64,000 nt of DNA, taken from NCBI GenBank assembly GCA_028877215.1, contig JAPPFJ010000009.1, positions 43,093 through 107,092 of the forward strand, in the 5' to 3' direction. The position numbers and the translations under genes were made by a program. The notes beneath the pieces are model-generated. The model had not been told where the DNA came from. It saw nothing but the letters and a program-made list of their open reading frames with translations, and searched no databases. Numbering within the stretch: position 1 is the stretch's first letter; each line of letters opens with the position of its first letter. Positions 1 to 64,000 of this stretch are shown here, piece by piece. This stretch comes from Gemmatimonadota bacterium. GTDB taxonomy: Bacteria > Latescibacterota > UBA2968 > GCA-2709665.

Positions 1-2
1 CG

Positions 3-515
3 TTCCTCAGGCAGACCTTTCCAAAGACGTGGATTCTGGACCCGTGCCCCCTGCCGCCGCACGCCGTTATTCCCGGGTTGAGCGTGGACGGCCGACGTTT
101 CGGAGACTGGCAGGAACTCGGCTCCTTGGGACAGAAACATCGCCGCTTTGTGATCAAGCCGTCCGGTTTCTCGGACCAGGCCTGGGGCAGCCGCGGCGTA
201 GCCGTCGGCCACGACATGTCGGAGTCGGACTGGCAGTCCACTATCGAGTCCGCGCTTGCCGACTTTCCCGGGTCGCCCCACATTTTGCAGGAGTTTCACA
301 CGGGTTCCCGCTTCTCGGTGGCGTACTACGATTTCGATACGGATCGCATGATGCGCCTCAGGGGGCGGGTGCGCATCCAGCCCTATTATTTCGTAGTCGA
401 GGGCCGGCCTGTCCTGTCGGGCGTGCAGGCCACGGTTTGTCCGCCGGACAAGAAAGTACTGCACGGGATGGTCGATGCGGTGGTGATGCCGGGAGGGGTG
501 GAGGATCGCCAGTGA
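3..515 (+). CDS. C-terminal part of ATP-grasp-like protein, 5' truncated by window edge
   Basis: Frame open from the window start (FLRQTFPKTWILDPCPLPPHAVIPGLSVDGRRFG...); internal ...FVIKPSGFSDQAWGSRGV... resembles an ATP-grasp lysine/glycine-rich segment. Confidence 0.5.
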   Translation, partial: FLRQTFPKTWILDPCPLPPHAVIPGLSVDGRRFGDWQELGSLGQKHRRFVIKPSGFSDQAWGSRGVAVGHDMSESDWQSTIESALADFPGSPHILQEFHTGSRFSVAYYDFDTDRMMRLRGRVRIQPYYFVVEGRPVLSGVQATVCPPDKKVLHGMVDAVVMPGGVEDRQ

Positions 516-535
516 CGTCGGCAGTGGAACGACAT

Positions 536-1390
536 ATGAGTGAAGACGACAGGTCGGGCCTTTTGCAGGCCGAAGAGAAACTGCGCCGGCTCGAGGAACT
601 CCTCGGGCGCATGGGGAGTGTGGTCGTGGCGTTCTCCGGGGGCGTGGACAGCACGTTTCTGGCGGCGGCGGCGCACAGGGTGCTGGGTACGAAGGCGATT
701 GCGGTGACGGCGGTCTCGGCCAGCTACGCCGCCGGCGAACTCGAGAACGCGCGTGCGCTCGCGGACCGTATCGGCATTTCAATGGAAGTGGTGCACACCC
801 GGGAGATGGAGAATCCGGACTACGTAAAGAACGAGCCCGACCGATGCTACCATTGCAAGACGGCGCTTGCCGACAAGCTGGATGAAGTCCTCGAAAAGTA
901 TGGGGGAAGGTATCGATTTCTGGTTTACGGGGCCATCGCGGACGACGTGGGTGACTTCAGGCCGGGCATGACGGCTGCGCGGGACCGGGGCGTGCGGGCT
1001 CCGATGGTGGAGGTGGGCATGACAAAGGTGGATATTCGCCTGTTGTCCAGAAGCTGGGAATTGCCCACCTGGGATCGCCCGGCGTCGGCCTGCCTGTCGT
1101 CCCGCATTTCCTATGGTACCCCCGTGACCGCGGAAGCGCTGTCGATGGTTGACCGGGCCGAGGCATATCTCAAGACGCTGGGATTCAGCCTGGTCCGGGT
1201 ACGCCACCATGACGATATCGCCCGCATTGAAGTTTCACCCGAGGAGATCGGCCGATTTTTCCTGGACGGACTCGTCGACCGGGTCGTGGCGCACCTGAAG
1301 GAAATCGGATATCGATACGTCACGCTGGATATGCAGGGATACCGCAGCGGGAGTTTGAACGAAGCGTTTCTCAACATTCAACCCAGGTGA
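536..1390 (+). CDS. larE: LarE-like ATP-dependent sacrificial sulfur transferase
   Basis: PP-loop VVAFSGGVDSTFLAAAA, PDRCYHCK and ASACLSSRISYGTPVT motifs; ATG at 536 preferred over the longer upstream ORF. Confidence 0.85.
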   Translation: MSEDDRSGLLQAEEKLRRLEELLGRMGSVVVAFSGGVDSTFLAAAAHRVLGTKAIAVTAVSASYAAGELENARALADRIGISMEVVHTREMENPDYVKNEPDRCYHCKTALADKLDEVLEKYGGRYRFLVYGAIADDVGDFRPGMTAARDRGVRAPMVEVGMTKVDIRLLSRSWELPTWDRPASACLSSRISYGTPVTAEALSMVDRAEAYLKTLGFSLVRVRHHDDIARIEVSPEEIGRFFLDGLVDRVVAHLKEIGYRYVTLDMQGYRSGSLNEAFLNIQPR

Positions 1391-1430
1391 ACAGCTTCAA
1401 AGGACCAGAAGCATATACGGGACCTGAACA

Positions 1431-2003
1431 GTGGCACTCCTCGAAATAAAGAAATTCGGCTGCCCGACACTCAGAAGGAGGGCGCGGCGGGTAGAAGCGA
1501 TTACGGTAGACGTGCGCACCCTCGTGGACGATATGTTCGAGACAATGTACGCTGCGGAGGGGATAGGGCTGGCGGCGCCCCAGGTTGGCGTAAGTCTGTG
1601 TGTGGTGGTCCTGGACGTCAGCCCCGGCGATCCGGAGGCCGAGGCAACGGCTTTGATCAACCCGGAGCTGAGCCAGGGTGAGGGCGAGGTCGTCGGAGAG
1701 GAGGGGTGCCTGAGCCTGCCGGGCGTTGTGGGAGACGTCAAACGCCTGGCGCAGGTCCGGGTCGACGCCCTGGACAGGGACGGAAACGCCTTCAGCGCGG
1801 TGATGTCGGATATTTCGGCCCGCGCTGTTCAGCACGAGGTCGACCACCTGAACGGCGTTCTGGTGACGGATCACTTCAGCGCAATCAAACGGAACCTCCT
1901 GCGCAGCCAACTCGTTGCGTTGAAACGCGAAGGCAGCCGCCAGAGGCGTGGGCCGATCCACGTGGATCCGGTCCCCGCGGACAGTTCGAGAGCCCCCACG
2001 TGA
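1431..2003 (+). CDS. def: Peptide deformylase
   Basis: GIGLAAPQVG, EGCLSLPG, QHEVDHLNGVL motifs; GTG start. Confidence 0.93.
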   Translation: MALLEIKKFGCPTLRRRARRVEAITVDVRTLVDDMFETMYAAEGIGLAAPQVGVSLCVVVLDVSPGDPEAEATALINPELSQGEGEVVGEEGCLSLPGVVGDVKRLAQVRVDALDRDGNAFSAVMSDISARAVQHEVDHLNGVLVTDHFSAIKRNLLRSQLVALKREGSRQRRGPIHVDPVPADSSRAPT

Positions 2004-2830
2004 ACCAGCGCATTGATCTGCATCTGCACTCGACCTGCTCCGACGGGACATCCACGCCGAGGAAGGTTGTTCGCCGGGCCGCGGAAGCCGGACTCAGCGT
2101 GATCAGTCTGACGGATCACGACTCGACCGAGGGTGTAGCAGAGGCGCAGGACGAAGGCGCCCGGCTGGGCGTCGAAGTGGTGCCGGGAACCGAGCTGAGC
2201 GCAAGGAACGACGGTACCGACGTGCATATTCTGGGGTACTTCATCGATCCGGATCACCCGGATCTGATCTCGTGGCTCGACACCTTTCGACAGGCCAGGC
2301 TGCAGCGGGCGGAACGAATCGTGAGGAAGCTGAATCGCATGGGGTTGCGCGTGCCCCTCGAGCAGGTTCTGGCCAGGGCGGGACCCGGCGCGATAGGACG
2401 ACCGCATATTGCCGATGTGATGGTGGAAGAAGGCCTGGTTTTTTCGGTCGACGAAGCGTTCCATAAATACCTCGGGTATTCGAAGCCGGCTTATGTCGAC
2501 AAATACTCGCAGTCGCCCGCCCGGGCCATCCAGGTGATCAGGGCCGCCGGCGGGCTGGCATGCCTTGCCCACCCCGGGTTGTATCGGCGGGACGACCTGA
2601 TTCCGGACATGATATCCGCCGGGCTGGACGGTATCGAGGTGCGGCACACCAAGCACAATGCCTCGCAGGTCGCCAGATACTCGAATATTGCAGCGGAGAA
2701 CAACCTCCTGTGCACCGGAGGCTCCGATTGCCATGGCGACGGCAGGGGGAATCCGATAATCGGAACCGTGGATGTGCCGATGTCCTACGTGGAAGCGATG
2801 AGGGAACGCTTGAAATCTGGAGGAAACTGA
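2000..2830 (+). CDS. PHP domain metal-dependent phosphoesterase
   Basis: IDLHLHSTCSDGTSTP, LTDHDST, AHPG, GGSDCHG motifs; GTG start overlaps the def stop by 4 bp (GTGA). Confidence 0.9.
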   Translation: MNQRIDLHLHSTCSDGTSTPRKVVRRAAEAGLSVISLTDHDSTEGVAEAQDEGARLGVEVVPGTELSARNDGTDVHILGYFIDPDHPDLISWLDTFRQARLQRAERIVRKLNRMGLRVPLEQVLARAGPGAIGRPHIADVMVEEGLVFSVDEAFHKYLGYSKPAYVDKYSQSPARAIQVIRAAGGLACLAHPGLYRRDDLIPDMISAGLDGIEVRHTKHNASQVARYSNIAAENNLLCTGGSDCHGDGRGNPIIGTVDVPMSYVEAMRERLKSGGN

Positions 2831-2917
2831 GTTTGCTTTGCGGCGACCTGGGCCGCGCGTTCGCCTGGTGCATACGTCGCCGGAAGCACGACGACTGAGT
2901 CTGGATGGTGCAATCCG

Positions 2918-3898
2918 ATGCTGCCGGACAGGGCTTTTTTTGACGAAAACCGGGCCGATCTCTATTTTTTGAACACTCGCGAGGTGCTGTCGCGGGAGGG
3001 GATCGATCCGGTTGTTACGATGGAGGTGTTTCCCAACGGGCACGGTACGCTTTGCGGCATGGCCGAGGTGCTCGAGAATCTGGCTGAGGTCTTGCCCGAG
3101 GATGCGTCCGTCTGGGCGCTGGGCGAGGGTCAGCCGATGACCCGAAAGGAAGTCGTACTCCGTATAAGGGCGCGTTACAGCAGCTTTGGCGTCTATGAGA
3201 CCGCCTATCTCGGTACGCTTGCCCAGAAGAGCGGCTGGGCGACGGCGGCGCGGGCCTGCGTGGAGGCAGCGGCGGGTATTCCGGTGATCAGCTTCGGCGC
3301 ACGGCACGTCCATCCGGCGATTTCGGATCAGATGGAATATTCCGCACTGGTTGGCGGGTGTTCCGGTTGTGCCACACCGGCGGGGGCGCGGTTGGCAGGC
3401 CACGAGCCGACGGGCACCATGCCTCATGCGCTGATGTTGATCATGGGTGACACGCTGACGGCGGCCAGGGCCTTCGACCGACACATGCCGGAATCGATCC
3501 GGCGCATCGTGCTGGCGGATACGTTTATGGACGAGATGGAGGAGAGCGTGCGGTTGGCGCGGAAGATGGGTGGACGGCTGCTGGGCGTGCGCCTTGACAC
3601 ACCCTCTGAGCTGGGCGGCGTGACGCCCGATCTCGTGAGTCGGGTTCGAAGCGGGCTGGATCGCGCGGGGCATCGGGAGGTGAAGATCTACGTGAGCGGC
3701 GGAATGACGCCGGAGCGCATCCGGGAGTTCGTGGCGAAAGGTTCCGCGGTGGACGGGTTCGGCGTAGGCAGCGCAATTAGCGGCGCCTCTCCCATCGATT
3801 TTACGTCCGATATCAAGGCCGTCGGAAGGCGGTCGGTGGCGAAGCGGGGGCGTAAGCCGGGGTTGACGGAGAATACCAGGCTCAGAAGCGTGCATTGA
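2918..3898 (+). CDS. Nicotinate phosphoribosyltransferase family protein
   Basis: FFDENRADLYFLNTREVL, ISFGARHVHP, GTMPHALMLIMGDT, VSGGMTPERIREF, DGFGVGSAIS. Confidence 0.85.
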   Translation: MLPDRAFFDENRADLYFLNTREVLSREGIDPVVTMEVFPNGHGTLCGMAEVLENLAEVLPEDASVWALGEGQPMTRKEVVLRIRARYSSFGVYETAYLGTLAQKSGWATAARACVEAAAGIPVISFGARHVHPAISDQMEYSALVGGCSGCATPAGARLAGHEPTGTMPHALMLIMGDTLTAARAFDRHMPESIRRIVLADTFMDEMEESVRLARKMGGRLLGVRLDTPSELGGVTPDLVSRVRSGLDRAGHREVKIYVSGGMTPERIREFVAKGSAVDGFGVGSAISGASPIDFTSDIKAVGRRSVAKRGRKPGLTENTRLRSVH

Positions 3899-3934
3899 CG
3901 AAACACGCCCTCCGCCGCCGGTATCTCCGATATG

Positions 3935-4004
3935 AGAAGCTGTTTGAAAATTCCCGGTGAGTCCCGCGCGCGCGAAGCCCGCTTGCAGTTTTAAGACAGC
4001 TTCT
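3935..4004. repeat. MITE-like short element, copy 1
   Basis: Terminal inverted repeats AGAAGCTGTTTGAAAA / TTTTAAGACAGCTTCT; related copy at 11470-11602. Confidence 0.6.
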
Positions 4005-4024
4005 GTAAGAAGTGGAGAAGGAAT

Positions 4025-4327
4025 ATGGAGGTCAAGGTCCTGTTTTTCGCGTCGTGCAGGGATCTGGTCGGGACGCCGGAGGCGTCTGTTTCGCTGCCCG
4101 AGCGGGCCAGCGTCGCCGACCTGCTGGCGCGGTTGGCGGAGGAGCATCCCCGGTTGCAGGAAATGGAAGGCAGTCTGATGGTATCGGTCAACCAGGCGTA
4201 CGTGGATCGGACCCGGTGGCTCAGTGACGGGGACGAGGTGGCGTTCATCCCGCCGGTAAGCGGGGGAGCATCGGCCGACGGCATCGCAGGAGACGGGTCG
4301 GGGGAAGGAAGAACCCATGTCCGGTGA
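4025..4327 (+). CDS. moaD: MoaD/ThiS family sulfur carrier (molybdopterin synthase small subunit)
   Basis: MEVKVLFFASCRDLVGTPEASVSLPERASVADLLARL...GDEVAFIPPVSGG; overlaps moaE. Confidence 0.8.
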   Translation: MEVKVLFFASCRDLVGTPEASVSLPERASVADLLARLAEEHPRLQEMEGSLMVSVNQAYVDRTRWLSDGDEVAFIPPVSGGASADGIAGDGSGEGRTHVR

Positions 4328-4769
4328 TCTGTACCGCATTCAGGAAGGACCCATTTTGGCCGACGCGCTGCACGACGCCGTGCTGAGAGATTCGGATGGC
4401 GCGGTGGCGACCTTCGCGGGGGTGGTGCGAGACCATTCGATGGGGCGTCGGACCAGCTATCTGGTGTACGATGCCTACAGGGAAATGGCGGAAAAGAAAA
4501 TGGAGGAGATCGGCCGGGAGGTGAAGGGAAAGTGGGAGGTGGACCGGGTGGGCATGCTGCATCGGGTGGGGCGATTGGAGATCGGAGAGACCAGCGTGCT
4601 GATTGCGATATCCGCGCCGCACCGCAAGGCGGCCCTGGAGGCCTGCCATTACGCGATCGACCGGCTGAAGGAAACCGTGCCTATCTGGAAAAAGGAGGTA
4701 TGGACGGACGGCGAAGAATGGATTGAAGGCGATCCGTCGGCCGCAGGAAACACAGCGGTCAACAGATAA
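4317..4769 (+). CDS. moaE: Molybdopterin synthase catalytic subunit MoaE
   Basis: GAVATFAGVVRDHSMGRRTSYLVYDAY...HRVGRLEIGETSVLIAISAPHRKAALEACHYAIDRLKETVPIWKKE. Confidence 0.92.
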   Translation: MSGDLYRIQEGPILADALHDAVLRDSDGAVATFAGVVRDHSMGRRTSYLVYDAYREMAEKKMEEIGREVKGKWEVDRVGMLHRVGRLEIGETSVLIAISAPHRKAALEACHYAIDRLKETVPIWKKEVWTDGEEWIEGDPSAAGNTAVNR

Positions 4770-4832
4770 CAGTCAGCTGTCAGCGGCAAGATCGCAAATC
4801 CACGAGACGGTCCTTTCAGGTCTATCTGACCC

Positions 4833-4970
4833 GCCGCCCGGTCTGGGTGGGGGGTTTTTCCGTGTTATTCCGTCCATCTCCGTAGTCCGGAAGTTTCTGA
4901 CGCGCTTGCAGGCCACCCAATTCCAATTTGCGCCACTGAGGTGATTCACGGAAAAACCGGCCCCCCGCCG
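4833..4970. repeat. Imperfect inverted-repeat element (~138 bp)
   Basis: Arms ...GGTGGGGGGTTTTTCCGTG (to 4864) and CACGGAAAAACCGGCCCCCCGCCG (4947-4970) are near reverse complements. Confidence 0.5.
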
Positions 4971-5014
4971 AGTCACGTGAATTTGAAAAAGGACGTAAAT
5001 AACAGGAAACAGAT

Positions 5015-5878
5015 TTGAAGACTGTCCTATACCTTCGCCATCTGCCGGGAATCATCCTGTCCCTGTGCGCCGCCTTACTTCTGACGAGTCCACTTGCAAT
5101 CGATCAGGTTGCCGCCCGGCAGGCGTCGCCGGATCGTCGAGCGTCATCACAGGCGGACTCGACTGCCCGGCAGGGGCCTCGACAGTATACGTTCCGCATC
5201 ATAAACACGTATCCCCACGATCACGGCGCGTTTACCCAGGGGCTCGTCTATGAGGACGGCTTCCTGTACGAGGGAACCGGGCTCTACGGTCGGTCCTCGT
5301 TGCGCAAGGTCGTACTCGAAACCGGCGAGGTCACGCGGATTCAGCCGCTGGAATCCCGCTATTTCGGCGAAGGGATTACGATTTTCGGCAATCGCATCAT
5401 TCAATTGACGTGGGTGGCGCGGACCGGATTTGTCTACAACAGAGAGACATTCGAACGCCTGCGGTCGTTCACCTATTCATCCGAGGGGTGGGGGATCACG
5501 CACGACGGCCGGCGGCTGATCGTGAGCGATGGGACGCCGACGCTGTATTTCAGAGATCCCGACACGTTCGAGGAGGTGGGGCGGGTGGAAGTCCGGGACA
5601 ATACAGGACCGGTGACCCGGCTCAATGAACTGGAATACGTAGAGGGTGAAATCTACGCCAATGTCTGGGAATCGGACCAGATCGCGAGGATCGACCCGGA
5701 GTCCGGCAGGGTGGTGGGCTGGATCGACTTGGCGGGATTGATGCCCGGAAGGGAACGACTCGGTGCGGATGCCGCGCTGAACGGAATTGCGTATGACGGG
5801 TATGGGAAGCGCCTGTTCGTGACAGGAAAACGATGGCCGAAGCTGTTCGAGATTGAAGTGGTGCGCAGAAAAGAGTGA
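5015..5878 (+). CDS. Glutaminyl-peptide cyclotransferase (bacterial/plant-type, beta-propeller), exported
   Basis: N-terminal signal-like hydrophobic stretch; YPHDHGAFTQGLVYEDGFLYEGTGLYGRSSLRKV, LNELEYVEGEIYANVWESDQIARIDP, LNGIAYD. Confidence 0.88.
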   Translation: MKTVLYLRHLPGIILSLCAALLLTSPLAIDQVAARQASPDRRASSQADSTARQGPRQYTFRIINTYPHDHGAFTQGLVYEDGFLYEGTGLYGRSSLRKVVLETGEVTRIQPLESRYFGEGITIFGNRIIQLTWVARTGFVYNRETFERLRSFTYSSEGWGITHDGRRLIVSDGTPTLYFRDPDTFEEVGRVEVRDNTGPVTRLNELEYVEGEIYANVWESDQIARIDPESGRVVGWIDLAGLMPGRERLGADAALNGIAYDGYGKRLFVTGKRWPKLFEIEVVRRKE

Positions 5879-5901
5879 TTCGGATTGACAAGGCACGGGA
5901 T

Positions 5902-5949
5902 CCCGGGGCTCTGCCCCGGGAATTGGAGGCGCGGCGCAAGCCGCGCCTC
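5902..5949. terminator. Bidirectional tandem-hairpin terminator between convergent genes
   Basis: CCCGGGGC-TCT-GCCCCGGG (5902-5920) then GAGGCGCGGC-GCAA-GCCGCGCCTC (5926-5949), between stops at 5878(+) and 5948(-). Confidence 0.65.
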
Positions 5950-7336
5950 ATTTGTTGTGGCGCCATTTGAGGAGCGTGCCGATGTCCATCAGATACGTGG
6001 AGTCTGATTTGTCGCGATCCGGGCGATCCCTGAGGGATTCGACTCTTCCGGTGGTGGATCGGCAGAGCCCATTGAAGACATTCGCGGGTACTTCGATGCG
6101 GTTGTGGGTCTTGTAGAAGGCGCGAACGAGTTCCGACCGGGCGGGAATCATGGTCCCCGTGGGCGTGCCTGCGCCGTCGATACGAAAGTCCCGGTCGTAT
6201 TCCCAGCCCATGCAATAGTCTCCAGTGCGCGTCTGAAGGAACGTGGCGAAATTGAGGGCCGCGCAGAGGCGGTCCCTTAGTGGATCGGAAAAGGGATGGT
6301 CGACGGGGAGGACGTCGTAGAGCGAAGCGAGGCCGTTGGCGGTGATGGACTGATAGCCGATATGGAAATTGTGACCCGGCCAGCCGCCTCGGGGCAGTTG
6401 CGCGAAGAAGACGCCGCCGCGCGTTCGCCAGATGGCCGTCTCCAGGTAACTTTCTTCTCCGGTGAACGCGTACAGCAGGGAAAGAAACCAGAGCGCGAAT
6501 GCATCGTAGTTGTTGTTTCCGGTAACGGGACAGGTCGTCGTCCAGTCCGCGGCCCGTCGAACGGCGTTGAGGTATGCCTCCTTTCCGGTAACCCGAAAGC
6601 CCTCCGCAAGGGCCAGGCCCGCCCAGCCCGTATCGTAGAAGTTGTCGCGCTGGTTCATCACGCCACCGGGAACGCCCGTGTACCACCAGCGGAAGGCGCC
6701 GTTCTCGTCCTGCTCCGCAAGGAGATAGTCCAGGCCGTCGACAGCCAGCTTCCGGTACTGCTCGTGGCCCAGCGCTTCGTAGCCGTACAGATAACCCAGG
6801 ATGACGTTCGAGGGACAGCGGTACGCGGGTTTCTCCGCATCCGTGACCGTACCCCAGCCGCCATCCGGGTTGCGGCACGCTTCGCATTCCGCATGCGCCG
6901 TCTGGAACGCCGCATCCAGCGTTCCGGCGTCTGTCGCGTCGAAGGCGTAGTTCGCATCGATAATGCGGTCGCGGGGCGCAACCGGAAAGCCGTCGGCCAG
7001 GCGGCGGCCGGGTACGACCACTTCAAACGATTCGGTGGCGATGGCCCTGAAGTTCTGCGCCCTGGAAAGGACCTGCGCCGTGATGAGATATGTTCCCGGT
7101 TGATAATCGGTTTCAAGGCCGCAGTCGAACCGGAGAACCGTGTGCCCGTCGTCCAGGTCCCGGTTGACCTCCCCGGATGAGTACCGCGTTGCGCCCAGGG
7201 GATCGTTGATCGCGAGCCGGGCCTGGACTGTCTGTTCGTCCATCCCGATCACGTGGAGGTCGATGGAGATCGTCTGTCCGGGAACGAAGCCGAAGCTCTT
7301 GTCGGGAATGGAAATGAGGAGACAGGGGTCCGGCAT
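5948..7336 (-). CDS. Alpha/alpha-toroid (six-hairpin/terpenoid-cyclase-like fold) hypothetical protein
   Basis: Repeated helical-toroid segments: DGGWGTVTDAEKPAYRCPSNVILGYLYGYEALG, NFYDTGWAGLALAEGFRVTGKEAYLNAV. Confidence 0.6.
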   Translation of the reverse strand: MPDPCLLISIPDKSFGFVPGQTISIDLHVIGMDEQTVQARLAINDPLGATRYSSGEVNRDLDDGHTVLRFDCGLETDYQPGTYLITAQVLSRAQNFRAIATESFEVVVPGRRLADGFPVAPRDRIIDANYAFDATDAGTLDAAFQTAHAECEACRNPDGGWGTVTDAEKPAYRCPSNVILGYLYGYEALGHEQYRKLAVDGLDYLLAEQDENGAFRWWYTGVPGGVMNQRDNFYDTGWAGLALAEGFRVTGKEAYLNAVRRAADWTTTCPVTGNNNYDAFALWFLSLLYAFTGEESYLETAIWRTRGGVFFAQLPRGGWPGHNFHIGYQSITANGLASLYDVLPVDHPFSDPLRDRLCAALNFATFLQTRTGDYCMGWEYDRDFRIDGAGTPTGTMIPARSELVRAFYKTHNRIEVPANVFNGLCRSTTGRVESLRDRPDRDKSDSTYLMDIGTLLKWRHNK

Positions 7337-7399
7337 CTCGCAACGTCCTTTTCTCGGGTAGGGACGTCGTCGCCCTGCAGACGCTTCGTCGGTTCTCCG

Positions 7400-9079
7400 C
7401 TATCGTGTTACCGGGATAACGGGCAGGACGATATGGGATGGATATTGTCTCGAGTGATGGACGGTCTGATGGGCCTGCCGCATTTCGGTCTCGCTACCCA
7501 GGGAGCCGCCCGTGTTCAGATTACGGTCGAACCGGGGGAAGTTCGACGACGAGATTTCGAGGCGGACACGGTGGCCCTTCCTGAAGACGTTTCCCGTGAC
7601 ACCCAGGTCGATTTCAAAGGCGTACACGTTGCCGGGTTCGAGCAAAGACGAGTGGGTAAAGCCCTCTCGAAAACGGGCCCTCAGGATGCCGTCGCAAAGG
7701 TTCATGGCGTACCCCGATGGTGACACGTCCACCAGCTTGGCGGTCCAGTCCGTGTCCGTACAGTCTGTCGCGGCGTAGAGGACGACCTTGACGGGACCGG
7801 TGACTTCCAGGTCCGTTTCCATCGGGGCGCTGGAATAGCAGAGTACGTCGCTCCGCATTTCCACCGGGCGCTGGTCCTGCGGACCCCAGGGGACGATATG
7901 GGGGGAGCAGCAGTTGTTTCCGCCCATGGTCGGCGCCGGATAGCGCGGATCGTAGGTGTAGTGATCGGGGTGCTCTTCGCCCGGCGGATCGGTGCAGAGG
8001 CAGCCGTCGCCGAGCAGCGTGTTGGCCTGGCCGGTCGAATGCAGATGCCATTTTTCCCACCGGGTCCGGGCGAGCGGCCACTCGTATTCGTCCCGCCACC
8101 GGTTGACCCCCATGATGAAGAGCCTCAGCGGCGGTTCGTCCGCAATGCCGTTGTCGATGCCATTGAGCCAGTAGTCGAACCAGCGCTGTTCCAGGCTCTC
8201 GAAGTCCACCATGGAAGGCGCCCCGAAGTCCACGTCGCCGGTCTTTGGCGACGCGCTGAGGGCGTGCGGCCACGGACCCACGATGAGTTTGCTTTTCTTC
8301 GCTTCTTCCGAGCCGCCATTGTGACGAAGGCCGTTGTAGTTGCTGAAAGTCTGGGCGGCGTAGAGGTCGTACCAGCCGCCCATGTTGAACGCGGGCGCGA
8401 TGATATCGGCCCAGCGGGTCTCGTCGTTGAATTCCTCCCAGTAATCGTCGTAGGCGTCGTGTTCGACCCAGTCTTTCCAGAAGTCGACGTCGCGGCCAGC
8501 GTTTTCGTCCATTTTGTTGACAGGCAGCGCCCGGAAGGCTTCGGTCCAGTTGTGAAACTCGATGGTCTGGCCGGTGCGGGCGTTGGTGCGCATGCCCCAG
8601 GTGAGCATGACGTTGAGCTGGAATGCGCCGCCGGGGTGGACGAGTCCGGTGTAGTAGTCGGCACAGATGACCCGCGGCGCCATGCACTTGAGATAACGGC
8701 TGCCGTACGGCGCGCTGCGCCACTGAACAGCGCCGCCGTAGGAACTTCCGGCCATGCCTATCCTGCCGCTGCACCACTCCCGGTTCCCGATCCACTCCTG
8801 GGTATCGTACCCGTCTTCACCCTCACGAAACGCGTAATAGGTGCCCTCGGAGTCCCATCGTCCGCGGCAGTCCTGAAGTACGCAGGCGTATCCGTTATTG
8901 GCCAGCCTCCTGGCCTTTTCGACCATCCCGTCGGCGTTATTGCTGTACGGCGTGCGCATCAGAACCGTGGGGAATGTTCCGTGGGCGCGCGGCAGGTAGA
9001 TGTCCGCCGAGAGGTTGATCCCGTCGCGCATCGGGACCTTCACGTCCAGTTGCATGTCTACGTTGTAGTTGGGCAGCAT
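7400..9079 (-). CDS. CocE/NonD family hydrolase (X-Pro dipeptidyl-peptidase S15-like)
   Basis: VPMRDGINLSADIYLPRAHGTFPTVLMRTPYSN; GMAGSSYGGAVQW nucleophile elbow; ATG at 9079 chosen over the longer ORF. Confidence 0.9.
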   Translation of the reverse strand: MLPNYNVDMQLDVKVPMRDGINLSADIYLPRAHGTFPTVLMRTPYSNNADGMVEKARRLANNGYACVLQDCRGRWDSEGTYYAFREGEDGYDTQEWIGNREWCSGRIGMAGSSYGGAVQWRSAPYGSRYLKCMAPRVICADYYTGLVHPGGAFQLNVMLTWGMRTNARTGQTIEFHNWTEAFRALPVNKMDENAGRDVDFWKDWVEHDAYDDYWEEFNDETRWADIIAPAFNMGGWYDLYAAQTFSNYNGLRHNGGSEEAKKSKLIVGPWPHALSASPKTGDVDFGAPSMVDFESLEQRWFDYWLNGIDNGIADEPPLRLFIMGVNRWRDEYEWPLARTRWEKWHLHSTGQANTLLGDGCLCTDPPGEEHPDHYTYDPRYPAPTMGGNNCCSPHIVPWGPQDQRPVEMRSDVLCYSSAPMETDLEVTGPVKVVLYAATDCTDTDWTAKLVDVSPSGYAMNLCDGILRARFREGFTHSSLLEPGNVYAFEIDLGVTGNVFRKGHRVRLEISSSNFPRFDRNLNTGGSLGSETEMRQAHQTVHHSRQYPSHIVLPVIPVTR

Positions 9080-9126
9080 TGGTTTCCTCGTTTTTGGGGG
9101 TATTTCGCTGTTGCGCGTTGGAACGA

Positions 9127-11451
9127 CTACACCAGCACCGGGCCGTTGTTGTCGGACCAGTTCATCTTGATCCGATCCACTTCTCCGTCGGGATGGACAA
9201 TTCGCACGTTCCAGACGTCGCCGCGGCGGGCGATCCTCGACGTGACGCCCGCGCTGACGCCGTCCGTGAAGGGCACGAGGGCGTAGCCTGTACGGAAGGG
9301 CAGCGACGTCCGTTTCCTGTAGATGACGACGGGCGCTGGAACGTCCTGCTCGCTGATGGCAAGCCATCCCTGTACCGGATCGTTCCGGCCGCAGACGATG
9401 CGGGGCGTCATTCTGACGAGGGGGAGGACTTCCAGGTTTGGCGGATGCATGCGCCCGGTCCGGACGGCGCGGCTTTCCGGGTCGATCAGCACGCGGTAGG
9501 GCATGAAGTGGAAGAGCGCCTCGTAAGTGCGGCGGCCTTCGCCCGTGAGTTCGTCGAAGATGAGAAAGTAATCCGGCTTGACGAACATCACAACCCGGCG
9601 GTGAGAGACGGACGCGTCCAACCCGGCATACCCGGCGTCGTACGTGGCGATGGCCACGTCGGAGCGCTCGTCGGAGCGCCAGACCGTTTTGTCGCGGGCG
9701 GATTCAACCCATTCCGCGACGGTGCGTGCCCCGCGGTTCTGCCCGCAGCCGTCCACCAGGACCGTGTTGTGCGCTTCGGTTGTCTTATAGAACGAGGTCC
9801 AGGCGTTCGGATAATACGAGGCGATTCCGGGGTCCACGATGAAGGGCAGACCGTGGGCGTGGAGGTCGAAAGAGAGCATATCTTCGTGCTGGTGGAATCG
9901 GCCGTACGGACCTCCTTCGAACAGGAGGTAGCGGGCGTCTCGGTCCCATCCGCTGCGCATCACGAAGTACCCGGAGTCCCGGTGGGCGATGGATGTATAT
10001 TCCGGCGGGCTGCCTTCTTCTCCCTCCGTGCCGATCCAGGTGGCGGATTCGCTGTCGAGAATGGCGCCCGGCCCCGCGAGCGCGCCGCCGAATTTTCCGT
10101 CCAGGCTGCCGGCGTCGGAAATGGAGGGAAAGGTGAAATCGGGCCGGTTGACGGAGACGCACCAGTCGTACATGCGCCGGATGCCGGCTTCCAGCTCAGG
10201 ATCCAGGGACCGGCCGAACTTTCCTGCCACTTTATATGCATCAAGGAACCAGGAAGCGATCGAGATCTGATAACCCGGCGTGAGTTCGTATGAGGCGCCA
10301 TCCTGAAAGACCTGGATGTCCATGTCGTCGATAAGCCGCTGGCAGGCGGCCTCGTACCAGGCTTCGGAGTCCTTGAATTCGGGAAAGGAGCAGGCTGTGG
10401 CAAGCAGAGACCTGCCTTCCGATATGGTTTTGTTGGAGGGCGGGAAGGACTCGAATCTCAGGAGGTAGACTATATGTTCGTAGATGGATTTGAGCAGGTC
10501 CACGATGGTCCTGTCTTCGGTTTCAGGACAATCGCAGAGTTCGGTGAACGCGTCGACCAGCGTGTTGAACGCCCGCATGCTCACGATCAGCGAATGCCCC
10601 CAGGCCAGGCCGCCCGCGCGGACGCCGAAGGGAACCGGCGTTTTGCGCATCCAGTCGCACAGGATGGACTCGATGCCTTTCGCGTATTTGGGGTCCCGGG
10701 TCTTTGCCCAGGCGCGTTCGAGGGCCTTGAAATAGTAAAACGCATGGATGATGATGGACCACTCGATATATCCGTAAGGATTTGCGTCCCAGTCCACGCC
10801 GTCGGGCCAGTGGTGGTCCATGATGTAACCGGCGAGGATACGGTCCGCCTCTTCGATATTTGCATCGGACCCCGGATCGGATGTCGTGTGCCGCCTGTTG
10901 TACGTGCTGGAACGGAAATGCGACGCGATCGCCGAAAGCCGGGCTTCGGTGTCGGTTGCCCGCGCCGCGGCTTCGAGCCCCGGATGGTTCAGATCAATGG
11001 CGGCGATGAGGGCGTCGTCCGTCATTCGCGGTCCCGTGACGATGCGGCGCTGGACCAGGCGGATATTCCGGACGCGGCTTCCGGGCGGAACGTGGATTTC
11101 GCCCGAGGACATTTCGCCCCACCCCGCCGTCGGGATTCCGGCGGTATAAAAACACTCCGCGGGGAACCGGAACTCGCGCCAGCCCCGCCAGATGTTGCCG
11201 CCGCGAGGGGAGACGATGGCATTGAACCAATAGCCGTCGTCCTGGCTCATACCTTCGGTACGATGCCCCGAGGTGAGCGTGCATCGGATCTGGTCGTCCA
11301 CACCTTCCGGCAGGAAGATTTCGGCGCGGATCTCGTTGGCCAGGCCCCAGTCGCCGACATCCATCGGCAGACCGGCGCGTTCAACCTGCCCGGCGGTTGA
11401 GAGCGTCCATTCTGAGACAATGACGTCGTCTTCGAACATGGTCAGGTCCAT
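9127..11451 (-). CDS. Heparinase II/III family protein (polysaccharide lyase-like)
   Basis: HQHEDMLSFDLHAHGLPFIVDPGIASYY...TTEAHNTVLVDGCGQ heparinase II/III signature region, preceded by a helical toroid region. Confidence 0.85.
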   Translation of the reverse strand: MDLTMFEDDVIVSEWTLSTAGQVERAGLPMDVGDWGLANEIRAEIFLPEGVDDQIRCTLTSGHRTEGMSQDDGYWFNAIVSPRGGNIWRGWREFRFPAECFYTAGIPTAGWGEMSSGEIHVPPGSRVRNIRLVQRRIVTGPRMTDDALIAAIDLNHPGLEAAARATDTEARLSAIASHFRSSTYNRRHTTSDPGSDANIEEADRILAGYIMDHHWPDGVDWDANPYGYIEWSIIIHAFYYFKALERAWAKTRDPKYAKGIESILCDWMRKTPVPFGVRAGGLAWGHSLIVSMRAFNTLVDAFTELCDCPETEDRTIVDLLKSIYEHIVYLLRFESFPPSNKTISEGRSLLATACSFPEFKDSEAWYEAACQRLIDDMDIQVFQDGASYELTPGYQISIASWFLDAYKVAGKFGRSLDPELEAGIRRMYDWCVSVNRPDFTFPSISDAGSLDGKFGGALAGPGAILDSESATWIGTEGEEGSPPEYTSIAHRDSGYFVMRSGWDRDARYLLFEGGPYGRFHQHEDMLSFDLHAHGLPFIVDPGIASYYPNAWTSFYKTTEAHNTVLVDGCGQNRGARTVAEWVESARDKTVWRSDERSDVAIATYDAGYAGLDASVSHRRVVMFVKPDYFLIFDELTGEGRRTYEALFHFMPYRVLIDPESRAVRTGRMHPPNLEVLPLVRMTPRIVCGRNDPVQGWLAISEQDVPAPVVIYRKRTSLPFRTGYALVPFTDGVSAGVTSRIARRGDVWNVRIVHPDGEVDRIKMNWSDNNGPVLV

Positions 11452-11469
11452 GTCGCCTCCTTTCGATTA

Positions 11470-11602
11470 AGAAGCTGTTTTAAAACTCCCAGCGGTCTTC
11501 GCGCGGCTGCGCTTGCTCGCCTCTCTTAGGCGAATTTGCCCGCCTTGACCGACACATTTTCGCGCGCGCTCGGGACTCGCCGGGAATTTTAAGACAACTT
11601 CT
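11470..11602. repeat. MITE-like short element, copy 2
   Basis: AGAAGCTGTTTTAAAACTCCC ... GGGAATTTTAAGACAACTTCT termini related to 3935-4004. Confidence 0.6.
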
Positions 11603-11743
11603 AAGACAATTTACGAAATGGGGAATGGGGGTTCAAGAATCATCGCGCATGCCGTAGAGAGCCCGCTTCCTTTCTTGTCGCCGACCGCATTAGGGCTTGC
11701 GGATCGCCGGTCACGTGTATTTCTTATCGATTGTCACGAAGAA

Positions 11744-11900
11744 GCGGGTAGACGGTAGAAGAAATGTGGGGAGACGTTAGAGGGTAGACGGTAGAAGAAA
11801 TCCTTGCTGGCTGATTCATTCCTTTTTGCCTCCAGCACGAAAAGGAACGTTATAAGGCAGGTAATCTCTCCCGTCTCCCCTCTTACGTCTTACCGGTTTT
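11744..11900. repeat. Palindromic GTAGACG-arm repeat element, copy 1
   Basis: GA-rich left arm, ~78-bp core (CCTTGC...TTGCCTCCAGCACGAAAAG...AAGGCAGGTAATCTCT), CT-rich right arm. Confidence 0.7.
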
Positions 11901-11973
11901 GGCTGTTCGATTGGTCTCCCCTTTGTGTCTTTGTGGCTTCGTGTGAGTCAGGCGTTTTTTGACTGGAGCGCTA

Positions 11974-13170
11974 ATGGGTATTCGCCTCGGAATCTGTGGC
12001 ACCGGAGCATTTGCGAACTCGTTCATCCCGCTGTTCAAGGCGCATCCGGACGTCGACCACCTGGTGCTGTGCGACCTGGACGCGGAGAAGCTGGCGGAGA
12101 AATCATCGCAGTTCGGTGTGCCGGACACGTATCCGTCGCTAAATGCGCTGTGCATTTCCGACGTGGACGCGATTGCGATCATTACGCAGCACCATCTGCA
12201 CGGACCGCAGGCGGTCCAGGCGTTGCGGAGCGGCAAGCACGTGTATTCCGCGGTGCCGTCAGCCGTGACGCTGGATGAAATCTCCGAGCTTGTGAAGGCG
12301 GTGGAAGAGACCGGGTTGATCTACATGATCGGGGAGACGAGCTACTATTATCCGTGCACCATCTATTGTCGGGACCGCTTCAGGAAGGGAGACTTCGGAC
12401 ATATCGTGTACGGGGAGGCGGAATACTACCACGATTATTCTCATGGGCTTTATGCGGTTTCGCAGTGGCGTCACGGTGAGGAATGGAAACGGTATTTCGG
12501 GTCGCCGCCTCTGCATTATCCCACGCACTCGACCAGCATGATCGTGTCTGTCACCGGGGCGCACGCCACGCACGTGAGCGGAATGGGCTTCGTGGACCGC
12601 CACGAGGACAATCTGTATGCGAGCGAAGACAATGTCTGGAAGAACCCGTTCAGCAACCAGACCATGTTGTGCAAGATGTCGGATGGGAGTATGGCGCGGT
12701 TCAACGAATTCAGGAGGATCGGACATCCGGGTACGGTGGGTATGAGCCTGTACGGAACGGACGCCGGATACGAGGAGCAGGTGCGAGGACAGGTGTGGAT
12801 CACCAAGGACCGGAAAACGTGCATGGATCTGACCGCGGAATTGTCATGTGAAGGCGTCCTGGCCGCTCCGGCCGACGATCCGATGGGCGCGGTTACGGGG
12901 GACGACGGCACGCACCAGGGGGTGTCGCCGGTGCATCCCGTGCATCTGCTGCCGAGGGAGTTCATCGGCCTGGGGAACGGGCACAAGGGTGCGCACCAGT
13001 TCCTCGTGCACGATTTCGTGACGGCGTGTGTGACGGCGGAAACGCCGCCCAACAACGTCTGGCAGGCGGCGCGGTACCTGGTTCCGGGGCTGGTGGCGCA
13101 CGAGTCCGCGATGAGCGGCGGTGCGCAAATGGAAGTGCCGGATTTCGGGGAGGGGTCCGGAGCGTCCTGA
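11974..13170 (+). CDS. Gfo/Idh/MocA family oxidoreductase
   Basis: MGIRLGICGTGAFANSFIPLFKAHPDVDHLVLCDLDAEKLAE Rossmann start; HVYSAVPSAVTLDEI. Confidence 0.88.
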   Translation: MGIRLGICGTGAFANSFIPLFKAHPDVDHLVLCDLDAEKLAEKSSQFGVPDTYPSLNALCISDVDAIAIITQHHLHGPQAVQALRSGKHVYSAVPSAVTLDEISELVKAVEETGLIYMIGETSYYYPCTIYCRDRFRKGDFGHIVYGEAEYYHDYSHGLYAVSQWRHGEEWKRYFGSPPLHYPTHSTSMIVSVTGAHATHVSGMGFVDRHEDNLYASEDNVWKNPFSNQTMLCKMSDGSMARFNEFRRIGHPGTVGMSLYGTDAGYEEQVRGQVWITKDRKTCMDLTAELSCEGVLAAPADDPMGAVTGDDGTHQGVSPVHPVHLLPREFIGLGNGHKGAHQFLVHDFVTACVTAETPPNNVWQAARYLVPGLVAHESAMSGGAQMEVPDFGEGSGAS

Positions 13171-13256
13171 GAAGAAAGGCGCGATAGGCGGGACGTGCAA
13201 GGGATTGAATGAGGCGCAGGTTCGTTTTACTTGGCCGCAAATTCGGGAGATACTAA

Positions 13257-13574
13257 GTGATTAAGCGAGTTTCTGGAGAGGGATGGGCGTTTGTATCCGA
13301 CGACGTGCCTGACTCTGACATGGAACCTCTGGTCTCACGCGCGCCGGAGGAGCAGCAGATCCGGATTCGGCTGGAGAAACGGAAGCGCGGCAAGGTCGTA
13401 ACGCTGGCAGAAGGTCTCGTGCTTGTGAAGGGGGATATGAAGGACCTGGCGCGCGCCTTGAGAGCGGCCTGCGGAACGGGGGGGACGATTCGGGGGGAGG
13501 CGATCGAGTTGCAGGGAGATTGCCGGCAAAGGGCCCGTGACTGGCTGGTGGAAAACGGCTGGGGAGTTCGATGA
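13257..13574 (+). CDS. SUI1/YciH family translation initiation factor-like protein
   Basis: RIRLEKRKRGKVVTLAEGL...CGTGGTIRGEAIELQGDCRQRARDWL. Confidence 0.82.
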   Translation: MIKRVSGEGWAFVSDDVPDSDMEPLVSRAPEEQQIRIRLEKRKRGKVVTLAEGLVLVKGDMKDLARALRAACGTGGTIRGEAIELQGDCRQRARDWLVENGWGVR

Positions 13575-13634
13575 CCAACCAGTGTGCCGATCACTGACTG
13601 GTAACAGCGAAATACACATAGAGGAGGATTAACC

Positions 13635-15173
13635 ATGTCCACTGTAGATTGCGACGCGCTGATCCTGGGCGGCGGACACAACGGGCTGGTTGCGGCGTCC
13701 TACCTGGCGGATGCGGGAATGGACGTGCTGTTGCTGGAACGCAGGGACCTCCTGGGCGGCGCCTGTGCAACCGAGGAACTCTTTCCGGGCTACCGTTTTT
13801 CGTCCTGCTCCTACATCTGCCACCTGCTGCAGGACAAGGTGATCGACGAGTTGGCCCTGCGGGAGCACGGGTTCGACGTCTTTCACCTGGACCCTTCCCG
13901 GTTCCAGCCCTTCCCCGACGGCTCAGCGCTCCGCCTCTGGGACGACGTGGAACGCAGCCAGAAGGAGCTTGCCCGATTCTCACGGAAAGACGCGGAGGCC
14001 TATCCGGAATGGCTCGCTTTCTGGGAACGGGCAGCAAACATCATCTATCCGTATTTTCTGACGCCGCCGCCTACGCTGGGGGCGATCGCCTCTCGGCTCG
14101 AGGGCACGCCCGACGAGGGGTTTCTGGACCGCATGCTTACGACCAGCATGACCGACCTCGTGACGGAGTTCTTCGAGTCCCACGAGGCCCAGGGCGCATT
14201 CATCCAGGCGCAGGACGCGGGAGACCCGGCGGCGCCGGGCAGCGCGTGGTGTTACGCGTACATCAAATGCGGTACGTTCGGCCGGCCGGAGAACGTGGGT
14301 ATCGTCAAGGGCGGGATGGGCGGAATTGCCAATGCCCTCGCGAGGGCTGCGCGGTCTCGAGATGCGGTCTTGCAGACGGGAGCGGAGGTTCAGCAGATCC
14401 TCCTGGAAGAGGGACGGGCCTGCGGCGTGACGCTTGCCGACGGGACGGAGATCCGCAGCCGGATTGTGGTTTCCAACGCCGATCCCAAGCGTACGTTTCT
14501 GAAGCTGCTGCCGCCCGGGACGCTGGATGCGCGATTCCTTGCAAAGGCCAATCGTCTGAAGACCAGGACGGCCTACCTTAAATTCCACGCGGCGCTCTCT
14601 GGCCTTCCGGACTTCGCGAGGGGCGAATCCGGATTCGATCCGCGCTGGATGGCTGAAATCAAGATCTGTCCGTCCATCGACTATTTCGCCCGCGCCTGGG
14701 ACGAGGCCAGGCGTGGGGACCCCGCCACGGAACCCGTATTGGAAGTGCAGATTCCATCTGTCTACGACGACTCGATGGCGCCCCCCGGCCACCACGTCAT
14801 GTCCGTCTGGGCGCTCTATGCGCCCGTGCGCCCGCGCGACGGCACCTGGGCAGAGAGACGAGAAGAGGTGGGTGAGCGCATGATCGATTCACTGTCGACC
14901 TATGCGCCGAACCTCCGGGACATTCTGGTGGACTGGTCGCTGTTCACGCCCTATGACCTGGAGGAAAGGGTGGGCCTCACCGACGGCAATATCCGGCACC
15001 TTGACATCGTACCGGACCAGTTCCTGGCGCAACGCCCCCTCGGCGGTTGGTCGCGCTACACGACCCCTGTCCGGAATCTGTATCTCTGCGGCGCGGGAAC
15101 CCATCCGGGCGGCGAGGTGACCGGCGCCCCGGGGCACAACGCCGCGAAGGCCATCCTGGAAGATTGGGGATAG
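13635..15173 (+). CDS. NAD(P)/FAD-dependent oxidoreductase, phytoene desaturase-like
   Basis: DALILGGGHNGLVAASYLADAGMDVLLLERRDLLGGAC FAD motif; LCGAGTHPGGEVTGAPGHNAA. Confidence 0.88.
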   Translation: MSTVDCDALILGGGHNGLVAASYLADAGMDVLLLERRDLLGGACATEELFPGYRFSSCSYICHLLQDKVIDELALREHGFDVFHLDPSRFQPFPDGSALRLWDDVERSQKELARFSRKDAEAYPEWLAFWERAANIIYPYFLTPPPTLGAIASRLEGTPDEGFLDRMLTTSMTDLVTEFFESHEAQGAFIQAQDAGDPAAPGSAWCYAYIKCGTFGRPENVGIVKGGMGGIANALARAARSRDAVLQTGAEVQQILLEEGRACGVTLADGTEIRSRIVVSNADPKRTFLKLLPPGTLDARFLAKANRLKTRTAYLKFHAALSGLPDFARGESGFDPRWMAEIKICPSIDYFARAWDEARRGDPATEPVLEVQIPSVYDDSMAPPGHHVMSVWALYAPVRPRDGTWAERREEVGERMIDSLSTYAPNLRDILVDWSLFTPYDLEERVGLTDGNIRHLDIVPDQFLAQRPLGGWSRYTTPVRNLYLCGAGTHPGGEVTGAPGHNAAKAILEDWG

Positions 15174-15231
15174 CGCGCGAGTCAACCAGGATTCGTATGT
15201 TTTTCGGGACCTCTCTCCCCGGTCCCTCAGA

Positions 15232-15420
15232 AGCGGGTAGACGGGAGACGGAAGAGGGGGAGAAAACCGGGTAGACGGGAGACGTAAGACGGGAGAAGAT
15301 ATCTTTGCCCGCTAATTTAACCCTCCTTGCCTCCGGCACGAAAAGAAGCCTCACAAGGCAGGTAATCTCTACCCTCGACCGGCTCCCGTCTACCCGGTTT
15401 TGGTCTACCCTCTACCCGCA
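15232..15420. repeat. Palindromic GTAGACG-arm repeat element, copy 2
   Basis: Same core: CTTTGCCCG...CCTTGCCTCCGGCACGAAAAGAAGCCTCACAAGGCAGGTAATCTCTACCCTC. Confidence 0.75.
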
Positions 15421-15517
15421 TTCATGTTCTTGGTGGCCAATTTGACTGTTGTTTTTTTTCGAATTGAGATTAAGGTTTAGTACTCACCAATCCGTCAACC
15501 AGATGGCATGTTGGAGA

Positions 15518-16861
15518 TCAGAACCGGAGGGTGAATACGGTTCCTTCATCGGGCGTGGATTGAACGCTGATGGCGCCGCGATGCTGGCGCATGATCTGCC
15601 GGCAAAGCGATAGCCCAATGCCCGATCCCTCCTGTCTGGTCGTGAAGAAGGGGATGAAGATGCGGTCCTGCACCTCGTCGAGGATGCCAGGGCCGTTATC
15701 CTGTACGCGGATGAGAACGCGCCCCCTTCGGTCCAGGGCCGCGTTAAGGTCGATACGTGGCTGATCTCGCCCGGCCAGGGCTTCCGCCGCGTTCCTCACG
15801 AGATTGATGAGCGCCTGCTCCACGAGGTTGGGGTCGGCGGTGACTTCCAGAGTCTCGGGTTCGACCCCCGTGCGCAGGGCGATGCCTGCCGATTCGCACT
15901 CTGGATTCATGAGGGACGCAACGCGGTCGAAGAGTCCGGCGACGGGACAGATCTGGAAGTCGGGCCGGGGTATCCGCGTGAGCTGGCGGTAGGTGTCCAC
16001 GAACTGCTGCAGGCCTTCGCTCCGCGACTGTATGGTCTTGAGCGCGGCGCTCACGTCTGCCGCGGTCTGCTGATCCAGAGGGGACTGGCGACCGGATTCG
16101 GGAAAGTGGCCGCGTACCGTCGAGGCCAGAGATGAAATGGGCGTGATCGAATTCATGATTTCGTGGATGAGCACCCGAATGAGTTTCTGCCACGCCTCCA
16201 TTTCCTGCTCTTCCAGCTCGCTCTGGATGTCCTGTACCGACGCCAGGATGAACGATTCGCCGCGCATGCGAATCTCGGTGGCGTGGATGATGATCTGAAG
16301 GAGTTCGTCCTCGTCCTGGACCTTGACCAGGGTCCTGTCGCCCGGTCCCAGCGCGAGAAGCGTTTCGGAAAGGGTCTCGCTCACCGGCTCGAGCTCCCGC
16401 ACGTTGTGGATGTGGGGTCGCCGAAGCAGGCGCTGGGCAGCGGTGTTCATCAGCTCGATGCGTCCGTCTGATCCGTAACACACCAGTCCCACGCCCACGT
16501 GCTGGACCACGGTCTGCAGGTATTGGAAGTTCTCCTCTTTTTCCGCGCGCGTCCTCCGGAAGGCGTTCAGCACCTCGTTGAACGCCTCTTTCAGGTCGTC
16601 GAAAGCGGACCCGAGTCCGCGGCCGCTGAAAGACTGGGAGAAGTCTTCGTACCGGATGGCCTGAAGGAACCGCGTCAGATCCCGGTTGGTGCGTTCCACG
16701 TAGTGGATGAGGGCATAGGCCTGGTAGAGCGTGATGCCGGCCAGGATGAGGACGGTGGTATAGTAGCTCGTCTCGAAGAGGACGTACACAAGGGCGCAGA
16801 TCGTGGCGCACAGAAAGGCCACCCGCACGATGCAGAGCGTTCGGAAGTGTCTATAGACCAT
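15518..16861 (-). CDS. Sensor histidine kinase, NtrY/AtoS-like membrane kinase
   Basis: N-terminal TM pair, PAS-like region, H-box LIHEIMNSITPI, N box NLVRNAAEAL, G boxes DNGPGI and GSGIGLSL; start at 16861 or 16888. Confidence 0.88.
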   Translation of the reverse strand: MVYRHFRTLCIVRVAFLCATICALVYVLFETSYYTTVLILAGITLYQAYALIHYVERTNRDLTRFLQAIRYEDFSQSFSGRGLGSAFDDLKEAFNEVLNAFRRTRAEKEENFQYLQTVVQHVGVGLVCYGSDGRIELMNTAAQRLLRRPHIHNVRELEPVSETLSETLLALGPGDRTLVKVQDEDELLQIIIHATEIRMRGESFILASVQDIQSELEEQEMEAWQKLIRVLIHEIMNSITPISSLASTVRGHFPESGRQSPLDQQTAADVSAALKTIQSRSEGLQQFVDTYRQLTRIPRPDFQICPVAGLFDRVASLMNPECESAGIALRTGVEPETLEVTADPNLVEQALINLVRNAAEALAGRDQPRIDLNAALDRRGRVLIRVQDNGPGILDEVQDRIFIPFFTTRQEGSGIGLSLCRQIMRQHRGAISVQSTPDEGTVFTLRF

Positions 16862-18227
16862 ATTTTTCCAGCCTGCGGTAGAGTGCACTGCGCGTGATGC
16901 CCAGTTCCCGGGCCGTGTGGCTGATGTTGCCCTCGTGCTTCTCGATGGCTTTGCGGATCGCGGTCTTCTCGATGCGTTCGAGGTTGAAGTCTTCGCAGTG
17001 AATGTGGTCGCCCGGGGCGGTTTCCGGCGTGCTGAGCGGAAAGTCCGACGGCTGCAGCGTTCCGTTTTCGTTCATGATCACCGCACGTTCGATGGCGTGC
17101 TGCAGTTCGCGGACGTTTCCGGGCCAGGGATACCCCTTGAGTTTTTCCAGCGTGCGGGGATGCAGGCCGATGCGTGGTTTCTTGTATTTTCTGCAGTACC
17201 TGTCCAGGAAGCTGCCGATGAGAAGCGGCATGTCTTCGCGGCGTTCCCTGAGCGGTGGCAGACTGATTTCAACCGTGTTGACGCGATAGAGCAGGTCCTG
17301 GCGGAACTCGTTCCGCGCGGCCAGTTCGTGGATGGGCGTATTGGTGGCGCAGACGAGCCGGATATCGATGGGGACGGGCTTGTTGGTGCCCAGGCGAAAA
17401 ACCGTCCGCTTCTCAAGGACGGTGAGCAGCTTTGCCTGAAGCGGCAGTGAGAGGTTGCCGATCTCATCCAGGAACAGCGTCCCGCCCGAAGCCGTTTCAA
17501 ACCGCCCCGCGCGGTCTTCCCTGGCGTCTGTAAAGGCGCCTTTTTTGTGCCCGAAAAGCTCGCTCTCGAAGAGGGTTTCGGGTACGGCGCCGAGGTCGAC
17601 GTGGATGAAGACCTGATCCGTGCGGCCGGAATGGCGGTGGAGGGCGCGGGCGACCGCGTCTTTGCCCGTCCCGTTGTCACCCAGGACAAGCACGTTGGCG
17701 TCGGTGGCGGCGACCTTCCGGATGGTCTCGAAAACGTTGCGCATTACAGGAGAGACCGCCACGATTCCGGGAAACTGCCTGTCCAGATCGGCGTGGAGCT
17801 GCCGCTGGCGGGAGCGCAGCCGGAAGACGTCGAGCCGCGAACGGCGGAGCTTGGCTGCCGAGGACAGCGTGGCCAGCAGTTTCTCGTTCTGCCAGGGCTT
17901 GAGGACAAAGTCCGTGGCGCCTTCCCGTATGGCCTTCACGGCCGTGTTGACGTCGCCGAACGCCGTGATCAGGACCACCACGGCGGACGGATCCAGCTCC
18001 AGGATCCTGCCGAGCCAGTGAAATCCTTCCCTGCCCGAGGTGGCGTCCTGGGCGAAATTCATATCCAGAAGGATCACGTCATACGCGTCGTTCTGCATCA
18101 GTTCGGGAATGCGCTCGGGATCGGCTTCGGTATCCACCCGCCCGGCGTGCTGCTTGAGAAAAAGCTGCGCGGCCAGCAGCACGTCGCGGTCGTCGTCGAC
18201 AATGAGGATTTTGTCAAATGTGTTCAT
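16851..18227 (-). CDS. Sigma-54-dependent response regulator, NtrC family
   Basis: Receiver domain [22 protein letters not shown]+ Walker [24 protein letters not shown] (GAFTGA loop variant), C-terminal Fis-type HTH. Confidence 0.93.
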
Positions 18228-18333
18228 GGAAGCCTCTGTCGTTCAGGCATGGAAAGGCCGCAGGTACCCGGCTAGCTGGAGCTCGAAGAGGTAGATAGGC
18301 CAATCCTGCCGGCAATTGCCCAGTCCTTTGAGA

Positions 18334-18349
18334 CGCATTTTTCGTGCCA
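18334..18349 (-). promoter_or_regulatory. Putative sigma-54 promoter facing the two-component genes
   Basis: Minus strand TGGCACG-AAAA-ATGCG; 88 bp from the shared operator at 18438. Confidence 0.5.
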
Positions 18350-18437
18350 ATACGCCTCCTGGATCGAATTCACACACAACCATAATGATCACAGAGACTT
18401 AGCCTGTCAAGCGGTTCGAGGACCGGCGCCGCCCATG

Positions 18438-18474
18438 TGTCCATTTTCGCACACTGCTGTATCATTATCGAACA
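18438..18474 (+). promoter_or_regulatory. Composite operator/UAS copy 1
   Basis: TGTCCATTTTCGCACA-CTGC-TGTATCATTATCGAACA. Confidence 0.75.
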
Positions 18475-18537
18475 CCCAGAGGTTGGCGTTTCCATCGACG
18501 CAGCGCTAAATGCCTGTAAAATCGGGCGAAATCCACA

Positions 18538-18553
18538 TGGCACGCCCGTTGCT
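18538..18553 (+). promoter_or_regulatory. Sigma-54 promoter for permease 1
   Basis: TGGCACG-CCCG-TTGCT, exact -24/-12 consensus, 63 bp after the operator. Confidence 0.82.
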
Positions 18554-18644
18554 GATGTTCTTACAGGGTGGTTTGTTTGCAAAGAGATACCAGATTGAAC
18601 GTGCTGCCTTTCAGGGTTTGACACGTGCGAGTGGCGCGGGATTG

Positions 18645-18880
18645 ATCCCATGCCGCAGTAGATCCTTCGTCGGCCTGGGCTTCTCTGCACGACAATCTCG
18701 TCTCATGTGAATGAAACAGATGTGTTCCTTGGACGTTGCGCCCCGGCCTCCTCTGGATGACAGCGGGAAATAACGGGCCTGCCTATCGTCCATCATGTCA
18801 TTCAGAGCGTAGCGAAGAATCTCCCGTCTTCTCGCTCGTACGTGCAGCATATGGCCTATGTAGACGGATTTGTGCGCGGA
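18645..18880. repeat. Interspersed composite repeat (ATCCTTCG / CGAAGAATCT family), copy 1
   Basis: GCAGTAGATCCTTCGTCGGCC...CCTCCTCTGGATGACAG...TGTCATTCAGAGCGTAGCGAAGAATCTCCCGTCT. Confidence 0.7.
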
Positions 18881-18919
18881 CACATCATCTAATGAATCCA
18901 ATCCAAGAGGAGCCTGTCG

Positions 18920-21490
18920 ATGTTCTGGAATTATCTCAAGGTGGCCTGGAGAAACCTTTTGCGGCACCCGCTCTACGCTACGATCAACGTGGTGGGTCTG
19001 GGCATCGCAATATCGTTTTGCCTGCTGGCGTTCCTGTTTGTGCGATACGAGTGGACCTACGATGGGTTTCACGAAAACGCCAATCGGATTTACCGGATCT
19101 ACGCGGAATTTGAGAGCCGCAGAACTTCAGACAATACACCACGGGAATTGGGGCCCGCGTTGTCGGAAACGCTGCCGGACGTCCGTTCCGTGAGGATACA
19201 TACCGGGATGCGCATTGTTCACGATCGAGGCCAGACCACGAAGGTAAACATCCTTCAGGCAGATCCATCCATTCTGGACGTCTTCTCCTTTCCTCTGATC
19301 AAGGGAGACCCTGCCAACGCACTGGTGGCTCCGAACCATGTGGTCATTACCGAAACCATGGCTGCGACATATTTCCCAGGACAGGATCCGATCGGAAAGT
19401 CGATTTCCGTTCAGGATGTCGAGCCATTTGTATTGAACTTTGGGGGCGGAGGATCAGATAAAGGTGACACTCAACGGGCTGGTCAAAAAGAAGGTCCTGC
19501 CGGCGCACAGCCGGCCCCGGCGCTCACGGATCATCCCGGCGAAGTATCCGGGGCAAGGATTTTATCCTTCTCGATAAGTCCACCATCTCCTGACACGAGG
19601 CAGGAAGAGCAGGATAAACGTCCAATGCAGGAATTGACGGTAACCGGTGTGATCAGGGACATTCCCAGGAACTCCACCCTTCGCTTTGACTTTCTCTCCG
19701 CCTTAAGTCCTGCGGCTCAGAAACGGGAATGGAATACCGTGAACACCTTCGTCTTGCTGCCCGAATATCTGAGTCCCCTGGAGATGGAACGCCGGCTTGA
19801 CGGCCTTTCCATACCGTGGCCGAGGAGCCGGCAGCCGGAAAAGCTGAAGTTGCAGGCGCTACGAGACATATACTTTGATTCGGGAGGCATACATACCCAA
19901 GTTGGCAGCACCAGCAGAATCAGCCGTCCAGGAAATCCCGACCATTCGTATATCCTGGCGGGCATTGCGATGCTCGTACTGGTTGTGGCCGCAGTCAATT
20001 ATACGAACCTCTCAGTGGGCCGTTCGTTCTCCCGTGCCCGGGAAGTTGGAATGCGCAAGGTTGCAGGAGGTCTGCGTACGCAACTTGCCAGGCAGTTTCT
20101 GGCGGAATCGGTCTTGCTGACACTGATCGCGCTTGCGCTCGGGCTGGCGCTCGCCGAGTTGTTCCTGCCGGGTTTCAACAGCCTGATCAGCAGGAAATTC
20201 TCCCTTTCCGATCTGGCGGATACCAATTCACTCGCATATCTACTCGTCATGGCGCTGATCGTGGGGGTTTTCGCCGGGGGTTACCCGGCATTGTTCATGT
20301 CAGGATTCTTTCCGGTCGATGCGTTGAAAGGGCGGTTCAAGGCGGATCGAATGGGGTACTTCAGCCGGGCGCTCGTGGTATTCCAGCTGGCCATCTCCAC
20401 GGCGCTGGTGACCTGCATGACCATAGCATCCATACAAATGGACAAACTGAAATCGAAACCGCTTGGATTCGAGCCCAGCCATGTCGTCGTCGTTCGCCTA
20501 TTTGGGATATTGGATAGAATGAACCTTGCCAAAGCCTTTGAGGAGGCCGTCCGGCCGTACCACTCCGTCTTGAACACGACGAGAACAGGACACGGTTTCA
20601 GCAGTTTAATGCGGAGTAGTTCCAACATCAGTTGGAAGGGGACGACACTTGAAGGTGTTGAAAATATATCTTGCGATACACGCTTCCTCGAGACAATGGA
20701 TATTAGGCTACTGGACGGGCGGAATTTCGAACGGGAAGGCGATGCGGAGACGTCGGTCATTGTGAACGAAACGCTCGCCAGGACACTTGGATTGGACGCG
20801 CCTCTGGGCGAGTCGATTCGGCTTGGCAGGAAGGACATGCAGGTTATCGGCGTCGTCAGGGATTTTCATTTCCGGTCCCTTCACCACGCCATTGGGCCTG
20901 CGGTGCTGAATTTGCAGGCGACCTCGTCGACCGCCAGGTTTCTGCCGGATTTCCGGGTCCTGCTGATGATTCGGATTCGCCCGGAGAACGTCTTCGACAC
21001 GCTTGATTTCCTGAGAGAGAAGTGGGATGAAACCGTACCGGATGTTCCGTTTGACCATAACTTCCTGGATGAGGAAATAGACCGTCAATACCGGGAGGAA
21101 GAGAGGTGGTTCAAAATTGCGGGTTACGCGACCTTCTTCGCGGTATTCATCGCCTGCATGGGCGCTTTCGGCTTGACGTCGCTCACCGTGGCCAGGCGGA
21201 CCAAGGAAATCGGGATCCGGAAAGTCGTAGGCGCGCCGACAACACGAATCGTCTCTCTGCTGGCCAGGGAATACGTGGTCCTCGTCGGCATCGCCAGCCT
21301 GATTGCATGGCCGGCCACCTACGTTACGGCGGAGCGCTGGTTGCGAGACTTCGCGTATCGCGTGGATCCGGGGCTCGGTACGTTTCTGCTGGGAGGCCTG
21401 CTCATGCTTCTCATGGTGCTCCTGGCGGTGAGCCTGCAGGTCACCCGGGCAGCCCGGGCGAATCCCGTGGACGCTCTGCGGTATGAGTGA
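18920..21490 (+). CDS. MacB/FtsX-type ABC transporter permease 1
   Basis: MFWNYLKVAWRNLLRHPLYATINVVGLGIAISFCLLAFLFVRYEWTYD; two PCD-FtsX units; C-terminus ANPVDALRYE; no Walker motifs. Confidence 0.93.
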   Translation: MFWNYLKVAWRNLLRHPLYATINVVGLGIAISFCLLAFLFVRYEWTYDGFHENANRIYRIYAEFESRRTSDNTPRELGPALSETLPDVRSVRIHTGMRIVHDRGQTTKVNILQADPSILDVFSFPLIKGDPANALVAPNHVVITETMAATYFPGQDPIGKSISVQDVEPFVLNFGGGGSDKGDTQRAGQKEGPAGAQPAPALTDHPGEVSGARILSFSISPPSPDTRQEEQDKRPMQELTVTGVIRDIPRNSTLRFDFLSALSPAAQKREWNTVNTFVLLPEYLSPLEMERRLDGLSIPWPRSRQPEKLKLQALRDIYFDSGGIHTQVGSTSRISRPGNPDHSYILAGIAMLVLVVAAVNYTNLSVGRSFSRAREVGMRKVAGGLRTQLARQFLAESVLLTLIALALGLALAELFLPGFNSLISRKFSLSDLADTNSLAYLLVMALIVGVFAGGYPALFMSGFFPVDALKGRFKADRMGYFSRALVVFQLAISTALVTCMTIASIQMDKLKSKPLGFEPSHVVVVRLFGILDRMNLAKAFEEAVRPYHSVLNTTRTGHGFSSLMRSSSNISWKGTTLEGVENISCDTRFLETMDIRLLDGRNFEREGDAETSVIVNETLARTLGLDAPLGESIRLGRKDMQVIGVVRDFHFRSLHHAIGPAVLNLQATSSTARFLPDFRVLLMIRIRPENVFDTLDFLREKWDETVPDVPFDHNFLDEEIDRQYREEERWFKIAGYATFFAVFIACMGAFGLTSLTVARRTKEIGIRKVVGAPTTRIVSLLAREYVVLVGIASLIAWPATYVTAERWLRDFAYRVDPGLGTFLLGGLLMLLMVLLAVSLQVTRAARANPVDALRYE

Positions 21491-21722
21491 TGGCGGGCGA
21501 CCCCTCCCCCATCCCCTCCCCGGCGCGGAGAGAGGAGCGGCCGTGCTGCCTCTCAGGTAACGCCACGTGCAAGTCGTTTGCGGTTGATATGATGCCGCAG
21601 TAGATCCTTCGTCGGCCTGAGGCTACTTTGCACGACAATCTGGTCTCATGTGAAACAGATGTGATTCCTGGACGTTGCGCCCAGGCCTCCTCTGGATGAC
21701 AGTTTTGGCGAAGGCGTGGGCT
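21437..21722 (+). repeat. 286-bp apparently perfect duplication, copy A
   Basis: Base-by-base match by eye to 24525-24810 (offset 3088): last 54 bp of permease 1 plus spacer. Confidence 0.85.
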
Positions 21723-22050
21723 CAGCGTTTCGACAATGGTTATCGCAAGGCATGTCATTCTAAGCGAAATCGAAGATCCCACAACGACGCGTGGTCATTG
21801 CCTGTGCTGAGCTTGTCGAAATGCCCGCACCAAGCTTCCCTGCGCGGACGACTCCTCGGCGATGCAGGCAGACAGGAATGTCCGCCCCACCCTCATATCG
21901 GCGTCCTGATGACATTTTGTACCCACGCCTGAGCGACAGATGTCGCCAATGGTTACTTCAATGCATGTCATTCAGAGCGAAGCGAAGAATCTCCCGTCTT
22001 CTCGATTGACCATGAGTTCAACACCCGGTAAACCTATATGCGCGGACATT
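21595..22050. repeat. Interspersed composite repeat, copy 2
   Basis: CCGCAGTAGATCCTTCGTCGGCC...TGGATGACAG...GTCATTCAGAGCGAAGCGAAGAATCTCCCGTCT. Confidence 0.7.
21866..21889. repeat. GGCAGACAGGAATGTCYGCC palindrome, copy 1
   Basis: AGGCAGACAGGAATGTCCGCCCCACC. Confidence 0.7.
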
Positions 22051-22151
22051 TTCTAAGGTCGACAGTATGATGCACGCGTAATGAAACCGAATGGCGGTTG
22101 ATTCGGCAGTACGAAGCGCTTTGATTGATCCAATCCGTGAGGAGCCAGTCG

Positions 22152-24578
22152 ATGTTCTGGAATTATCTAAAGGTTGCGTATCGAAATCTGCTGCGGCACC
22201 CGCTCTATGCCGCGATCAACGTGGTGGGCCTGGGCATTGCGATAGCGTTCTGCGTGCTGGCGTTCCTCTATGTGCGATACGAATGGACCTACGACGGTTT
22301 TCACGAAAACGCGGATCGGATTTACAGGGTGTACGCGGAATTCGAAGACAGCCCATCTTTATCCCGTACGCCGAGGGCATTGGCCCCGGCGCTAACGGAA
22401 GCGCTCCCTGGCGTTCGTCCCGTGAGATTGAATTCCCGGGCGCGACGGATTCACTATCACGGTGAGAGCACTCCAGCGAGTTTTCTAAGTGTAGATCCTG
22501 CGTTTCTGGAAATATTCACTTTTCCCCTGATCAAAGGAAACCCTGCCACCGCACTGGACGCTCCGGACTACGTCGTTATTTCCGATGCGATGGCCGAGGA
22601 ATATTTCCCGGGAGAAGACCCAATCGGGAAGACAATTTCCGTACAAGATGTCAAGGGGATGACTGTGCGCGGAACATCCGGGGAGAGCAGTCGCTCGTTT
22701 GGATCGGGGGACGCATACTCGGGCAGAGGACCGATGCGGGAACTGACGGTTACCGGTGTGATCCGGGCCGCTCCCAGGAATTCCAGCATTCGTTTTGACT
22801 TCTTATCCGCATTGGAACCGGCGGCTCAGGAATGGGGTTGGGGCTTAAGTGTTGTAGAGACGTTTATCCTGATCCCCGAAAACGTGACCCAAGCGGAAAT
22901 CGAGGACCGGCTTGCGATACTTCCGATACCATGGTCCCGGGGGCGGGCAGCGGGGAACTTGAAGCTTCAGCCGCTTGGGGACATTTACTTTGATACCGGC
23001 GGTCTCGGGCTAGCCCATCCCGGCAATTCTGTCTATTCGTATGTTCTGGCAGGCATTGCGACACTTGTTCTTGTCGTGGCCGTAGTCAACTATACCAACC
23101 TTGCCGTGGGCTGGTCGTTCGTTCGGGGCAGGGAAGTCGGAATGCGAAAGGTGGCAGGGGGACTCCGATTGCAACTGGCGAGGCAATTCGTGGGGGAGTC
23201 CGTCATGCTGACATTAGTAGCGCTAGCGCTTGGGCTGGCGCTGGCTGAACTGTTCATGCCTGGCTTCAACAGTCTGATCCGCGGGCAATTCGCAATCTCC
23301 GATGTTGCAGATTCCACTGCGATTGTATTTCTGCTTGTTCTGGCGTTGGGCGTGGGGACTCTGGCCGGCGGTTATCCCGCATTCCTAATGTCCGGATTCC
23401 TCCCGGTCGAAACGATGAAAGGCCGGTTTGGTGTCGATCGAATGCGCACTTTCGGCCGCGCACTCGTCGTGTTCCAACTGGCCATCTCGACGGCACTGGT
23501 GATATGCATGACTATAGGGGCCGTACAAGTGTACAGAATGAAGTCAAGATCATTGGGTTTCGATGCAAGCCATGTTGTCGTCGTGCGCCTCTTCGGTACA
23601 CTGGAGAGGCTGGGTCTGGTCGAAACCTTCGAGGAGGCAATCCGGCCATACCATTCCGTTTTAAAGACGTCAAGAACGTCCCACGGATTCAGCAATATGA
23701 TGCGGAATAGTACTCAGATAAGCTGGGAGGGAACGACACTGGAAGGCATTGAAAGGATTTTCTGTGATCTCCGATTCCTCGACACCATGGATATACGGTT
23801 AATTGAGGGTCGGGATTTCGAAAGGGAAAGCGATGCGGAGACATCGGTCATGGTCAACGAATCTCTGGCCAGTAAATTGGGATCGGAAGCGCCGCTCGGC
23901 GAGACGATTCGGATTGACGGGAGAGAGCTCACCGTCATCGGGGTCGTCCGGGACTTTCATTTTCGGTCCCTTCACCACGCCATTGCCCCTGCCGTGATGC
24001 AATTGCAGACGTCGTCGTCTGTCTGGCCTCGGTGGGATGTTCGTTACCTGCTCATGATTCGAATTCGCCCTGAAAATGTCTCCGAGACACTCGGTTTCTT
24101 GAGAAAGAAATGGGGCGAAATCGTGCCTGACAAACAGTTTAACTACCACTTCCTCGATGAAGATATAGACCGTCAATACAGGGAGGAACGTCGCTGGTTC
24201 AAAATCGCGGCTTACGCGACGTTCATTGCGGTATTCATCGCTTGCCTCGGCGCCTTCGGGCTGACGTCGCTCACTGTCGCCAGGCGCACCAAGGAAATCG
24301 GGATCCGCAAAGTTCTGGGTGCACCGACGTCCCGTATCGTCTTGTTGCTCACCCGCGAATACGTAATACTCGTCGGCATCGCCACTCTAATCGCGTCGCC
24401 TGTGACATATATCGCGGCAGAGCACTGGTTGCAGAATTTCGCATATCGCGTGGACCCCGGGATCGGGACCTTTCTGCTGGGAGGTCTGCTCACGCTTCTC
24501 GTGGTGCTCCTGGCGGTTAGCCTTCAGGTCACCCGGGCAGCCCGGGCGAATCCCGTGGACGCTCTGCGGTATGAGTGA
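22152..24578 (+). CDS. MacB/FtsX-type ABC transporter permease 2
   Basis: MFWNYLKVAYRNLLRHPLYAAINVVGLGIAIAFCVLAFLYV; ANPVDALRYE end; ATG 22152 aligns with paralog starts. Confidence 0.93.
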   Translation: MFWNYLKVAYRNLLRHPLYAAINVVGLGIAIAFCVLAFLYVRYEWTYDGFHENADRIYRVYAEFEDSPSLSRTPRALAPALTEALPGVRPVRLNSRARRIHYHGESTPASFLSVDPAFLEIFTFPLIKGNPATALDAPDYVVISDAMAEEYFPGEDPIGKTISVQDVKGMTVRGTSGESSRSFGSGDAYSGRGPMRELTVTGVIRAAPRNSSIRFDFLSALEPAAQEWGWGLSVVETFILIPENVTQAEIEDRLAILPIPWSRGRAAGNLKLQPLGDIYFDTGGLGLAHPGNSVYSYVLAGIATLVLVVAVVNYTNLAVGWSFVRGREVGMRKVAGGLRLQLARQFVGESVMLTLVALALGLALAELFMPGFNSLIRGQFAISDVADSTAIVFLLVLALGVGTLAGGYPAFLMSGFLPVETMKGRFGVDRMRTFGRALVVFQLAISTALVICMTIGAVQVYRMKSRSLGFDASHVVVVRLFGTLERLGLVETFEEAIRPYHSVLKTSRTSHGFSNMMRNSTQISWEGTTLEGIERIFCDLRFLDTMDIRLIEGRDFERESDAETSVMVNESLASKLGSEAPLGETIRIDGRELTVIGVVRDFHFRSLHHAIAPAVMQLQTSSSVWPRWDVRYLLMIRIRPENVSETLGFLRKKWGEIVPDKQFNYHFLDEDIDRQYREERRWFKIAAYATFIAVFIACLGAFGLTSLTVARRTKEIGIRKVLGAPTSRIVLLLTREYVILVGIATLIASPVTYIAAEHWLQNFAYRVDPGIGTFLLGGLLTLLVVLLAVSLQVTRAARANPVDALRYE

Positions 24579-24810
24579 TGGCGGGCGACCCCTCCCCCAT
24601 CCCCTCCCCGGCGCGGAGAGAGGAGCGGCCGTGCTGCCTCTCAGGTAACGCCACGTGCAAGTCGTTTGCGGTTGATATGATGCCGCAGTAGATCCTTCGT
24701 CGGCCTGAGGCTACTTTGCACGACAATCTGGTCTCATGTGAAACAGATGTGATTCCTGGACGTTGCGCCCAGGCCTCCTCTGGATGACAGTTTTGGCGAA
24801 GGCGTGGGCT
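24525..24810 (+). repeat. 286-bp apparently perfect duplication, copy B
   Basis: Matches 21437-21722. Confidence 0.85.
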
Positions 24811-24920
24811 AAGCGTATCGACAATGGTTTTCGCAATGCATGTCATTCAGAGCGGAGCGAAGAATCTCCCGTCTGTTCGATTGGACGTGGAGTGGAAGCC
24901 GTCATCAGCCCATTTGCGCG
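24683..24920. repeat. Interspersed composite repeat, copy 3
   Basis: CCGCAGTAGATCCTTCGTCGGCC...GTCATTCAGAGCGGAGCGAAGAATCTCCCGTCT. Confidence 0.7.
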
Positions 24921-25068
24921 GGCGCTTCCTCAGCATGACTGTCTGTGAGAAGATTTGATGGACGCATTTCGCGGATGACTCGGCGGCACAAAGTGGAGTC
25001 CTACAGTTTCCGTTGCGGCTGGGGCATAGCAAAGCCGCGCCAGGGAAAGACACAGGAGGTGGCCCAAC

Positions 25069-27459
25069 GTGATCGCGAATTACCTGAAAGTCGCCATTCG
25101 CAACCTGATGAGGAACAAGACATTCTCCGCCATCAACATCCTGGGTCTTGCAATCGGCATGGCCTGCTGCATGCTCATTCTTCTCTACGTTCAGGACGAA
25201 CTGAGCTATGACCGGCACCATCAAAACGCGGATCGAATCTTCCGGCTCGCCGATGAGGTCCGCGTGAGTGGGAAGACGCATCGTGTTGCGGTCACGCCTT
25301 TCCAGATGGGTCCGGCTCTCGTGCAGGACTATCCAACAGTTGTTGATGCCGTGAGGTTTTTCAGGGGTATCCGCGAAAAAACGCTGGTTGAAACCACGGA
25401 GGAATATTTCTACGAGCCGGGCGTCATGTTCACGGATTCGAACATCTTTCGGGTCTTTGACTTTCCACTGAGCAACGGAGATCCCCAGACGGCGCTTCGG
25501 GAACCTTATTCCATTGTGCTGTCGGCAGCAATGGCTCGGAAATATTTCGGCGACGACGACCCGATGGGCCAGCCCCTCTCGGTGGACCGGAAATTGTACA
25601 AGGTCACCGGCATACTGGAAGAACCCACGTACAACACCCATTTAAAGTTCGATTTTCTGGCGACACCCATAGAAAGTGACGACGACGGCTGGATCGCTCA
25701 CAGCTATTATACCTATCTGCTCTTGCGGGACAAAAATGCTGCGTCCGAGTTGGAGCAGGCATTGCCCGATTTTGTCGAGCGGCATATTCGCGAAAGAGAC
25801 AAAGACAGGCGGATGCAGATGAAACCCTTCCTGCAGCCGTTGACCGATATTCATCTGCATTCCAGCCTCGAATCTGAAGCCAGTCCCGGCGGGGACATCA
25901 GATATGTCTACCTGTTCATTGCAATTGCGCTGTTTGTGTTGTTGCTGGCGTGCATCAATTATACGATCCTCTCGACCGCGAATTGCGCGTACCGGTCCAA
26001 GGAGGTCGGACTGCGGAAAGTAGTCGGCGCAAAACGACAACAGATGATTTTTCAGTTTCTGGGCGACTCGACCCTGATCGCCTCAATTTCCACAATTGTC
26101 GCCGTCGTTTTCGTCGAGATTGTGCTACCCACGTTTGGTGCCTTTACTGAACGCAACCTGAATCTTGAATATCTGCGAGGCAGCGGTCTTGTGTTGGGCT
26201 TCATCGGCATTGTACTGTTTACAGGGGTACTGTCCGGTAGCTATCCCGCCCTGTTTCTCTCCTCCTTTCAGCCGGTTGCCGCACTGAAAGGTTTGGCGCG
26301 TGCCGGTTCCAACAAACTGAGTTTGCAAAGGACGCTTGTCGTATTTCAGTTTGCCATTTCAATCGTACTTTTGATCGGGACGGGTGTGGTTTATGACCAG
26401 GCGGGTTTCATACGCAACAAGCGACTTGGATTTCAGAAGGAGCACGTGCTCGTAATGCCCTACGGTGATAAGGATGCCATGGAGGGATATAAGAACGCAG
26501 TGTCAGCGTACAGTTCGGTATTGGACGTCTCCGCTTCGTCGACCGTTCCGGGGCGGATGATCCCAAGTCACTTCTTTCGCCCGGTCATCGAGGGCGGAAG
26601 CAGCGATGCGTCAGTATTCAACGTGGTATTTGCGGGTCACGGGTTTATCTCGACGTTTGGATTCGAAGTATCGGAGGGGCGTGCCTTTTCGAAGGAATTC
26701 GGTAGCGACCGACTCGGGACATTCATGCTCAATCAGGCGGCGATGCGGAAATTGGGGTGGGCTTCCTGTAAGGACAAGAAACTGGCGCACGTCTTTCCGG
26801 AAGGCGGTCAATTCGAGGTGAACGTCCAGGGAAATGTCGTGGGCGTTGTAAAGGACTTTCACTACAGGTCGCTGCATCACGAAATCGAACCCCTTGTAAT
26901 CATGCTCGTGGACAGGGGATGGGTAAACTACCTGTCGATCCGAATTCGCCCGGATGATGTCTCCGGTACGCTGGATTTTCTGAAAACCCGGTGGCGCGAC
27001 GTCGTGCCGGATACGCCTTTTGAATATTCGTTCCTGGACACGTCTTTTGACCAGCTATACCGGACGGAAGCACGACTTGGGACGCTTCTCGGCGTGTTCT
27101 CCATCCTGGCGATCGTCGTGGCGGGTCTCGGTCTGTTCGGCCTGGCGTCCATCAGTGTGCAACAAAGGACCAAGGAAATTGGTATCCGGAAGGCGGTAGG
27201 GGCATCCGTTACCAACGTTGTCTTGCTTTTGTCAAGGGAGTACGTCGTGCTTGTGGGGATTGCCAATCTCGCTGCCTGGCCGATTGCCTATTATGCAATG
27301 AACCGGTGGCTGGAGAATTTCGCGTACCGGGTTGATCCCGCGATCGCCACGTTTGTTCTGGGGGGATTGTTGTCGTTGAGCATTGCGCTTCTTACAGTTG
27401 GCTACAAGACCTGTAAAGCAGCAGTGGCGAATCCCGTGGACGCGCTGCGGTATGAATGA
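25069..27459 (+). CDS. MacB/FtsX-type ABC transporter permease 3
   Basis: (M)IANYLKVAIRNLMRNKTFSAINILGLAIGMACCMLILLYVQDELSYD; GIRKAVGAS; ANPVDALRYE; GTG start. Confidence 0.93.
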   Translation: MIANYLKVAIRNLMRNKTFSAINILGLAIGMACCMLILLYVQDELSYDRHHQNADRIFRLADEVRVSGKTHRVAVTPFQMGPALVQDYPTVVDAVRFFRGIREKTLVETTEEYFYEPGVMFTDSNIFRVFDFPLSNGDPQTALREPYSIVLSAAMARKYFGDDDPMGQPLSVDRKLYKVTGILEEPTYNTHLKFDFLATPIESDDDGWIAHSYYTYLLLRDKNAASELEQALPDFVERHIRERDKDRRMQMKPFLQPLTDIHLHSSLESEASPGGDIRYVYLFIAIALFVLLLACINYTILSTANCAYRSKEVGLRKVVGAKRQQMIFQFLGDSTLIASISTIVAVVFVEIVLPTFGAFTERNLNLEYLRGSGLVLGFIGIVLFTGVLSGSYPALFLSSFQPVAALKGLARAGSNKLSLQRTLVVFQFAISIVLLIGTGVVYDQAGFIRNKRLGFQKEHVLVMPYGDKDAMEGYKNAVSAYSSVLDVSASSTVPGRMIPSHFFRPVIEGGSSDASVFNVVFAGHGFISTFGFEVSEGRAFSKEFGSDRLGTFMLNQAAMRKLGWASCKDKKLAHVFPEGGQFEVNVQGNVVGVVKDFHYRSLHHEIEPLVIMLVDRGWVNYLSIRIRPDDVSGTLDFLKTRWRDVVPDTPFEYSFLDTSFDQLYRTEARLGTLLGVFSILAIVVAGLGLFGLASISVQQRTKEIGIRKAVGASVTNVVLLLSREYVVLVGIANLAAWPIAYYAMNRWLENFAYRVDPAIATFVLGGLLSLSIALLTVGYKTCKAAVANPVDALRYE

Positions 27460-27512
27460 GGGCGGACGTGCTGCCTCTCATGTATCGATGTGTGCAATCC
27501 ACGCGGGGATGA

Positions 27513-27830
27513 CCCGATGCTGCAGTAGATCCTTCGTCGGCCCTGGGGCCTCCTCTGGATGACAATCTGGTCTCACATGTAACAAACGTGATTCTTGGAC
27601 GTTGCACCCAGGCCTCCTCTGGATGACAGCGGGAAGCATCGTGCTTGACGATCGGCCATCATGTCATTCAGAGCGGAGCGAAGATCTGACCGATACATTT
27701 TGCCAATGGTTATTGCAAATCGTGTCATTCAGAGCGCAGCGAAGAATCTCCCGTCTGTTCGATTGAACGTGTCGCATATGGCGTTTGTAGACGAACCTGT
27801 GCGCGGACGCTTCGACTGCCGTGCGGTTTC
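27513..27830. repeat. Interspersed composite repeat, copy 4
   Basis: TGCAGTAGATCCTTCGTCGGCC...TCATTCAGAGCGCAGCGAAGAATCTCCCGTCTGTTCGATTGAACGTGTCGCATATGGC. Confidence 0.7.
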
Positions 27831-27867
27831 TCCTTGTATCCGCAATTCGACGGAAGAAACTTGACGA

Positions 27868-27889
27868 GGGCAGACAGGAATGTCTGCCC
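27868..27889. repeat. GGGCAGACA-GGAA-TGTCTGCCC perfect palindrome, copy 2
   Basis: Perfect 9-bp arms. Confidence 0.8.
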
Positions 27890-28044
27890 CACCTTCACAC
27901 CGGCTTCCTCAGCGACGGTGCAGGTGCACGTGTAATGGACGCATTTCGCGGCTGATTCGACGGCGTAAAATGGAGTCCTGCAGTTTCCGTTTGCAACTGG
28001 GCATAACGAAGCCGCGCCAGGGAAGACGCGGGAGGGGGCCCGAC

Positions 28045-30426
28045 GTGATCGCGAACTACCTGAAAGTCGCCGTTCGCAACCTGATGAGGAACAAGACGTT
28101 TTCGGCCATCAATATTTCCGGTCTTGCGATCGGCATGGCCTGCTGCATGCTCATTCTCCTCTACGTTCGAGATGAACTGAGCTATGACCGGCATCATGAG
28201 AACGCGGATCGAATCTACCGCCTGGCCCACGAGGTACGTAATGAAGGAAAAACACGTTGGGTGGCGATAACATCCTACTCGACCGGCCCCGCGCTCGTCC
28301 ATGACTATCCGTTCGTGGTTGATGCCATCCGGTTTTACAGAGCGGATGAAAAAACGCTGGTTGGGAGTCAGCGCGTGAAGTCTTACGAAAAGGGCGTCCT
28401 GTTCGCGGACGCTAATGTCTTCAAGGTTTTCGACTTTCCTTTGAGCAAGGGAGATCCTGATAAGGCACTACAGGAGCCCCATTCCATTGTTCTGACTGAA
28501 GCGATGGCTTGGAAGTATTTCGGCGATCAGGAACCGCTGGATCACACGCTTACGGTCGGCGGAAAGACGTATAGGGTTACTGGCATTCTGAAGCACACCG
28601 GTTACAGATCTCATTTGCAGTTCGATTTTCTGGCATCTCCCGTCAAGAAGAAAAGCACGTTCGACTTCGATTGGTATACCTATCTGCTTTTGCAGGACAG
28701 ACGGGCTGTGGCCGACCTGAGGCAGCAGTTGCCTGATTTTATAAATAGACACATGGGAACGCAAGTCAGTCAGTCAGGAATCGAGTTGAAATCCTTTTTG
28801 CAGCCTGTGACCGACATCCATCTCCATTCTCACCTGGAACACGAAATCGGTCCCAACGGGGACATCCGCTATGTCTATCTCCTTCTCGCCATCGCCTTTT
28901 TCGTCTTGCTGCTCGCCTGCATCAATTTTATGAACCTTTCGACTGCCCGGTCGGTGTACCGGTCGAAAGAAGTTGGACTACGTGGAGCGGTCGGCGCAGT
29001 TCGACGGCAGTTGATCTTTCAGTTTCTGGGCGAGTCGACGTTGCTGGCTTCGATTGCAATGGGAATCGCCGTCGTAATGGTCGAAATCCTGCTGCCGTCA
29101 TTCGGCACGTTTGTCGAACGCGACCTGGTCCTGGATCGCCTGATGAGCCGCGACGTCGTGCTGACGCTGATCGGGATTTTGCTGTTTACGGGCGTAACAT
29201 CGGGGAGCTATCCCGCCGTTTTTCTCTCCGCGACACGGCCGGTCGCCGCCTTGAAGGGGATGATTGGCGCCGGCAAAAAGAGATCAAGTCTGCAAAGGAC
29301 GCTTGTCGTCGTCCAATTCGCCATATCTGTCATTCTGTTAATAGGGACCGGTGTGGTTTACGACCAGGCCCGTTATGTTCGCAACAAGCGGCTTGGTTTT
29401 CGTAAAGACCATGTGCTCGTCGTGCCGTACGGCGGCAGCGATGTAATGGGACGATACAAAAACGCAGTGTCGACACACAGTTCCGTAGTGAACGTGTCAG
29501 CCTCATCCACCGTGCCCGGCCGGGTGATATCCAGCCACCTTTTCCGCCCGCCGGAAGAGGCAGTCGCCGGAGATCCCTTGTTGCTGAATGTGTTCCACGT
29601 AGACCACGAGTTCATTAAGACATTTGGCATTAAAGTCATGGAGGGAAGAGCCTTTTCAGATGAATTCGGAAGCGACCGCTCGGGCGCCTTCATGTTGAAT
29701 CAGGCGGCGATGCGGAGATTGGGGTGGACCTCCTGTGCCGATAAGGAGCTGGAGTTGGTCGTTCCGAGCGGCGATGAACTGGCCGGGGAAGATAGAGGTG
29801 ACGTCATCGGCGTTGTTAAGGATTTTCATTACAAATCCCTGCATCACGAAATCGAACCCCTTGTGATTATGATGGGAGACTGGGGCTGGAAAGACTTTCT
29901 TTCCATTCGCATACGACCGGACGATGTCCCAGGCACGCTGGACTTTCTGAGAACCCAATGGCGTAAGGCCGTTCCGAATACGCCGTTTGAATACTCATTT
30001 CTGGACACGTCCTTTGACCGGCTATACCGGGCGGAAGCTCGATTGGGGATGCTATTCGGCGGTTTCTCTGTGCTGGCGATCGTCGTGGCGGGTCTCGGTC
30101 TGTTCGGCCTGGCGTCCATCAGTGTGCAACAAAGAACCAAGGAAATCGGGATCCGGAAGGCAGTGGGGGCATCTGTTGCCAACGTTGTCTTACTCCTGTC
30201 CAGGGAATATGTGGTGCTTGTCGGGGCTGCCAATCTCGTCGCCTGGCCAATAGCCTACTTTGCGATGTCGAGATGGCTGGAGAATTTCGCCTACCGCGTC
30301 GATCCGGCGATCTCGACGTTTGTCCTGGGTGGCTTGCTGTCATTGAGCATTGCGCTGATAACCGTCAGCTATGAGACCGGTAAAGCAGCCCGCGCGAATC
30401 CCGTGGACGCGCTGAGGTATGAGTAA
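28045..30426 (+). CDS. MacB/FtsX-type ABC transporter permease 4
   Basis: (M)IANYLKVAVRNLMRNKTFSAINISGLAIGMACCMLILLYVRDELSYD; closest to permease 3; ANPVDALRYE. Confidence 0.93.
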   Translation: MIANYLKVAVRNLMRNKTFSAINISGLAIGMACCMLILLYVRDELSYDRHHENADRIYRLAHEVRNEGKTRWVAITSYSTGPALVHDYPFVVDAIRFYRADEKTLVGSQRVKSYEKGVLFADANVFKVFDFPLSKGDPDKALQEPHSIVLTEAMAWKYFGDQEPLDHTLTVGGKTYRVTGILKHTGYRSHLQFDFLASPVKKKSTFDFDWYTYLLLQDRRAVADLRQQLPDFINRHMGTQVSQSGIELKSFLQPVTDIHLHSHLEHEIGPNGDIRYVYLLLAIAFFVLLLACINFMNLSTARSVYRSKEVGLRGAVGAVRRQLIFQFLGESTLLASIAMGIAVVMVEILLPSFGTFVERDLVLDRLMSRDVVLTLIGILLFTGVTSGSYPAVFLSATRPVAALKGMIGAGKKRSSLQRTLVVVQFAISVILLIGTGVVYDQARYVRNKRLGFRKDHVLVVPYGGSDVMGRYKNAVSTHSSVVNVSASSTVPGRVISSHLFRPPEEAVAGDPLLLNVFHVDHEFIKTFGIKVMEGRAFSDEFGSDRSGAFMLNQAAMRRLGWTSCADKELELVVPSGDELAGEDRGDVIGVVKDFHYKSLHHEIEPLVIMMGDWGWKDFLSIRIRPDDVPGTLDFLRTQWRKAVPNTPFEYSFLDTSFDRLYRAEARLGMLFGGFSVLAIVVAGLGLFGLASISVQQRTKEIGIRKAVGASVANVVLLLSREYVVLVGAANLVAWPIAYFAMSRWLENFAYRVDPAISTFVLGGLLSLSIALITVSYETGKAARANPVDALRYE

Positions 30427-30453
30427 ATGCGGGCACGGCGACCCCTCCCCCGG

Positions 30454-30476
30454 CCCCTCCCCGGCACGGGGAGGGG
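30454..30476. repeat. CCCCTCCCC-GGCAC-GGGGAGGGG hairpin repeat after a permease stop
   Basis: Perfect 9-bp stem; similar motifs after stops at 21490, 24578, 35528, 37634. Confidence 0.7.
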
Positions 30477-30610
30477 AGCGGCCGTTCTCCCTGTCGGGTC
30501 GGGCTGACTACAGTTGTTTTTAGGTTGGTCTGAAGGATGGTTTCCAGTAGGATTGGAGACGCAAGACAGAGAGCTGTCCTTGACGGATCCCATCCGCGAG
30601 GATTCGGTCG

Positions 30611-32941
30611 ATGTTCTGGAATTATCTCAAGGTGTCCTGGCGCAATCTGCTGCGGCACCCGCTTTATGCCGCGATCAACATTATTGGCCTGGCGGTCGGG
30701 TTTGCCTTCTGCGCCTTGACGTTCCTCTATGTTCGGCACGAATGGTCTTACGATACGTTCCACAAGCACGTGGATTCCATTTACCGACTTTACGTAGGTT
30801 GGAAGGAGCCGGACGGCGACCGCCGGTTCTATGCAACCCAGAGCCCACCTTTAGCACCCGTATTGGCGGAGAATATTCCGGAAATAGTCCATACGGTCAG
30901 GCTGAAGACAAGCAGGAAATGGATGAGGGTAGGGGAGAAGATGTTTGAGCAGGAACTTCTCTTTGCTGATGCGTCCCTCTTCGATATTTTCAGCTTTCCG
31001 CTCAAGGTGGGCGATGAAAGTACGGCTCTTCGGGATAAGAATTCTGTCGTATTACCGGAGGATGTGGCAAAGAGATTTTTCGGCAATGAGAATGCGATGG
31101 GTAAACAGCTTGCGATTCTTGGCTCCGATAACCGGTTTTACCATTTTCTTGTTACGGGCGTGGCCCATCGCATTCCAACGAACTCCAGCATTCGATTCGA
31201 CTGTCTACTGCCATACGAACGACTGATGGACATTCTTGAGATAGACATCCACAGTCGGTCCACGAGTATCGGCAATCATACGGTTTATGTGCGGCTGGCC
31301 GATAATTCCGTTCCTTCTGAGGTTAATGCGAAATTTCCATCAGTAGTGAAAAAGTACATGCGGAATTCCGATAGATGGTCGTTGCATCTTCAGAAACTGA
31401 CCGAAGTTCACCATGCAAACCATGTCCTCTATGGGCCAGAGGTGGCGAAGAATCCTGTCTATTCGTACGTCTTGAGTGGGATTGCATTGACGGTCCTGAT
31501 GATCGCCTGCTTTAATTTTGTAAATCTCTCCGTGAGCCGGTCTGCGGCTCGTGCTAAAGAATTGGGTGTGCGCAAAGTATTAGGTGCTAACCGGAACCAG
31601 GTCGCGGTGCAGTTTTGGATTGAGTCCTTAATTCTGAATATTGTGGCGCTGATGCTTGGGATTGCGATGGCCGAGATGTTTCTGCCAAGGTTCAACGATT
31701 TGATTCAGACGACACCCCCGATCGAATTCCATTTGGACGGATGGACTCAAGGAATTCTGGCAGGACTTATGTTACTGGTGAGTTTCGCCGCAGGCGGATA
31801 TTCCGCTGCTTTCTTATCGCGTTTTCAGCCTGTAGACGTACGAAGAAATGCGCTGCGTTTCGGTGGACGGGGCGTATTTGGTCAGATGCTTTTGGTTACT
31901 CAATACGCCTTGTCTGTCATTTTCATCGTCAGTGCCATCCTTATGTTTAAACAGGTCGATTTCTCGAAGAAGAAAAGCTTAGGATCTCACAGTGAGCCTG
32001 TCCTGGTTGTGCCCGTGTGGAAACTCGAGGGTGAGGGGGCTATAGAAGGTTTCATGAATGAGTTGGCCCAACACAAGGATATTTCGGGCATTGCCGGTGC
32101 CTCGGATCTCTTTGGTTGGGGGCTGAGAAGATATACGACGATCTATAAGGACGAAAAATTAAGTTATAGTGTGTATGAAGTTGATGACAATTACTTCGAT
32201 TTTATGGGGATCAAATTGGTGTCAGGGAGGGGTTTCTCAGACGAATTCGGTGTCAACGGGGTAATGGTCAATGAGACATGGGCGAATACAGTTGATTCGG
32301 TTGGGGTGTTCGAAGATCGACCCATCATCGGTGTGGTGAAGGATTTCCATTATCAATCCCTCCATCATCCGATCGAACCAGTGATGTTCTCACATACATC
32401 CTCTCCGTCCTACATGTTTTTCAAGTTACGCACGGACGACATTTCGACGACCATTGCATTCCTGAAAGACAAGTGGAATCAGGCCGTCTCGAATCTTCCT
32501 TTCGAATATGAATTCCTGGATGCCCACGCAGATAGACTGTACAGGTCGGACCAACGCTGGGGGCAAATTGTGGGATATTCCTCCCTTTTTGCAATCTTCA
32601 TCTCTTGCCTGGGTGCATTCGGGTTGACAGCCCTTGCCGTAGCAAGGCGGACAAAGGAGGTAGGCATTCGCAAGGCATCGGGCGCTACAGTGTTTAACAT
32701 CATCCTGTTGTTTTCGAAAGATTTCATGAAATTACTGATCCTGGCTAATCTAATTGGCTGGCCGGTGGCCTACTATACAATGAACCGATGGCTTCAAGAT
32801 TTCGCATACCGAATAAATATCGCACCACATGTATTTGTGTTAGGTGGAGTCCTGACATTAGTCGTTGTGTTGTTGACAAATGCTATCCAGGCGTTCAAAG
32901 CCGCAACTGCAAATCCAGTAGATGCATTGAGATACGAATAG
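30611..32941 (+). CDS. MacB/FtsX-type ABC transporter permease 5
   Basis: MFWNYLKVSWRNLLRHPLYAAINIIGLAVGFAFCALTFLYV; FGLTALAVARRTKEVGIRKASGA; ANPVDALRYE. Confidence 0.93.
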   Translation: MFWNYLKVSWRNLLRHPLYAAINIIGLAVGFAFCALTFLYVRHEWSYDTFHKHVDSIYRLYVGWKEPDGDRRFYATQSPPLAPVLAENIPEIVHTVRLKTSRKWMRVGEKMFEQELLFADASLFDIFSFPLKVGDESTALRDKNSVVLPEDVAKRFFGNENAMGKQLAILGSDNRFYHFLVTGVAHRIPTNSSIRFDCLLPYERLMDILEIDIHSRSTSIGNHTVYVRLADNSVPSEVNAKFPSVVKKYMRNSDRWSLHLQKLTEVHHANHVLYGPEVAKNPVYSYVLSGIALTVLMIACFNFVNLSVSRSAARAKELGVRKVLGANRNQVAVQFWIESLILNIVALMLGIAMAEMFLPRFNDLIQTTPPIEFHLDGWTQGILAGLMLLVSFAAGGYSAAFLSRFQPVDVRRNALRFGGRGVFGQMLLVTQYALSVIFIVSAILMFKQVDFSKKKSLGSHSEPVLVVPVWKLEGEGAIEGFMNELAQHKDISGIAGASDLFGWGLRRYTTIYKDEKLSYSVYEVDDNYFDFMGIKLVSGRGFSDEFGVNGVMVNETWANTVDSVGVFEDRPIIGVVKDFHYQSLHHPIEPVMFSHTSSPSYMFFKLRTDDISTTIAFLKDKWNQAVSNLPFEYEFLDAHADRLYRSDQRWGQIVGYSSLFAIFISCLGAFGLTALAVARRTKEVGIRKASGATVFNIILLFSKDFMKLLILANLIGWPVAYYTMNRWLQDFAYRINIAPHVFVLGGVLTLVVVLLTNAIQAFKAATANPVDALRYE

Positions 32942-33176
32942 CTAACAGCACTCTTCCTCTAGCGGGCTGGTCAAGCTGCCTTTTCGATTGGCGCGAGGGC
33001 AGCGCGGGTCCTGTCATTGGGACAATAAACGGCGAGTAGAATCCTCGATGAGAGTACGGCCTATCCGCGGGAAACAGGATCAACGGCCGTGTTTTCTGTG
33101 CAGCGGTCTCGTTTAGGGGTCCGACGCATCGTACTCCCATGGATTCTGTAGGCCGTAACCATACAGGAGTCAATCG

Positions 33177-35528
33177 ATGTTTTGGAATTACCTCAAGGTG
33201 GCTTATCGCAACCCGCTGCGGCACCCGCTTTATGCCGCGATTAACGTAGTGGGCCTGGGTATTGCGATTGCGTTCTGCGTGCTGGCGTTCCTGTACGTGC
33301 GTCACGAGTGGACCTACGATGCGTTTCACGAAAACGCCGATCGGATTTACAGGGTTTATGTCGAATCCCGGTTCGGGCCGCAAGGTGACACTCCCGACCC
33401 GTTGGGACCGGCGCTTGAAGAGGCGTTTTCGGACATTCGGTCCGTAAGGATTGGCAGGGGTGCTTCAACTGTGAAGGATGGGGACCGGTCACTCAGAGGA
33501 AGTTTCTACTTCGCGGATCCGGCGATCCTCGAGGTGTTCACTTTTCCCCTGCTGAAAGGCGACCCGGCTACGGTGCTGGACGATCCATACAACGTTGTGA
33601 TCGCCGAGTCCACGGCGCGTAGACATTTTGGTGACGAAGATCCCCTGGGAAAAGTCCTTTCGGTGAATCTATCGGGACCGCCGGCGGCCGTACGGGATTT
33701 CGTTGTTACCGGTATCGCAAAGTCCGTCCCAAAGAACTCAAGCATCAGGTTTGATTTCCTCGCGCCTTTTTCCAGTAGAGGCCACACGAGGGATTGGAAT
33801 ATTAGCGATGTCGAAACGTACGTAATGGTCTCGAAAAACGAACGCACATCGGAACTCAGCGAACGGTTTTCGCAATGGTTCCGAAAATCGATTCCGCCGT
33901 GGATGGGAGAAGAGTTGGACCCCTCGATTGGCCTCCTGCCACTGCTGGAGATGCATCTCAATCGGGGTAGCCGGGGTCCGACGGGCGCAGGAAATCCGGC
34001 ACTCTCTTATATTCTTCTCGGTATCGTCCTTCTCGTCCTGACGATCGCCTGTGTGAACTACATTACCCTTGCTGTGGGCAGGTCATTTTCACGCGACCGG
34101 GAAGTGGCGATGCGAAGGGTGACTGGTGCGTCTCGAATTCAACTGGTGATGCAGTTTCTTGGAGAATCGATGCTATTAAGCGTTTTGGCACTGTTGGCAG
34201 GGGTGGGCCTGGCAGAATTCCTCCTGCCGGCTTTCAATGCCGTTGTGGTAAAAGACATCGCCCTGTTCGATCAGGCGGACGGTTCAGGCATGGCTTTTCT
34301 GCTTGGACTGGCTGTGGCCGTTGGACTGGCGGCAGGCGGCTACCCGGCCTTCGTGATGTCAGGGGTACAGCCGGCTTCGGCTCTGAAAGGCCGTATCAGG
34401 CTTGGAGGGCCGAACCGTTTTGGGTGGGCGCTGGTCGTCGTGCAATTCGCGCTTTCCGTCTTTATGGTAATCAGCGCGCTGGTGATGGTTCGGCAACTTG
34501 ATTTCCTGAAGACGAAACCTCTGGGCTTCGACAGTGAACACGTCTTGCGTATTACGACTTCGGATCTGCCTCCCGGAGATTCACGTCTTAACGAGGTGTA
34601 CAAAAACGAGTTGATGCGACATCCCATGGTACTGGCGATTACCACAACCCTTCATGCACTAAGCAGCAGGACGAGGTACACGGGGATTATTGAGCACGAA
34701 GGCGAGAGGATAGATGTCGAGCAAATAAACGTCGGTTACGACTTTCTTGAGACGATGGGCATCTCACTTCTGGAAGGATCGGATTTCGATTCGCGGAAAC
34801 CCGGTTCACATACGTCCATTATCGTGAACGAGGCCCTTGTCCGACATCTGGGCTGGGACAGGCCAATCCTGGGCAGGATGCTGCACATGAACAAGCGGGA
34901 TTTTGCGGTTATCGGAGTGGTAAGGGATTTCCATGTACGCTCTCTGCACCACACGATCGGTCCGGCGGTGTTGTCCCTGAGTCCGATCGCGTCCTACCAG
35001 TTGCTCGTCAGGATCCGTGGCGAAAATATCCCTCGTACGCTGGCGTACCTGGAGGAGAAGTGGCGAGAGGTTGCGCCCGGCCGTGCGTTTCGGTATTCGT
35101 TTCTTGACGATGAAGTGGACGGGCAGTACAGAAAGGAGGAGCGATGGAACCGAATTGTCGGGTATGGCGCGTTGATCGCGGTTTTAATCGCCTGTCTCGG
35201 AGCATTCGGGCTCACGTCGCTTGCCATGGCCAGACGGACCAAGGAGATCGGGATCCGGAAGGTTCTGGGCGCTCGTGGATCGGGTATCGTCGTACTGATA
35301 TCCAGGGATTTCGTAAAGCTTGTGGTCATTGCGAGCCTCATCGCGTTCCCCGCAGCGCATTACGCGACGGAACGATGGTTAGAGAATTTCGCGTACCGTA
35401 TTGGACCGGACATTCCGACCTTTTTAGTGGGGAGTGTATCGTTGCTGCTTGCAGTGCAGTTGACCGTAGTCATCCAGACTATCCGGGCAGCCCGTGCGAA
35501 TCCCGTGGACGCGTTACGGTATGAGTGA
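33177..35528 (+). CDS. MacB/FtsX-type ABC transporter permease 6 (apparent mosaic)
   Basis: N-terminus like permeases 1/2, remainder like permeases 8/9; ANPVDALRYE. Confidence 0.93.
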   Translation: MFWNYLKVAYRNPLRHPLYAAINVVGLGIAIAFCVLAFLYVRHEWTYDAFHENADRIYRVYVESRFGPQGDTPDPLGPALEEAFSDIRSVRIGRGASTVKDGDRSLRGSFYFADPAILEVFTFPLLKGDPATVLDDPYNVVIAESTARRHFGDEDPLGKVLSVNLSGPPAAVRDFVVTGIAKSVPKNSSIRFDFLAPFSSRGHTRDWNISDVETYVMVSKNERTSELSERFSQWFRKSIPPWMGEELDPSIGLLPLLEMHLNRGSRGPTGAGNPALSYILLGIVLLVLTIACVNYITLAVGRSFSRDREVAMRRVTGASRIQLVMQFLGESMLLSVLALLAGVGLAEFLLPAFNAVVVKDIALFDQADGSGMAFLLGLAVAVGLAAGGYPAFVMSGVQPASALKGRIRLGGPNRFGWALVVVQFALSVFMVISALVMVRQLDFLKTKPLGFDSEHVLRITTSDLPPGDSRLNEVYKNELMRHPMVLAITTTLHALSSRTRYTGIIEHEGERIDVEQINVGYDFLETMGISLLEGSDFDSRKPGSHTSIIVNEALVRHLGWDRPILGRMLHMNKRDFAVIGVVRDFHVRSLHHTIGPAVLSLSPIASYQLLVRIRGENIPRTLAYLEEKWREVAPGRAFRYSFLDDEVDGQYRKEERWNRIVGYGALIAVLIACLGAFGLTSLAMARRTKEIGIRKVLGARGSGIVVLISRDFVKLVVIASLIAFPAAHYATERWLENFAYRIGPDIPTFLVGSVSLLLAVQLTVVIQTIRAARANPVDALRYE

Positions 35529-35692
35529 GAGCGGGCACTGCGACCCCTCCTCCGGCCCCTCCCCGGCACGGAAAGGAGGCGGACGTGCTGCCTCTCGGGT
35601 TCTGGTCGATGTCGCATACCGACGCGTGGTCATTGAGCTTGTCGAAATGCCCGCATTAAGCTACCCTGCGCGGACGATTCCTCAGCGATGCA

Positions 35693-35716
35693 GGCAGACA
35701 GGAATGTCCGCCCCAC
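35693..35716. repeat. GGCAGACAGGAATGTCYGCC palindrome, copy 3
   Basis: GCAGGCAGACAGGAATGTCCGCCCCACC. Confidence 0.7.
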
Positions 35717-35774
35717 CCTCAAATCAGGCTTCTGCTCGTCGGGCTCGACGAATGACACACGCGCTGGGTTGATC

Positions 35775-36085
35775 CCATGCTGCAGTAGATCCTTCGTCCG
35801 CCTGGGGAACTCCTCTGCATGACGATCGGGTCTGACGTGTCTTGGATGTGTTTCCTGGATGGTGCACCCCGGCCTCCTCTGGATGACAGCGGGAAGCATC
35901 GTGCTCGGCTATCGGCCATCATGTCATTCAGAGCGCAGCGAAGATCTGACAGATACGTTTCGCCAATGGTTATTGCAAGTCGTGTCATTCAGAGCGCAGC
36001 GAAGAATCTCCCGTCTGTTCGATTGAACGTGTCGCATATGGCCTATGGAGACAAACTCGTGCGCGGACGCTTCGACTGCCTTGCG
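35775..36085. repeat. Interspersed composite repeat, copy 5
   Basis: TGCAGTAGATCCTTCGTCCGCC...TCATTCAGAGCGCAGCGAAGAATCTCCCGTCTGTTCGATTGAACGTGTCGCATATGGC. Confidence 0.7.
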
Positions 36086-36127
36086 GTTTCTCCTTGATTC
36101 CGCAATTCGACGGAAGAAACTTGACGT

Positions 36128-36149
36128 GGGCAGACAGGAATGTCCGCCC
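36128..36149. repeat. GGGCAGACAGGAATGTCYGCCC palindrome, copy 4
   Basis: GGGCAGACAGGAATGTCCGCCCC. Confidence 0.7.
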
Positions 36150-36233
36150 CACCCTCACGCCGGCTTCGCCAGCATTACAGGCAGAGCCGACGCCTGACCG
36201 ACAGATTTCGCCAATGGTGTTAGCATCCGGCGT

Positions 36234-37634
36234 TTGATAAATAGCGAGGGAGGAGACCAGTTGGAGACTGAATTTTTCGAACGTATCCAGAACTGCAATG
36301 TCGCAGATCCGTTCGCCGCTGCCGATCGCAACCGCGGCGACGCGTTGCTTTCCGTGATCGCCGGCGAACGCGCAAGCCAGGGGCCGGGGAACAAGATTGT
36401 TGCCTGCCGCGGCAGGACCCACATTGCCTGGCAGGACTCATACAATCAGAGGTACTTCGCCCGGGTACGCACACTCGATCATGAAACGGGCAGGTGGACC
36501 GCGGGCGCCATCCTGGCCGAGGGCGTCGACGAGCATTCCCGTCCCACCCTTGCGGTCGATAGCCGGGGCTACCTGCACATGGTCATGGGCGGCCACAACT
36601 CGCCTCTGCAGTACCAGCGATCGCTGCGGCCGCACGATGCGTCGGCCTGGACCCCCGTCCAAGCCTTTGGCCGAAACACCTATCCCGTGCTGATGTGCGG
36701 CCCGGACGACACGCTTCACCTCACCGCCCGCGACGGCAGCCACAACGGCATGGAGCTCTGGGAGAGACCGCCTGCCGGTCCGTGGCAAAGCCGCGGACTG
36801 GTCGTGACCCGGCAGCCGCGTTTCACCGGGTACACGGGCATGAACAACGACATGGTCTGGGGCCCGGGCCGGAAGAAAATGCACATGAGCATGGCCTTTT
36901 TCCTGAGTCGAAAGGCGAATGCGGGGGAGCACCCGCGTGACGTGGCCGGTCTGTACCAGGCCGTGGGGTACATGCGCTCCTTCGACTTCGGACGCACCTG
37001 GCAGAAGGCCGACGGGACGCCGGTTTCGCTTCCGGCGACGTCGGACACGCTTGACCTGCTGGAGGAGGGTGAAAGCAACAACCCGAAGCCCGGCATCGAG
37101 CACTGCGGCATGGCCGTCGACTCAAAGGACCGACCCTACGTCGGCTACGTTCGCCACACACCCACGCCCTGTCGCGCCTTCCTGAAGACATTCGACGCCG
37201 GGAGTTGGCGCGGACTCCCTTTGGGCGAGGCCGTGGCGTCGCACTGGCCCGGTTGGGGGATACTCGGCTTCAAGCCGGTAATGACCTCCGATGACGTCCT
37301 TTGCGTCCTCGCGCAGCTCGTTGCACTGGGGCACCCGGACGAGAACTGGGCCCCGGGCGTCTATGGCCTGCCCGCCTTCTGGCTGCGCGAGCATCCGGAA
37401 CTCTCACGCGTCGTCTGGCTCGAATCGTCCGATTACGGGGAGACGTTCACGCCGCGTGAGGTACTCGCGTTCGACCCTGAACAAGGTCAGGTTATGCCTT
37501 CCCTGGAACGCCAAAACGGCGCGAACCCGATCCCGCCGGGCGACCGTCCGTCATTCATCTACACGTTGGGCGAATCCCGGTACGCACACGAGGGCGAGAC
37601 CATCGACAACCATCTGTACTGGGTGCGCGTCTGA
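36234..37634 (+). CDS. BNR repeat-containing (sialidase-superfamily-like) protein
   Basis: SRPTLAVDSRGYLHMVMGGHNSPLQYQRS, MRSFDFGRTWQKADGTPV, MAVDSKDRPYVGYVRH beta-propeller repeats. Confidence 0.78.
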   Translation: MINSEGGDQLETEFFERIQNCNVADPFAAADRNRGDALLSVIAGERASQGPGNKIVACRGRTHIAWQDSYNQRYFARVRTLDHETGRWTAGAILAEGVDEHSRPTLAVDSRGYLHMVMGGHNSPLQYQRSLRPHDASAWTPVQAFGRNTYPVLMCGPDDTLHLTARDGSHNGMELWERPPAGPWQSRGLVVTRQPRFTGYTGMNNDMVWGPGRKKMHMSMAFFLSRKANAGEHPRDVAGLYQAVGYMRSFDFGRTWQKADGTPVSLPATSDTLDLLEEGESNNPKPGIEHCGMAVDSKDRPYVGYVRHTPTPCRAFLKTFDAGSWRGLPLGEAVASHWPGWGILGFKPVMTSDDVLCVLAQLVALGHPDENWAPGVYGLPAFWLREHPELSRVVWLESSDYGETFTPREVLAFDPEQGQVMPSLERQNGANPIPPGDRPSFIYTLGESRYAHEGETIDNHLYWVRV

Positions 37635-37944
37635 ATCGATGCGTCTGCAGGGATCGGCGACCCCTCCCCCAGGCCCTCCCCGGCACGGGGAGGGGAACGG
37701 CCGCGCTGCCTCTCGGAAATTGACCTTAATTCCTCAAAAATATACGATCCAGAGCATAGCTAAGTCTTGTGAAATCAGATAGTTCTACTATTGAAACACA
37801 CTGTAATTCCGACACCGTCCAGTGAGCTGAAGAATCGTGTGTTCTTGACGTCAAAATGCCTGTGTTCTTGTGTATATTTCCAGGTTAACGTCGCACAAAT
37901 TTGTTGAATCAAGGTTGATACATGCAAATCGCGTTGGGATGAAC

Positions 37945-38150
37945 CCATGCCGCAGTAGATCCTTCGTCGGCCTGGGGGCACCCTTCGGCAGGTTCAGGGC
38001 AAGTCCTCTGGATGACAGCGCGAAGCATCGTGCTTGTCTATCGGCCAGCATGTCATTCTGAGCGGAGTCGAAGAATCTCCCGTATTCTCGCTCGTACGTG
38101 TCGCATATGGCCTTTGTAGACGAACCTGTGCGCGGACGCTTCGTCATTTT
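37945..38150. repeat. Interspersed composite repeat, copy 6
   Basis: CCGCAGTAGATCCTTCGTCGGCCTGGGG...GTCATTCTGAGCGGAGTCGAAGAATCTCCCGT. Confidence 0.7.
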
Positions 38151-38195
38151 GGTGACTTCGTCAATCTTTATCCATGGCGACAGAACCCAGGACAT

Positions 38196-38217
38196 GGGCA
38201 GACAGGAATGTCCGCCC
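38196..38217. repeat. GGGCAGACAGGAATGTCYGCCC palindrome, copy 5
   Basis: GGGCAGACAGGAATGTCCGCCCCACC. Confidence 0.7.
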
Positions 38218-38250
38218 CACCCTCGGACCGCTTTTTATTTTGGATAGCCA

Positions 38251-39435
38251 ATGGCGCAGAGACGACAGGGGGATCAATTCCAGACCACCGACGTGCTCAT
38301 GCTTTCGGGCGGGCACGCCGTGCACGATACGTACAGCGGATTCCTGGCGCCCCTGCTGCCGGTCTTCATTCGGACCCTGTCGCTGACCAAGACCGAGGCG
38401 GGCATGCTGATGGTCGTGAGGCAGGCGCCGTCGGTATTTCAGCCGATTATCGGACTTCGGGCGGACCGCTCGAATCTGCGCTTTCTGGTAATCCTCGGAC
38501 CCGCGGTCACGGGCATCGCGATGAGTTTACTTGGCGTGGCCGGCGGGTACTCGATGCTGGTCGCGCTCCTGTTGATCGCCGGCTTCAGTTCGGCGGCCTT
38601 TCACGCCGTCGGGCCGGCCATGACCGGAACGCTGTCGGGGCCGAACCTGGGGCGCGGCATGGGGATCTGGATGTTGTGCGGTGAACTCGGCCGCACCCTG
38701 GGTCCGATTCTGATCGTAAGCGTCATCGGCCTGTGGGGGATCTTGGGAACGGCCTATCTGATCCCCGTCGGCCTTCTTGCGTCGGTGGTCCTGTTGTTGC
38801 GGATGAGGCGCGTCGGGGCACAGGCATTTTCCTTCTACAAGGCGCTGCCATGGCGTTCCGCCCTGAAACGCATGGCGCCCGTTATGGTCCCGCTGTCCGG
38901 CATCGTTTTCGTCCGTGCGTTTACGTTGGCCTCGCTCACCGCATTTCTGCCCACGTTCCTGAGCGAAGAGGGCGCGAGTTTGTGGCTGGCCGGCGCGTCC
39001 CTTTCGGTCCTGGAAGGCGCGGGCATCGCTGGGGCGCTGATCGGCGGATGGGTGAGCGACAGGCTGGGGCGCGGGCGGGTGCTGGGTTTTTCGATGATTT
39101 TGACGCCCATCCTGCTCTTTGTCTTTCTCGACAGCCAGGGCTGGGTTCTGTTTCCGGTCCTGGTGGTACTGGGATTTGTTGCGCTTTCGACAGGCCCAGT
39201 CGTCATGGCGATGGTGCAGGAAAGCTGTCCGGAAAACCGGGCGTTCGCCAACGGGATTTATATGGGCGGGGGTTTCGCGCTTCGCGGACTGGCGATGCTG
39301 CTGCTCGGGATGATGGGCGACGCCTACGGCCTGCGGCGGGCATTCGAAGTCAGCGCGGTTTTGATGTTCGCCGGTGTTCTGCTGGTATTGAAAATACCTA
39401 AAAGCGGGGGACGTAAGACGGGAGACGGGAGATGA
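38251..39435 (+). CDS. MFS transporter (fosmidomycin-resistance Fsr-like)
   Basis: 12-TM pattern; LSGGHAVHDTYSGFLAPLLPVFI, FSSAAFHAVGPAMTG, GGWVSDRLGRGRVL. Confidence 0.85.
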   Translation: MAQRRQGDQFQTTDVLMLSGGHAVHDTYSGFLAPLLPVFIRTLSLTKTEAGMLMVVRQAPSVFQPIIGLRADRSNLRFLVILGPAVTGIAMSLLGVAGGYSMLVALLLIAGFSSAAFHAVGPAMTGTLSGPNLGRGMGIWMLCGELGRTLGPILIVSVIGLWGILGTAYLIPVGLLASVVLLLRMRRVGAQAFSFYKALPWRSALKRMAPVMVPLSGIVFVRAFTLASLTAFLPTFLSEEGASLWLAGASLSVLEGAGIAGALIGGWVSDRLGRGRVLGFSMILTPILLFVFLDSQGWVLFPVLVVLGFVALSTGPVVMAMVQESCPENRAFANGIYMGGGFALRGLAMLLLGMMGDAYGLRRAFEVSAVLMFAGVLLVLKIPKSGGRKTGDGR

Positions 39436-39536
39436 GGTCCTTGCCCGGTAGGTTTACCTATTCGCCTGCGGCGTGAGCTGAAACCCGCACCGGGCAGGCA
39501 ATCTCTACCCTCTAACGTCTTACGTCTACCCACTTG
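39402..39536. repeat. Palindromic GTAGACG-arm repeat element, copy 3 (overlaps MFS 3' end)
   Basis: GGACGTAAGACGGGAGACGGGAG...CCTTGCCCGGT...ACCGGGCAGGCAATCTCTACCCTCTAACGTCTTACGTCTACCC. Confidence 0.72.
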
Positions 39537-39550
39537 TGGAGGGTTGATTG

Positions 39551-39585
39551 AAAAAAACCACCGGCCTCTTTCCGAGACCGGCGGT
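39551..39585 (-). terminator. Rho-independent terminator (minus strand)
   Basis: AACCGCCGGTCTC-GGAAA-GAGGCCGGTGGTT followed by TTTTT on the minus strand. Confidence 0.8.
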
Positions 39586-39598
39586 TCTTCGCTCTAAT

Positions 39599-39715
39599 TT
39601 ATCCCTTTGGCCGCCTTTGACCCTTGACGAATATGAGCCTCGGGCGGCGTCTTCGCCGTTTGATCTGTGGCACGGTCACCACCCCCTTTTGAAGTAAGAA
39701 TATCATTGTTTTCAT
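39599..39715 (-). CDS. Candidate tiny highly basic protein (24-38 aa)
   Basis: MKTMIFLLQKGVVTVPQIKRRRRRPRLIFVKGQRRPKG*, possibly starting at GTG after AAGGGGGTGGTGACC; terminator directly downstream. Confidence 0.45.
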   Translation of the reverse strand: MKTMIFLLQKGVVTVPQIKRRRRRPRLIFVKGQRRPKG

Positions 39716-39874
39716 GGATTTGATCGTTTTCCGTGGAAATTTGTTCCAGGAAATAACAAACAGGCATCAGCCGTCAGCAGAAGGCGGGAAGACGAGAGAA
39801 GGAAAAAGGAGGAAGGAAGAAGGAAGAAAAAAGGCAAGGTGTGAGACGCGAGACTATCGAGGTAAGGAGATGCT

Positions 39875-40091
39875 TTACTGGAAATTGTCGAGGTGTTTGT
39901 CGAAATCATCAGACATCTCGACGAGACCCTTCGCGCTCAGGTATTTTGGTGTTGGTTCTTCGTGCGACAGCGCAATGAGCGTCAGGTAGGAGCCGTCTGC
40001 TTGGGTGATGATGATCTCTTCGCCATTTGTCGCTTCTTTAACCAGTTCCGGCGCGGCAGGATTCCGCTTCTGTCAGAGAGATTTTCTGCAT
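39875..40091 (-). pseudogene. Phd/YefM-family antitoxin, single-nucleotide frameshift
   Basis: MQKISLTEAESCRA then +1 shift to ELVKEATNGEEIIITQADGSYLTLIALSHEEPTPKYLSAKGLVEMSDDFDKHLDNFQ*; length 217 nt = 72 codons + 1. Confidence 0.7.
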
Positions 40092-40339
40092 TTCCAATTC
40101 CTCAATGTCTGCAGATTTGTGGAAGTTCGCATTAATATCGCCAGGTGATACATTTGCCCTGGCGGGGCGTTTTCTCTATATTGGACCGACCATAACATCC
40201 CGCCGTCCATGGCACTTTTGACGAACTCAAGGGTGCGGACAGGCTGATATAACGCGTGAGATAGACTTGCCTCACGATTATGTCGTCCTGTGCGCATCCT
40301 TTTTTGTGTTGGGGCGACGGAAAGGAACGGTGCGAAAAC

Positions 40340-43003
40340 ATGCCTCGAGATCCTCAATCCGGAGAGCTTGTCGTCCAACTTCAACCCGGGCTCGATTATT
40401 CGTTAGTCGGCGCCAAATCTGCCAATCTCGGCAGGGCCATCGAACACGGATTCCCTGTACCTCCTGGATTTGTAATAACCCGGAACGCACTCAACCTGTT
40501 TCTTACGCGATCCGACCTTTTGAATCATGCGCGAAGACTCACTCATTGTTCCACGGGCCTGACACATTCAGGACGTGTTGAAAATTACCAGGCATTTCGT
40601 CTAAAACTACTGGCAACTTCATTCCCACGACCCTTAATCGACGCGATTACACCGTCTGCCGAGTGCCTGTCTTCAAATGCTCCCTACGGATTAGCCGTCC
40701 GTTCATCGACGATTTACGAGGACTCGGCCTGTGCGAGCTTTGCGGGCGTATATGAGAGTTTCCTTGGTATCCGATCACTCCATGAACTTCTGAAGGCAAT
40801 TCAAAGGTGCTGGTGTGCTGCCTGGGCGCCACTCGCACTTGAATACGCACGAAAAATGGGTATTGAGCCTGAGCCGGATGCTATGTCCGTCCTCGTTCAG
40901 CCACTTCTTCGAGCTGACAGTGCCGGCGTACTCTACACCGCAGACCCACTGACGGGAAATCCGTGGCGGTTCGTTTCGGAATCGTCATTCGGTCTCGCAC
41001 GCGACCTTATGGCGTCTGCCGGAGAAATTCCGGTTGATCGTTTCTCGTTTGATTGGAATACGGGAGATATCCTCAGTCGTGAAATCAGAACGAAGAAAAA
41101 CGCCCTGGTCCCGCGTGTCAGCGGCATTGAAGACATTGACATTTCCCCAGATCAGCAGTGCGAACCGTCACTGAGCGACCAGATTGCGAGCCGAATCGCG
41201 CAGTTAGGTCTGCAGATCGACAGGGTCTTCGGTACACGCGTTGATCTCGAGTGGGTCGTAGTAAAAGAGAGCATCCACGTCGTACAGGTGAGGCCGATCA
41301 CGGCACTGCCGGCCTTCTTTCCGCATCACCTGCCAGCGCACCTGGCGGATAGGACGTGGCGCACTCCCAAAAAATGGCATTTTCCATTCAAAAGGGATGA
41401 TGCGACGGTAACGCTGCCGTTCTACCGGGATAAGCTGATCACAGAGAGGTATAGCCGCTCGCTCGAGGTGGGACCCGTCGAGACGCCTTACCTCCGAAAG
41501 TGCTTTGCCGAGTTGGACTTCCACGGACATCGCTATCTGGTTCAGGAAAAAGGCGTATGGCCCCATATGCCTCCCGAAAAGCTGGAACAGTATCTGATCG
41601 AAAACGAACCTCAAATGCGGTCCACATTCTTGCGCAACATGAACGAGAGAATTCACGATGTAGGAAATACTGCGATCTGCCTGGAGAACGAGGAAGGAAC
41701 GCTGGAACGAGCAATTGACGCAATCCTGTGGGTGCGGGAGGAAGTATGGCGCCTCCTCGGTGATACTTCGGGACCGTCTCAGTTTCTGGCGCATCACTGC
41801 AGGAACTTGCTAAATGACTTTGTTGACAAACATACGCCCAAAGTCGATGTCAACGACCTGACGCTTGGCCATCACCCCGCGTTGAACCCCTATTTTCCCC
41901 ATGTATTGATGGGGGAGGCAGAGAAGATGGCAAAATTGCTTGAACCAGAACGCAAGCGATTCGAGAGCCTGAGTATGAACGAGTTTGTCGCAGCCATGTT
42001 TGAAAAAGACATGCAAGAAGCGTTTGCGGCGGCGCTTGAGGATTTCTGCGGTCGCTTCTGCCTGGTTCCGCCGTGGCAGTTTGAGTTTCCGTGTGAGATC
42101 CTTCGCGACCCGACATGTGAAATCCTGAGGCTTATTCGAAATGCAATCAAAGGCGCCCCATCCGTGGGCCGGGTTTTAGAAGAGACAACCTGGCGGCGTG
42201 AGGCGGCTTTGGCCGAGATTCGGGAGACATTGGCTTCGCAGACTGCCGAATTGAGGCGTCTTGAACGACTTTGCGACTGGGCTCTGTTCTGGGGACCGGC
42301 TTTGAACCAGCGCGTTCTGCGTTCGGGCGTGCCGACCAGAAGGCTGAGGCGCCTCTTTCGCAGCAAGCAGGGCGTGCTGTTGACTGCCGGGCTGATCGAT
42401 GAGATTGACGACGTCTTGTATTTCACGGTGGACGACTTGAAAGTCATCGCCGTGACAGGCGACATCGCCACAGGGCGACGGCTGCTGCTGAAACGGCGGC
42501 GTGAATACGAACACGCCAACCGCCTTGACGCGCCGGCTTTCCTTGGAAAGGCGCCGGAAGAAGAATCCACGACGAAGCCCCGTGTTGCTGCTGACACAAA
42601 CGTAGCCGGGAAGGCGGAAGGAAAAGTCATTAGTGCAACACCTGCAGGTCCGGGCCGCAGCACGGGTATCGTGCGCCGAATCGAGACACTGGAAGAAGGA
42701 GACGACGTAGCGTGTAGTGGGAACGTGGTGGTCCTCGTCAAGCCGGTCCAATCGACCAACTGGCACGTGCCGCTCCTGTTCTCTATGCTGCTGCGGGTGC
42801 GTGGCCTCATCGTTCCGGACGCCCAGGGGATGTGGATGAACCATATCAGCCAGATTGCACGGGAGTGCCGAGTGCCTGTAGTAAAGATTGGCCCTTCGGA
42901 TTTGGGGAGGTTCGTCGATGGTTGTCAGGTTGAGGTGGACGGCACGGGAGGGATCGTGACGCTGATCGAACCACAAGCCAGGAGTCGAAAATCGATCATG
43001 TAG
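40340..43003 (+). CDS. PEP/pyruvate-binding-domain protein (PEP synthase / rifampin phosphotransferase-like)
   Basis: GLDYSLVGAKSANLGRAIEHGFPVPPGFVITRNAL, GLAVRSSTIYEDSACASFAGVYESFLG N-terminal PPDK; C-terminal swivelling domain with MNHISQIARECRVPVV; start may be 40280. Confidence 0.85.
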   Translation: MPRDPQSGELVVQLQPGLDYSLVGAKSANLGRAIEHGFPVPPGFVITRNALNLFLTRSDLLNHARRLTHCSTGLTHSGRVENYQAFRLKLLATSFPRPLIDAITPSAECLSSNAPYGLAVRSSTIYEDSACASFAGVYESFLGIRSLHELLKAIQRCWCAAWAPLALEYARKMGIEPEPDAMSVLVQPLLRADSAGVLYTADPLTGNPWRFVSESSFGLARDLMASAGEIPVDRFSFDWNTGDILSREIRTKKNALVPRVSGIEDIDISPDQQCEPSLSDQIASRIAQLGLQIDRVFGTRVDLEWVVVKESIHVVQVRPITALPAFFPHHLPAHLADRTWRTPKKWHFPFKRDDATVTLPFYRDKLITERYSRSLEVGPVETPYLRKCFAELDFHGHRYLVQEKGVWPHMPPEKLEQYLIENEPQMRSTFLRNMNERIHDVGNTAICLENEEGTLERAIDAILWVREEVWRLLGDTSGPSQFLAHHCRNLLNDFVDKHTPKVDVNDLTLGHHPALNPYFPHVLMGEAEKMAKLLEPERKRFESLSMNEFVAAMFEKDMQEAFAAALEDFCGRFCLVPPWQFEFPCEILRDPTCEILRLIRNAIKGAPSVGRVLEETTWRREAALAEIRETLASQTAELRRLERLCDWALFWGPALNQRVLRSGVPTRRLRRLFRSKQGVLLTAGLIDEIDDVLYFTVDDLKVIAVTGDIATGRRLLLKRRREYEHANRLDAPAFLGKAPEEESTTKPRVAADTNVAGKAEGKVISATPAGPGRSTGIVRRIETLEEGDDVACSGNVVVLVKPVQSTNWHVPLLFSMLLRVRGLIVPDAQGMWMNHISQIARECRVPVVKIGPSDLGRFVDGCQVEVDGTGGIVTLIEPQARSRKSIM

Positions 43004-43045
43004 TGCCGAGCAACGTGCAGTCGTCACCAGTGCAGTCCAGGAGCG

Positions 43046-43219
43046 ATGGAGAGCGAAACTCCCCGTTTCGAATTCGTCCATTTTGATCGTGATTTAAGAT
43101 CCAAAAGTTGCCCATCCGTCCGAAAGATCCAAACCGCGGCCGAGGATCTCTTCTGGTGCTTGCTTCGCAATAAGCAATACGCCGGCCAACGCTATGGCAC
43201 GACCTCCCCACCGCAATAG
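43046..43219 (+). pseudogene. Possible DUF559 (Vsr-like endonuclease fold) remnant
   Basis: ...KIQTAAEDLFWCLLRNKQYAGQRYGTTSPPQ* resembles the DUF559 T-x-AE-x-LW-x-LRN-x-x-L-x-G motif. Confidence 0.3.
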
Positions 43220-43221
43220 CA

Positions 43222-43315
43222 CTCGGTAACCCTTCGACCCTTCGACAAGCTCAGGGGACCGGCTCGGCTTCTGCCCGCCTCGCCTGCTTCAGCAGGCAGG
43301 CGACTCACCTCCAGT
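43222..43315. repeat. CCTGAGCCTGTCGAAGGG/CCGAGCCGG repeat, copy 1 (inverted orientation)
   Basis: CCTTCGACAAGCTCAGGGGACCGGCTCGGCTTCTGC. Confidence 0.6.
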
Positions 43316-43372
43316 GAAAGCGATCAAGACAAAGCGCATCCGTAATCCGCGGATGTCGTTATGCGTGACTAG

Positions 43373-43409
43373 TGTTCATTTTCGGACAATTGTGTATCAT
43401 TATCGAACG
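43373..43409 (+). promoter_or_regulatory. Composite operator/UAS copy 2
   Basis: TGTTCATTTTCGGACA-ATTG-TGTATCATTATCGAACG. Confidence 0.8.
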
Positions 43410-43473
43410 CTTGTCGGGCAGTTCCATCGGACAAGCATCACATATATAATTGTTATTTAATAAGTTGTATTCA

Positions 43474-43489
43474 TGGCACGATGATCGCA
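43474..43489 (+). promoter_or_regulatory. Sigma-54 promoter for permease 7
   Basis: TGGCACG-ATGA-TCGCA, 64 bp after the operator. Confidence 0.78.
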
Positions 43490-43571
43490 AGCAAATAAGC
43501 CGCGTGTAAGTCCGGCGATCCTCATCGTTCGGTCCGGCGCGGGTTTATAGGTACCCCACAAGGGCATTGAG

Positions 43572-46040
43572 ATGCTCTGGAATTATCTGATCGTAGCATA
43601 CCGGAATCTGGTGCGTCACAAGGCCTATACTGCGATCAACACTATTGGCCTCGCGATCGGCATTGCGTTCTGCGTGTTGACGTATCTGTATGTGCATCAC
43701 GAGTGGACCTACGATGCGTTTCACAAACATGCCGACCGGATTTATCGCGTGAATATTGAACTCTCCGGACCGGACCGGAAGGGCTATTCCCTGCCTAATG
43801 TTCCGACTGCATTGCGCGATGAACTGCTCCGAACGGTTACTGGCGTGGAGATGGCCGCGCGGCTGACAGCGGCGCGAGGCAGCGACCGCGAAGACCGGGA
43901 GATTCAGGTGACGTACGGAGACCAGGTCCTTAAGTTGCCGTTTTTGATCGTGGATCCCGCGTTTCTGAGCATGTTCTCGTTTCCGCTTCGTGCCGGCGAA
44001 CCGGAGGTTGCCCTGAAGAATCCGAACTCTGTCGTGTTGAGCGCGGAAACGGCAACGAGGATTTTCGGAGATGAAAATCCGGTTGGAAAACAGTTGAGCC
44101 TGCGATCCATCTGGAGCCACGAGAGCGCAGATTTCACGGTAACCGGCGTTGCCGAGCCCGTGCCCGACAATTCATCCATTCAGTTTGAGGTGTTGCTCCC
44201 GTATCAGCATCTCTGGTTCTTTTTACACCTGGAGCCCAATGGCTGGAAGCGGATTTCCCGGTGCGGCACCTACGTTCAACTCAGTGACAATACTGAAGCC
44301 AAAGATATAGAACTGGCGTTGCGTTCGATTGTAAGAGCCAACATGCTGCGATCGGAAATTTCTGAGGACAGCCTGCATTTGCGGTTGCAACCGCTGACAG
44401 ATTTGCGCCATCGAATGGATCTGATGGAAATCAGAAATCATGGCGTGAAGCCGCCGCGGGATCCGTTGACCGGGTATGGACTGATCTGCCTTTCGGTGCT
44501 GGTTCTGGTGATGGCGTCGATCAATTATGTCAATCTTGCGGTCGGTCGCATGGTCACCCGAACAAAGGAAGTCGGCGTTCGCAAAGTGATGGGCGCTTTG
44601 CGCTCGCAGCTGTTTTGGCAATACTTATGCGAGTCGGTCCTGATGAGTATACTGGCCGTGGGCCTGGGACTGGTATTTGCCGAGCATGCGCTACCGTTCT
44701 TCAATGGATTCACGCACCAGAGCCTTTCCTTCGACCCTGTTTTCAGCCGGTCCGCATTTGTCTTTCTGGTCATTCTAACTTTGGGCATCGGAATCCTTAT
44801 CTGCAGCTACCCTGCGCTTGTCCTCTCAGGGGCGCATCCGGTTCACATACTCAGTGGGCGGTTCCGGCCGAGCCATCGCAATCTGATTGGTCGCGCGCTC
44901 GTTCTGGGACAGTTTGCCGTATCGAGTGTTTTGACTGTCTGTACCTTGATTATGGTCTATCAACTGCGATTTTTAAGGGAAAAAGACCTCGGCTTCAACA
45001 AGGAATTCGTGATCTCAATCAATGTAGGCGGCCTTCCCGAGAGGCCCGGGGGGCGAGGTATCCTCAAGAATCGTTATTTGCAAAATCACAAGGTGATTGG
45101 ATGCACGACGGTGAGGTACACACTGTTGGAGGAAGGTCCGGCGGACACCGAAGAAGCGAGAGGCGGGCAAGGACAATCGTTGAAGATAAGACCCTACTTC
45201 GTGGATCACGATTTCGTAAGGACGTTCGAGATGAAGGTGTTGTCGGGACGGGATTTTGACTCAGGCACGAATGACCTGGCGCAGGGTAGCGGCCTTGCAA
45301 ACGAAGAACTGGTCAAGCAGATGGGGTGGGACGAACCAATCGGGCAGACCCTGACGTTAGAAGGCAGCGCAGCGCGTTTAATGCGAAGCTCAAAAGGGGT
45401 TGTTCGGGTCATCGGCGTGGTGAAGGACTTTCATTTAAGGCCGCTTCAACGGAGCGTCCAACCTTCGATGCTCTTGCTGAATCCATATATCGGCCTTGAA
45501 GCAGAGAGCTTCTTTGTACGTGTCGGACCAGGTGACGTTGACGAGACGTTGAAATATCTGGAAGCAGAGTGGAAGTCGATCGCGCCGCCCGGTGAGCCGT
45601 TCTACTTTACGTTTCTTGATGACGATATCGAGAACTATTACCAGGACTTCGTGAGTTGGAGCAGGATTGTTGGTTATGCGACGGTTTTCGCCGTTTTTAT
45701 CGCGTGTCTGGGTGCATTCGGATTAACGGCATTGGCCGTAGCGAGGCGAACCAAGGAAATAGGCATTCGAAAGACGATGGGCGCCTCCGTCTTGAATGTC
45801 GTGTCGCTGTTGTCGCGCGAATTTGCGATGCCGGTGTTGATCGCGAATCTTTGCGCCTGGCCCCTGGCGTACCTGGCGATGGACAGGTGGCTGCAGAATT
45901 TCGCGTATCGCATCGAAATGACAGCCGGCGTATTCCTGCTGGGCGGGTTGCTGACGCTGCTGGTGGTAATCGGTACCGTGAGCATACAGACCACGACGGC
46001 GGCCAGGGCGAACCCGGTTGAGTCACTGCGTTACGAATAG
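43572..46040 (+). CDS. MacB/FtsX-type ABC transporter permease 7
   Basis: MLWNYLIVAYRNLVRHKAYTAINTIGLAIGIAFCVLTYLYVHHEWTYD; FGLTALAVARRTKEIGIRKTMGAS; ANPVESLRYE. Confidence 0.93.
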   Translation: MLWNYLIVAYRNLVRHKAYTAINTIGLAIGIAFCVLTYLYVHHEWTYDAFHKHADRIYRVNIELSGPDRKGYSLPNVPTALRDELLRTVTGVEMAARLTAARGSDREDREIQVTYGDQVLKLPFLIVDPAFLSMFSFPLRAGEPEVALKNPNSVVLSAETATRIFGDENPVGKQLSLRSIWSHESADFTVTGVAEPVPDNSSIQFEVLLPYQHLWFFLHLEPNGWKRISRCGTYVQLSDNTEAKDIELALRSIVRANMLRSEISEDSLHLRLQPLTDLRHRMDLMEIRNHGVKPPRDPLTGYGLICLSVLVLVMASINYVNLAVGRMVTRTKEVGVRKVMGALRSQLFWQYLCESVLMSILAVGLGLVFAEHALPFFNGFTHQSLSFDPVFSRSAFVFLVILTLGIGILICSYPALVLSGAHPVHILSGRFRPSHRNLIGRALVLGQFAVSSVLTVCTLIMVYQLRFLREKDLGFNKEFVISINVGGLPERPGGRGILKNRYLQNHKVIGCTTVRYTLLEEGPADTEEARGGQGQSLKIRPYFVDHDFVRTFEMKVLSGRDFDSGTNDLAQGSGLANEELVKQMGWDEPIGQTLTLEGSAARLMRSSKGVVRVIGVVKDFHLRPLQRSVQPSMLLLNPYIGLEAESFFVRVGPGDVDETLKYLEAEWKSIAPPGEPFYFTFLDDDIENYYQDFVSWSRIVGYATVFAVFIACLGAFGLTALAVARRTKEIGIRKTMGASVLNVVSLLSREFAMPVLIANLCAWPLAYLAMDRWLQNFAYRIEMTAGVFLLGGLLTLLVVIGTVSIQTTTAARANPVESLRYE

Positions 46041-46096
46041 ACTTCACGGACGCTCGATGTATCTCAAGCTGCTTATCACGGATGGAGGACGGAACA

Positions 46097-46237
46097 ATGT
46101 TAAGTCCAGAATGGATTCCCATGATGGGTGTTATCTATATGGGTTTGGTCGCAGCGGTGGTTATCTACCTGCTTCTGCTGGCTTTCCGATTCGTGAGAGC
46201 TGTAGAGAGGTTTGTCGAGAAATATAACCCCCGGTAG
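46097..46237 (+). CDS. Small membrane protein, 46 aa
   Basis: GGAGGACGGAACA-ATG; MLSPEWIPMMGVIYMGLVAAVVIYLLLLAFRFVRAVERFVEKYNPR*; single TM helix with basic tail. Confidence 0.65.
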   Translation: MLSPEWIPMMGVIYMGLVAAVVIYLLLLAFRFVRAVERFVEKYNPR

Positions 46238-46316
46238 TTGAAACTGCATTTCGGACATGATTCGTGACCTGTAAGACGAGCTGTATTCAATAGCCGAACC
46301 AGGACGTGACTGCCGC

Positions 46317-47141
46317 ATGAAACCTGTTCCCATTCTGATTGCGATGTTCATCTTCTCTCTGGCGCCAGCCGGCTGCGGTGCTGGCAAGCGTGTCGAAGAG
46401 GAGGTCGTCGAGCGTTCCGTCGAGTTTGCGCTGGGGGGACGACTGACGATTGTCAACGTGAACGGGGATATAACGGTCAATTCCTGGGAACGACACGAGG
46501 TGGAGATGAAGGCCGTGAAGCGGGCGCGCGCCGAAAGCGTAGAAGAGGCACGGCTGCTTCTGGAGAAGACCACGGTGCAGTTCGACCGGACCGAGCAGGG
46601 GATTGATATCCGCACGGCCGCGCCCAAAAAGCCAGGAAGAAACCGGAACGTCAGCGTCGCCTATACGGTGACCGTACCCGTGGAGATCGATCTGGAATTG
46701 AAAACCGTCAATGGACGCGTAGGCATTGAGAATGTATCAGGAGCGGTCGATGCGAAGACGACCAACGGGCGCATCGACCTTAAGAGGATCACTGGATCGA
46801 TTCAGGCAAAGACGACGAACGGAAAAATCGGGCTCCTGGAGGTGCTGGGTCCGATCAACGCGAAAACAGCGAACGGCAGCATCAAGGCGGAGGTTGGCGG
46901 GAGCGGAGAGCAACAACACGAGATCCGCGCGGCAACGACAAACGGAGGCATCGAGGTGACGCTGCCAAAGGGTCTGAAAGCAAACCTGAAAGCATCCACG
47001 GTAAACGGAAGGATCAATACGGATTTTCCGGTTACCGTGAAGGGTTTCATCAGCAAGTCCGTCGACGGCGTCATCAACGGCGGCGGGGAACTGATTCACC
47101 TGAAGACGGTGAACGGATCGATTCGGCTGAAAGAACGATAG
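46317..47141 (+). CDS. DUF4097-like repeat protein, putative lipoprotein
   Basis: Signal peptide with lipobox LAPAGC; repeated K-T-x-N-G-x-I motifs. Confidence 0.8.
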   Translation: MKPVPILIAMFIFSLAPAGCGAGKRVEEEVVERSVEFALGGRLTIVNVNGDITVNSWERHEVEMKAVKRARAESVEEARLLLEKTTVQFDRTEQGIDIRTAAPKKPGRNRNVSVAYTVTVPVEIDLELKTVNGRVGIENVSGAVDAKTTNGRIDLKRITGSIQAKTTNGKIGLLEVLGPINAKTANGSIKAEVGGSGEQQHEIRAATTNGGIEVTLPKGLKANLKASTVNGRINTDFPVTVKGFISKSVDGVINGGGELIHLKTVNGSIRLKER

Positions 47142-47190
47142 GCCGGGAGCGTTCCGGCACCTGGGAACGGCCAGAGTCGCACAACGTTAT

Positions 47191-47212
47191 GGGCAGACAG
47201 GAATGTCTGCCC
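47191..47212. repeat. GGGCAGACA-GGAA-TGTCTGCCC perfect palindrome, copy 6
   Basis: GGGCAGACAGGAATGTCTGCCCC. Confidence 0.8.
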
Positions 47213-47312
47213 CACCTTCGCACCCACTTCTTGAACGTCTCTACAGAGTACGTGAAAGTGAATCCGCGAACCCGTTTGACGTACGAGTCACACCCTCAAA
47301 GGCACGGGACCC

Positions 47313-49664
47313 ATGCTCCGAAATTACCTGATCGTTGCGTATCGCAATATCATGCGCCACAAGGTGTACTCACTGATCAACGTGGCAGGCCTCTCGATCG
47401 GAATCGCATTCTGCATTCTGACGTTCCTGTACGTCCGGAACGAGTGGACGTACGATACGTTCCACGAGAACGCGGAGCGGATCTACCGGGTTTATTTCTA
47501 TGATCATTCGGGCGCGAGCAGCATGACGCCGGACCCGCTGGGGCCGGCGCTGGGAGAGGCGTTTCCGGACGTTCAGGCCGTCAGGTTCGGTTTTGGCGCA
47601 CGCTCTGCAAAGTATCAGGATCGGACCATCCGTGCTAAAATTAGGTTCGCCGATCCGGCGATTCTGGATGTGTTCACCTTTCCGCTGCTGCAAGGAGACC
47701 CGGCGACGGTACTGGAGGATCCATCCTCGCTCGTCGTCACCGAAGCGGCGGCGCGAAAATACTTCGGTGACGAAGATCCTCTCGGCAAAGTCCTTTCACT
47801 GAATCTTTGGGGGCCGCCGGCTGTGGTCCGGGATTTCGTTGTGACTGGGGTCGCGAAGACCATTCCCAAGAATTCCAGCATTCAGTTCGATTTTCTGGCT
47901 ACGTTTGCAAGTAGAGGCGAGCCAAAGAATTGGAATATCAGTGACGTAGCAACGTACGCATTGCTCTCGGAAAATGAAGTATATCCGGAACTCAGCGAAC
48001 GGTTTTCGGAACTGGTGCGGAACTTGATCCCGCCATGGAGGGGAGAGCGGTGGGACGGATCGATCGGCTTACTGCCATTGCTGGAGATGCATCTCAACCG
48101 GGATAAAGGGAGACCCACTGGAAGAGGAGATCCGGCATTTTCATATATTCTTCTCGGTATCGCTCTTCTCGTCCTGACGATCGCATGTGTGAACTTTGTT
48201 ACGTTTGCCGTGGGCCGGTCATTCTCCCGCGACCGGGAGGTGGCGATGCGAAAGGTGACGGGCGCCTCCCGGATACAACTGTTGATCCAGTTTCTTGGAG
48301 AATCGATGGTATTGTGCGCTGTTGCACTGCTAGCCGGATTGGGCCTTGCGGAACTCCTCCTGCCGGCTTTCGAAAGTGTTGTGGTCAAGGATCTGACCCT
48401 GCGCGATCAGGCGGACGGTGCAGGGATCGCCTTTCTGGTCGGACTGGCTGTGGCCGTCGGATTGGCCGCGGGCGGTTACCCGGCCTTGGTGCTGTCAAAC
48501 GTACAGCCCGCCGCAGCACTAAAGGGTCGTATCAGGTTGGTAGGGTCAAACCGTCTGGGGCGGGTTCTGGTGGTATTGCAATTCACCCTGTCGGTGTTCC
48601 TGGTCGCAAGCGCGCTGACGATGGTTAAGCAACTCGAGTATTTGAAGAAAAAGCCGCTGGGCTTCAATAACGAGCATGTCTTGCGCATTCAAGCGTGGTA
48701 TAACCTGAAGAGAGATGCCGGCTTGGTCGACGTGTATCGGAACGAGTTGATACGGCACCATGCGATCATTGGGATAACGACCACGACGCAAGCACTAAGC
48801 AACAGGACGAGGTATAGTAGCAGCGTAGAGTATCTGGGGGAAGAGTTGAACGTCGAAGTGGTCGATGTCGGAAATGATTTCCTTAAGACGATGGGAATGT
48901 CCCTGGTGGAAGGATCGGACTTCAATCCGCAAAACACCGAACCGGCATCCTCCATTATCCTGAATGAGACCCTTGTCCGGCGACTGGGATGGGAGACGCC
49001 GGTCGTGGGAAGAACGCTGCGAATGGAAGAACGGGATTTTAAGGTGATTGGGGTTGTCCAGGACTTCCACGTTCGATCTCTCCACCACAGTATCCCGCCC
49101 GCCGTAATGAGGTTCGATGAGACAGGAAGAGGGGCGTTGCTGATCAGGATGCGTTCTGAAAACGTCCCGGGTACGCTGGCATATTTGGAGGCGAAGTGGC
49201 GGGAAATCGCGCCCGAACAGCCCCTACAGTATTCTTTCCTAGGCAATGAGGTGGACGGGCAATACAAGAAAGAAGAACGCTGGAGTCGGGTCCTTCGGAA
49301 TTCAGCCCTGTTCGCCGTCCTGATCGCCTGCCTCGGTGCGTTCGGCCTCACCGCCCTTGCTGTTGCGCGCCGGACCCGGGAGATTGGGATCCGGAAGGTC
49401 CTGGGCGCTCGTGGTTCCGGGATTGTCGCACTTTTATCCTGGGATTTCGTAAAGCTTGTGGTCATCGCGAGTCTCATTGCGTTCCCCGCGGCGTACTATG
49501 CGACGGAGCGATGGTTGCAGGATTTCGCGTACCGGATCGACCCGGATATTTTCACCTTTGCATTGGGCGGGGCATTCTTGCTGCTGGCCGTGCTGCTGAC
49601 CGTGAGCGTTCAGGCCATCCGGGCGGCGTGGGCGAATCCCGTGGATGCGCTGCGTACGGAGTGA
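47313..49664 (+). CDS. MacB/FtsX-type ABC transporter permease 8
   Basis: MLRNYLIVAYRNIMRHKVYSLINVAGLSIGIAFCILTFLYVRNEWTYD; ANPVDALRTE. Confidence 0.93.
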   Translation: MLRNYLIVAYRNIMRHKVYSLINVAGLSIGIAFCILTFLYVRNEWTYDTFHENAERIYRVYFYDHSGASSMTPDPLGPALGEAFPDVQAVRFGFGARSAKYQDRTIRAKIRFADPAILDVFTFPLLQGDPATVLEDPSSLVVTEAAARKYFGDEDPLGKVLSLNLWGPPAVVRDFVVTGVAKTIPKNSSIQFDFLATFASRGEPKNWNISDVATYALLSENEVYPELSERFSELVRNLIPPWRGERWDGSIGLLPLLEMHLNRDKGRPTGRGDPAFSYILLGIALLVLTIACVNFVTFAVGRSFSRDREVAMRKVTGASRIQLLIQFLGESMVLCAVALLAGLGLAELLLPAFESVVVKDLTLRDQADGAGIAFLVGLAVAVGLAAGGYPALVLSNVQPAAALKGRIRLVGSNRLGRVLVVLQFTLSVFLVASALTMVKQLEYLKKKPLGFNNEHVLRIQAWYNLKRDAGLVDVYRNELIRHHAIIGITTTTQALSNRTRYSSSVEYLGEELNVEVVDVGNDFLKTMGMSLVEGSDFNPQNTEPASSIILNETLVRRLGWETPVVGRTLRMEERDFKVIGVVQDFHVRSLHHSIPPAVMRFDETGRGALLIRMRSENVPGTLAYLEAKWREIAPEQPLQYSFLGNEVDGQYKKEERWSRVLRNSALFAVLIACLGAFGLTALAVARRTREIGIRKVLGARGSGIVALLSWDFVKLVVIASLIAFPAAYYATERWLQDFAYRIDPDIFTFALGGAFLLLAVLLTVSVQAIRAAWANPVDALRTE

Positions 49665-49691
49665 GAATTGCTCTGTCGGTAATGTCGACAC

Positions 49692-49728
49692 TGTTTGTTT
49701 TCGAACATCAGTGTCTCAATAGCGAACA
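49692..49728 (+). promoter_or_regulatory. Composite operator/UAS copy 3
   Basis: TGTTTGTTTTCGAACA-TCAG-TGTCTCAATAGCGAACA. Confidence 0.75.
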
Positions 49729-49792
49729 CTTATTTGTCGATCGTTCGAGAGGATTGGCGATAAACAGTTGAAAATGATATGGAAATGAAATT

Positions 49793-49808
49793 TGGCACGG
49801 ATGTCGCT
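49793..49808 (+). promoter_or_regulatory. Sigma-54 promoter upstream of sigma-factor remnant / permease 9
   Basis: TGGCACG-GATG-TCGCT, 64 bp after the operator. Confidence 0.75.
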
Positions 49809-49878
49809 TATTTTAGATATGAGGTTGGTAGGATCCGTAAGTTCGATACAAGACGGAGTGAATGCAATTTTCGATGAC

Positions 49879-50006
49879 ATGAAATGTGAATGCAGAACCT
49901 TGCCCGTTGCGCCTGAGTCCGACGCGGCGGTGATCGATCGGGCGCTTGCAGACGACTGATTCATCTGAAGACGGTGAACGGATCGATACGGCTGAAGGAG
50001 CGATAG
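49879..50006 (+). pseudogene. Deletion scar: ECF-sigma 5' remnant fused to DUF4097 3' remnant
   Basis: MKCECRTLPVAPESDAAVIDRALADD* (cf. KTLHVAPESDTAVIDRAIAGDD at 53.1 kb), overlapping LIHLKTVNGSIRLKER* (same peptide as the end of the 46317-47141 CDS). Confidence 0.82.
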
Positions 50007-50055
50007 GCCGGTAGCGTTTCGATATCGGAGGGCGGCCAGGGTCGCGCAACGATAT

Positions 50056-50077
50056 GGGCAGACAGGAATGTCCGCCC
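50056..50077. repeat. GGGCAGACAGGAATGTCYGCCC palindrome, copy 7
   Basis: GGGCAGACAGGAATGTCCGCCCCACC. Confidence 0.7.
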
Positions 50078-50161
50078 CACCTTCACACCGGCTTCCTGAC
50101 GCGGCTTCGCTTTGCTCAGTTGCAACCAACGGGGTGGCAGGGAACGCGCGCCCATCTGGTG

Positions 50162-50445
50162 GGCTAATCACTCCCCCCTTGAGGGGGAGTCGCAGAAGCC
50201 GAGCCGGTCCCTGAGTCTGTCGAAGGGCTGTTGAATAGCGGGCATTTCGACAAGCTCAATGACCACGCGTCATTTGGTTCATTGGACGTCATTAAGCCGC
50301 TGTTAGGAGACCCATAACCTGCCCTGAGCCTGTGGTCCCTGAGCCTGTGGTCCCTGAGCCTGTCGAAGGGTCCGGCGACGGCTGATGCGGTGGGGGGATT
50401 TCAACGCCTTACCGTATCCTGGCAGCGCGACCTAATATGCACGCA
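50162..50445. repeat. CTTGAGGGGGAGTCGCAGAAGCCGAGCCGG repeat, copy 2, with nested tandem CCCTGAGCCTGTGGT
   Basis: ACTCCCCCCTTGAGGGGGAGTCGCAGAAGCCGAGCCGGTCCCTGAG...GGCGACGGCTGATGCGGTGGGGGGATTTCAACGCCTTACCGT. Confidence 0.65.
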
Positions 50446-50503
50446 TTTTGCGTAGAACTGGGACTGCAAGTTTCTAATCATTCCTTTTGAAGGCACGGGA
50501 TCC

Positions 50504-52843
50504 ATGCTCCGAAACTACCTGATCGTTGCGTATCGCAATCTCCTGCGGCACAAGGTCAACTCCCTGATCAACGTGGCGGGCCTTTCGATCGGGATCGCAT
50601 TCTGCATTCTGACGTTCCTGTACGTCCGCCACGAATGGACGTACGATGCATTCCATGAGAATGCAGGCCGGATTTACAGGGCCTGCCTCGTTGACCGTAC
50701 GGGTGCGAGTGGGGCGACGCCCGACGCGTTTGGGCCGGCGCTGGAAGAGGCGTTTCCGGACGTTCGAGCCGTGAGGGTGGGCTGGGGCGCTTCCTCTGTG
50801 AAGTACCGGGACCGGGCCATTATTGGAATATTCAGATTTGTCGATCCGGCGATTCTGGATGTGTTTACCTTTCCTCTCCTCCGTGGAGACCCGGCAACGG
50901 CAATGGAAGATCCCTACTCTCTCATTGTCACCGAAGCGGCATCTCGGAAGTACTTCGGCGACGAAGACCCGATCGGTAAAGTCCTTTCTGTGGAGATGTG
51001 GGGGCGACCGCCAGTGGTCCGGGACTTCGTTATCACCGGGATTGCGAAATCCATACCCAAGAATTCCAGCATTCGGTTTGATTTTCTGGCGCCGATGGCG
51101 GATAGAGGCAAGACGCGTAGCTGGTCAATGAGCTCTACCCAGACATTTGTATTGCTTTCAGAAAACAAACGTCCGGCGGATGTCGAAGATCGATCTACAA
51201 AGTTACTCAGGGCAAACCGGGGAGAGCGGTGGAACGAGTCAATCACCTTGCAGCCACTGCTGGAGATGCATCTCAATCGGGGTAAACGCGGACCCGATGG
51301 AGCAGGAAACCCGGCGTTATCTTATATTCTGCTCGGTATCGCTCTCCTCGTCCTCACGATTGCCTGTGTGAACTTCATTACCCTCGCTGTGGGCCGATCT
51401 TACTACCGCGACCGGGAGGTGGCGATGCGGAAGGTGGCGGGTGCGTCCCGGAACCAGTTGAGGATGCAGTTTCTTGGAGAATCGACACTACTATGCCTTT
51501 TCGCGCTCATTGCCGGCGTTGGTTTAACGGAGCTTCTCCTGCCGGCTTTCAATAGCATTGCTGTCACCGACCTTGCCTTGGGCGATCAAGTCGACGGTGC
51601 GGGTCTGGCCTTTCTGGTTGCAGTCATCGTAATCGTCGGACTGACCGCGGGCGGCTACCCTGCCTTCGTGCTGTCAGGGGTCCCGCCTGCTGCGGCATTG
51701 AAAGGCCGCATGCGGCTTGGTGGGTCGAACCGATTCGGGCGTGCGCTCGTGGTATTGCAATTCGTTCTGTCCGTGTCCCTCGTAGTCACGGCGCTGCTGA
51801 TGGTCAGGCAGTTTGATTTCCTGAGGTCGAAACACCTGGGGTTTGACAGTGAACATCTTGTGCGCATCGATGCATTTGATACGCTGCAGCCGGGTACGGG
51901 ACTGACCGAGGTTTACCGGAACGAGTTGTCAGGACACCATATGATTCTGGGCGTAACGGCCACCAGTCACACTCTGAGCAACAGGACGAGACTCCATGGT
52001 ATTGTCGAACATGAAGGAAAAGAGATCGATGTAGAACACATCGAAGTCGGCCATGATTTTCTGGAGACCATGGGCGTATCGCTCCTGGAAGGCGCCGATT
52101 TCGATCCACGTAAGCCGGGTTCATCGAGATTCGTTATTATCAACGAGTCCCTGGTCCATCGTCTGGGATGGGAAGGTCCGATCCAAGGCAGGACGCTGCG
52201 GGGAAACAACCGAAACTTTACTGTTATCGGAGTGGTACAGGACTTTCATTTTCGGTCTTTGCATCACAAAATCGGGCCTATGGTGTTGACTTTCTTTCCG
52301 CGCCACACCTATCAGATGCTTGTCAGGATCCGTCCTGAGAACGTACCCGGTACACTGGCCTTCCTCAAGGACAAGTGGCGGAAGGTAGCGCCGGGCCGCG
52401 AGTTTCGCTATTTCTTTCTAGACGATGAACTGGACCGGCAGTACTGGAGGGAGGAGCGGTTGAGCCGCATTCTTGGATATGCTACGCTGCTGGCGATCTT
52501 CATCGCCTGCCTCGGCGCGTTCGGACTCACCGCCCTTGCAGTCGCCAGGCGTACCCGAGAGATCGGGATCCGGAAGGTCCTGGGCGCCCATGCGTCCGGG
52601 ATTGTCGCACTGTTATCCACGGATTTCGTAAAGCTTGTGGTCATTGCGAGTGTCATTGCTTTCCCCGCTGCGTACTATGCGACGGAGCGATGGCTGCAGG
52701 ATTTCGCGTATCGTATAGACCCGGATATTCCATCCTTTGTGTTGGGCGGGGTGTTATTGCTGCTGGCCGTGCTGCTGACCGTGAGTGTTCAGGCCATCCG
52801 GGCGGCGTGGGCGAATCCGGTGGACGCGCTGCGTACGGAGTGA
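50504..52843 (+). CDS. MacB/FtsX-type ABC transporter permease 9
   Basis: MLRNYLIVAYRNLLRHKVNSLINVAGLSIGIAFCILTFLYVRHEWTYD; ANPVDALRTE; closest to permease 8. Confidence 0.93.
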   Translation: MLRNYLIVAYRNLLRHKVNSLINVAGLSIGIAFCILTFLYVRHEWTYDAFHENAGRIYRACLVDRTGASGATPDAFGPALEEAFPDVRAVRVGWGASSVKYRDRAIIGIFRFVDPAILDVFTFPLLRGDPATAMEDPYSLIVTEAASRKYFGDEDPIGKVLSVEMWGRPPVVRDFVITGIAKSIPKNSSIRFDFLAPMADRGKTRSWSMSSTQTFVLLSENKRPADVEDRSTKLLRANRGERWNESITLQPLLEMHLNRGKRGPDGAGNPALSYILLGIALLVLTIACVNFITLAVGRSYYRDREVAMRKVAGASRNQLRMQFLGESTLLCLFALIAGVGLTELLLPAFNSIAVTDLALGDQVDGAGLAFLVAVIVIVGLTAGGYPAFVLSGVPPAAALKGRMRLGGSNRFGRALVVLQFVLSVSLVVTALLMVRQFDFLRSKHLGFDSEHLVRIDAFDTLQPGTGLTEVYRNELSGHHMILGVTATSHTLSNRTRLHGIVEHEGKEIDVEHIEVGHDFLETMGVSLLEGADFDPRKPGSSRFVIINESLVHRLGWEGPIQGRTLRGNNRNFTVIGVVQDFHFRSLHHKIGPMVLTFFPRHTYQMLVRIRPENVPGTLAFLKDKWRKVAPGREFRYFFLDDELDRQYWREERLSRILGYATLLAIFIACLGAFGLTALAVARRTREIGIRKVLGAHASGIVALLSTDFVKLVVIASVIAFPAAYYATERWLQDFAYRIDPDIPSFVLGGVLLLLAVLLTVSVQAIRAAWANPVDALRTE

Positions 52844-52870
52844 ATGTTGCTCTGTTGGCAACGTCAATAC

Positions 52871-52907
52871 TGTCCGTTTTCGGACATCAGTGTCTCATAA
52901 ACGAACA
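52871..52907 (+). promoter_or_regulatory. Composite operator/UAS copy 4
   Basis: TGTCCGTTTTCGGACA (TGTCC-N6-GGACA exact palindrome)-TCAG-TGTCTCATAAACGAACA. Confidence 0.82.
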
Positions 52908-52971
52908 CTTATTTGTCTCTCTTTCGCGAGTACTAACGATAAACCGTTGATAATTATATAGAAATGATTGT

Positions 52972-52987
52972 TGGCACGGTTGTCGCT
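52972..52987 (+). promoter_or_regulatory. Sigma-54 promoter for ECF sigma factor / adaptor
   Basis: TGGCACG-GTTG-TCGCT, 64 bp after the operator. Confidence 0.78.
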
Positions 52988-53048
52988 TCATACAGTCAAT
53001 AGGTCGGCAATATCCATACGTACGACAAGAAATGGAGCAAGATCCCTT

Positions 53049-53669
53049 GTGATCAAAAAGAAAGCCGAGTTTAAGACCTTGCACGTCGCGCCTGAATCCG
53101 ACACGGCGGTGATCGATCGGGCGATTGCCGGTGACGATTTGGCTTTTCAGGTCCTTTTCAGGCGCCACCGAGACCGTGTGCGTGCGCTCGTGCACCGATG
53201 CGCGAGGAATGCCGATGAGGCCGAGGACCTGGTCCAAATGGTCTTCATCAAGGCGTTTCTGGGGCTGGCCGGATTTCGCGGACAGGCCGCATTCACCACG
53301 TGGCTTACGCGCATCGCTATGAATGAGTGTACGAATTACCTGCGGTCATTGAAAAAGCGGAAGATCTGGTTGAACGAAGTTGAGGATGCCGTGCCCGCGC
53401 TCCAGGCGCGTTGGCTGCCGGCGCCCGACCAGGATCCCGAAACGGCGTTGGTCCGGAAGGAACGCAGGGAAATCGTGGCGCGGAGCATCCGGGCGCTGCC
53501 GGAACGCCACCGGGAAGCGGTGTGTCTCCATTATCTCATGGAACGGTCCTACGATGAAATCGTCGAGCAGCTGCAGGTACCGGCGGGAACGCTGAAAGTC
53601 TGGTTGTACCGGGGGCGCCACGGGTTGAAGCGGGAGGTCGAACGGCTGGGGATAACAGGGAGTTTATAG
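53049..53669 (+). CDS. ECF-type RNA polymerase sigma factor
   Basis: DLAFQVLFRRHRDRVRALVHRCARNADEAEDLVQMVFIKAFLGL (sigma2), LPERHREAVCLHYLMERSYDEIVEQLQVPAGTLKVWLYRGRHGLKRE (sigma4); GTG 53049 chosen because the ORF-track start (52968) lies on the promoter. Confidence 0.9.
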   Translation: MIKKKAEFKTLHVAPESDTAVIDRAIAGDDLAFQVLFRRHRDRVRALVHRCARNADEAEDLVQMVFIKAFLGLAGFRGQAAFTTWLTRIAMNECTNYLRSLKKRKIWLNEVEDAVPALQARWLPAPDQDPETALVRKERREIVARSIRALPERHREAVCLHYLMERSYDEIVEQLQVPAGTLKVWLYRGRHGLKREVERLGITGSL

Positions 53670-53730
53670 GAGTGGCCTGAAATCTGGAAAAGCTGAAGCC
53701 GGCGTTTCAACGGGATGTTAAGGCAAGACG

Positions 53731-55173
53731 ATGGAAGAGAAAAAACCAAAGAAGGAAAAGGGACGCGTGTTGCGGCTGAATCGATCAGACGCGTCCTCCG
53801 ATCAGCAGGCTTCCGGTCGTGAGGCGTCTCAAGGACCGGCTGACTCGGTTGGCGGAGACAAACCGGTCCCCGGTTTCGTGAATCCGGGTATTTCCGCGTC
53901 TGAGCGCGAAATACCAACCGGGGGCATGGACCGAAAGATCGAGAAGAAGCTGTTGACGCCGAAGCGCATTATCAGCGTCGTGGCGGTCGTGGGCTTTGTG
54001 GGGCTGGTGCTATATATGGCCATATTCGGCGACCACAGCGCCAGGCTCAACGTGCAGGCCGAGCGAATCACGATATCCGATGTCACCATCGGTCCCTTCC
54101 AGGAGTTCATCCCCCAGCGCGGCACGGTGATGCCCATTCAGACGCACTACCTGGATGCGCTGGAAGGCGGTCAGGTCGAGGAGATTTACCTGGAAGAGGG
54201 TGCGATGGTCGAACAGGGCACGCAGATACTCCGCATGTCGAATCCGACCCTGGAACAGACCGTGTTGAGCCAGGAAGCGCAGCTGTTCGAGCAGATCAAC
54301 AGGATGGAAAACACCCGGCTGAACCAGGAAATCCAGGATATCCAGCGCAAGCGATCGTTGATGGACATCGAACTGGACCTACAGAAATCGGAACGCGATT
54401 TCCGGAAGGAGAAAGCCCTGTTCGAGAACGATTTCTCCTCGCAAGACGCGTTTAACGGGGCAAAGGAAAAGTACGAACACGCTCAGAAGCTCAAGGTGTT
54501 CATGGTGGAGACCATTCGCCGCGACTCCATGTATCGCGTCAACGAACTGGCTGCTCTGCAGAAGCGCGCACGCAGCCTGCAGCTTCAACTGGATGACGTG
54601 CGGCGTCCACTGAGAAACCTGGTCGTTCGCGCGCCGATCGCCGGCCAATTGTCACAGCTCAACGCCGAGATCGGCAAGTTGATAGCGAAGGGGACCAGCA
54701 TCGGCCAGGTCGACGTTCTGGACGCGTACAAGATGCGCGCGGCCATCGATGAATTCTACATTACGAGAATTACAGCAGGACTCCGGGGGACGATTGAAAT
54801 CGACGACGAGACTTTCGAATTGAGAATCCGCCGGGTCTTCCCCGAGGTGAAGGAGGGGCAGTTCGAGGTCGATATGGATTTCGTGGGCGAAGCGCCTCGA
54901 AGCATCCGCCGCGGACAGACGGAGCAGATTCGACTGGAACTGGACGCGCCCGAAGAAGCGCTGCTGTTACCGCGGGGCGGATTCTATCAGACCACCGGCG
55001 GCAACTGGGTCTTCGTGGTCGAGGGTGACATGGCCGTTCGGCGCAAGGTCCGTATCGGACGCCAGAACCCCGAGTATTTCGAAGTGCTCGAGGGCCTTTC
55101 GCCCGGAGAGCGCGTCGTGACCTCGTCGTATGAGAATTATGAAGAGATTGATAAGCTGGTTCTACAGAGGTGA
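53731..55173 (+). CDS. HlyD/MacA-type periplasmic adaptor (membrane fusion protein)
   Basis: TM at RIISVVAVVGFVGLVLYMAIF; coiled-coil hairpin; LVVRAPIAGQLSQLNAEIGKLIAKG lipoyl motif; start may be 53926 (MDRKIEKK). Confidence 0.9.
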   Translation: MEEKKPKKEKGRVLRLNRSDASSDQQASGREASQGPADSVGGDKPVPGFVNPGISASEREIPTGGMDRKIEKKLLTPKRIISVVAVVGFVGLVLYMAIFGDHSARLNVQAERITISDVTIGPFQEFIPQRGTVMPIQTHYLDALEGGQVEEIYLEEGAMVEQGTQILRMSNPTLEQTVLSQEAQLFEQINRMENTRLNQEIQDIQRKRSLMDIELDLQKSERDFRKEKALFENDFSSQDAFNGAKEKYEHAQKLKVFMVETIRRDSMYRVNELAALQKRARSLQLQLDDVRRPLRNLVVRAPIAGQLSQLNAEIGKLIAKGTSIGQVDVLDAYKMRAAIDEFYITRITAGLRGTIEIDDETFELRIRRVFPEVKEGQFEVDMDFVGEAPRSIRRGQTEQIRLELDAPEEALLLPRGGFYQTTGGNWVFVVEGDMAVRRKVRIGRQNPEYFEVLEGLSPGERVVTSSYENYEEIDKLVLQR

Positions 55174-55356
55174 GAGGGAAGAGGTGAGCCGAAAGAAGCA
55201 AACCTACAACCCGGTCTGTTTCCGAATAGTGAGAATCAGCGTTGTGACCGGTTCACGGACTGAAGATAGATTTAGTGAAGCGAAATCCGTCGCGGGAGTA
55301 GCTCGATCACGGCGAGCAGCACAATTGAACGACGAATCTACATTCAGGGTAAAACA

Positions 55357-57840
55357 GTGTTTAAGAATTACGTCTTGATCGCGATTCGAAATCTTCTGAA
55401 GCATAAACTCTATACAATGATCAATATTGCCGGTTTGGCCATTGGAATCGCCTGTGTCATTCTGATCGGTTTATTTGTGGAGAATGAACTGTCGTACGAC
55501 ACTCACCATCCTCACACCGAATCGCTGTACAGGGTCATTCGTGAATTTCGCTCTAATGACGGTAAGAAGACGTACGATTGGCGCGTATCGGGTGCAGTTG
55601 GTCCAGCGCTAAAGCAAGACTATCCGGAAGTCGAAGCCACTGTCCGAATGATGCTTCGTACGGTCTGGATTCAGCATGACGTGAAAGTATTGAGTCGCGT
55701 ATTCTGCCTCGCAGATACTAACTTCCTCGATGTTTTCCATTTTCAAATGGTGACGGGAGACAGATCTGCACTCTTGGAGCCCAATGCTGTCTTGATTACG
55801 CGGTCCGCGGCCCTCGACTTTTTCGGCGATGTAAACCCCATTGGTAGAGTATTGACCGTTGAAGGTTCGTACGTTGGCGGAGAGTATGTGGTCGCGGGTG
55901 TGCTCAAAGACATGCCCAAACAGTCGACGATTCGCTTTGATGTACTCTCGGCTTCAATCCTGGCAGATTTTAGGGACTATTGGGATTCCTGGCTTCCCAG
56001 ATCCAGTTGGCGAGGTATTTCGGTCTATGCGCGTTTAAGGTCCCACACGTCGAAGGAAGAACTGTCATCGAAGATGACCGCTATGGTGGAACGGTACATG
56101 GGGTCCGAAATCGCGACGCACAACACTTACCTTTTTCAACCCATAAGTGAAATCTTCTTACGATCCAAAACCGACTATGGTATACACGAGGTTTTCGCCA
56201 GTGAGGGACCCATTGTTTACGGGGACATCACGCATGTCTATGCGGCGTCGGCCGCTGCGATATTCATCTTGCTAATTGCTTGTGTCAATTTCACCAATTT
56301 GACGACCGCTCGATCGGCCAACAGGGCCAGGGAGGTCGGCTTGCGCAAGGTTTCTGGGGCACATCGTGTCCAAGTGGCATTACAATTCCTGGGCGAATCG
56401 CTCCTGCTTTCAATTCTTAGTTTGTTCGTTGGCCTCGGTACTGTTGATGTGCTTTTGCCTTACTTTAGTGACTTTGTGGGCCGGAGCTTGACCTTTGATC
56501 TCACCGGCAAGTCGCTGATACAACTGTTAGGCTTATCGCTTGCTGTCGCGGTCGTTTCGGGAGGGTATCCCGCACTTTTCCTTTCACGGTTCCGCCCTGC
56601 CGTGGTGCTTAAAGGTACACTGTCAACTGGCGCTCAAAGTAGTGTTCTGCGGAAGAGTCTTGTCGTGTTCCAATTTACTACATCGGTAGCTCTAATAGCG
56701 ATCGTCTTGATCGTGTCTGAACAAACATCGTACATCCTGAACAAAGATCTCGGTTTTGACAAGGAGCAGATCGTGGAAACCCCACTCCTGTGGGAACATC
56801 GCATGTCCTCATTGCGTGAAGAACGCTTGTGGGATCGGTACAATGTAGTCAAGGATGCGTTTTTGCAGCATCCGAACATACACGCTGCATCCATTTCACG
56901 TTTTCCGCACGGGCGCGGTGCACCGCAGGCAGTATTCAATGCGTATGAAGCGGGGAAAGATGAACTGCTTATGCGCGTCAACGAAGTCGATGAGGACTTC
57001 ATTTCACTGTTCAACATTCCCCTCCTAAAAGGACGAGATTTCTCAAAAAACGCGGCGAAAACCTACGGGTCCGAGTCATTCGTCCAAGAAGAAGAACGAG
57101 GGCAGACAATGCTGCCAGGCAAGGCAGAGTACATCCTGAACGAAACCGCGGTAGAAATGCTGGGTTGGGTAGACCCGATTGGAAAGCGATTCGGGACAGA
57201 AGGGCGGAGACCTGGTCGTGTCATTGGAGTTATCAAAGACTATCACACGCGTACCTTACATCAATCCATTGAACCAACTGTGTTGTACGCCTATAACGCG
57301 GTTCCGAAAAACATCTACCTCAAAGTAAGCTCTCAAGACATTGAGGAAACGGTTGCCCACATCAAGAAGGTATGGCAACACTTCCTGCCCATTCGTCCAT
57401 TCTCCTACACTTTTTTGGATGAAAACCTGGCCAAACGCTACGGCCAGGAACGCCGACTTGGTCGATCAATGACTTTATTTGCCGGGGTGGCCATCTTTGT
57501 GGCGTGTCTGGGACTATTGGGGCTAGTCTCATATCTGACTGAGCGACGCAGAAAGGAAGTCGGCATTCGAAAGATATTAGGCGCTTCAGTTGGAAACATA
57601 GCGGGTCTGTTCTTGAAAGAGTCGATGGGTCTGATGTTGCTGTCGTGTGTGTTGGCATGGCCAATTGCATATTGGCTGGCAGAGTATTGGCTGCAAGCCT
57701 TTGCTTATCGGATTGAGATTACCGCGGCTCCGTTCCTGATTGGCGGCATCTCCATGGCAGGCCTGACCATGATTACGATGGCGCGTCAGGTGATCAAGGC
57801 TGCCAGTACTAATCCGGCTGACACGTTGCAGTACGAGTGA
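55357..57840 (+). CDS. MacB/FtsX-type ABC transporter permease 10
   Basis: MFKNYVLIAIRNLLKHKLYTMINIAGLAIGIACVILIGLFVENELSYD; LTERRRKEVGIRKILGAS; TNPADTLQYE. Confidence 0.92.
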   Translation: MFKNYVLIAIRNLLKHKLYTMINIAGLAIGIACVILIGLFVENELSYDTHHPHTESLYRVIREFRSNDGKKTYDWRVSGAVGPALKQDYPEVEATVRMMLRTVWIQHDVKVLSRVFCLADTNFLDVFHFQMVTGDRSALLEPNAVLITRSAALDFFGDVNPIGRVLTVEGSYVGGEYVVAGVLKDMPKQSTIRFDVLSASILADFRDYWDSWLPRSSWRGISVYARLRSHTSKEELSSKMTAMVERYMGSEIATHNTYLFQPISEIFLRSKTDYGIHEVFASEGPIVYGDITHVYAASAAAIFILLIACVNFTNLTTARSANRAREVGLRKVSGAHRVQVALQFLGESLLLSILSLFVGLGTVDVLLPYFSDFVGRSLTFDLTGKSLIQLLGLSLAVAVVSGGYPALFLSRFRPAVVLKGTLSTGAQSSVLRKSLVVFQFTTSVALIAIVLIVSEQTSYILNKDLGFDKEQIVETPLLWEHRMSSLREERLWDRYNVVKDAFLQHPNIHAASISRFPHGRGAPQAVFNAYEAGKDELLMRVNEVDEDFISLFNIPLLKGRDFSKNAAKTYGSESFVQEEERGQTMLPGKAEYILNETAVEMLGWVDPIGKRFGTEGRRPGRVIGVIKDYHTRTLHQSIEPTVLYAYNAVPKNIYLKVSSQDIEETVAHIKKVWQHFLPIRPFSYTFLDENLAKRYGQERRLGRSMTLFAGVAIFVACLGLLGLVSYLTERRRKEVGIRKILGASVGNIAGLFLKESMGLMLLSCVLAWPIAYWLAEYWLQAFAYRIEITAAPFLIGGISMAGLTMITMARQVIKAASTNPADTLQYE

Positions 57841-57962
57841 GTCATCAGGAGGGATAAACGACTCAACGTGCTATTATCAAGTGTCACGCCCCTGTTTCGA
57901 CAAGAATTCGTGTAACTGAATTCGTGCGGTGTTCTCATCAACCTATTAAGGAGGGGTCAAAC

Positions 57963-58409
57963 ATGTCGAAGAATATCAATTCCAATCATGGGCGACTGCT
58001 GTTGATTGTAACGGGAATTGCACTTTTGATCATCTCGTCCAGCTGTGCCACTACTCGGCAGGTGACATACATAGTCGGCGTAACCGCCACTCAAGATGGG
58101 ATTGAAAGAGTCCTCAAAGACAGGACTTATTCGCTTCGAAATGTTGTAATGCGCCTCTCCAATGGTGATAAGATAAAAGCGAAAGAAATAGTGTTCGACG
58201 GTCGAACCGGCGAATTCAGGACAGATGGAATTCTAGGCCGCGTCCACGCATCAAGGATTGATGTGTTGGTGCCCAGAGGCCGCGATTACAAGCTTAAAGC
58301 AGACGACGGTGCCAGGAGTATAGATGGCAAAATGGTGATGCACGATGCCTTATTTTCTACTGGAAAGGCCACCATTACGGCACGTAAGATCCACATTACC
58401 TGGTTGTAG
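57963..58409 (+). CDS. Hypothetical small lipoprotein
   Basis: MSKNINSNHGRLLLIVTGIALLIISSSCATTRQ signal peptide with lipobox (ISSSC); AAGGAGGGG Shine-Dalgarno upstream. Confidence 0.75.
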   Translation: MSKNINSNHGRLLLIVTGIALLIISSSCATTRQVTYIVGVTATQDGIERVLKDRTYSLRNVVMRLSNGDKIKAKEIVFDGRTGEFRTDGILGRVHASRIDVLVPRGRDYKLKADDGARSIDGKMVMHDALFSTGKATITARKIHITWL

Positions 58410-58682
58410 TTATGGACAGATTCAGCCAAAGCGCATAGTCTCGGACGAGGTCTTGGCGCAATTCAACCGCAGACACCGCAGAGATTGGACGTAATTTGCC
58501 TCTGGAAGTACAATTCAGAAGTAATTGTCAACTCTACCGTAATTCGCCAACTAGCTTGATGTCAAGTTTCGAGATCACACGAAATTCACCTGTTGAGATG
58601 GATACGAAACCCAGCGCGGCTTCGCTATGCGCAGCCGCAACCAAATAGATGGAAGTTAACGCGAGAGTTCGTTTAACAGTCC

Positions 58683-58790
58683 AATCACTCCCCCCTTGAG
58701 GGGGAGTCGCAGAAGCCGAGCCGGTCCCTGAGCCTGTCGAAGGGCCGGCGACGGCTGATGCGGTGGGGGGAATTCAACGCCTTACAGTGT
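58683..58790. repeat. CTTGAGGGGGAGTCGCAGAAGCCGAGCCGG repeat, copy 3
   Basis: CACTCCCCCCTTGAGGGGGAGTCGCAGAAGCCGAGCCGGTCCCTGAGCCTGTCGAAGGGCCGGCGACGG. Confidence 0.65.
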
Positions 58791-58971
58791 GCAAGCAGCA
58801 TGGTTAAACATGTGCGCATCTTGCGTTGAAGTCTTACTGAAAGAATCTAAGATTACGTCAAATCTCCAATGTTTGCGTGATCGTCAGGATCGATTTATGG
58901 AGTTTCATCTTAACCCCGTGCCGATTCACTATCGTTTGTCGCTACGGTTAACAAACCGAACGGGCACTCAC

Positions 58972-59050
58972 ACCATCTACCCTCTTACGTCTCCCGTCTC
59001 CCCTTTCATCAGGCACTCATATCCTCTCCCGTCTTACGTCTACCCTTTCA
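58972..59050. repeat. Palindromic GTAGACG-arm repeat, arm-only partial copy before the ATPase
   Basis: ATCTACCCTCTTACGTCTCCCGTCTCCCC...CTCTCCCGTCTTACGTCTACCC. Confidence 0.55.
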
Positions 59051-59064
59051 TAAGGAGTCCCGAA

Positions 59065-59754
59065 ATGATCAAGACCGTGGATTTACAGAAGGTGTACAGG
59101 ACAGAAGAAGTCGAAACAACCGCGTTGCGAAACGTCAACCTGGAGATCAATGAAGGCGAGTTCGTGGCGGTGATGGGGCCATCGGGCTGCGGCAAGTCCA
59201 CGCTGCTGAACGTCCTGGGGCTGCTGGACAATCCGACGGACGGAGAATACTTTTTGAACGACGTGGAGGTCTCCGGACATTCGGAGCGGCAGAGAGCCGA
59301 TACCCGGAAAGAGAATATCGGCTTCGTGTTTCAGAGTTTCAATCTGATCGACGAACTGACCGTGGCCGAAAATATCGAACTGCCGCTCCTGTACCTGAAG
59401 ATGCCGTCCAAAGAACGCAGGAAGCGCGTGGACGAATCCATGGAGTATATGGGCATCAAGCACCGCGAGAAGCACTTCCCGCAACAGCTGTCAGGCGGCC
59501 AGCAGCAGCGCGTGGCCGTGGCGCGGGCGGTGATCTCGAATCCGAAGATCATTCTCGCGGACGAGCCTACCGGGAACCTGGATTCCGCCAACGGCAATGA
59601 AGTTATGGGATTGTTGACGGAACTGAACAAGAACGGGACGACCATCGTCATGGTGACGCACAAAGCGCACGATGCCGGATTCGCACATCGCGTCGTTCAC
59701 CTGTTCGACGGCCACGTGGTGTCGGAAAACATCAAGGAACAAGCGCCGAATTAG
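59065..59754 (+). CDS. ABC transporter ATP-binding protein (MacB/LolD type)
   Basis: GPSGCGKST, LSGGQQQRVAVARAV, DEPTGNLD; ATG 59065 with AAGGAG upstream; ORF-track start is too far upstream. Confidence 0.95.
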   Translation: MIKTVDLQKVYRTEEVETTALRNVNLEINEGEFVAVMGPSGCGKSTLLNVLGLLDNPTDGEYFLNDVEVSGHSERQRADTRKENIGFVFQSFNLIDELTVAENIELPLLYLKMPSKERRKRVDESMEYMGIKHREKHFPQQLSGGQQQRVAVARAVISNPKIILADEPTGNLDSANGNEVMGLLTELNKNGTTIVMVTHKAHDAGFAHRVVHLFDGHVVSENIKEQAPN

Positions 59755-59845
59755 CCGTGATTCATATACCGTCCCGGAAACAGATCGACACAATTCAGCC
59801 GCAGACAAATAGGCGCAGAAAGACGCACGCCCGTTTACCGGTCCA

Positions 59846-60035
59846 ATCACTCCCCCCTTGAGGTGGAGTCGCAGAAGCCGAGCCGGTCCCCTTAGCCTTG
59901 CCCTGAACCTACGGTCCCTGAGCAGCTGTCCTGAGCCTGCCGAAGGACTGTCGAAGGGTGTCGAAATGTCGAGCGGGGCTGGCGAAGGCTAATGCGGTGG
60001 GGGGATTTCTACGCCTTACCATGTGCAAGCTGCGC
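59846..60035. repeat. CTTGAGGNGGAGTCGCAGAAGCCGAGCCGG repeat, copy 4
   Basis: CACTCCCCCCTTGAGGTGGAGTCGCAGAAGCCGAGCCGGTCC...GCGGTGGGGGGATTTCTACGCCTTACC. Confidence 0.65.
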
Positions 60036-60120
60036 GAACTTGAAACTCACAACGCGGTCGGATTCCATGCCATCGGTTGAGCGATCCACTCTCCCTTCAA
60101 CAGTCCATTGAGAGATTCGG

Positions 60121-62517
60121 ATGTTCCGCAACTACCTGATCGTGGCCCTGCGACATCTGCTCCGGCAGAAGCTGTACGCGTTTATCAACGTGTTCGGGCT
60201 GGCAGTGGGCCTCGCGTGCTGTATTCTGATCTTTCTCTACGTCAGGCACGAGTGGCAGTACGATGCCTTCCACGAGAATGCCGACCGCATCTTTCGCGTG
60301 ATCGTGAAGGAAACCAGGCCTGACGGCAGCGTCGGGTATTCGACCCTTCATCCTACAACGCTTGCAGCATCGCTGAAAGAAGAATTCCCGGGGATCGTGC
60401 GGGCAAGCGGATTCATACGCTCACGGACACAGGTATCGTATCAGAAGATCTTCTTTCAAGAATCCTTCGGCCTGGTGGAACCCGACTTTTTGAAGATGTT
60501 CTCATTTCCGCTCCTTGCCGGAGACCCGGAGCAGGTTCTGCGGCGGCCGGATGGCGTCGTGGTGAGCGAGACCGTCGCTCGTACGCTCTACGGGAATCCT
60601 GAAGACGATTATACAGCAGTTTTGGAAAAGCCACTCTTACTGGGAGACCGCGAATTTACCGTCGCGGGAGTCATGCGGGACGTCCCCGAGAACTCCAGTC
60701 TGAATTTCAGTCTCCTGATACCGATTGAGCACCACAAAAATTATGTCCGCGCCCATGACGATAACGACGGAACTACTGCTGTGTACGTGGAACGTGTGGA
60801 AACACAGGATGTGGAAGCCATGGAGAGGGCGTTTCCTCCCTTTGCTGAAAAACACCTGAACGACAGGATCAGACGTTTCAAATCGCGCGGTCGCATAAGG
60901 AATACAGACGACGGGTTCTTGCTGCGCCTCCAGCCGCTGCGCGACGTCTATCTGGATTCTGACGGCGTCAAGAACAGTTACGAAGCCAGCGGAAAAACGG
61001 TCTATTCGTACCTGCTTTCCGGGCTCGCGATTCTGGTGCTCACGGTTGCATGCATCAATTACGTGACCCTGGCGGCAGGTCGGTCAGTTGGACGTGCGTC
61101 AGAGGTGGGCTTGCGAAGGGTGTTGGGAGCGCATCGTAGTCAACTTATGTGGCAGTTCTGGGGCGAGGCGTTGTCCTTGAGCCTTGTTGCATCGGCGATG
61201 GGAATTGCGCTGGCCGAGATGTTTCTGCCCGCATTCAATGATCTGGCGCGCAAGAATCTGGATATGCCCTACCTGGACAGTTGGGGGACACCGCTGGCGC
61301 TTCTGGGGATGGTGTGCATCGCTGGACTTGCGGCGGGCAGTTATCCGGCCCTGGTTCTGCCCCGGCTCCAGACAGTAGACGTGCTCAAGGGCCATGTCCG
61401 TATTGGAAGACGCAACGCAGGTTCGAGGGCGCTGGTGGCCGTGCAGAATGCCCTTTCGATCGCACTGATGATCGGCGCAGCTTTGATGTTTCATCAACTC
61501 AACTACGTGAGAGAAAAGGACTTGGGATACCGTAAAGAGCAGGTCGTGGTTGTTCCTGTCCCGGACGACTACAGTGACCTGTATAAAATAGAGGTCTCCA
61601 GATCTCATCGAGTTATCAGCGCAACCGTCAGCGACCGCGCGTTTACGACTGGAGATGCCACATTAGGCGTGGAAACGAAAGACGGGGAACGACTTGGGGT
61701 TCGAGTTATCCGGATTGATCCCGATTTTCTCAAGACCATGGACATCCAGCTTGTGGCAGGACGGGATATATCATCGCCGTCCACGTCCGGTCAGAGAGTA
61801 TCCGCACTCGTGAACGAGAAATTGGCCGGAATGCTCGGATGGGAGGATCCCATCGGGAAGACGCTGAAACTGCGCGCACTACGCGAACCGACCGTCGTCG
61901 GCGTTGTAAGGGATTTCCATTTCGATTCGATGCATGATGAGATCCAACCGCTGGTGTTGCACACTGGAATGGGAACCTTCGGACCCTTTTTGATGATCAG
62001 GATCAAACCCGCGGACGTTGCCGGCACGATTGCATTTCTTGAGAAGACGTGGGAAAAAGTGGCGCCGGACGAGCCGTTTAGCTATTCCTTCCTGGAAGAC
62101 AATCTCGCTGGGCAGTACCGGAACGAAGATCGGTGGTTCAGAATTACCGCATATACGTTTCTGTTCGCGATCCTGATTTCCTGTCTGGGGCTCCTGGGGT
62201 TGGCGTCACTCTCCGTGACACGGCGAACAAGGGAGGTGGGTATCCGAAAGGTCCTGGGGGGGTCGGTTTCGAACCTTTCTCTCCTGCTCTCCAGTGAATT
62301 CGCGAAGCTTGTTCTGATCGCCAATTTGCTGGCCTGGCCGGCGGCCTATTACGTGATGAACGGTTGGCTTCAGAATTTCGCCTACCGGATCGACCCCGAG
62401 CCCGAAATCTTCATTCTATGCGGCGTTCTGGCGCTCGGGATCGCAATGCTGACCGTGGGTGCCCAGTCGGTCAAGGCCGCACTGGCGAATCCCGTGGACG
62501 CGCTCAGGTATGAGTAA
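60121..62517 (+). CDS. MacB/FtsX-type ABC transporter permease 11
   Basis: MFRNYLIVALRHLLRQKLYAFINVFGLAVGLACCILIFLYVRHEWQYD; TRRTREVGIRKVLGGS; ANPVDALRYE. Confidence 0.93.
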   Translation: MFRNYLIVALRHLLRQKLYAFINVFGLAVGLACCILIFLYVRHEWQYDAFHENADRIFRVIVKETRPDGSVGYSTLHPTTLAASLKEEFPGIVRASGFIRSRTQVSYQKIFFQESFGLVEPDFLKMFSFPLLAGDPEQVLRRPDGVVVSETVARTLYGNPEDDYTAVLEKPLLLGDREFTVAGVMRDVPENSSLNFSLLIPIEHHKNYVRAHDDNDGTTAVYVERVETQDVEAMERAFPPFAEKHLNDRIRRFKSRGRIRNTDDGFLLRLQPLRDVYLDSDGVKNSYEASGKTVYSYLLSGLAILVLTVACINYVTLAAGRSVGRASEVGLRRVLGAHRSQLMWQFWGEALSLSLVASAMGIALAEMFLPAFNDLARKNLDMPYLDSWGTPLALLGMVCIAGLAAGSYPALVLPRLQTVDVLKGHVRIGRRNAGSRALVAVQNALSIALMIGAALMFHQLNYVREKDLGYRKEQVVVVPVPDDYSDLYKIEVSRSHRVISATVSDRAFTTGDATLGVETKDGERLGVRVIRIDPDFLKTMDIQLVAGRDISSPSTSGQRVSALVNEKLAGMLGWEDPIGKTLKLRALREPTVVGVVRDFHFDSMHDEIQPLVLHTGMGTFGPFLMIRIKPADVAGTIAFLEKTWEKVAPDEPFSYSFLEDNLAGQYRNEDRWFRITAYTFLFAILISCLGLLGLASLSVTRRTREVGIRKVLGGSVSNLSLLLSSEFAKLVLIANLLAWPAAYYVMNGWLQNFAYRIDPEPEIFILCGVLALGIAMLTVGAQSVKAALANPVDALRYE

Positions 62518-62545
62518 ATCGCCCGAGCCCTTTTGCCGGTCCATT

Positions 62546-62640
62546 CACTTCCCCTTGAGGGGGAGTGGCAGAAGCCGAGCCGGTCCCTGAGCCTGTCGAA
62601 GGGCCGGCGCGAAGGCTGATGCGGTCAGGGGACCCCGTAC
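62546..62640. repeat. CTTGAGGGGGAGTNGCAGAAGCCGAGCCGG repeat, copy 5
   Basis: CACTTCCCCTTGAGGGGGAGTGGCAGAAGCCGAGCCGGTCCCTGAGCCTGTCGAAGGGCCGG. Confidence 0.65.
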
Positions 62641-62693
62641 CTGCCCAGAGCCGGACCCTGAGCACTTGCCCCGCTTGTGCTGCATTCGCACTC

Positions 62694-63656
62694 CTATAGC
62701 GTCCCCTGGTGCCCGGCGCGGATGGCCTCGCAAAGACGCATGGTCTGTACGGCGTCGTCCAGGGTTGACCACGGCGTGCGGTCTTCCAGTATGCAGTCGA
62801 CGAAGTGGACGACCTCGTTGAAGCCCGCCCCGCCCACGGCCTCGAATTCGGCGGCCCCCACCGAAAACGCCTCACCCCGCTCATATCCCTCCACCTGCGG
62901 CGCCCGCGTCAGATCCAGATAGACCGACAGGTCCTCCCCGTGCACCTCGGCCCGCTGGATGCGATAGCCCACGCCGTAGTGGCACATCAGGACGCCGAAG
63001 GCGCCCGAGTCGAAACCAACCACGGCATTGTGGCGATGGCATACGGGGCGCTCGCCGTCCTGCACCATCCCCCGCACCTCCACCGGTATCGCCGCTTCCT
63101 CCGGGCCGGCACCGGCCAACCAGCGGATCAGGTCCACGTGGTGGATGGCGTCGCAGATCACCGGATCGGGGGTTGCGGCTTTAAACCGGGATAACGGTTT
63201 GTTGTACGTGGCGGCGACGTGTACCGCGCCCCCGCCGGCCTGGATGCGCCGCCGGACGGCCAGCACCTGGGGATAGTATCGACGGTTGAAGGACACGATG
63301 CCCTTGCCGTCGCTATCCCGGGCGGCGCGCGCCATTTGAGAGGTCTCGTCCACGTTCATTCCTGGCGATTTCTCCACCGAGGTATGGATCCCGCGTTCCA
63401 GGCAGTCGATCACGATGGGCAGCAGATGCCCCGGATTCGTGACTACGTACACGAGGTCCGGCGCGCACGCGTCCAGCATCTGTCGATAGTCGACAAAGGC
63501 CTGCTCGGGCGTCCATTCTGCCCGGTTCCTGCGCAACCGCTCTTCATCGAGTTCCGCGATGCCCGCCAGCCGAAGTCGCGGTTCGTCCGCGATCATCTGC
63601 AGGTGCGACTGCGCGTGGCCTCCGCAGCCGATCACCGCCGCTTTCAAATCTGTCAT
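62694..63656 (-). CDS. Gfo/Idh/MocA family oxidoreductase
   Basis: MTDLKAAVIGCGGHAQSHLQMIADEPRLRLAGIAELDEERL; EKSPGMNVDE. Confidence 0.88.
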   Translation of the reverse strand: MTDLKAAVIGCGGHAQSHLQMIADEPRLRLAGIAELDEERLRRNRAEWTPEQAFVDYRQMLDACAPDLVYVVTNPGHLLPIVIDCLERGIHTSVEKSPGMNVDETSQMARAARDSDGKGIVSFNRRYYPQVLAVRRRIQAGGGAVHVAATYNKPLSRFKAATPDPVICDAIHHVDLIRWLAGAGPEEAAIPVEVRGMVQDGERPVCHRHNAVVGFDSGAFGVLMCHYGVGYRIQRAEVHGEDLSVYLDLTRAPQVEGYERGEAFSVGAAEFEAVGGAGFNEVVHFVDCILEDRTPWSTLDDAVQTMRLCEAIRAGHQGTL

Positions 63657-63674
63657 GGTGAAGTCCTTTCAAAA

Positions 63675-63810
63675 ACGGGTAGAAGGAAGAGGGTAGACGG
63701 TAGAAGAAATCCTTGCCCGATATTTTATCCTACCTTGCCTGCGGCACGAGAAGAAACCTCGCAGGGCAGGTAATCTCTCCCTTCTACCGGCTTGCATCTA
63801 CCCACTTTTG
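63675..63810. repeat. Palindromic GTAGACG-arm repeat element, copy 4
   Basis: CCTTGCCCGATATTTTATCCTACCTTGCCTGCGGCACGAGAAGAAACCTCGCAGGGCAGGTAATCTCT core. Confidence 0.75.
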
Positions 63811-63836
63811 AGGGCCGGGGAGAGAGGTCGACTAAA

Positions 63837-63957
63837 GGCGGGTAGACGGTAGAGGGTAGACGGAAGAAGAAGCCCTTGCCCGATGTTTTATTCCTTCTTG
63901 CCTCCGGCATGAGAGGAGACCTCACAAGGCAGGCAATCTCTACCCTCTTCCGTCTAC
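63837..63957. repeat. Palindromic GTAGACG-arm repeat element, copy 5
   Basis: CCTTGCCCGATGTTTTATTCCTTCTTGCCTCCGGCATGAGAGGAGACCTCACAAGGCAGGCAATCTCTACCCTC core. Confidence 0.75.
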
Positions 63958-64000
63958 TATGTTAAAAGTCAAGAGAAAACGACAAAATGTTGGCCTCAGA

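Follow-up and report, generated by a model that had tools for sequence, protein, structure and literature searches.

An export cluster of the uncultured Latescibacterota very probably contains an operon that is switched on through sigma-54 by a two-component system and that carries the gene of an ECF sigma factor. Our reading of this cluster, to which we give a probability of roughly 0.78, is that of a two-component/sigma-54 export regulon in which the amount of the ECF would be set by transcription, the gene of a periplasmic adaptor would be co-transcribed with it, and the ECF would serve a further set of genes. The window, by which we mean the whole 64-kb stretch of DNA that was analysed (G000:C22:43093-107092, from a genome of 5.35 Mb), holds about a dozen arrayed MacB/ADOP-like permeases, a DUF4097 protein, an HlyD-type adaptor, an ABC ATPase and a pair of genes for a kinase and a sigma-54 regulator. 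The ATPase of the export system was placed at 59065-59754 (+) with its start set by homology, the longest reading frame running from 58789, and the permease upstream of the ECF module, recognized with Pfam as MacB/ADOP-like, occupies 50504-52843 (+).

On the forward strand the order of elements is operator, second operator site, sigma-54 site, ECF gene and HlyD-type adaptor gene, with an anti-sigma gene being absent. The primary operator (52871-52886, +), located by sequence search, is a perfect dyad, TGTCCG-TTTT-CGGACA (TGTCCGTTTTCGGACA), and has no second exact copy anywhere in the 5.35-Mb genome. An imperfect second site, TGTCTCATAAACGAACA (52891-52907, +), lies 4 bp behind the first and begins about 21 bp, or two helical turns, downstream of its start; this position is kept in nearly all of 43 modules, over which the consensus of the second site is TGTATCAWWATCGRACACTT. 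The sigma-54 promoter, TGGCACGGTTGTCGC (52972-52986, +), was recognized as a match to the -24/-12 motif (TGGCACG-N4-TCGC) and would start transcription near 52998. Its -24 element is perfect and its -12 element has one mismatch (TCGC for TTGC). The exact 15-mer is retained in four other genomes (G001-G004), and the occurrence of TCGC instead of TTGC throughout the genus counts against our model. A stretch between operator and promoter (TAA-ACCG-TTGATA; 52940-52952, +) resembles the IHF consensus and is a putative binding site. A related block, ATAAC/ATAAAC..TTGNAAA, is present in many of the modules.

The ECF gene (53049-53669, +) encodes 206 amino acids from a GTG start with a GGAG (53034-53037) 11 nt upstream. 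Its product matches Sigma70_r2 (6.9e-18) and Sigma70_r4_2 (1.6e-11) in Pfam and has sigma regions 2 and 4 only, as is characteristic of ECF (group 4) factors. The nearest relatives in the PDB are E. coli RpoE in first place and also SigW and SigH, such that the closest models are RpoE/SigW-like. A TTG at 52968 was rejected as the start codon. The GTG at 53049 is preferred because the frame from 52968 overlaps the promoter and, in an alignment with the congener G003, runs into a TAA after about ten codons; across four congeners this region is conserved as a promoter and not as a protein. The original prediction had favoured this GTG over a start that would sit on the promoter, a choice upheld by the G003 stop codon and the GGAG. 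Values of dN/dS for the ECF gene between congeners (0.21-0.34) indicate purifying selection.

Two components of the module were uninformative when taken singly. The palindrome with up to two mismatches occurs five times in the window against 4.55 expected, and this count, being equal to chance, was discarded as evidence. Genome-wide matches to the sigma-54 motif alone numbered 139 versus 133 in the reversed control and say nothing without the operator. The combination TTTTCG(S/R)ACA-N80-92-TGGCACG was found at 18444, 43379, 49698 and 52877 in the window and never in 100 shuffles, with distances from operator start to TGGCAC of 100, 101, about 97-101 and 101 bp, respectively. We therefore do not regard the module as a product of chance, because operator and sigma-54 site recur as a pair at near-fixed spacing that shuffled sequences do not yield. 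Motif searches placed the first of these modules between the regulator gene and the first permease, with a shared operator, TGTCCATTTTCGCACA (18438-18453, +), and a perfect sigma-54 site, TGGCACGCCCGTTGC (18538-18552, +), ahead of the permease at 18920, and the second, consisting of operator TGTTCATTTTCGGACA and sigma-54 site TGGCACGATGATCGC (43373-43488, +), ahead of the permease at 43572. The third (49692-49957, +; TGTTTGTTTTCGAACA, with a sigma-54 site at 49793) is a duplicated module, behind which the first ECF codons recur in broken form. A tandem duplication relates 47313-49957 to 50504-53150 (73% identity over 2667 bp); the duplicated unit takes in the permease, the operator and promoter, and the beginning of the ECF gene. 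Of the ECF gene, the upstream copy has only the broken start, followed by a stretch resembling the end of the DUF4097 gene.

Searching 21 genomes of the order Latescibacterota with TTTTCGGACA-N80-92-TGGCAC gave at least 57 matches in 15 genomes among the matches listed, while the reversed pattern gave none and a gap of 110-122 gave three. Two of the 57 listed matches, which are near-identical and located in G004, do not look like modules. Spacing was 100-102 bp in 42 of the 43 distinct modules compared, and potential activator sites hence lie upstream at a conserved distance, as is typical of an activator-controlled sigma-54 promoter. Where downstream genes were read, nearly all were permeases or ECFs. 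Another contig of the same genome (L086, G000:C18) carries an operator/sigma-54-like module at 9460-9343 (-) with 103-bp spacing and a -12 element of TTGA; the gene behind it encodes an unlinked MacB-like permease.

Conservation of this arrangement extends over two families. Three genomes of the same genus (G001, G002 and G003) and one of the same family (G004) retain the operator, a sigma-54 site at 101-102 bp, the ECF (69-80% identity) and the adaptor, confirming in the window and in these relatives the predicted order of operator and sigma-54 promoter ahead of the ECF gene and then the adaptor; in G004 the ECF, adaptor, ATPase and permease are tightly packed. Within the second family, G007 has an operator, a sigma-54 site (112 bp), ECF, adaptor, ATPase and permease, and in G016 a regulator (73% identical to that of the window) and kinase diverge from doubled operators that precede a sigma-54 site with two mismatches, an ECF and an adaptor. 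The module is followed by an ECF in G014 and by at least one permease and then an ECF, mostly overlapping the permease stop codon, in G006, G009, G010, G012, G013 and G017; no module was detected in the G008 operon under the rules used, a result that speaks against our model. Seven genomes have an adaptor downstream of the ECF. In the tree all 15 ECFs group in a single clade (support 98/93), apart from paralogues whose genes occupy another locus, next to a different kinase/sigma-54 regulator pair. That the arrangement persists in two families of the order strongly supports the predicted control of the ECF gene by sigma-54.

A second ECF clade is found order-wide; its locus also encodes a Band_7 protein and one more kinase/sigma-54 regulator pair, with PspA-like genes noted nearby by eye (L081, G000:C28:158001-178000; equivalents L079, L080, L082, L083, L085, L261 and L262), and thus couples ECF and sigma-54 systems once more. 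At L078 (G021:C40), a related ECF (47%) has pentapeptide-repeat and SHOCT-like/DUF4097-like genes as neighbours, and genes for an ATPase, an adaptor and a permease are close by.

The ECF gene of the window is not followed by any anti-sigma gene, the adaptor coming next, 61 nt on, and the absence of a zinc-finger anti-sigma reading frame noted in the original prediction was borne out. A partner encoded elsewhere with conserved linkage, named there as a finding that would speak against the idea, did not come to light either: none of the 15 ECF loci from two families has a linked anti-sigma gene, the neighbours being permeases and the adaptor. The locus hence differs from a canonical ECF/anti-sigma pair, and the lack of a linked partner is strongly supported by its conservation in both families. 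We infer that the ECF would be active without any anti-sigma factor. The genome encodes five zf-HC2 proteins, none on this contig; one turned up directly behind another ECF, so the search was able to find such genes. It seems unlikely that the ECF is of the conventional kind, with basal synthesis and an anti-sigma factor, distant in the genome or of unrecognized type, that keeps it in check, the sigma-54 promoter serving only as a booster. E. coli RpoE, SigW and SigH, the nearest solved relatives, are under the control of anti-sigma partners or other proteins, and the five zf-HC2 proteins could be candidates for such a role; the zf-HC2 genes are, however, on other contigs, one of them right behind a different ECF, and linkage is missing from all 15 loci.

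The adaptor (53731-55173, +) is an HlyD/RND-type periplasmic protein (Pfam HlyD_3; DarC-like in NCBIfam, below the cut-off) with an N-terminal cytosolic tail of 65 amino acids. The gap between ECF and adaptor genes is 61 nt here and 3 nt in G004, and is replaced by an overlap of a few bases in G003; neither a terminator nor a sigma-70 promoter was found on the forward strand from the sigma-54 promoter to the adaptor. The simplest reading is that ECF and adaptor share one transcript, which would start at the sigma-54 promoter. The original claim that the ECF controls the adaptor found no support, given these short gaps and the failure to find an ECF-type promoter in the cluster. Likewise, the proposed search for -35/-10 ECF motifs ahead of other permeases yielded no motif shared by the regions before the adaptor, ATPase or permeases. 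Matches to the sigma-E consensus, which is that of E. coli, numbered 54 in the cluster versus 57 in reversed sequence, and upstream alignments of MFS and ATPase genes from the second family contained no conserved promoter. Exact two-block motifs common to cluster genes were rejected as ECF targets, having come only from a dispersed repeat. A dispersed repeat, TGTCATTCAGAGCGNAGCGAAGAATCTCCC, is intergenic, stands before several genes of the cluster and occurs near 18800 and 38100. Genes outside this cluster may be the targets of the ECF; alternatively, it could act back on the sigma-54 promoter in the manner of HrpL.

This lack of targets in motif searches of the cluster would also fit an ECF that is a passenger of permease-array duplications with little or no regulatory role, such that only the sigma-54 layer matters. 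The locus does duplicate (73% over 2667 bp), leaving a broken ECF copy at 49692-49957, and the related exporters of other phyla lack an ECF. Retention of a single clade in two families and the dN/dS values of 0.21-0.34 nevertheless argue for a function, and we regard a passenger as very unlikely. That the ECF drives the adaptor from a promoter of its own in the gap between them, as first envisaged, is scarcely credible, for although seven genomes have the adaptor behind the ECF, the gap is at most 61 nt in the genus, shrinks to 3 nt or an overlap in relatives and contains no conserved promoter motif, and in the other family the adaptor is sometimes many genes downstream of the ECF. The adaptor tail (53731-53925) occurs only in Latescibacterota, is in frame, shows selection with a dN/dS of 0.21-0.50 and carries a short motif, K(K)xVPxF(V/L), conserved in most genomes. 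One could imagine that the adaptor replaces an anti-sigma factor: its tail would tether the ECF encoded with it to the exporter, and sigma activity would then be governed by the assembly of the pump or the flow of substrate. We consider this a long shot: the connection between tail and ECF is one of co-occurrence, and G004 has an ECF beside an adaptor without the VPxF motif.

Candidates for the activator are encoded in the window. A sensor histidine kinase (15518-16888, -; HATPase_c) overlaps, on the same strand, the gene of a sigma-54 response regulator (16851-18227, -) with a receiver domain, an AAA+ Sigma54_activat domain and a Fis-type helix-turn-helix (HTH_8). The genome contains a single rpoN (one Sigma54_DBD) alongside AAA+ activators. 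Full-length sigma-54 activators number about a dozen in this genome, so we infer the pairing of regulator and operator; the window regulator is the likely activator of the modules. A sigma-54-like site, TGGCACGAAAAATGC (18335-18349, -), precedes the regulator gene at 104 bp from the shared operator and is conserved in G002. The region 18335-18552 thus has one operator between two divergent sigma-54-like sites, an arrangement likewise conserved in G002, and since this operator would serve both sites the regulator may activate its own gene.

A scan for adaptor relatives gave 349, of which 80 were kept, 75 of them from outside Latescibacterota. In these 75 loci the adaptor is commonly beside an orthologous regulator-kinase pair and ahead of an ATPase and permeases, and most have a regulator orthologue at about 51-69% identity. 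In 48 of the 75, the palindrome (up to two mismatches) stands no more than 450 bp ahead of the adaptor (permuted dyads: mean 1.1, largest 8), and in 19 a sigma-54 site accompanies it (mean 0.05, largest 2). An ECF between promoter and adaptor does not form part of this arrangement. The link between regulator and operator is probably older than the ECF, and the latter looks as if Latescibacterota had added it to a pre-existing sigma-54 export regulon, because other phyla keep the regulator, palindrome and adaptor without it.

We propose that the kinase (15518-16888) and response regulator (16851-18227) would together drive the export regulon. The phosphorylated regulator would bind tandem operators of the form TGTYCR-N4-CGRACA, some 100 bp ahead of -24/-12 promoters, and, with DNA bending probably aided by an IHF-like protein, would activate RNA polymerase-sigma-54 at several MacB-like permease operons, at the ECF-adaptor operon and probably at the regulator's own gene. 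The ECF would be made only while the signal is on, with its activity set by transcription, following an HrpL-type logic, and not by an anti-sigma factor, and would presumably direct RNA polymerase to a further gene set.

Control of ECFs by transcription alone is known, the model case being HrpL (ECF32) of the Pseudomonas syringae type III secretion system, which is driven by sigma-54, HrpRS and IHF (PMC8999054, PMC5263251). The original prediction considered two sigma layers on one export locus unusual; they are indeed uncommon, but HrpL provides a precedent. As judged from sequence, our system is like HrpRS-HrpL in its sigma-54 promoter, enhancer-binding activator, IHF-like site, ECF without an anti-sigma factor and link to export, and the HrpL trait of a sigma-54 promoter before an ECF gene without an anti-sigma gene is evident here from both sequence and conservation. 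It differs in its activator, a response regulator that has a receiver domain and a kinase partner, and in its ECF, which is RpoE/SigW-like by its nearest models. In addition, the exporter is ABC/MacB-like with the ECF predicted to share a transcript with export genes, and no hrp-box-like target was found in our searches. Control of ECF transcription by a two-component system recalls CseBC and SigE (ECF39) of Streptomyces coelicolor (PMC8999054), whereas our response regulator is of the sigma-54 type and the locus and phylum are unrelated. The adaptor, ATPase and permease resemble DarC, DarD and ADOP/MacB models of the DarBCD (darobactin export) and MacAB systems, but NCBIfam scores for DarC (172.9 of 450 bits) and DarD (269 of 375 bits) fall below the cut-offs and do not place the proteins in DarBCD. 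A 2025 survey reported, as a new regulatory link, statistical enrichment of sigma-54 promoters before FtsX/MacB-like antimicrobial-peptide permeases (COG0577) (PMC12316311); 'ECF' does not occur in its main text, and the operator, the likely activator and the ECF are added here. Our literature search found no paper linking Latescibacter- with 'ECF sigma'. Thus the sigma-54/permease link and the sigma-54/ECF wiring were each known separately; the novelty, as far as our search reaches, lies in their combination and in the clade and the operator. Situated about 90-112 bp ahead of a sigma-54 promoter, the operator TGTYCR-N4-CGRACA appears to tie one regulator family to adaptor/ATPase/permease operons in several phyla and makes the regulon predictable from sequence. 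Finally, to judge from its conservation across this order, control of an ECF by sigma-54 without an anti-sigma factor is probably not peculiar to HrpL and the secretion systems of plant pathogens, and would have arisen separately on an ABC export regulon.
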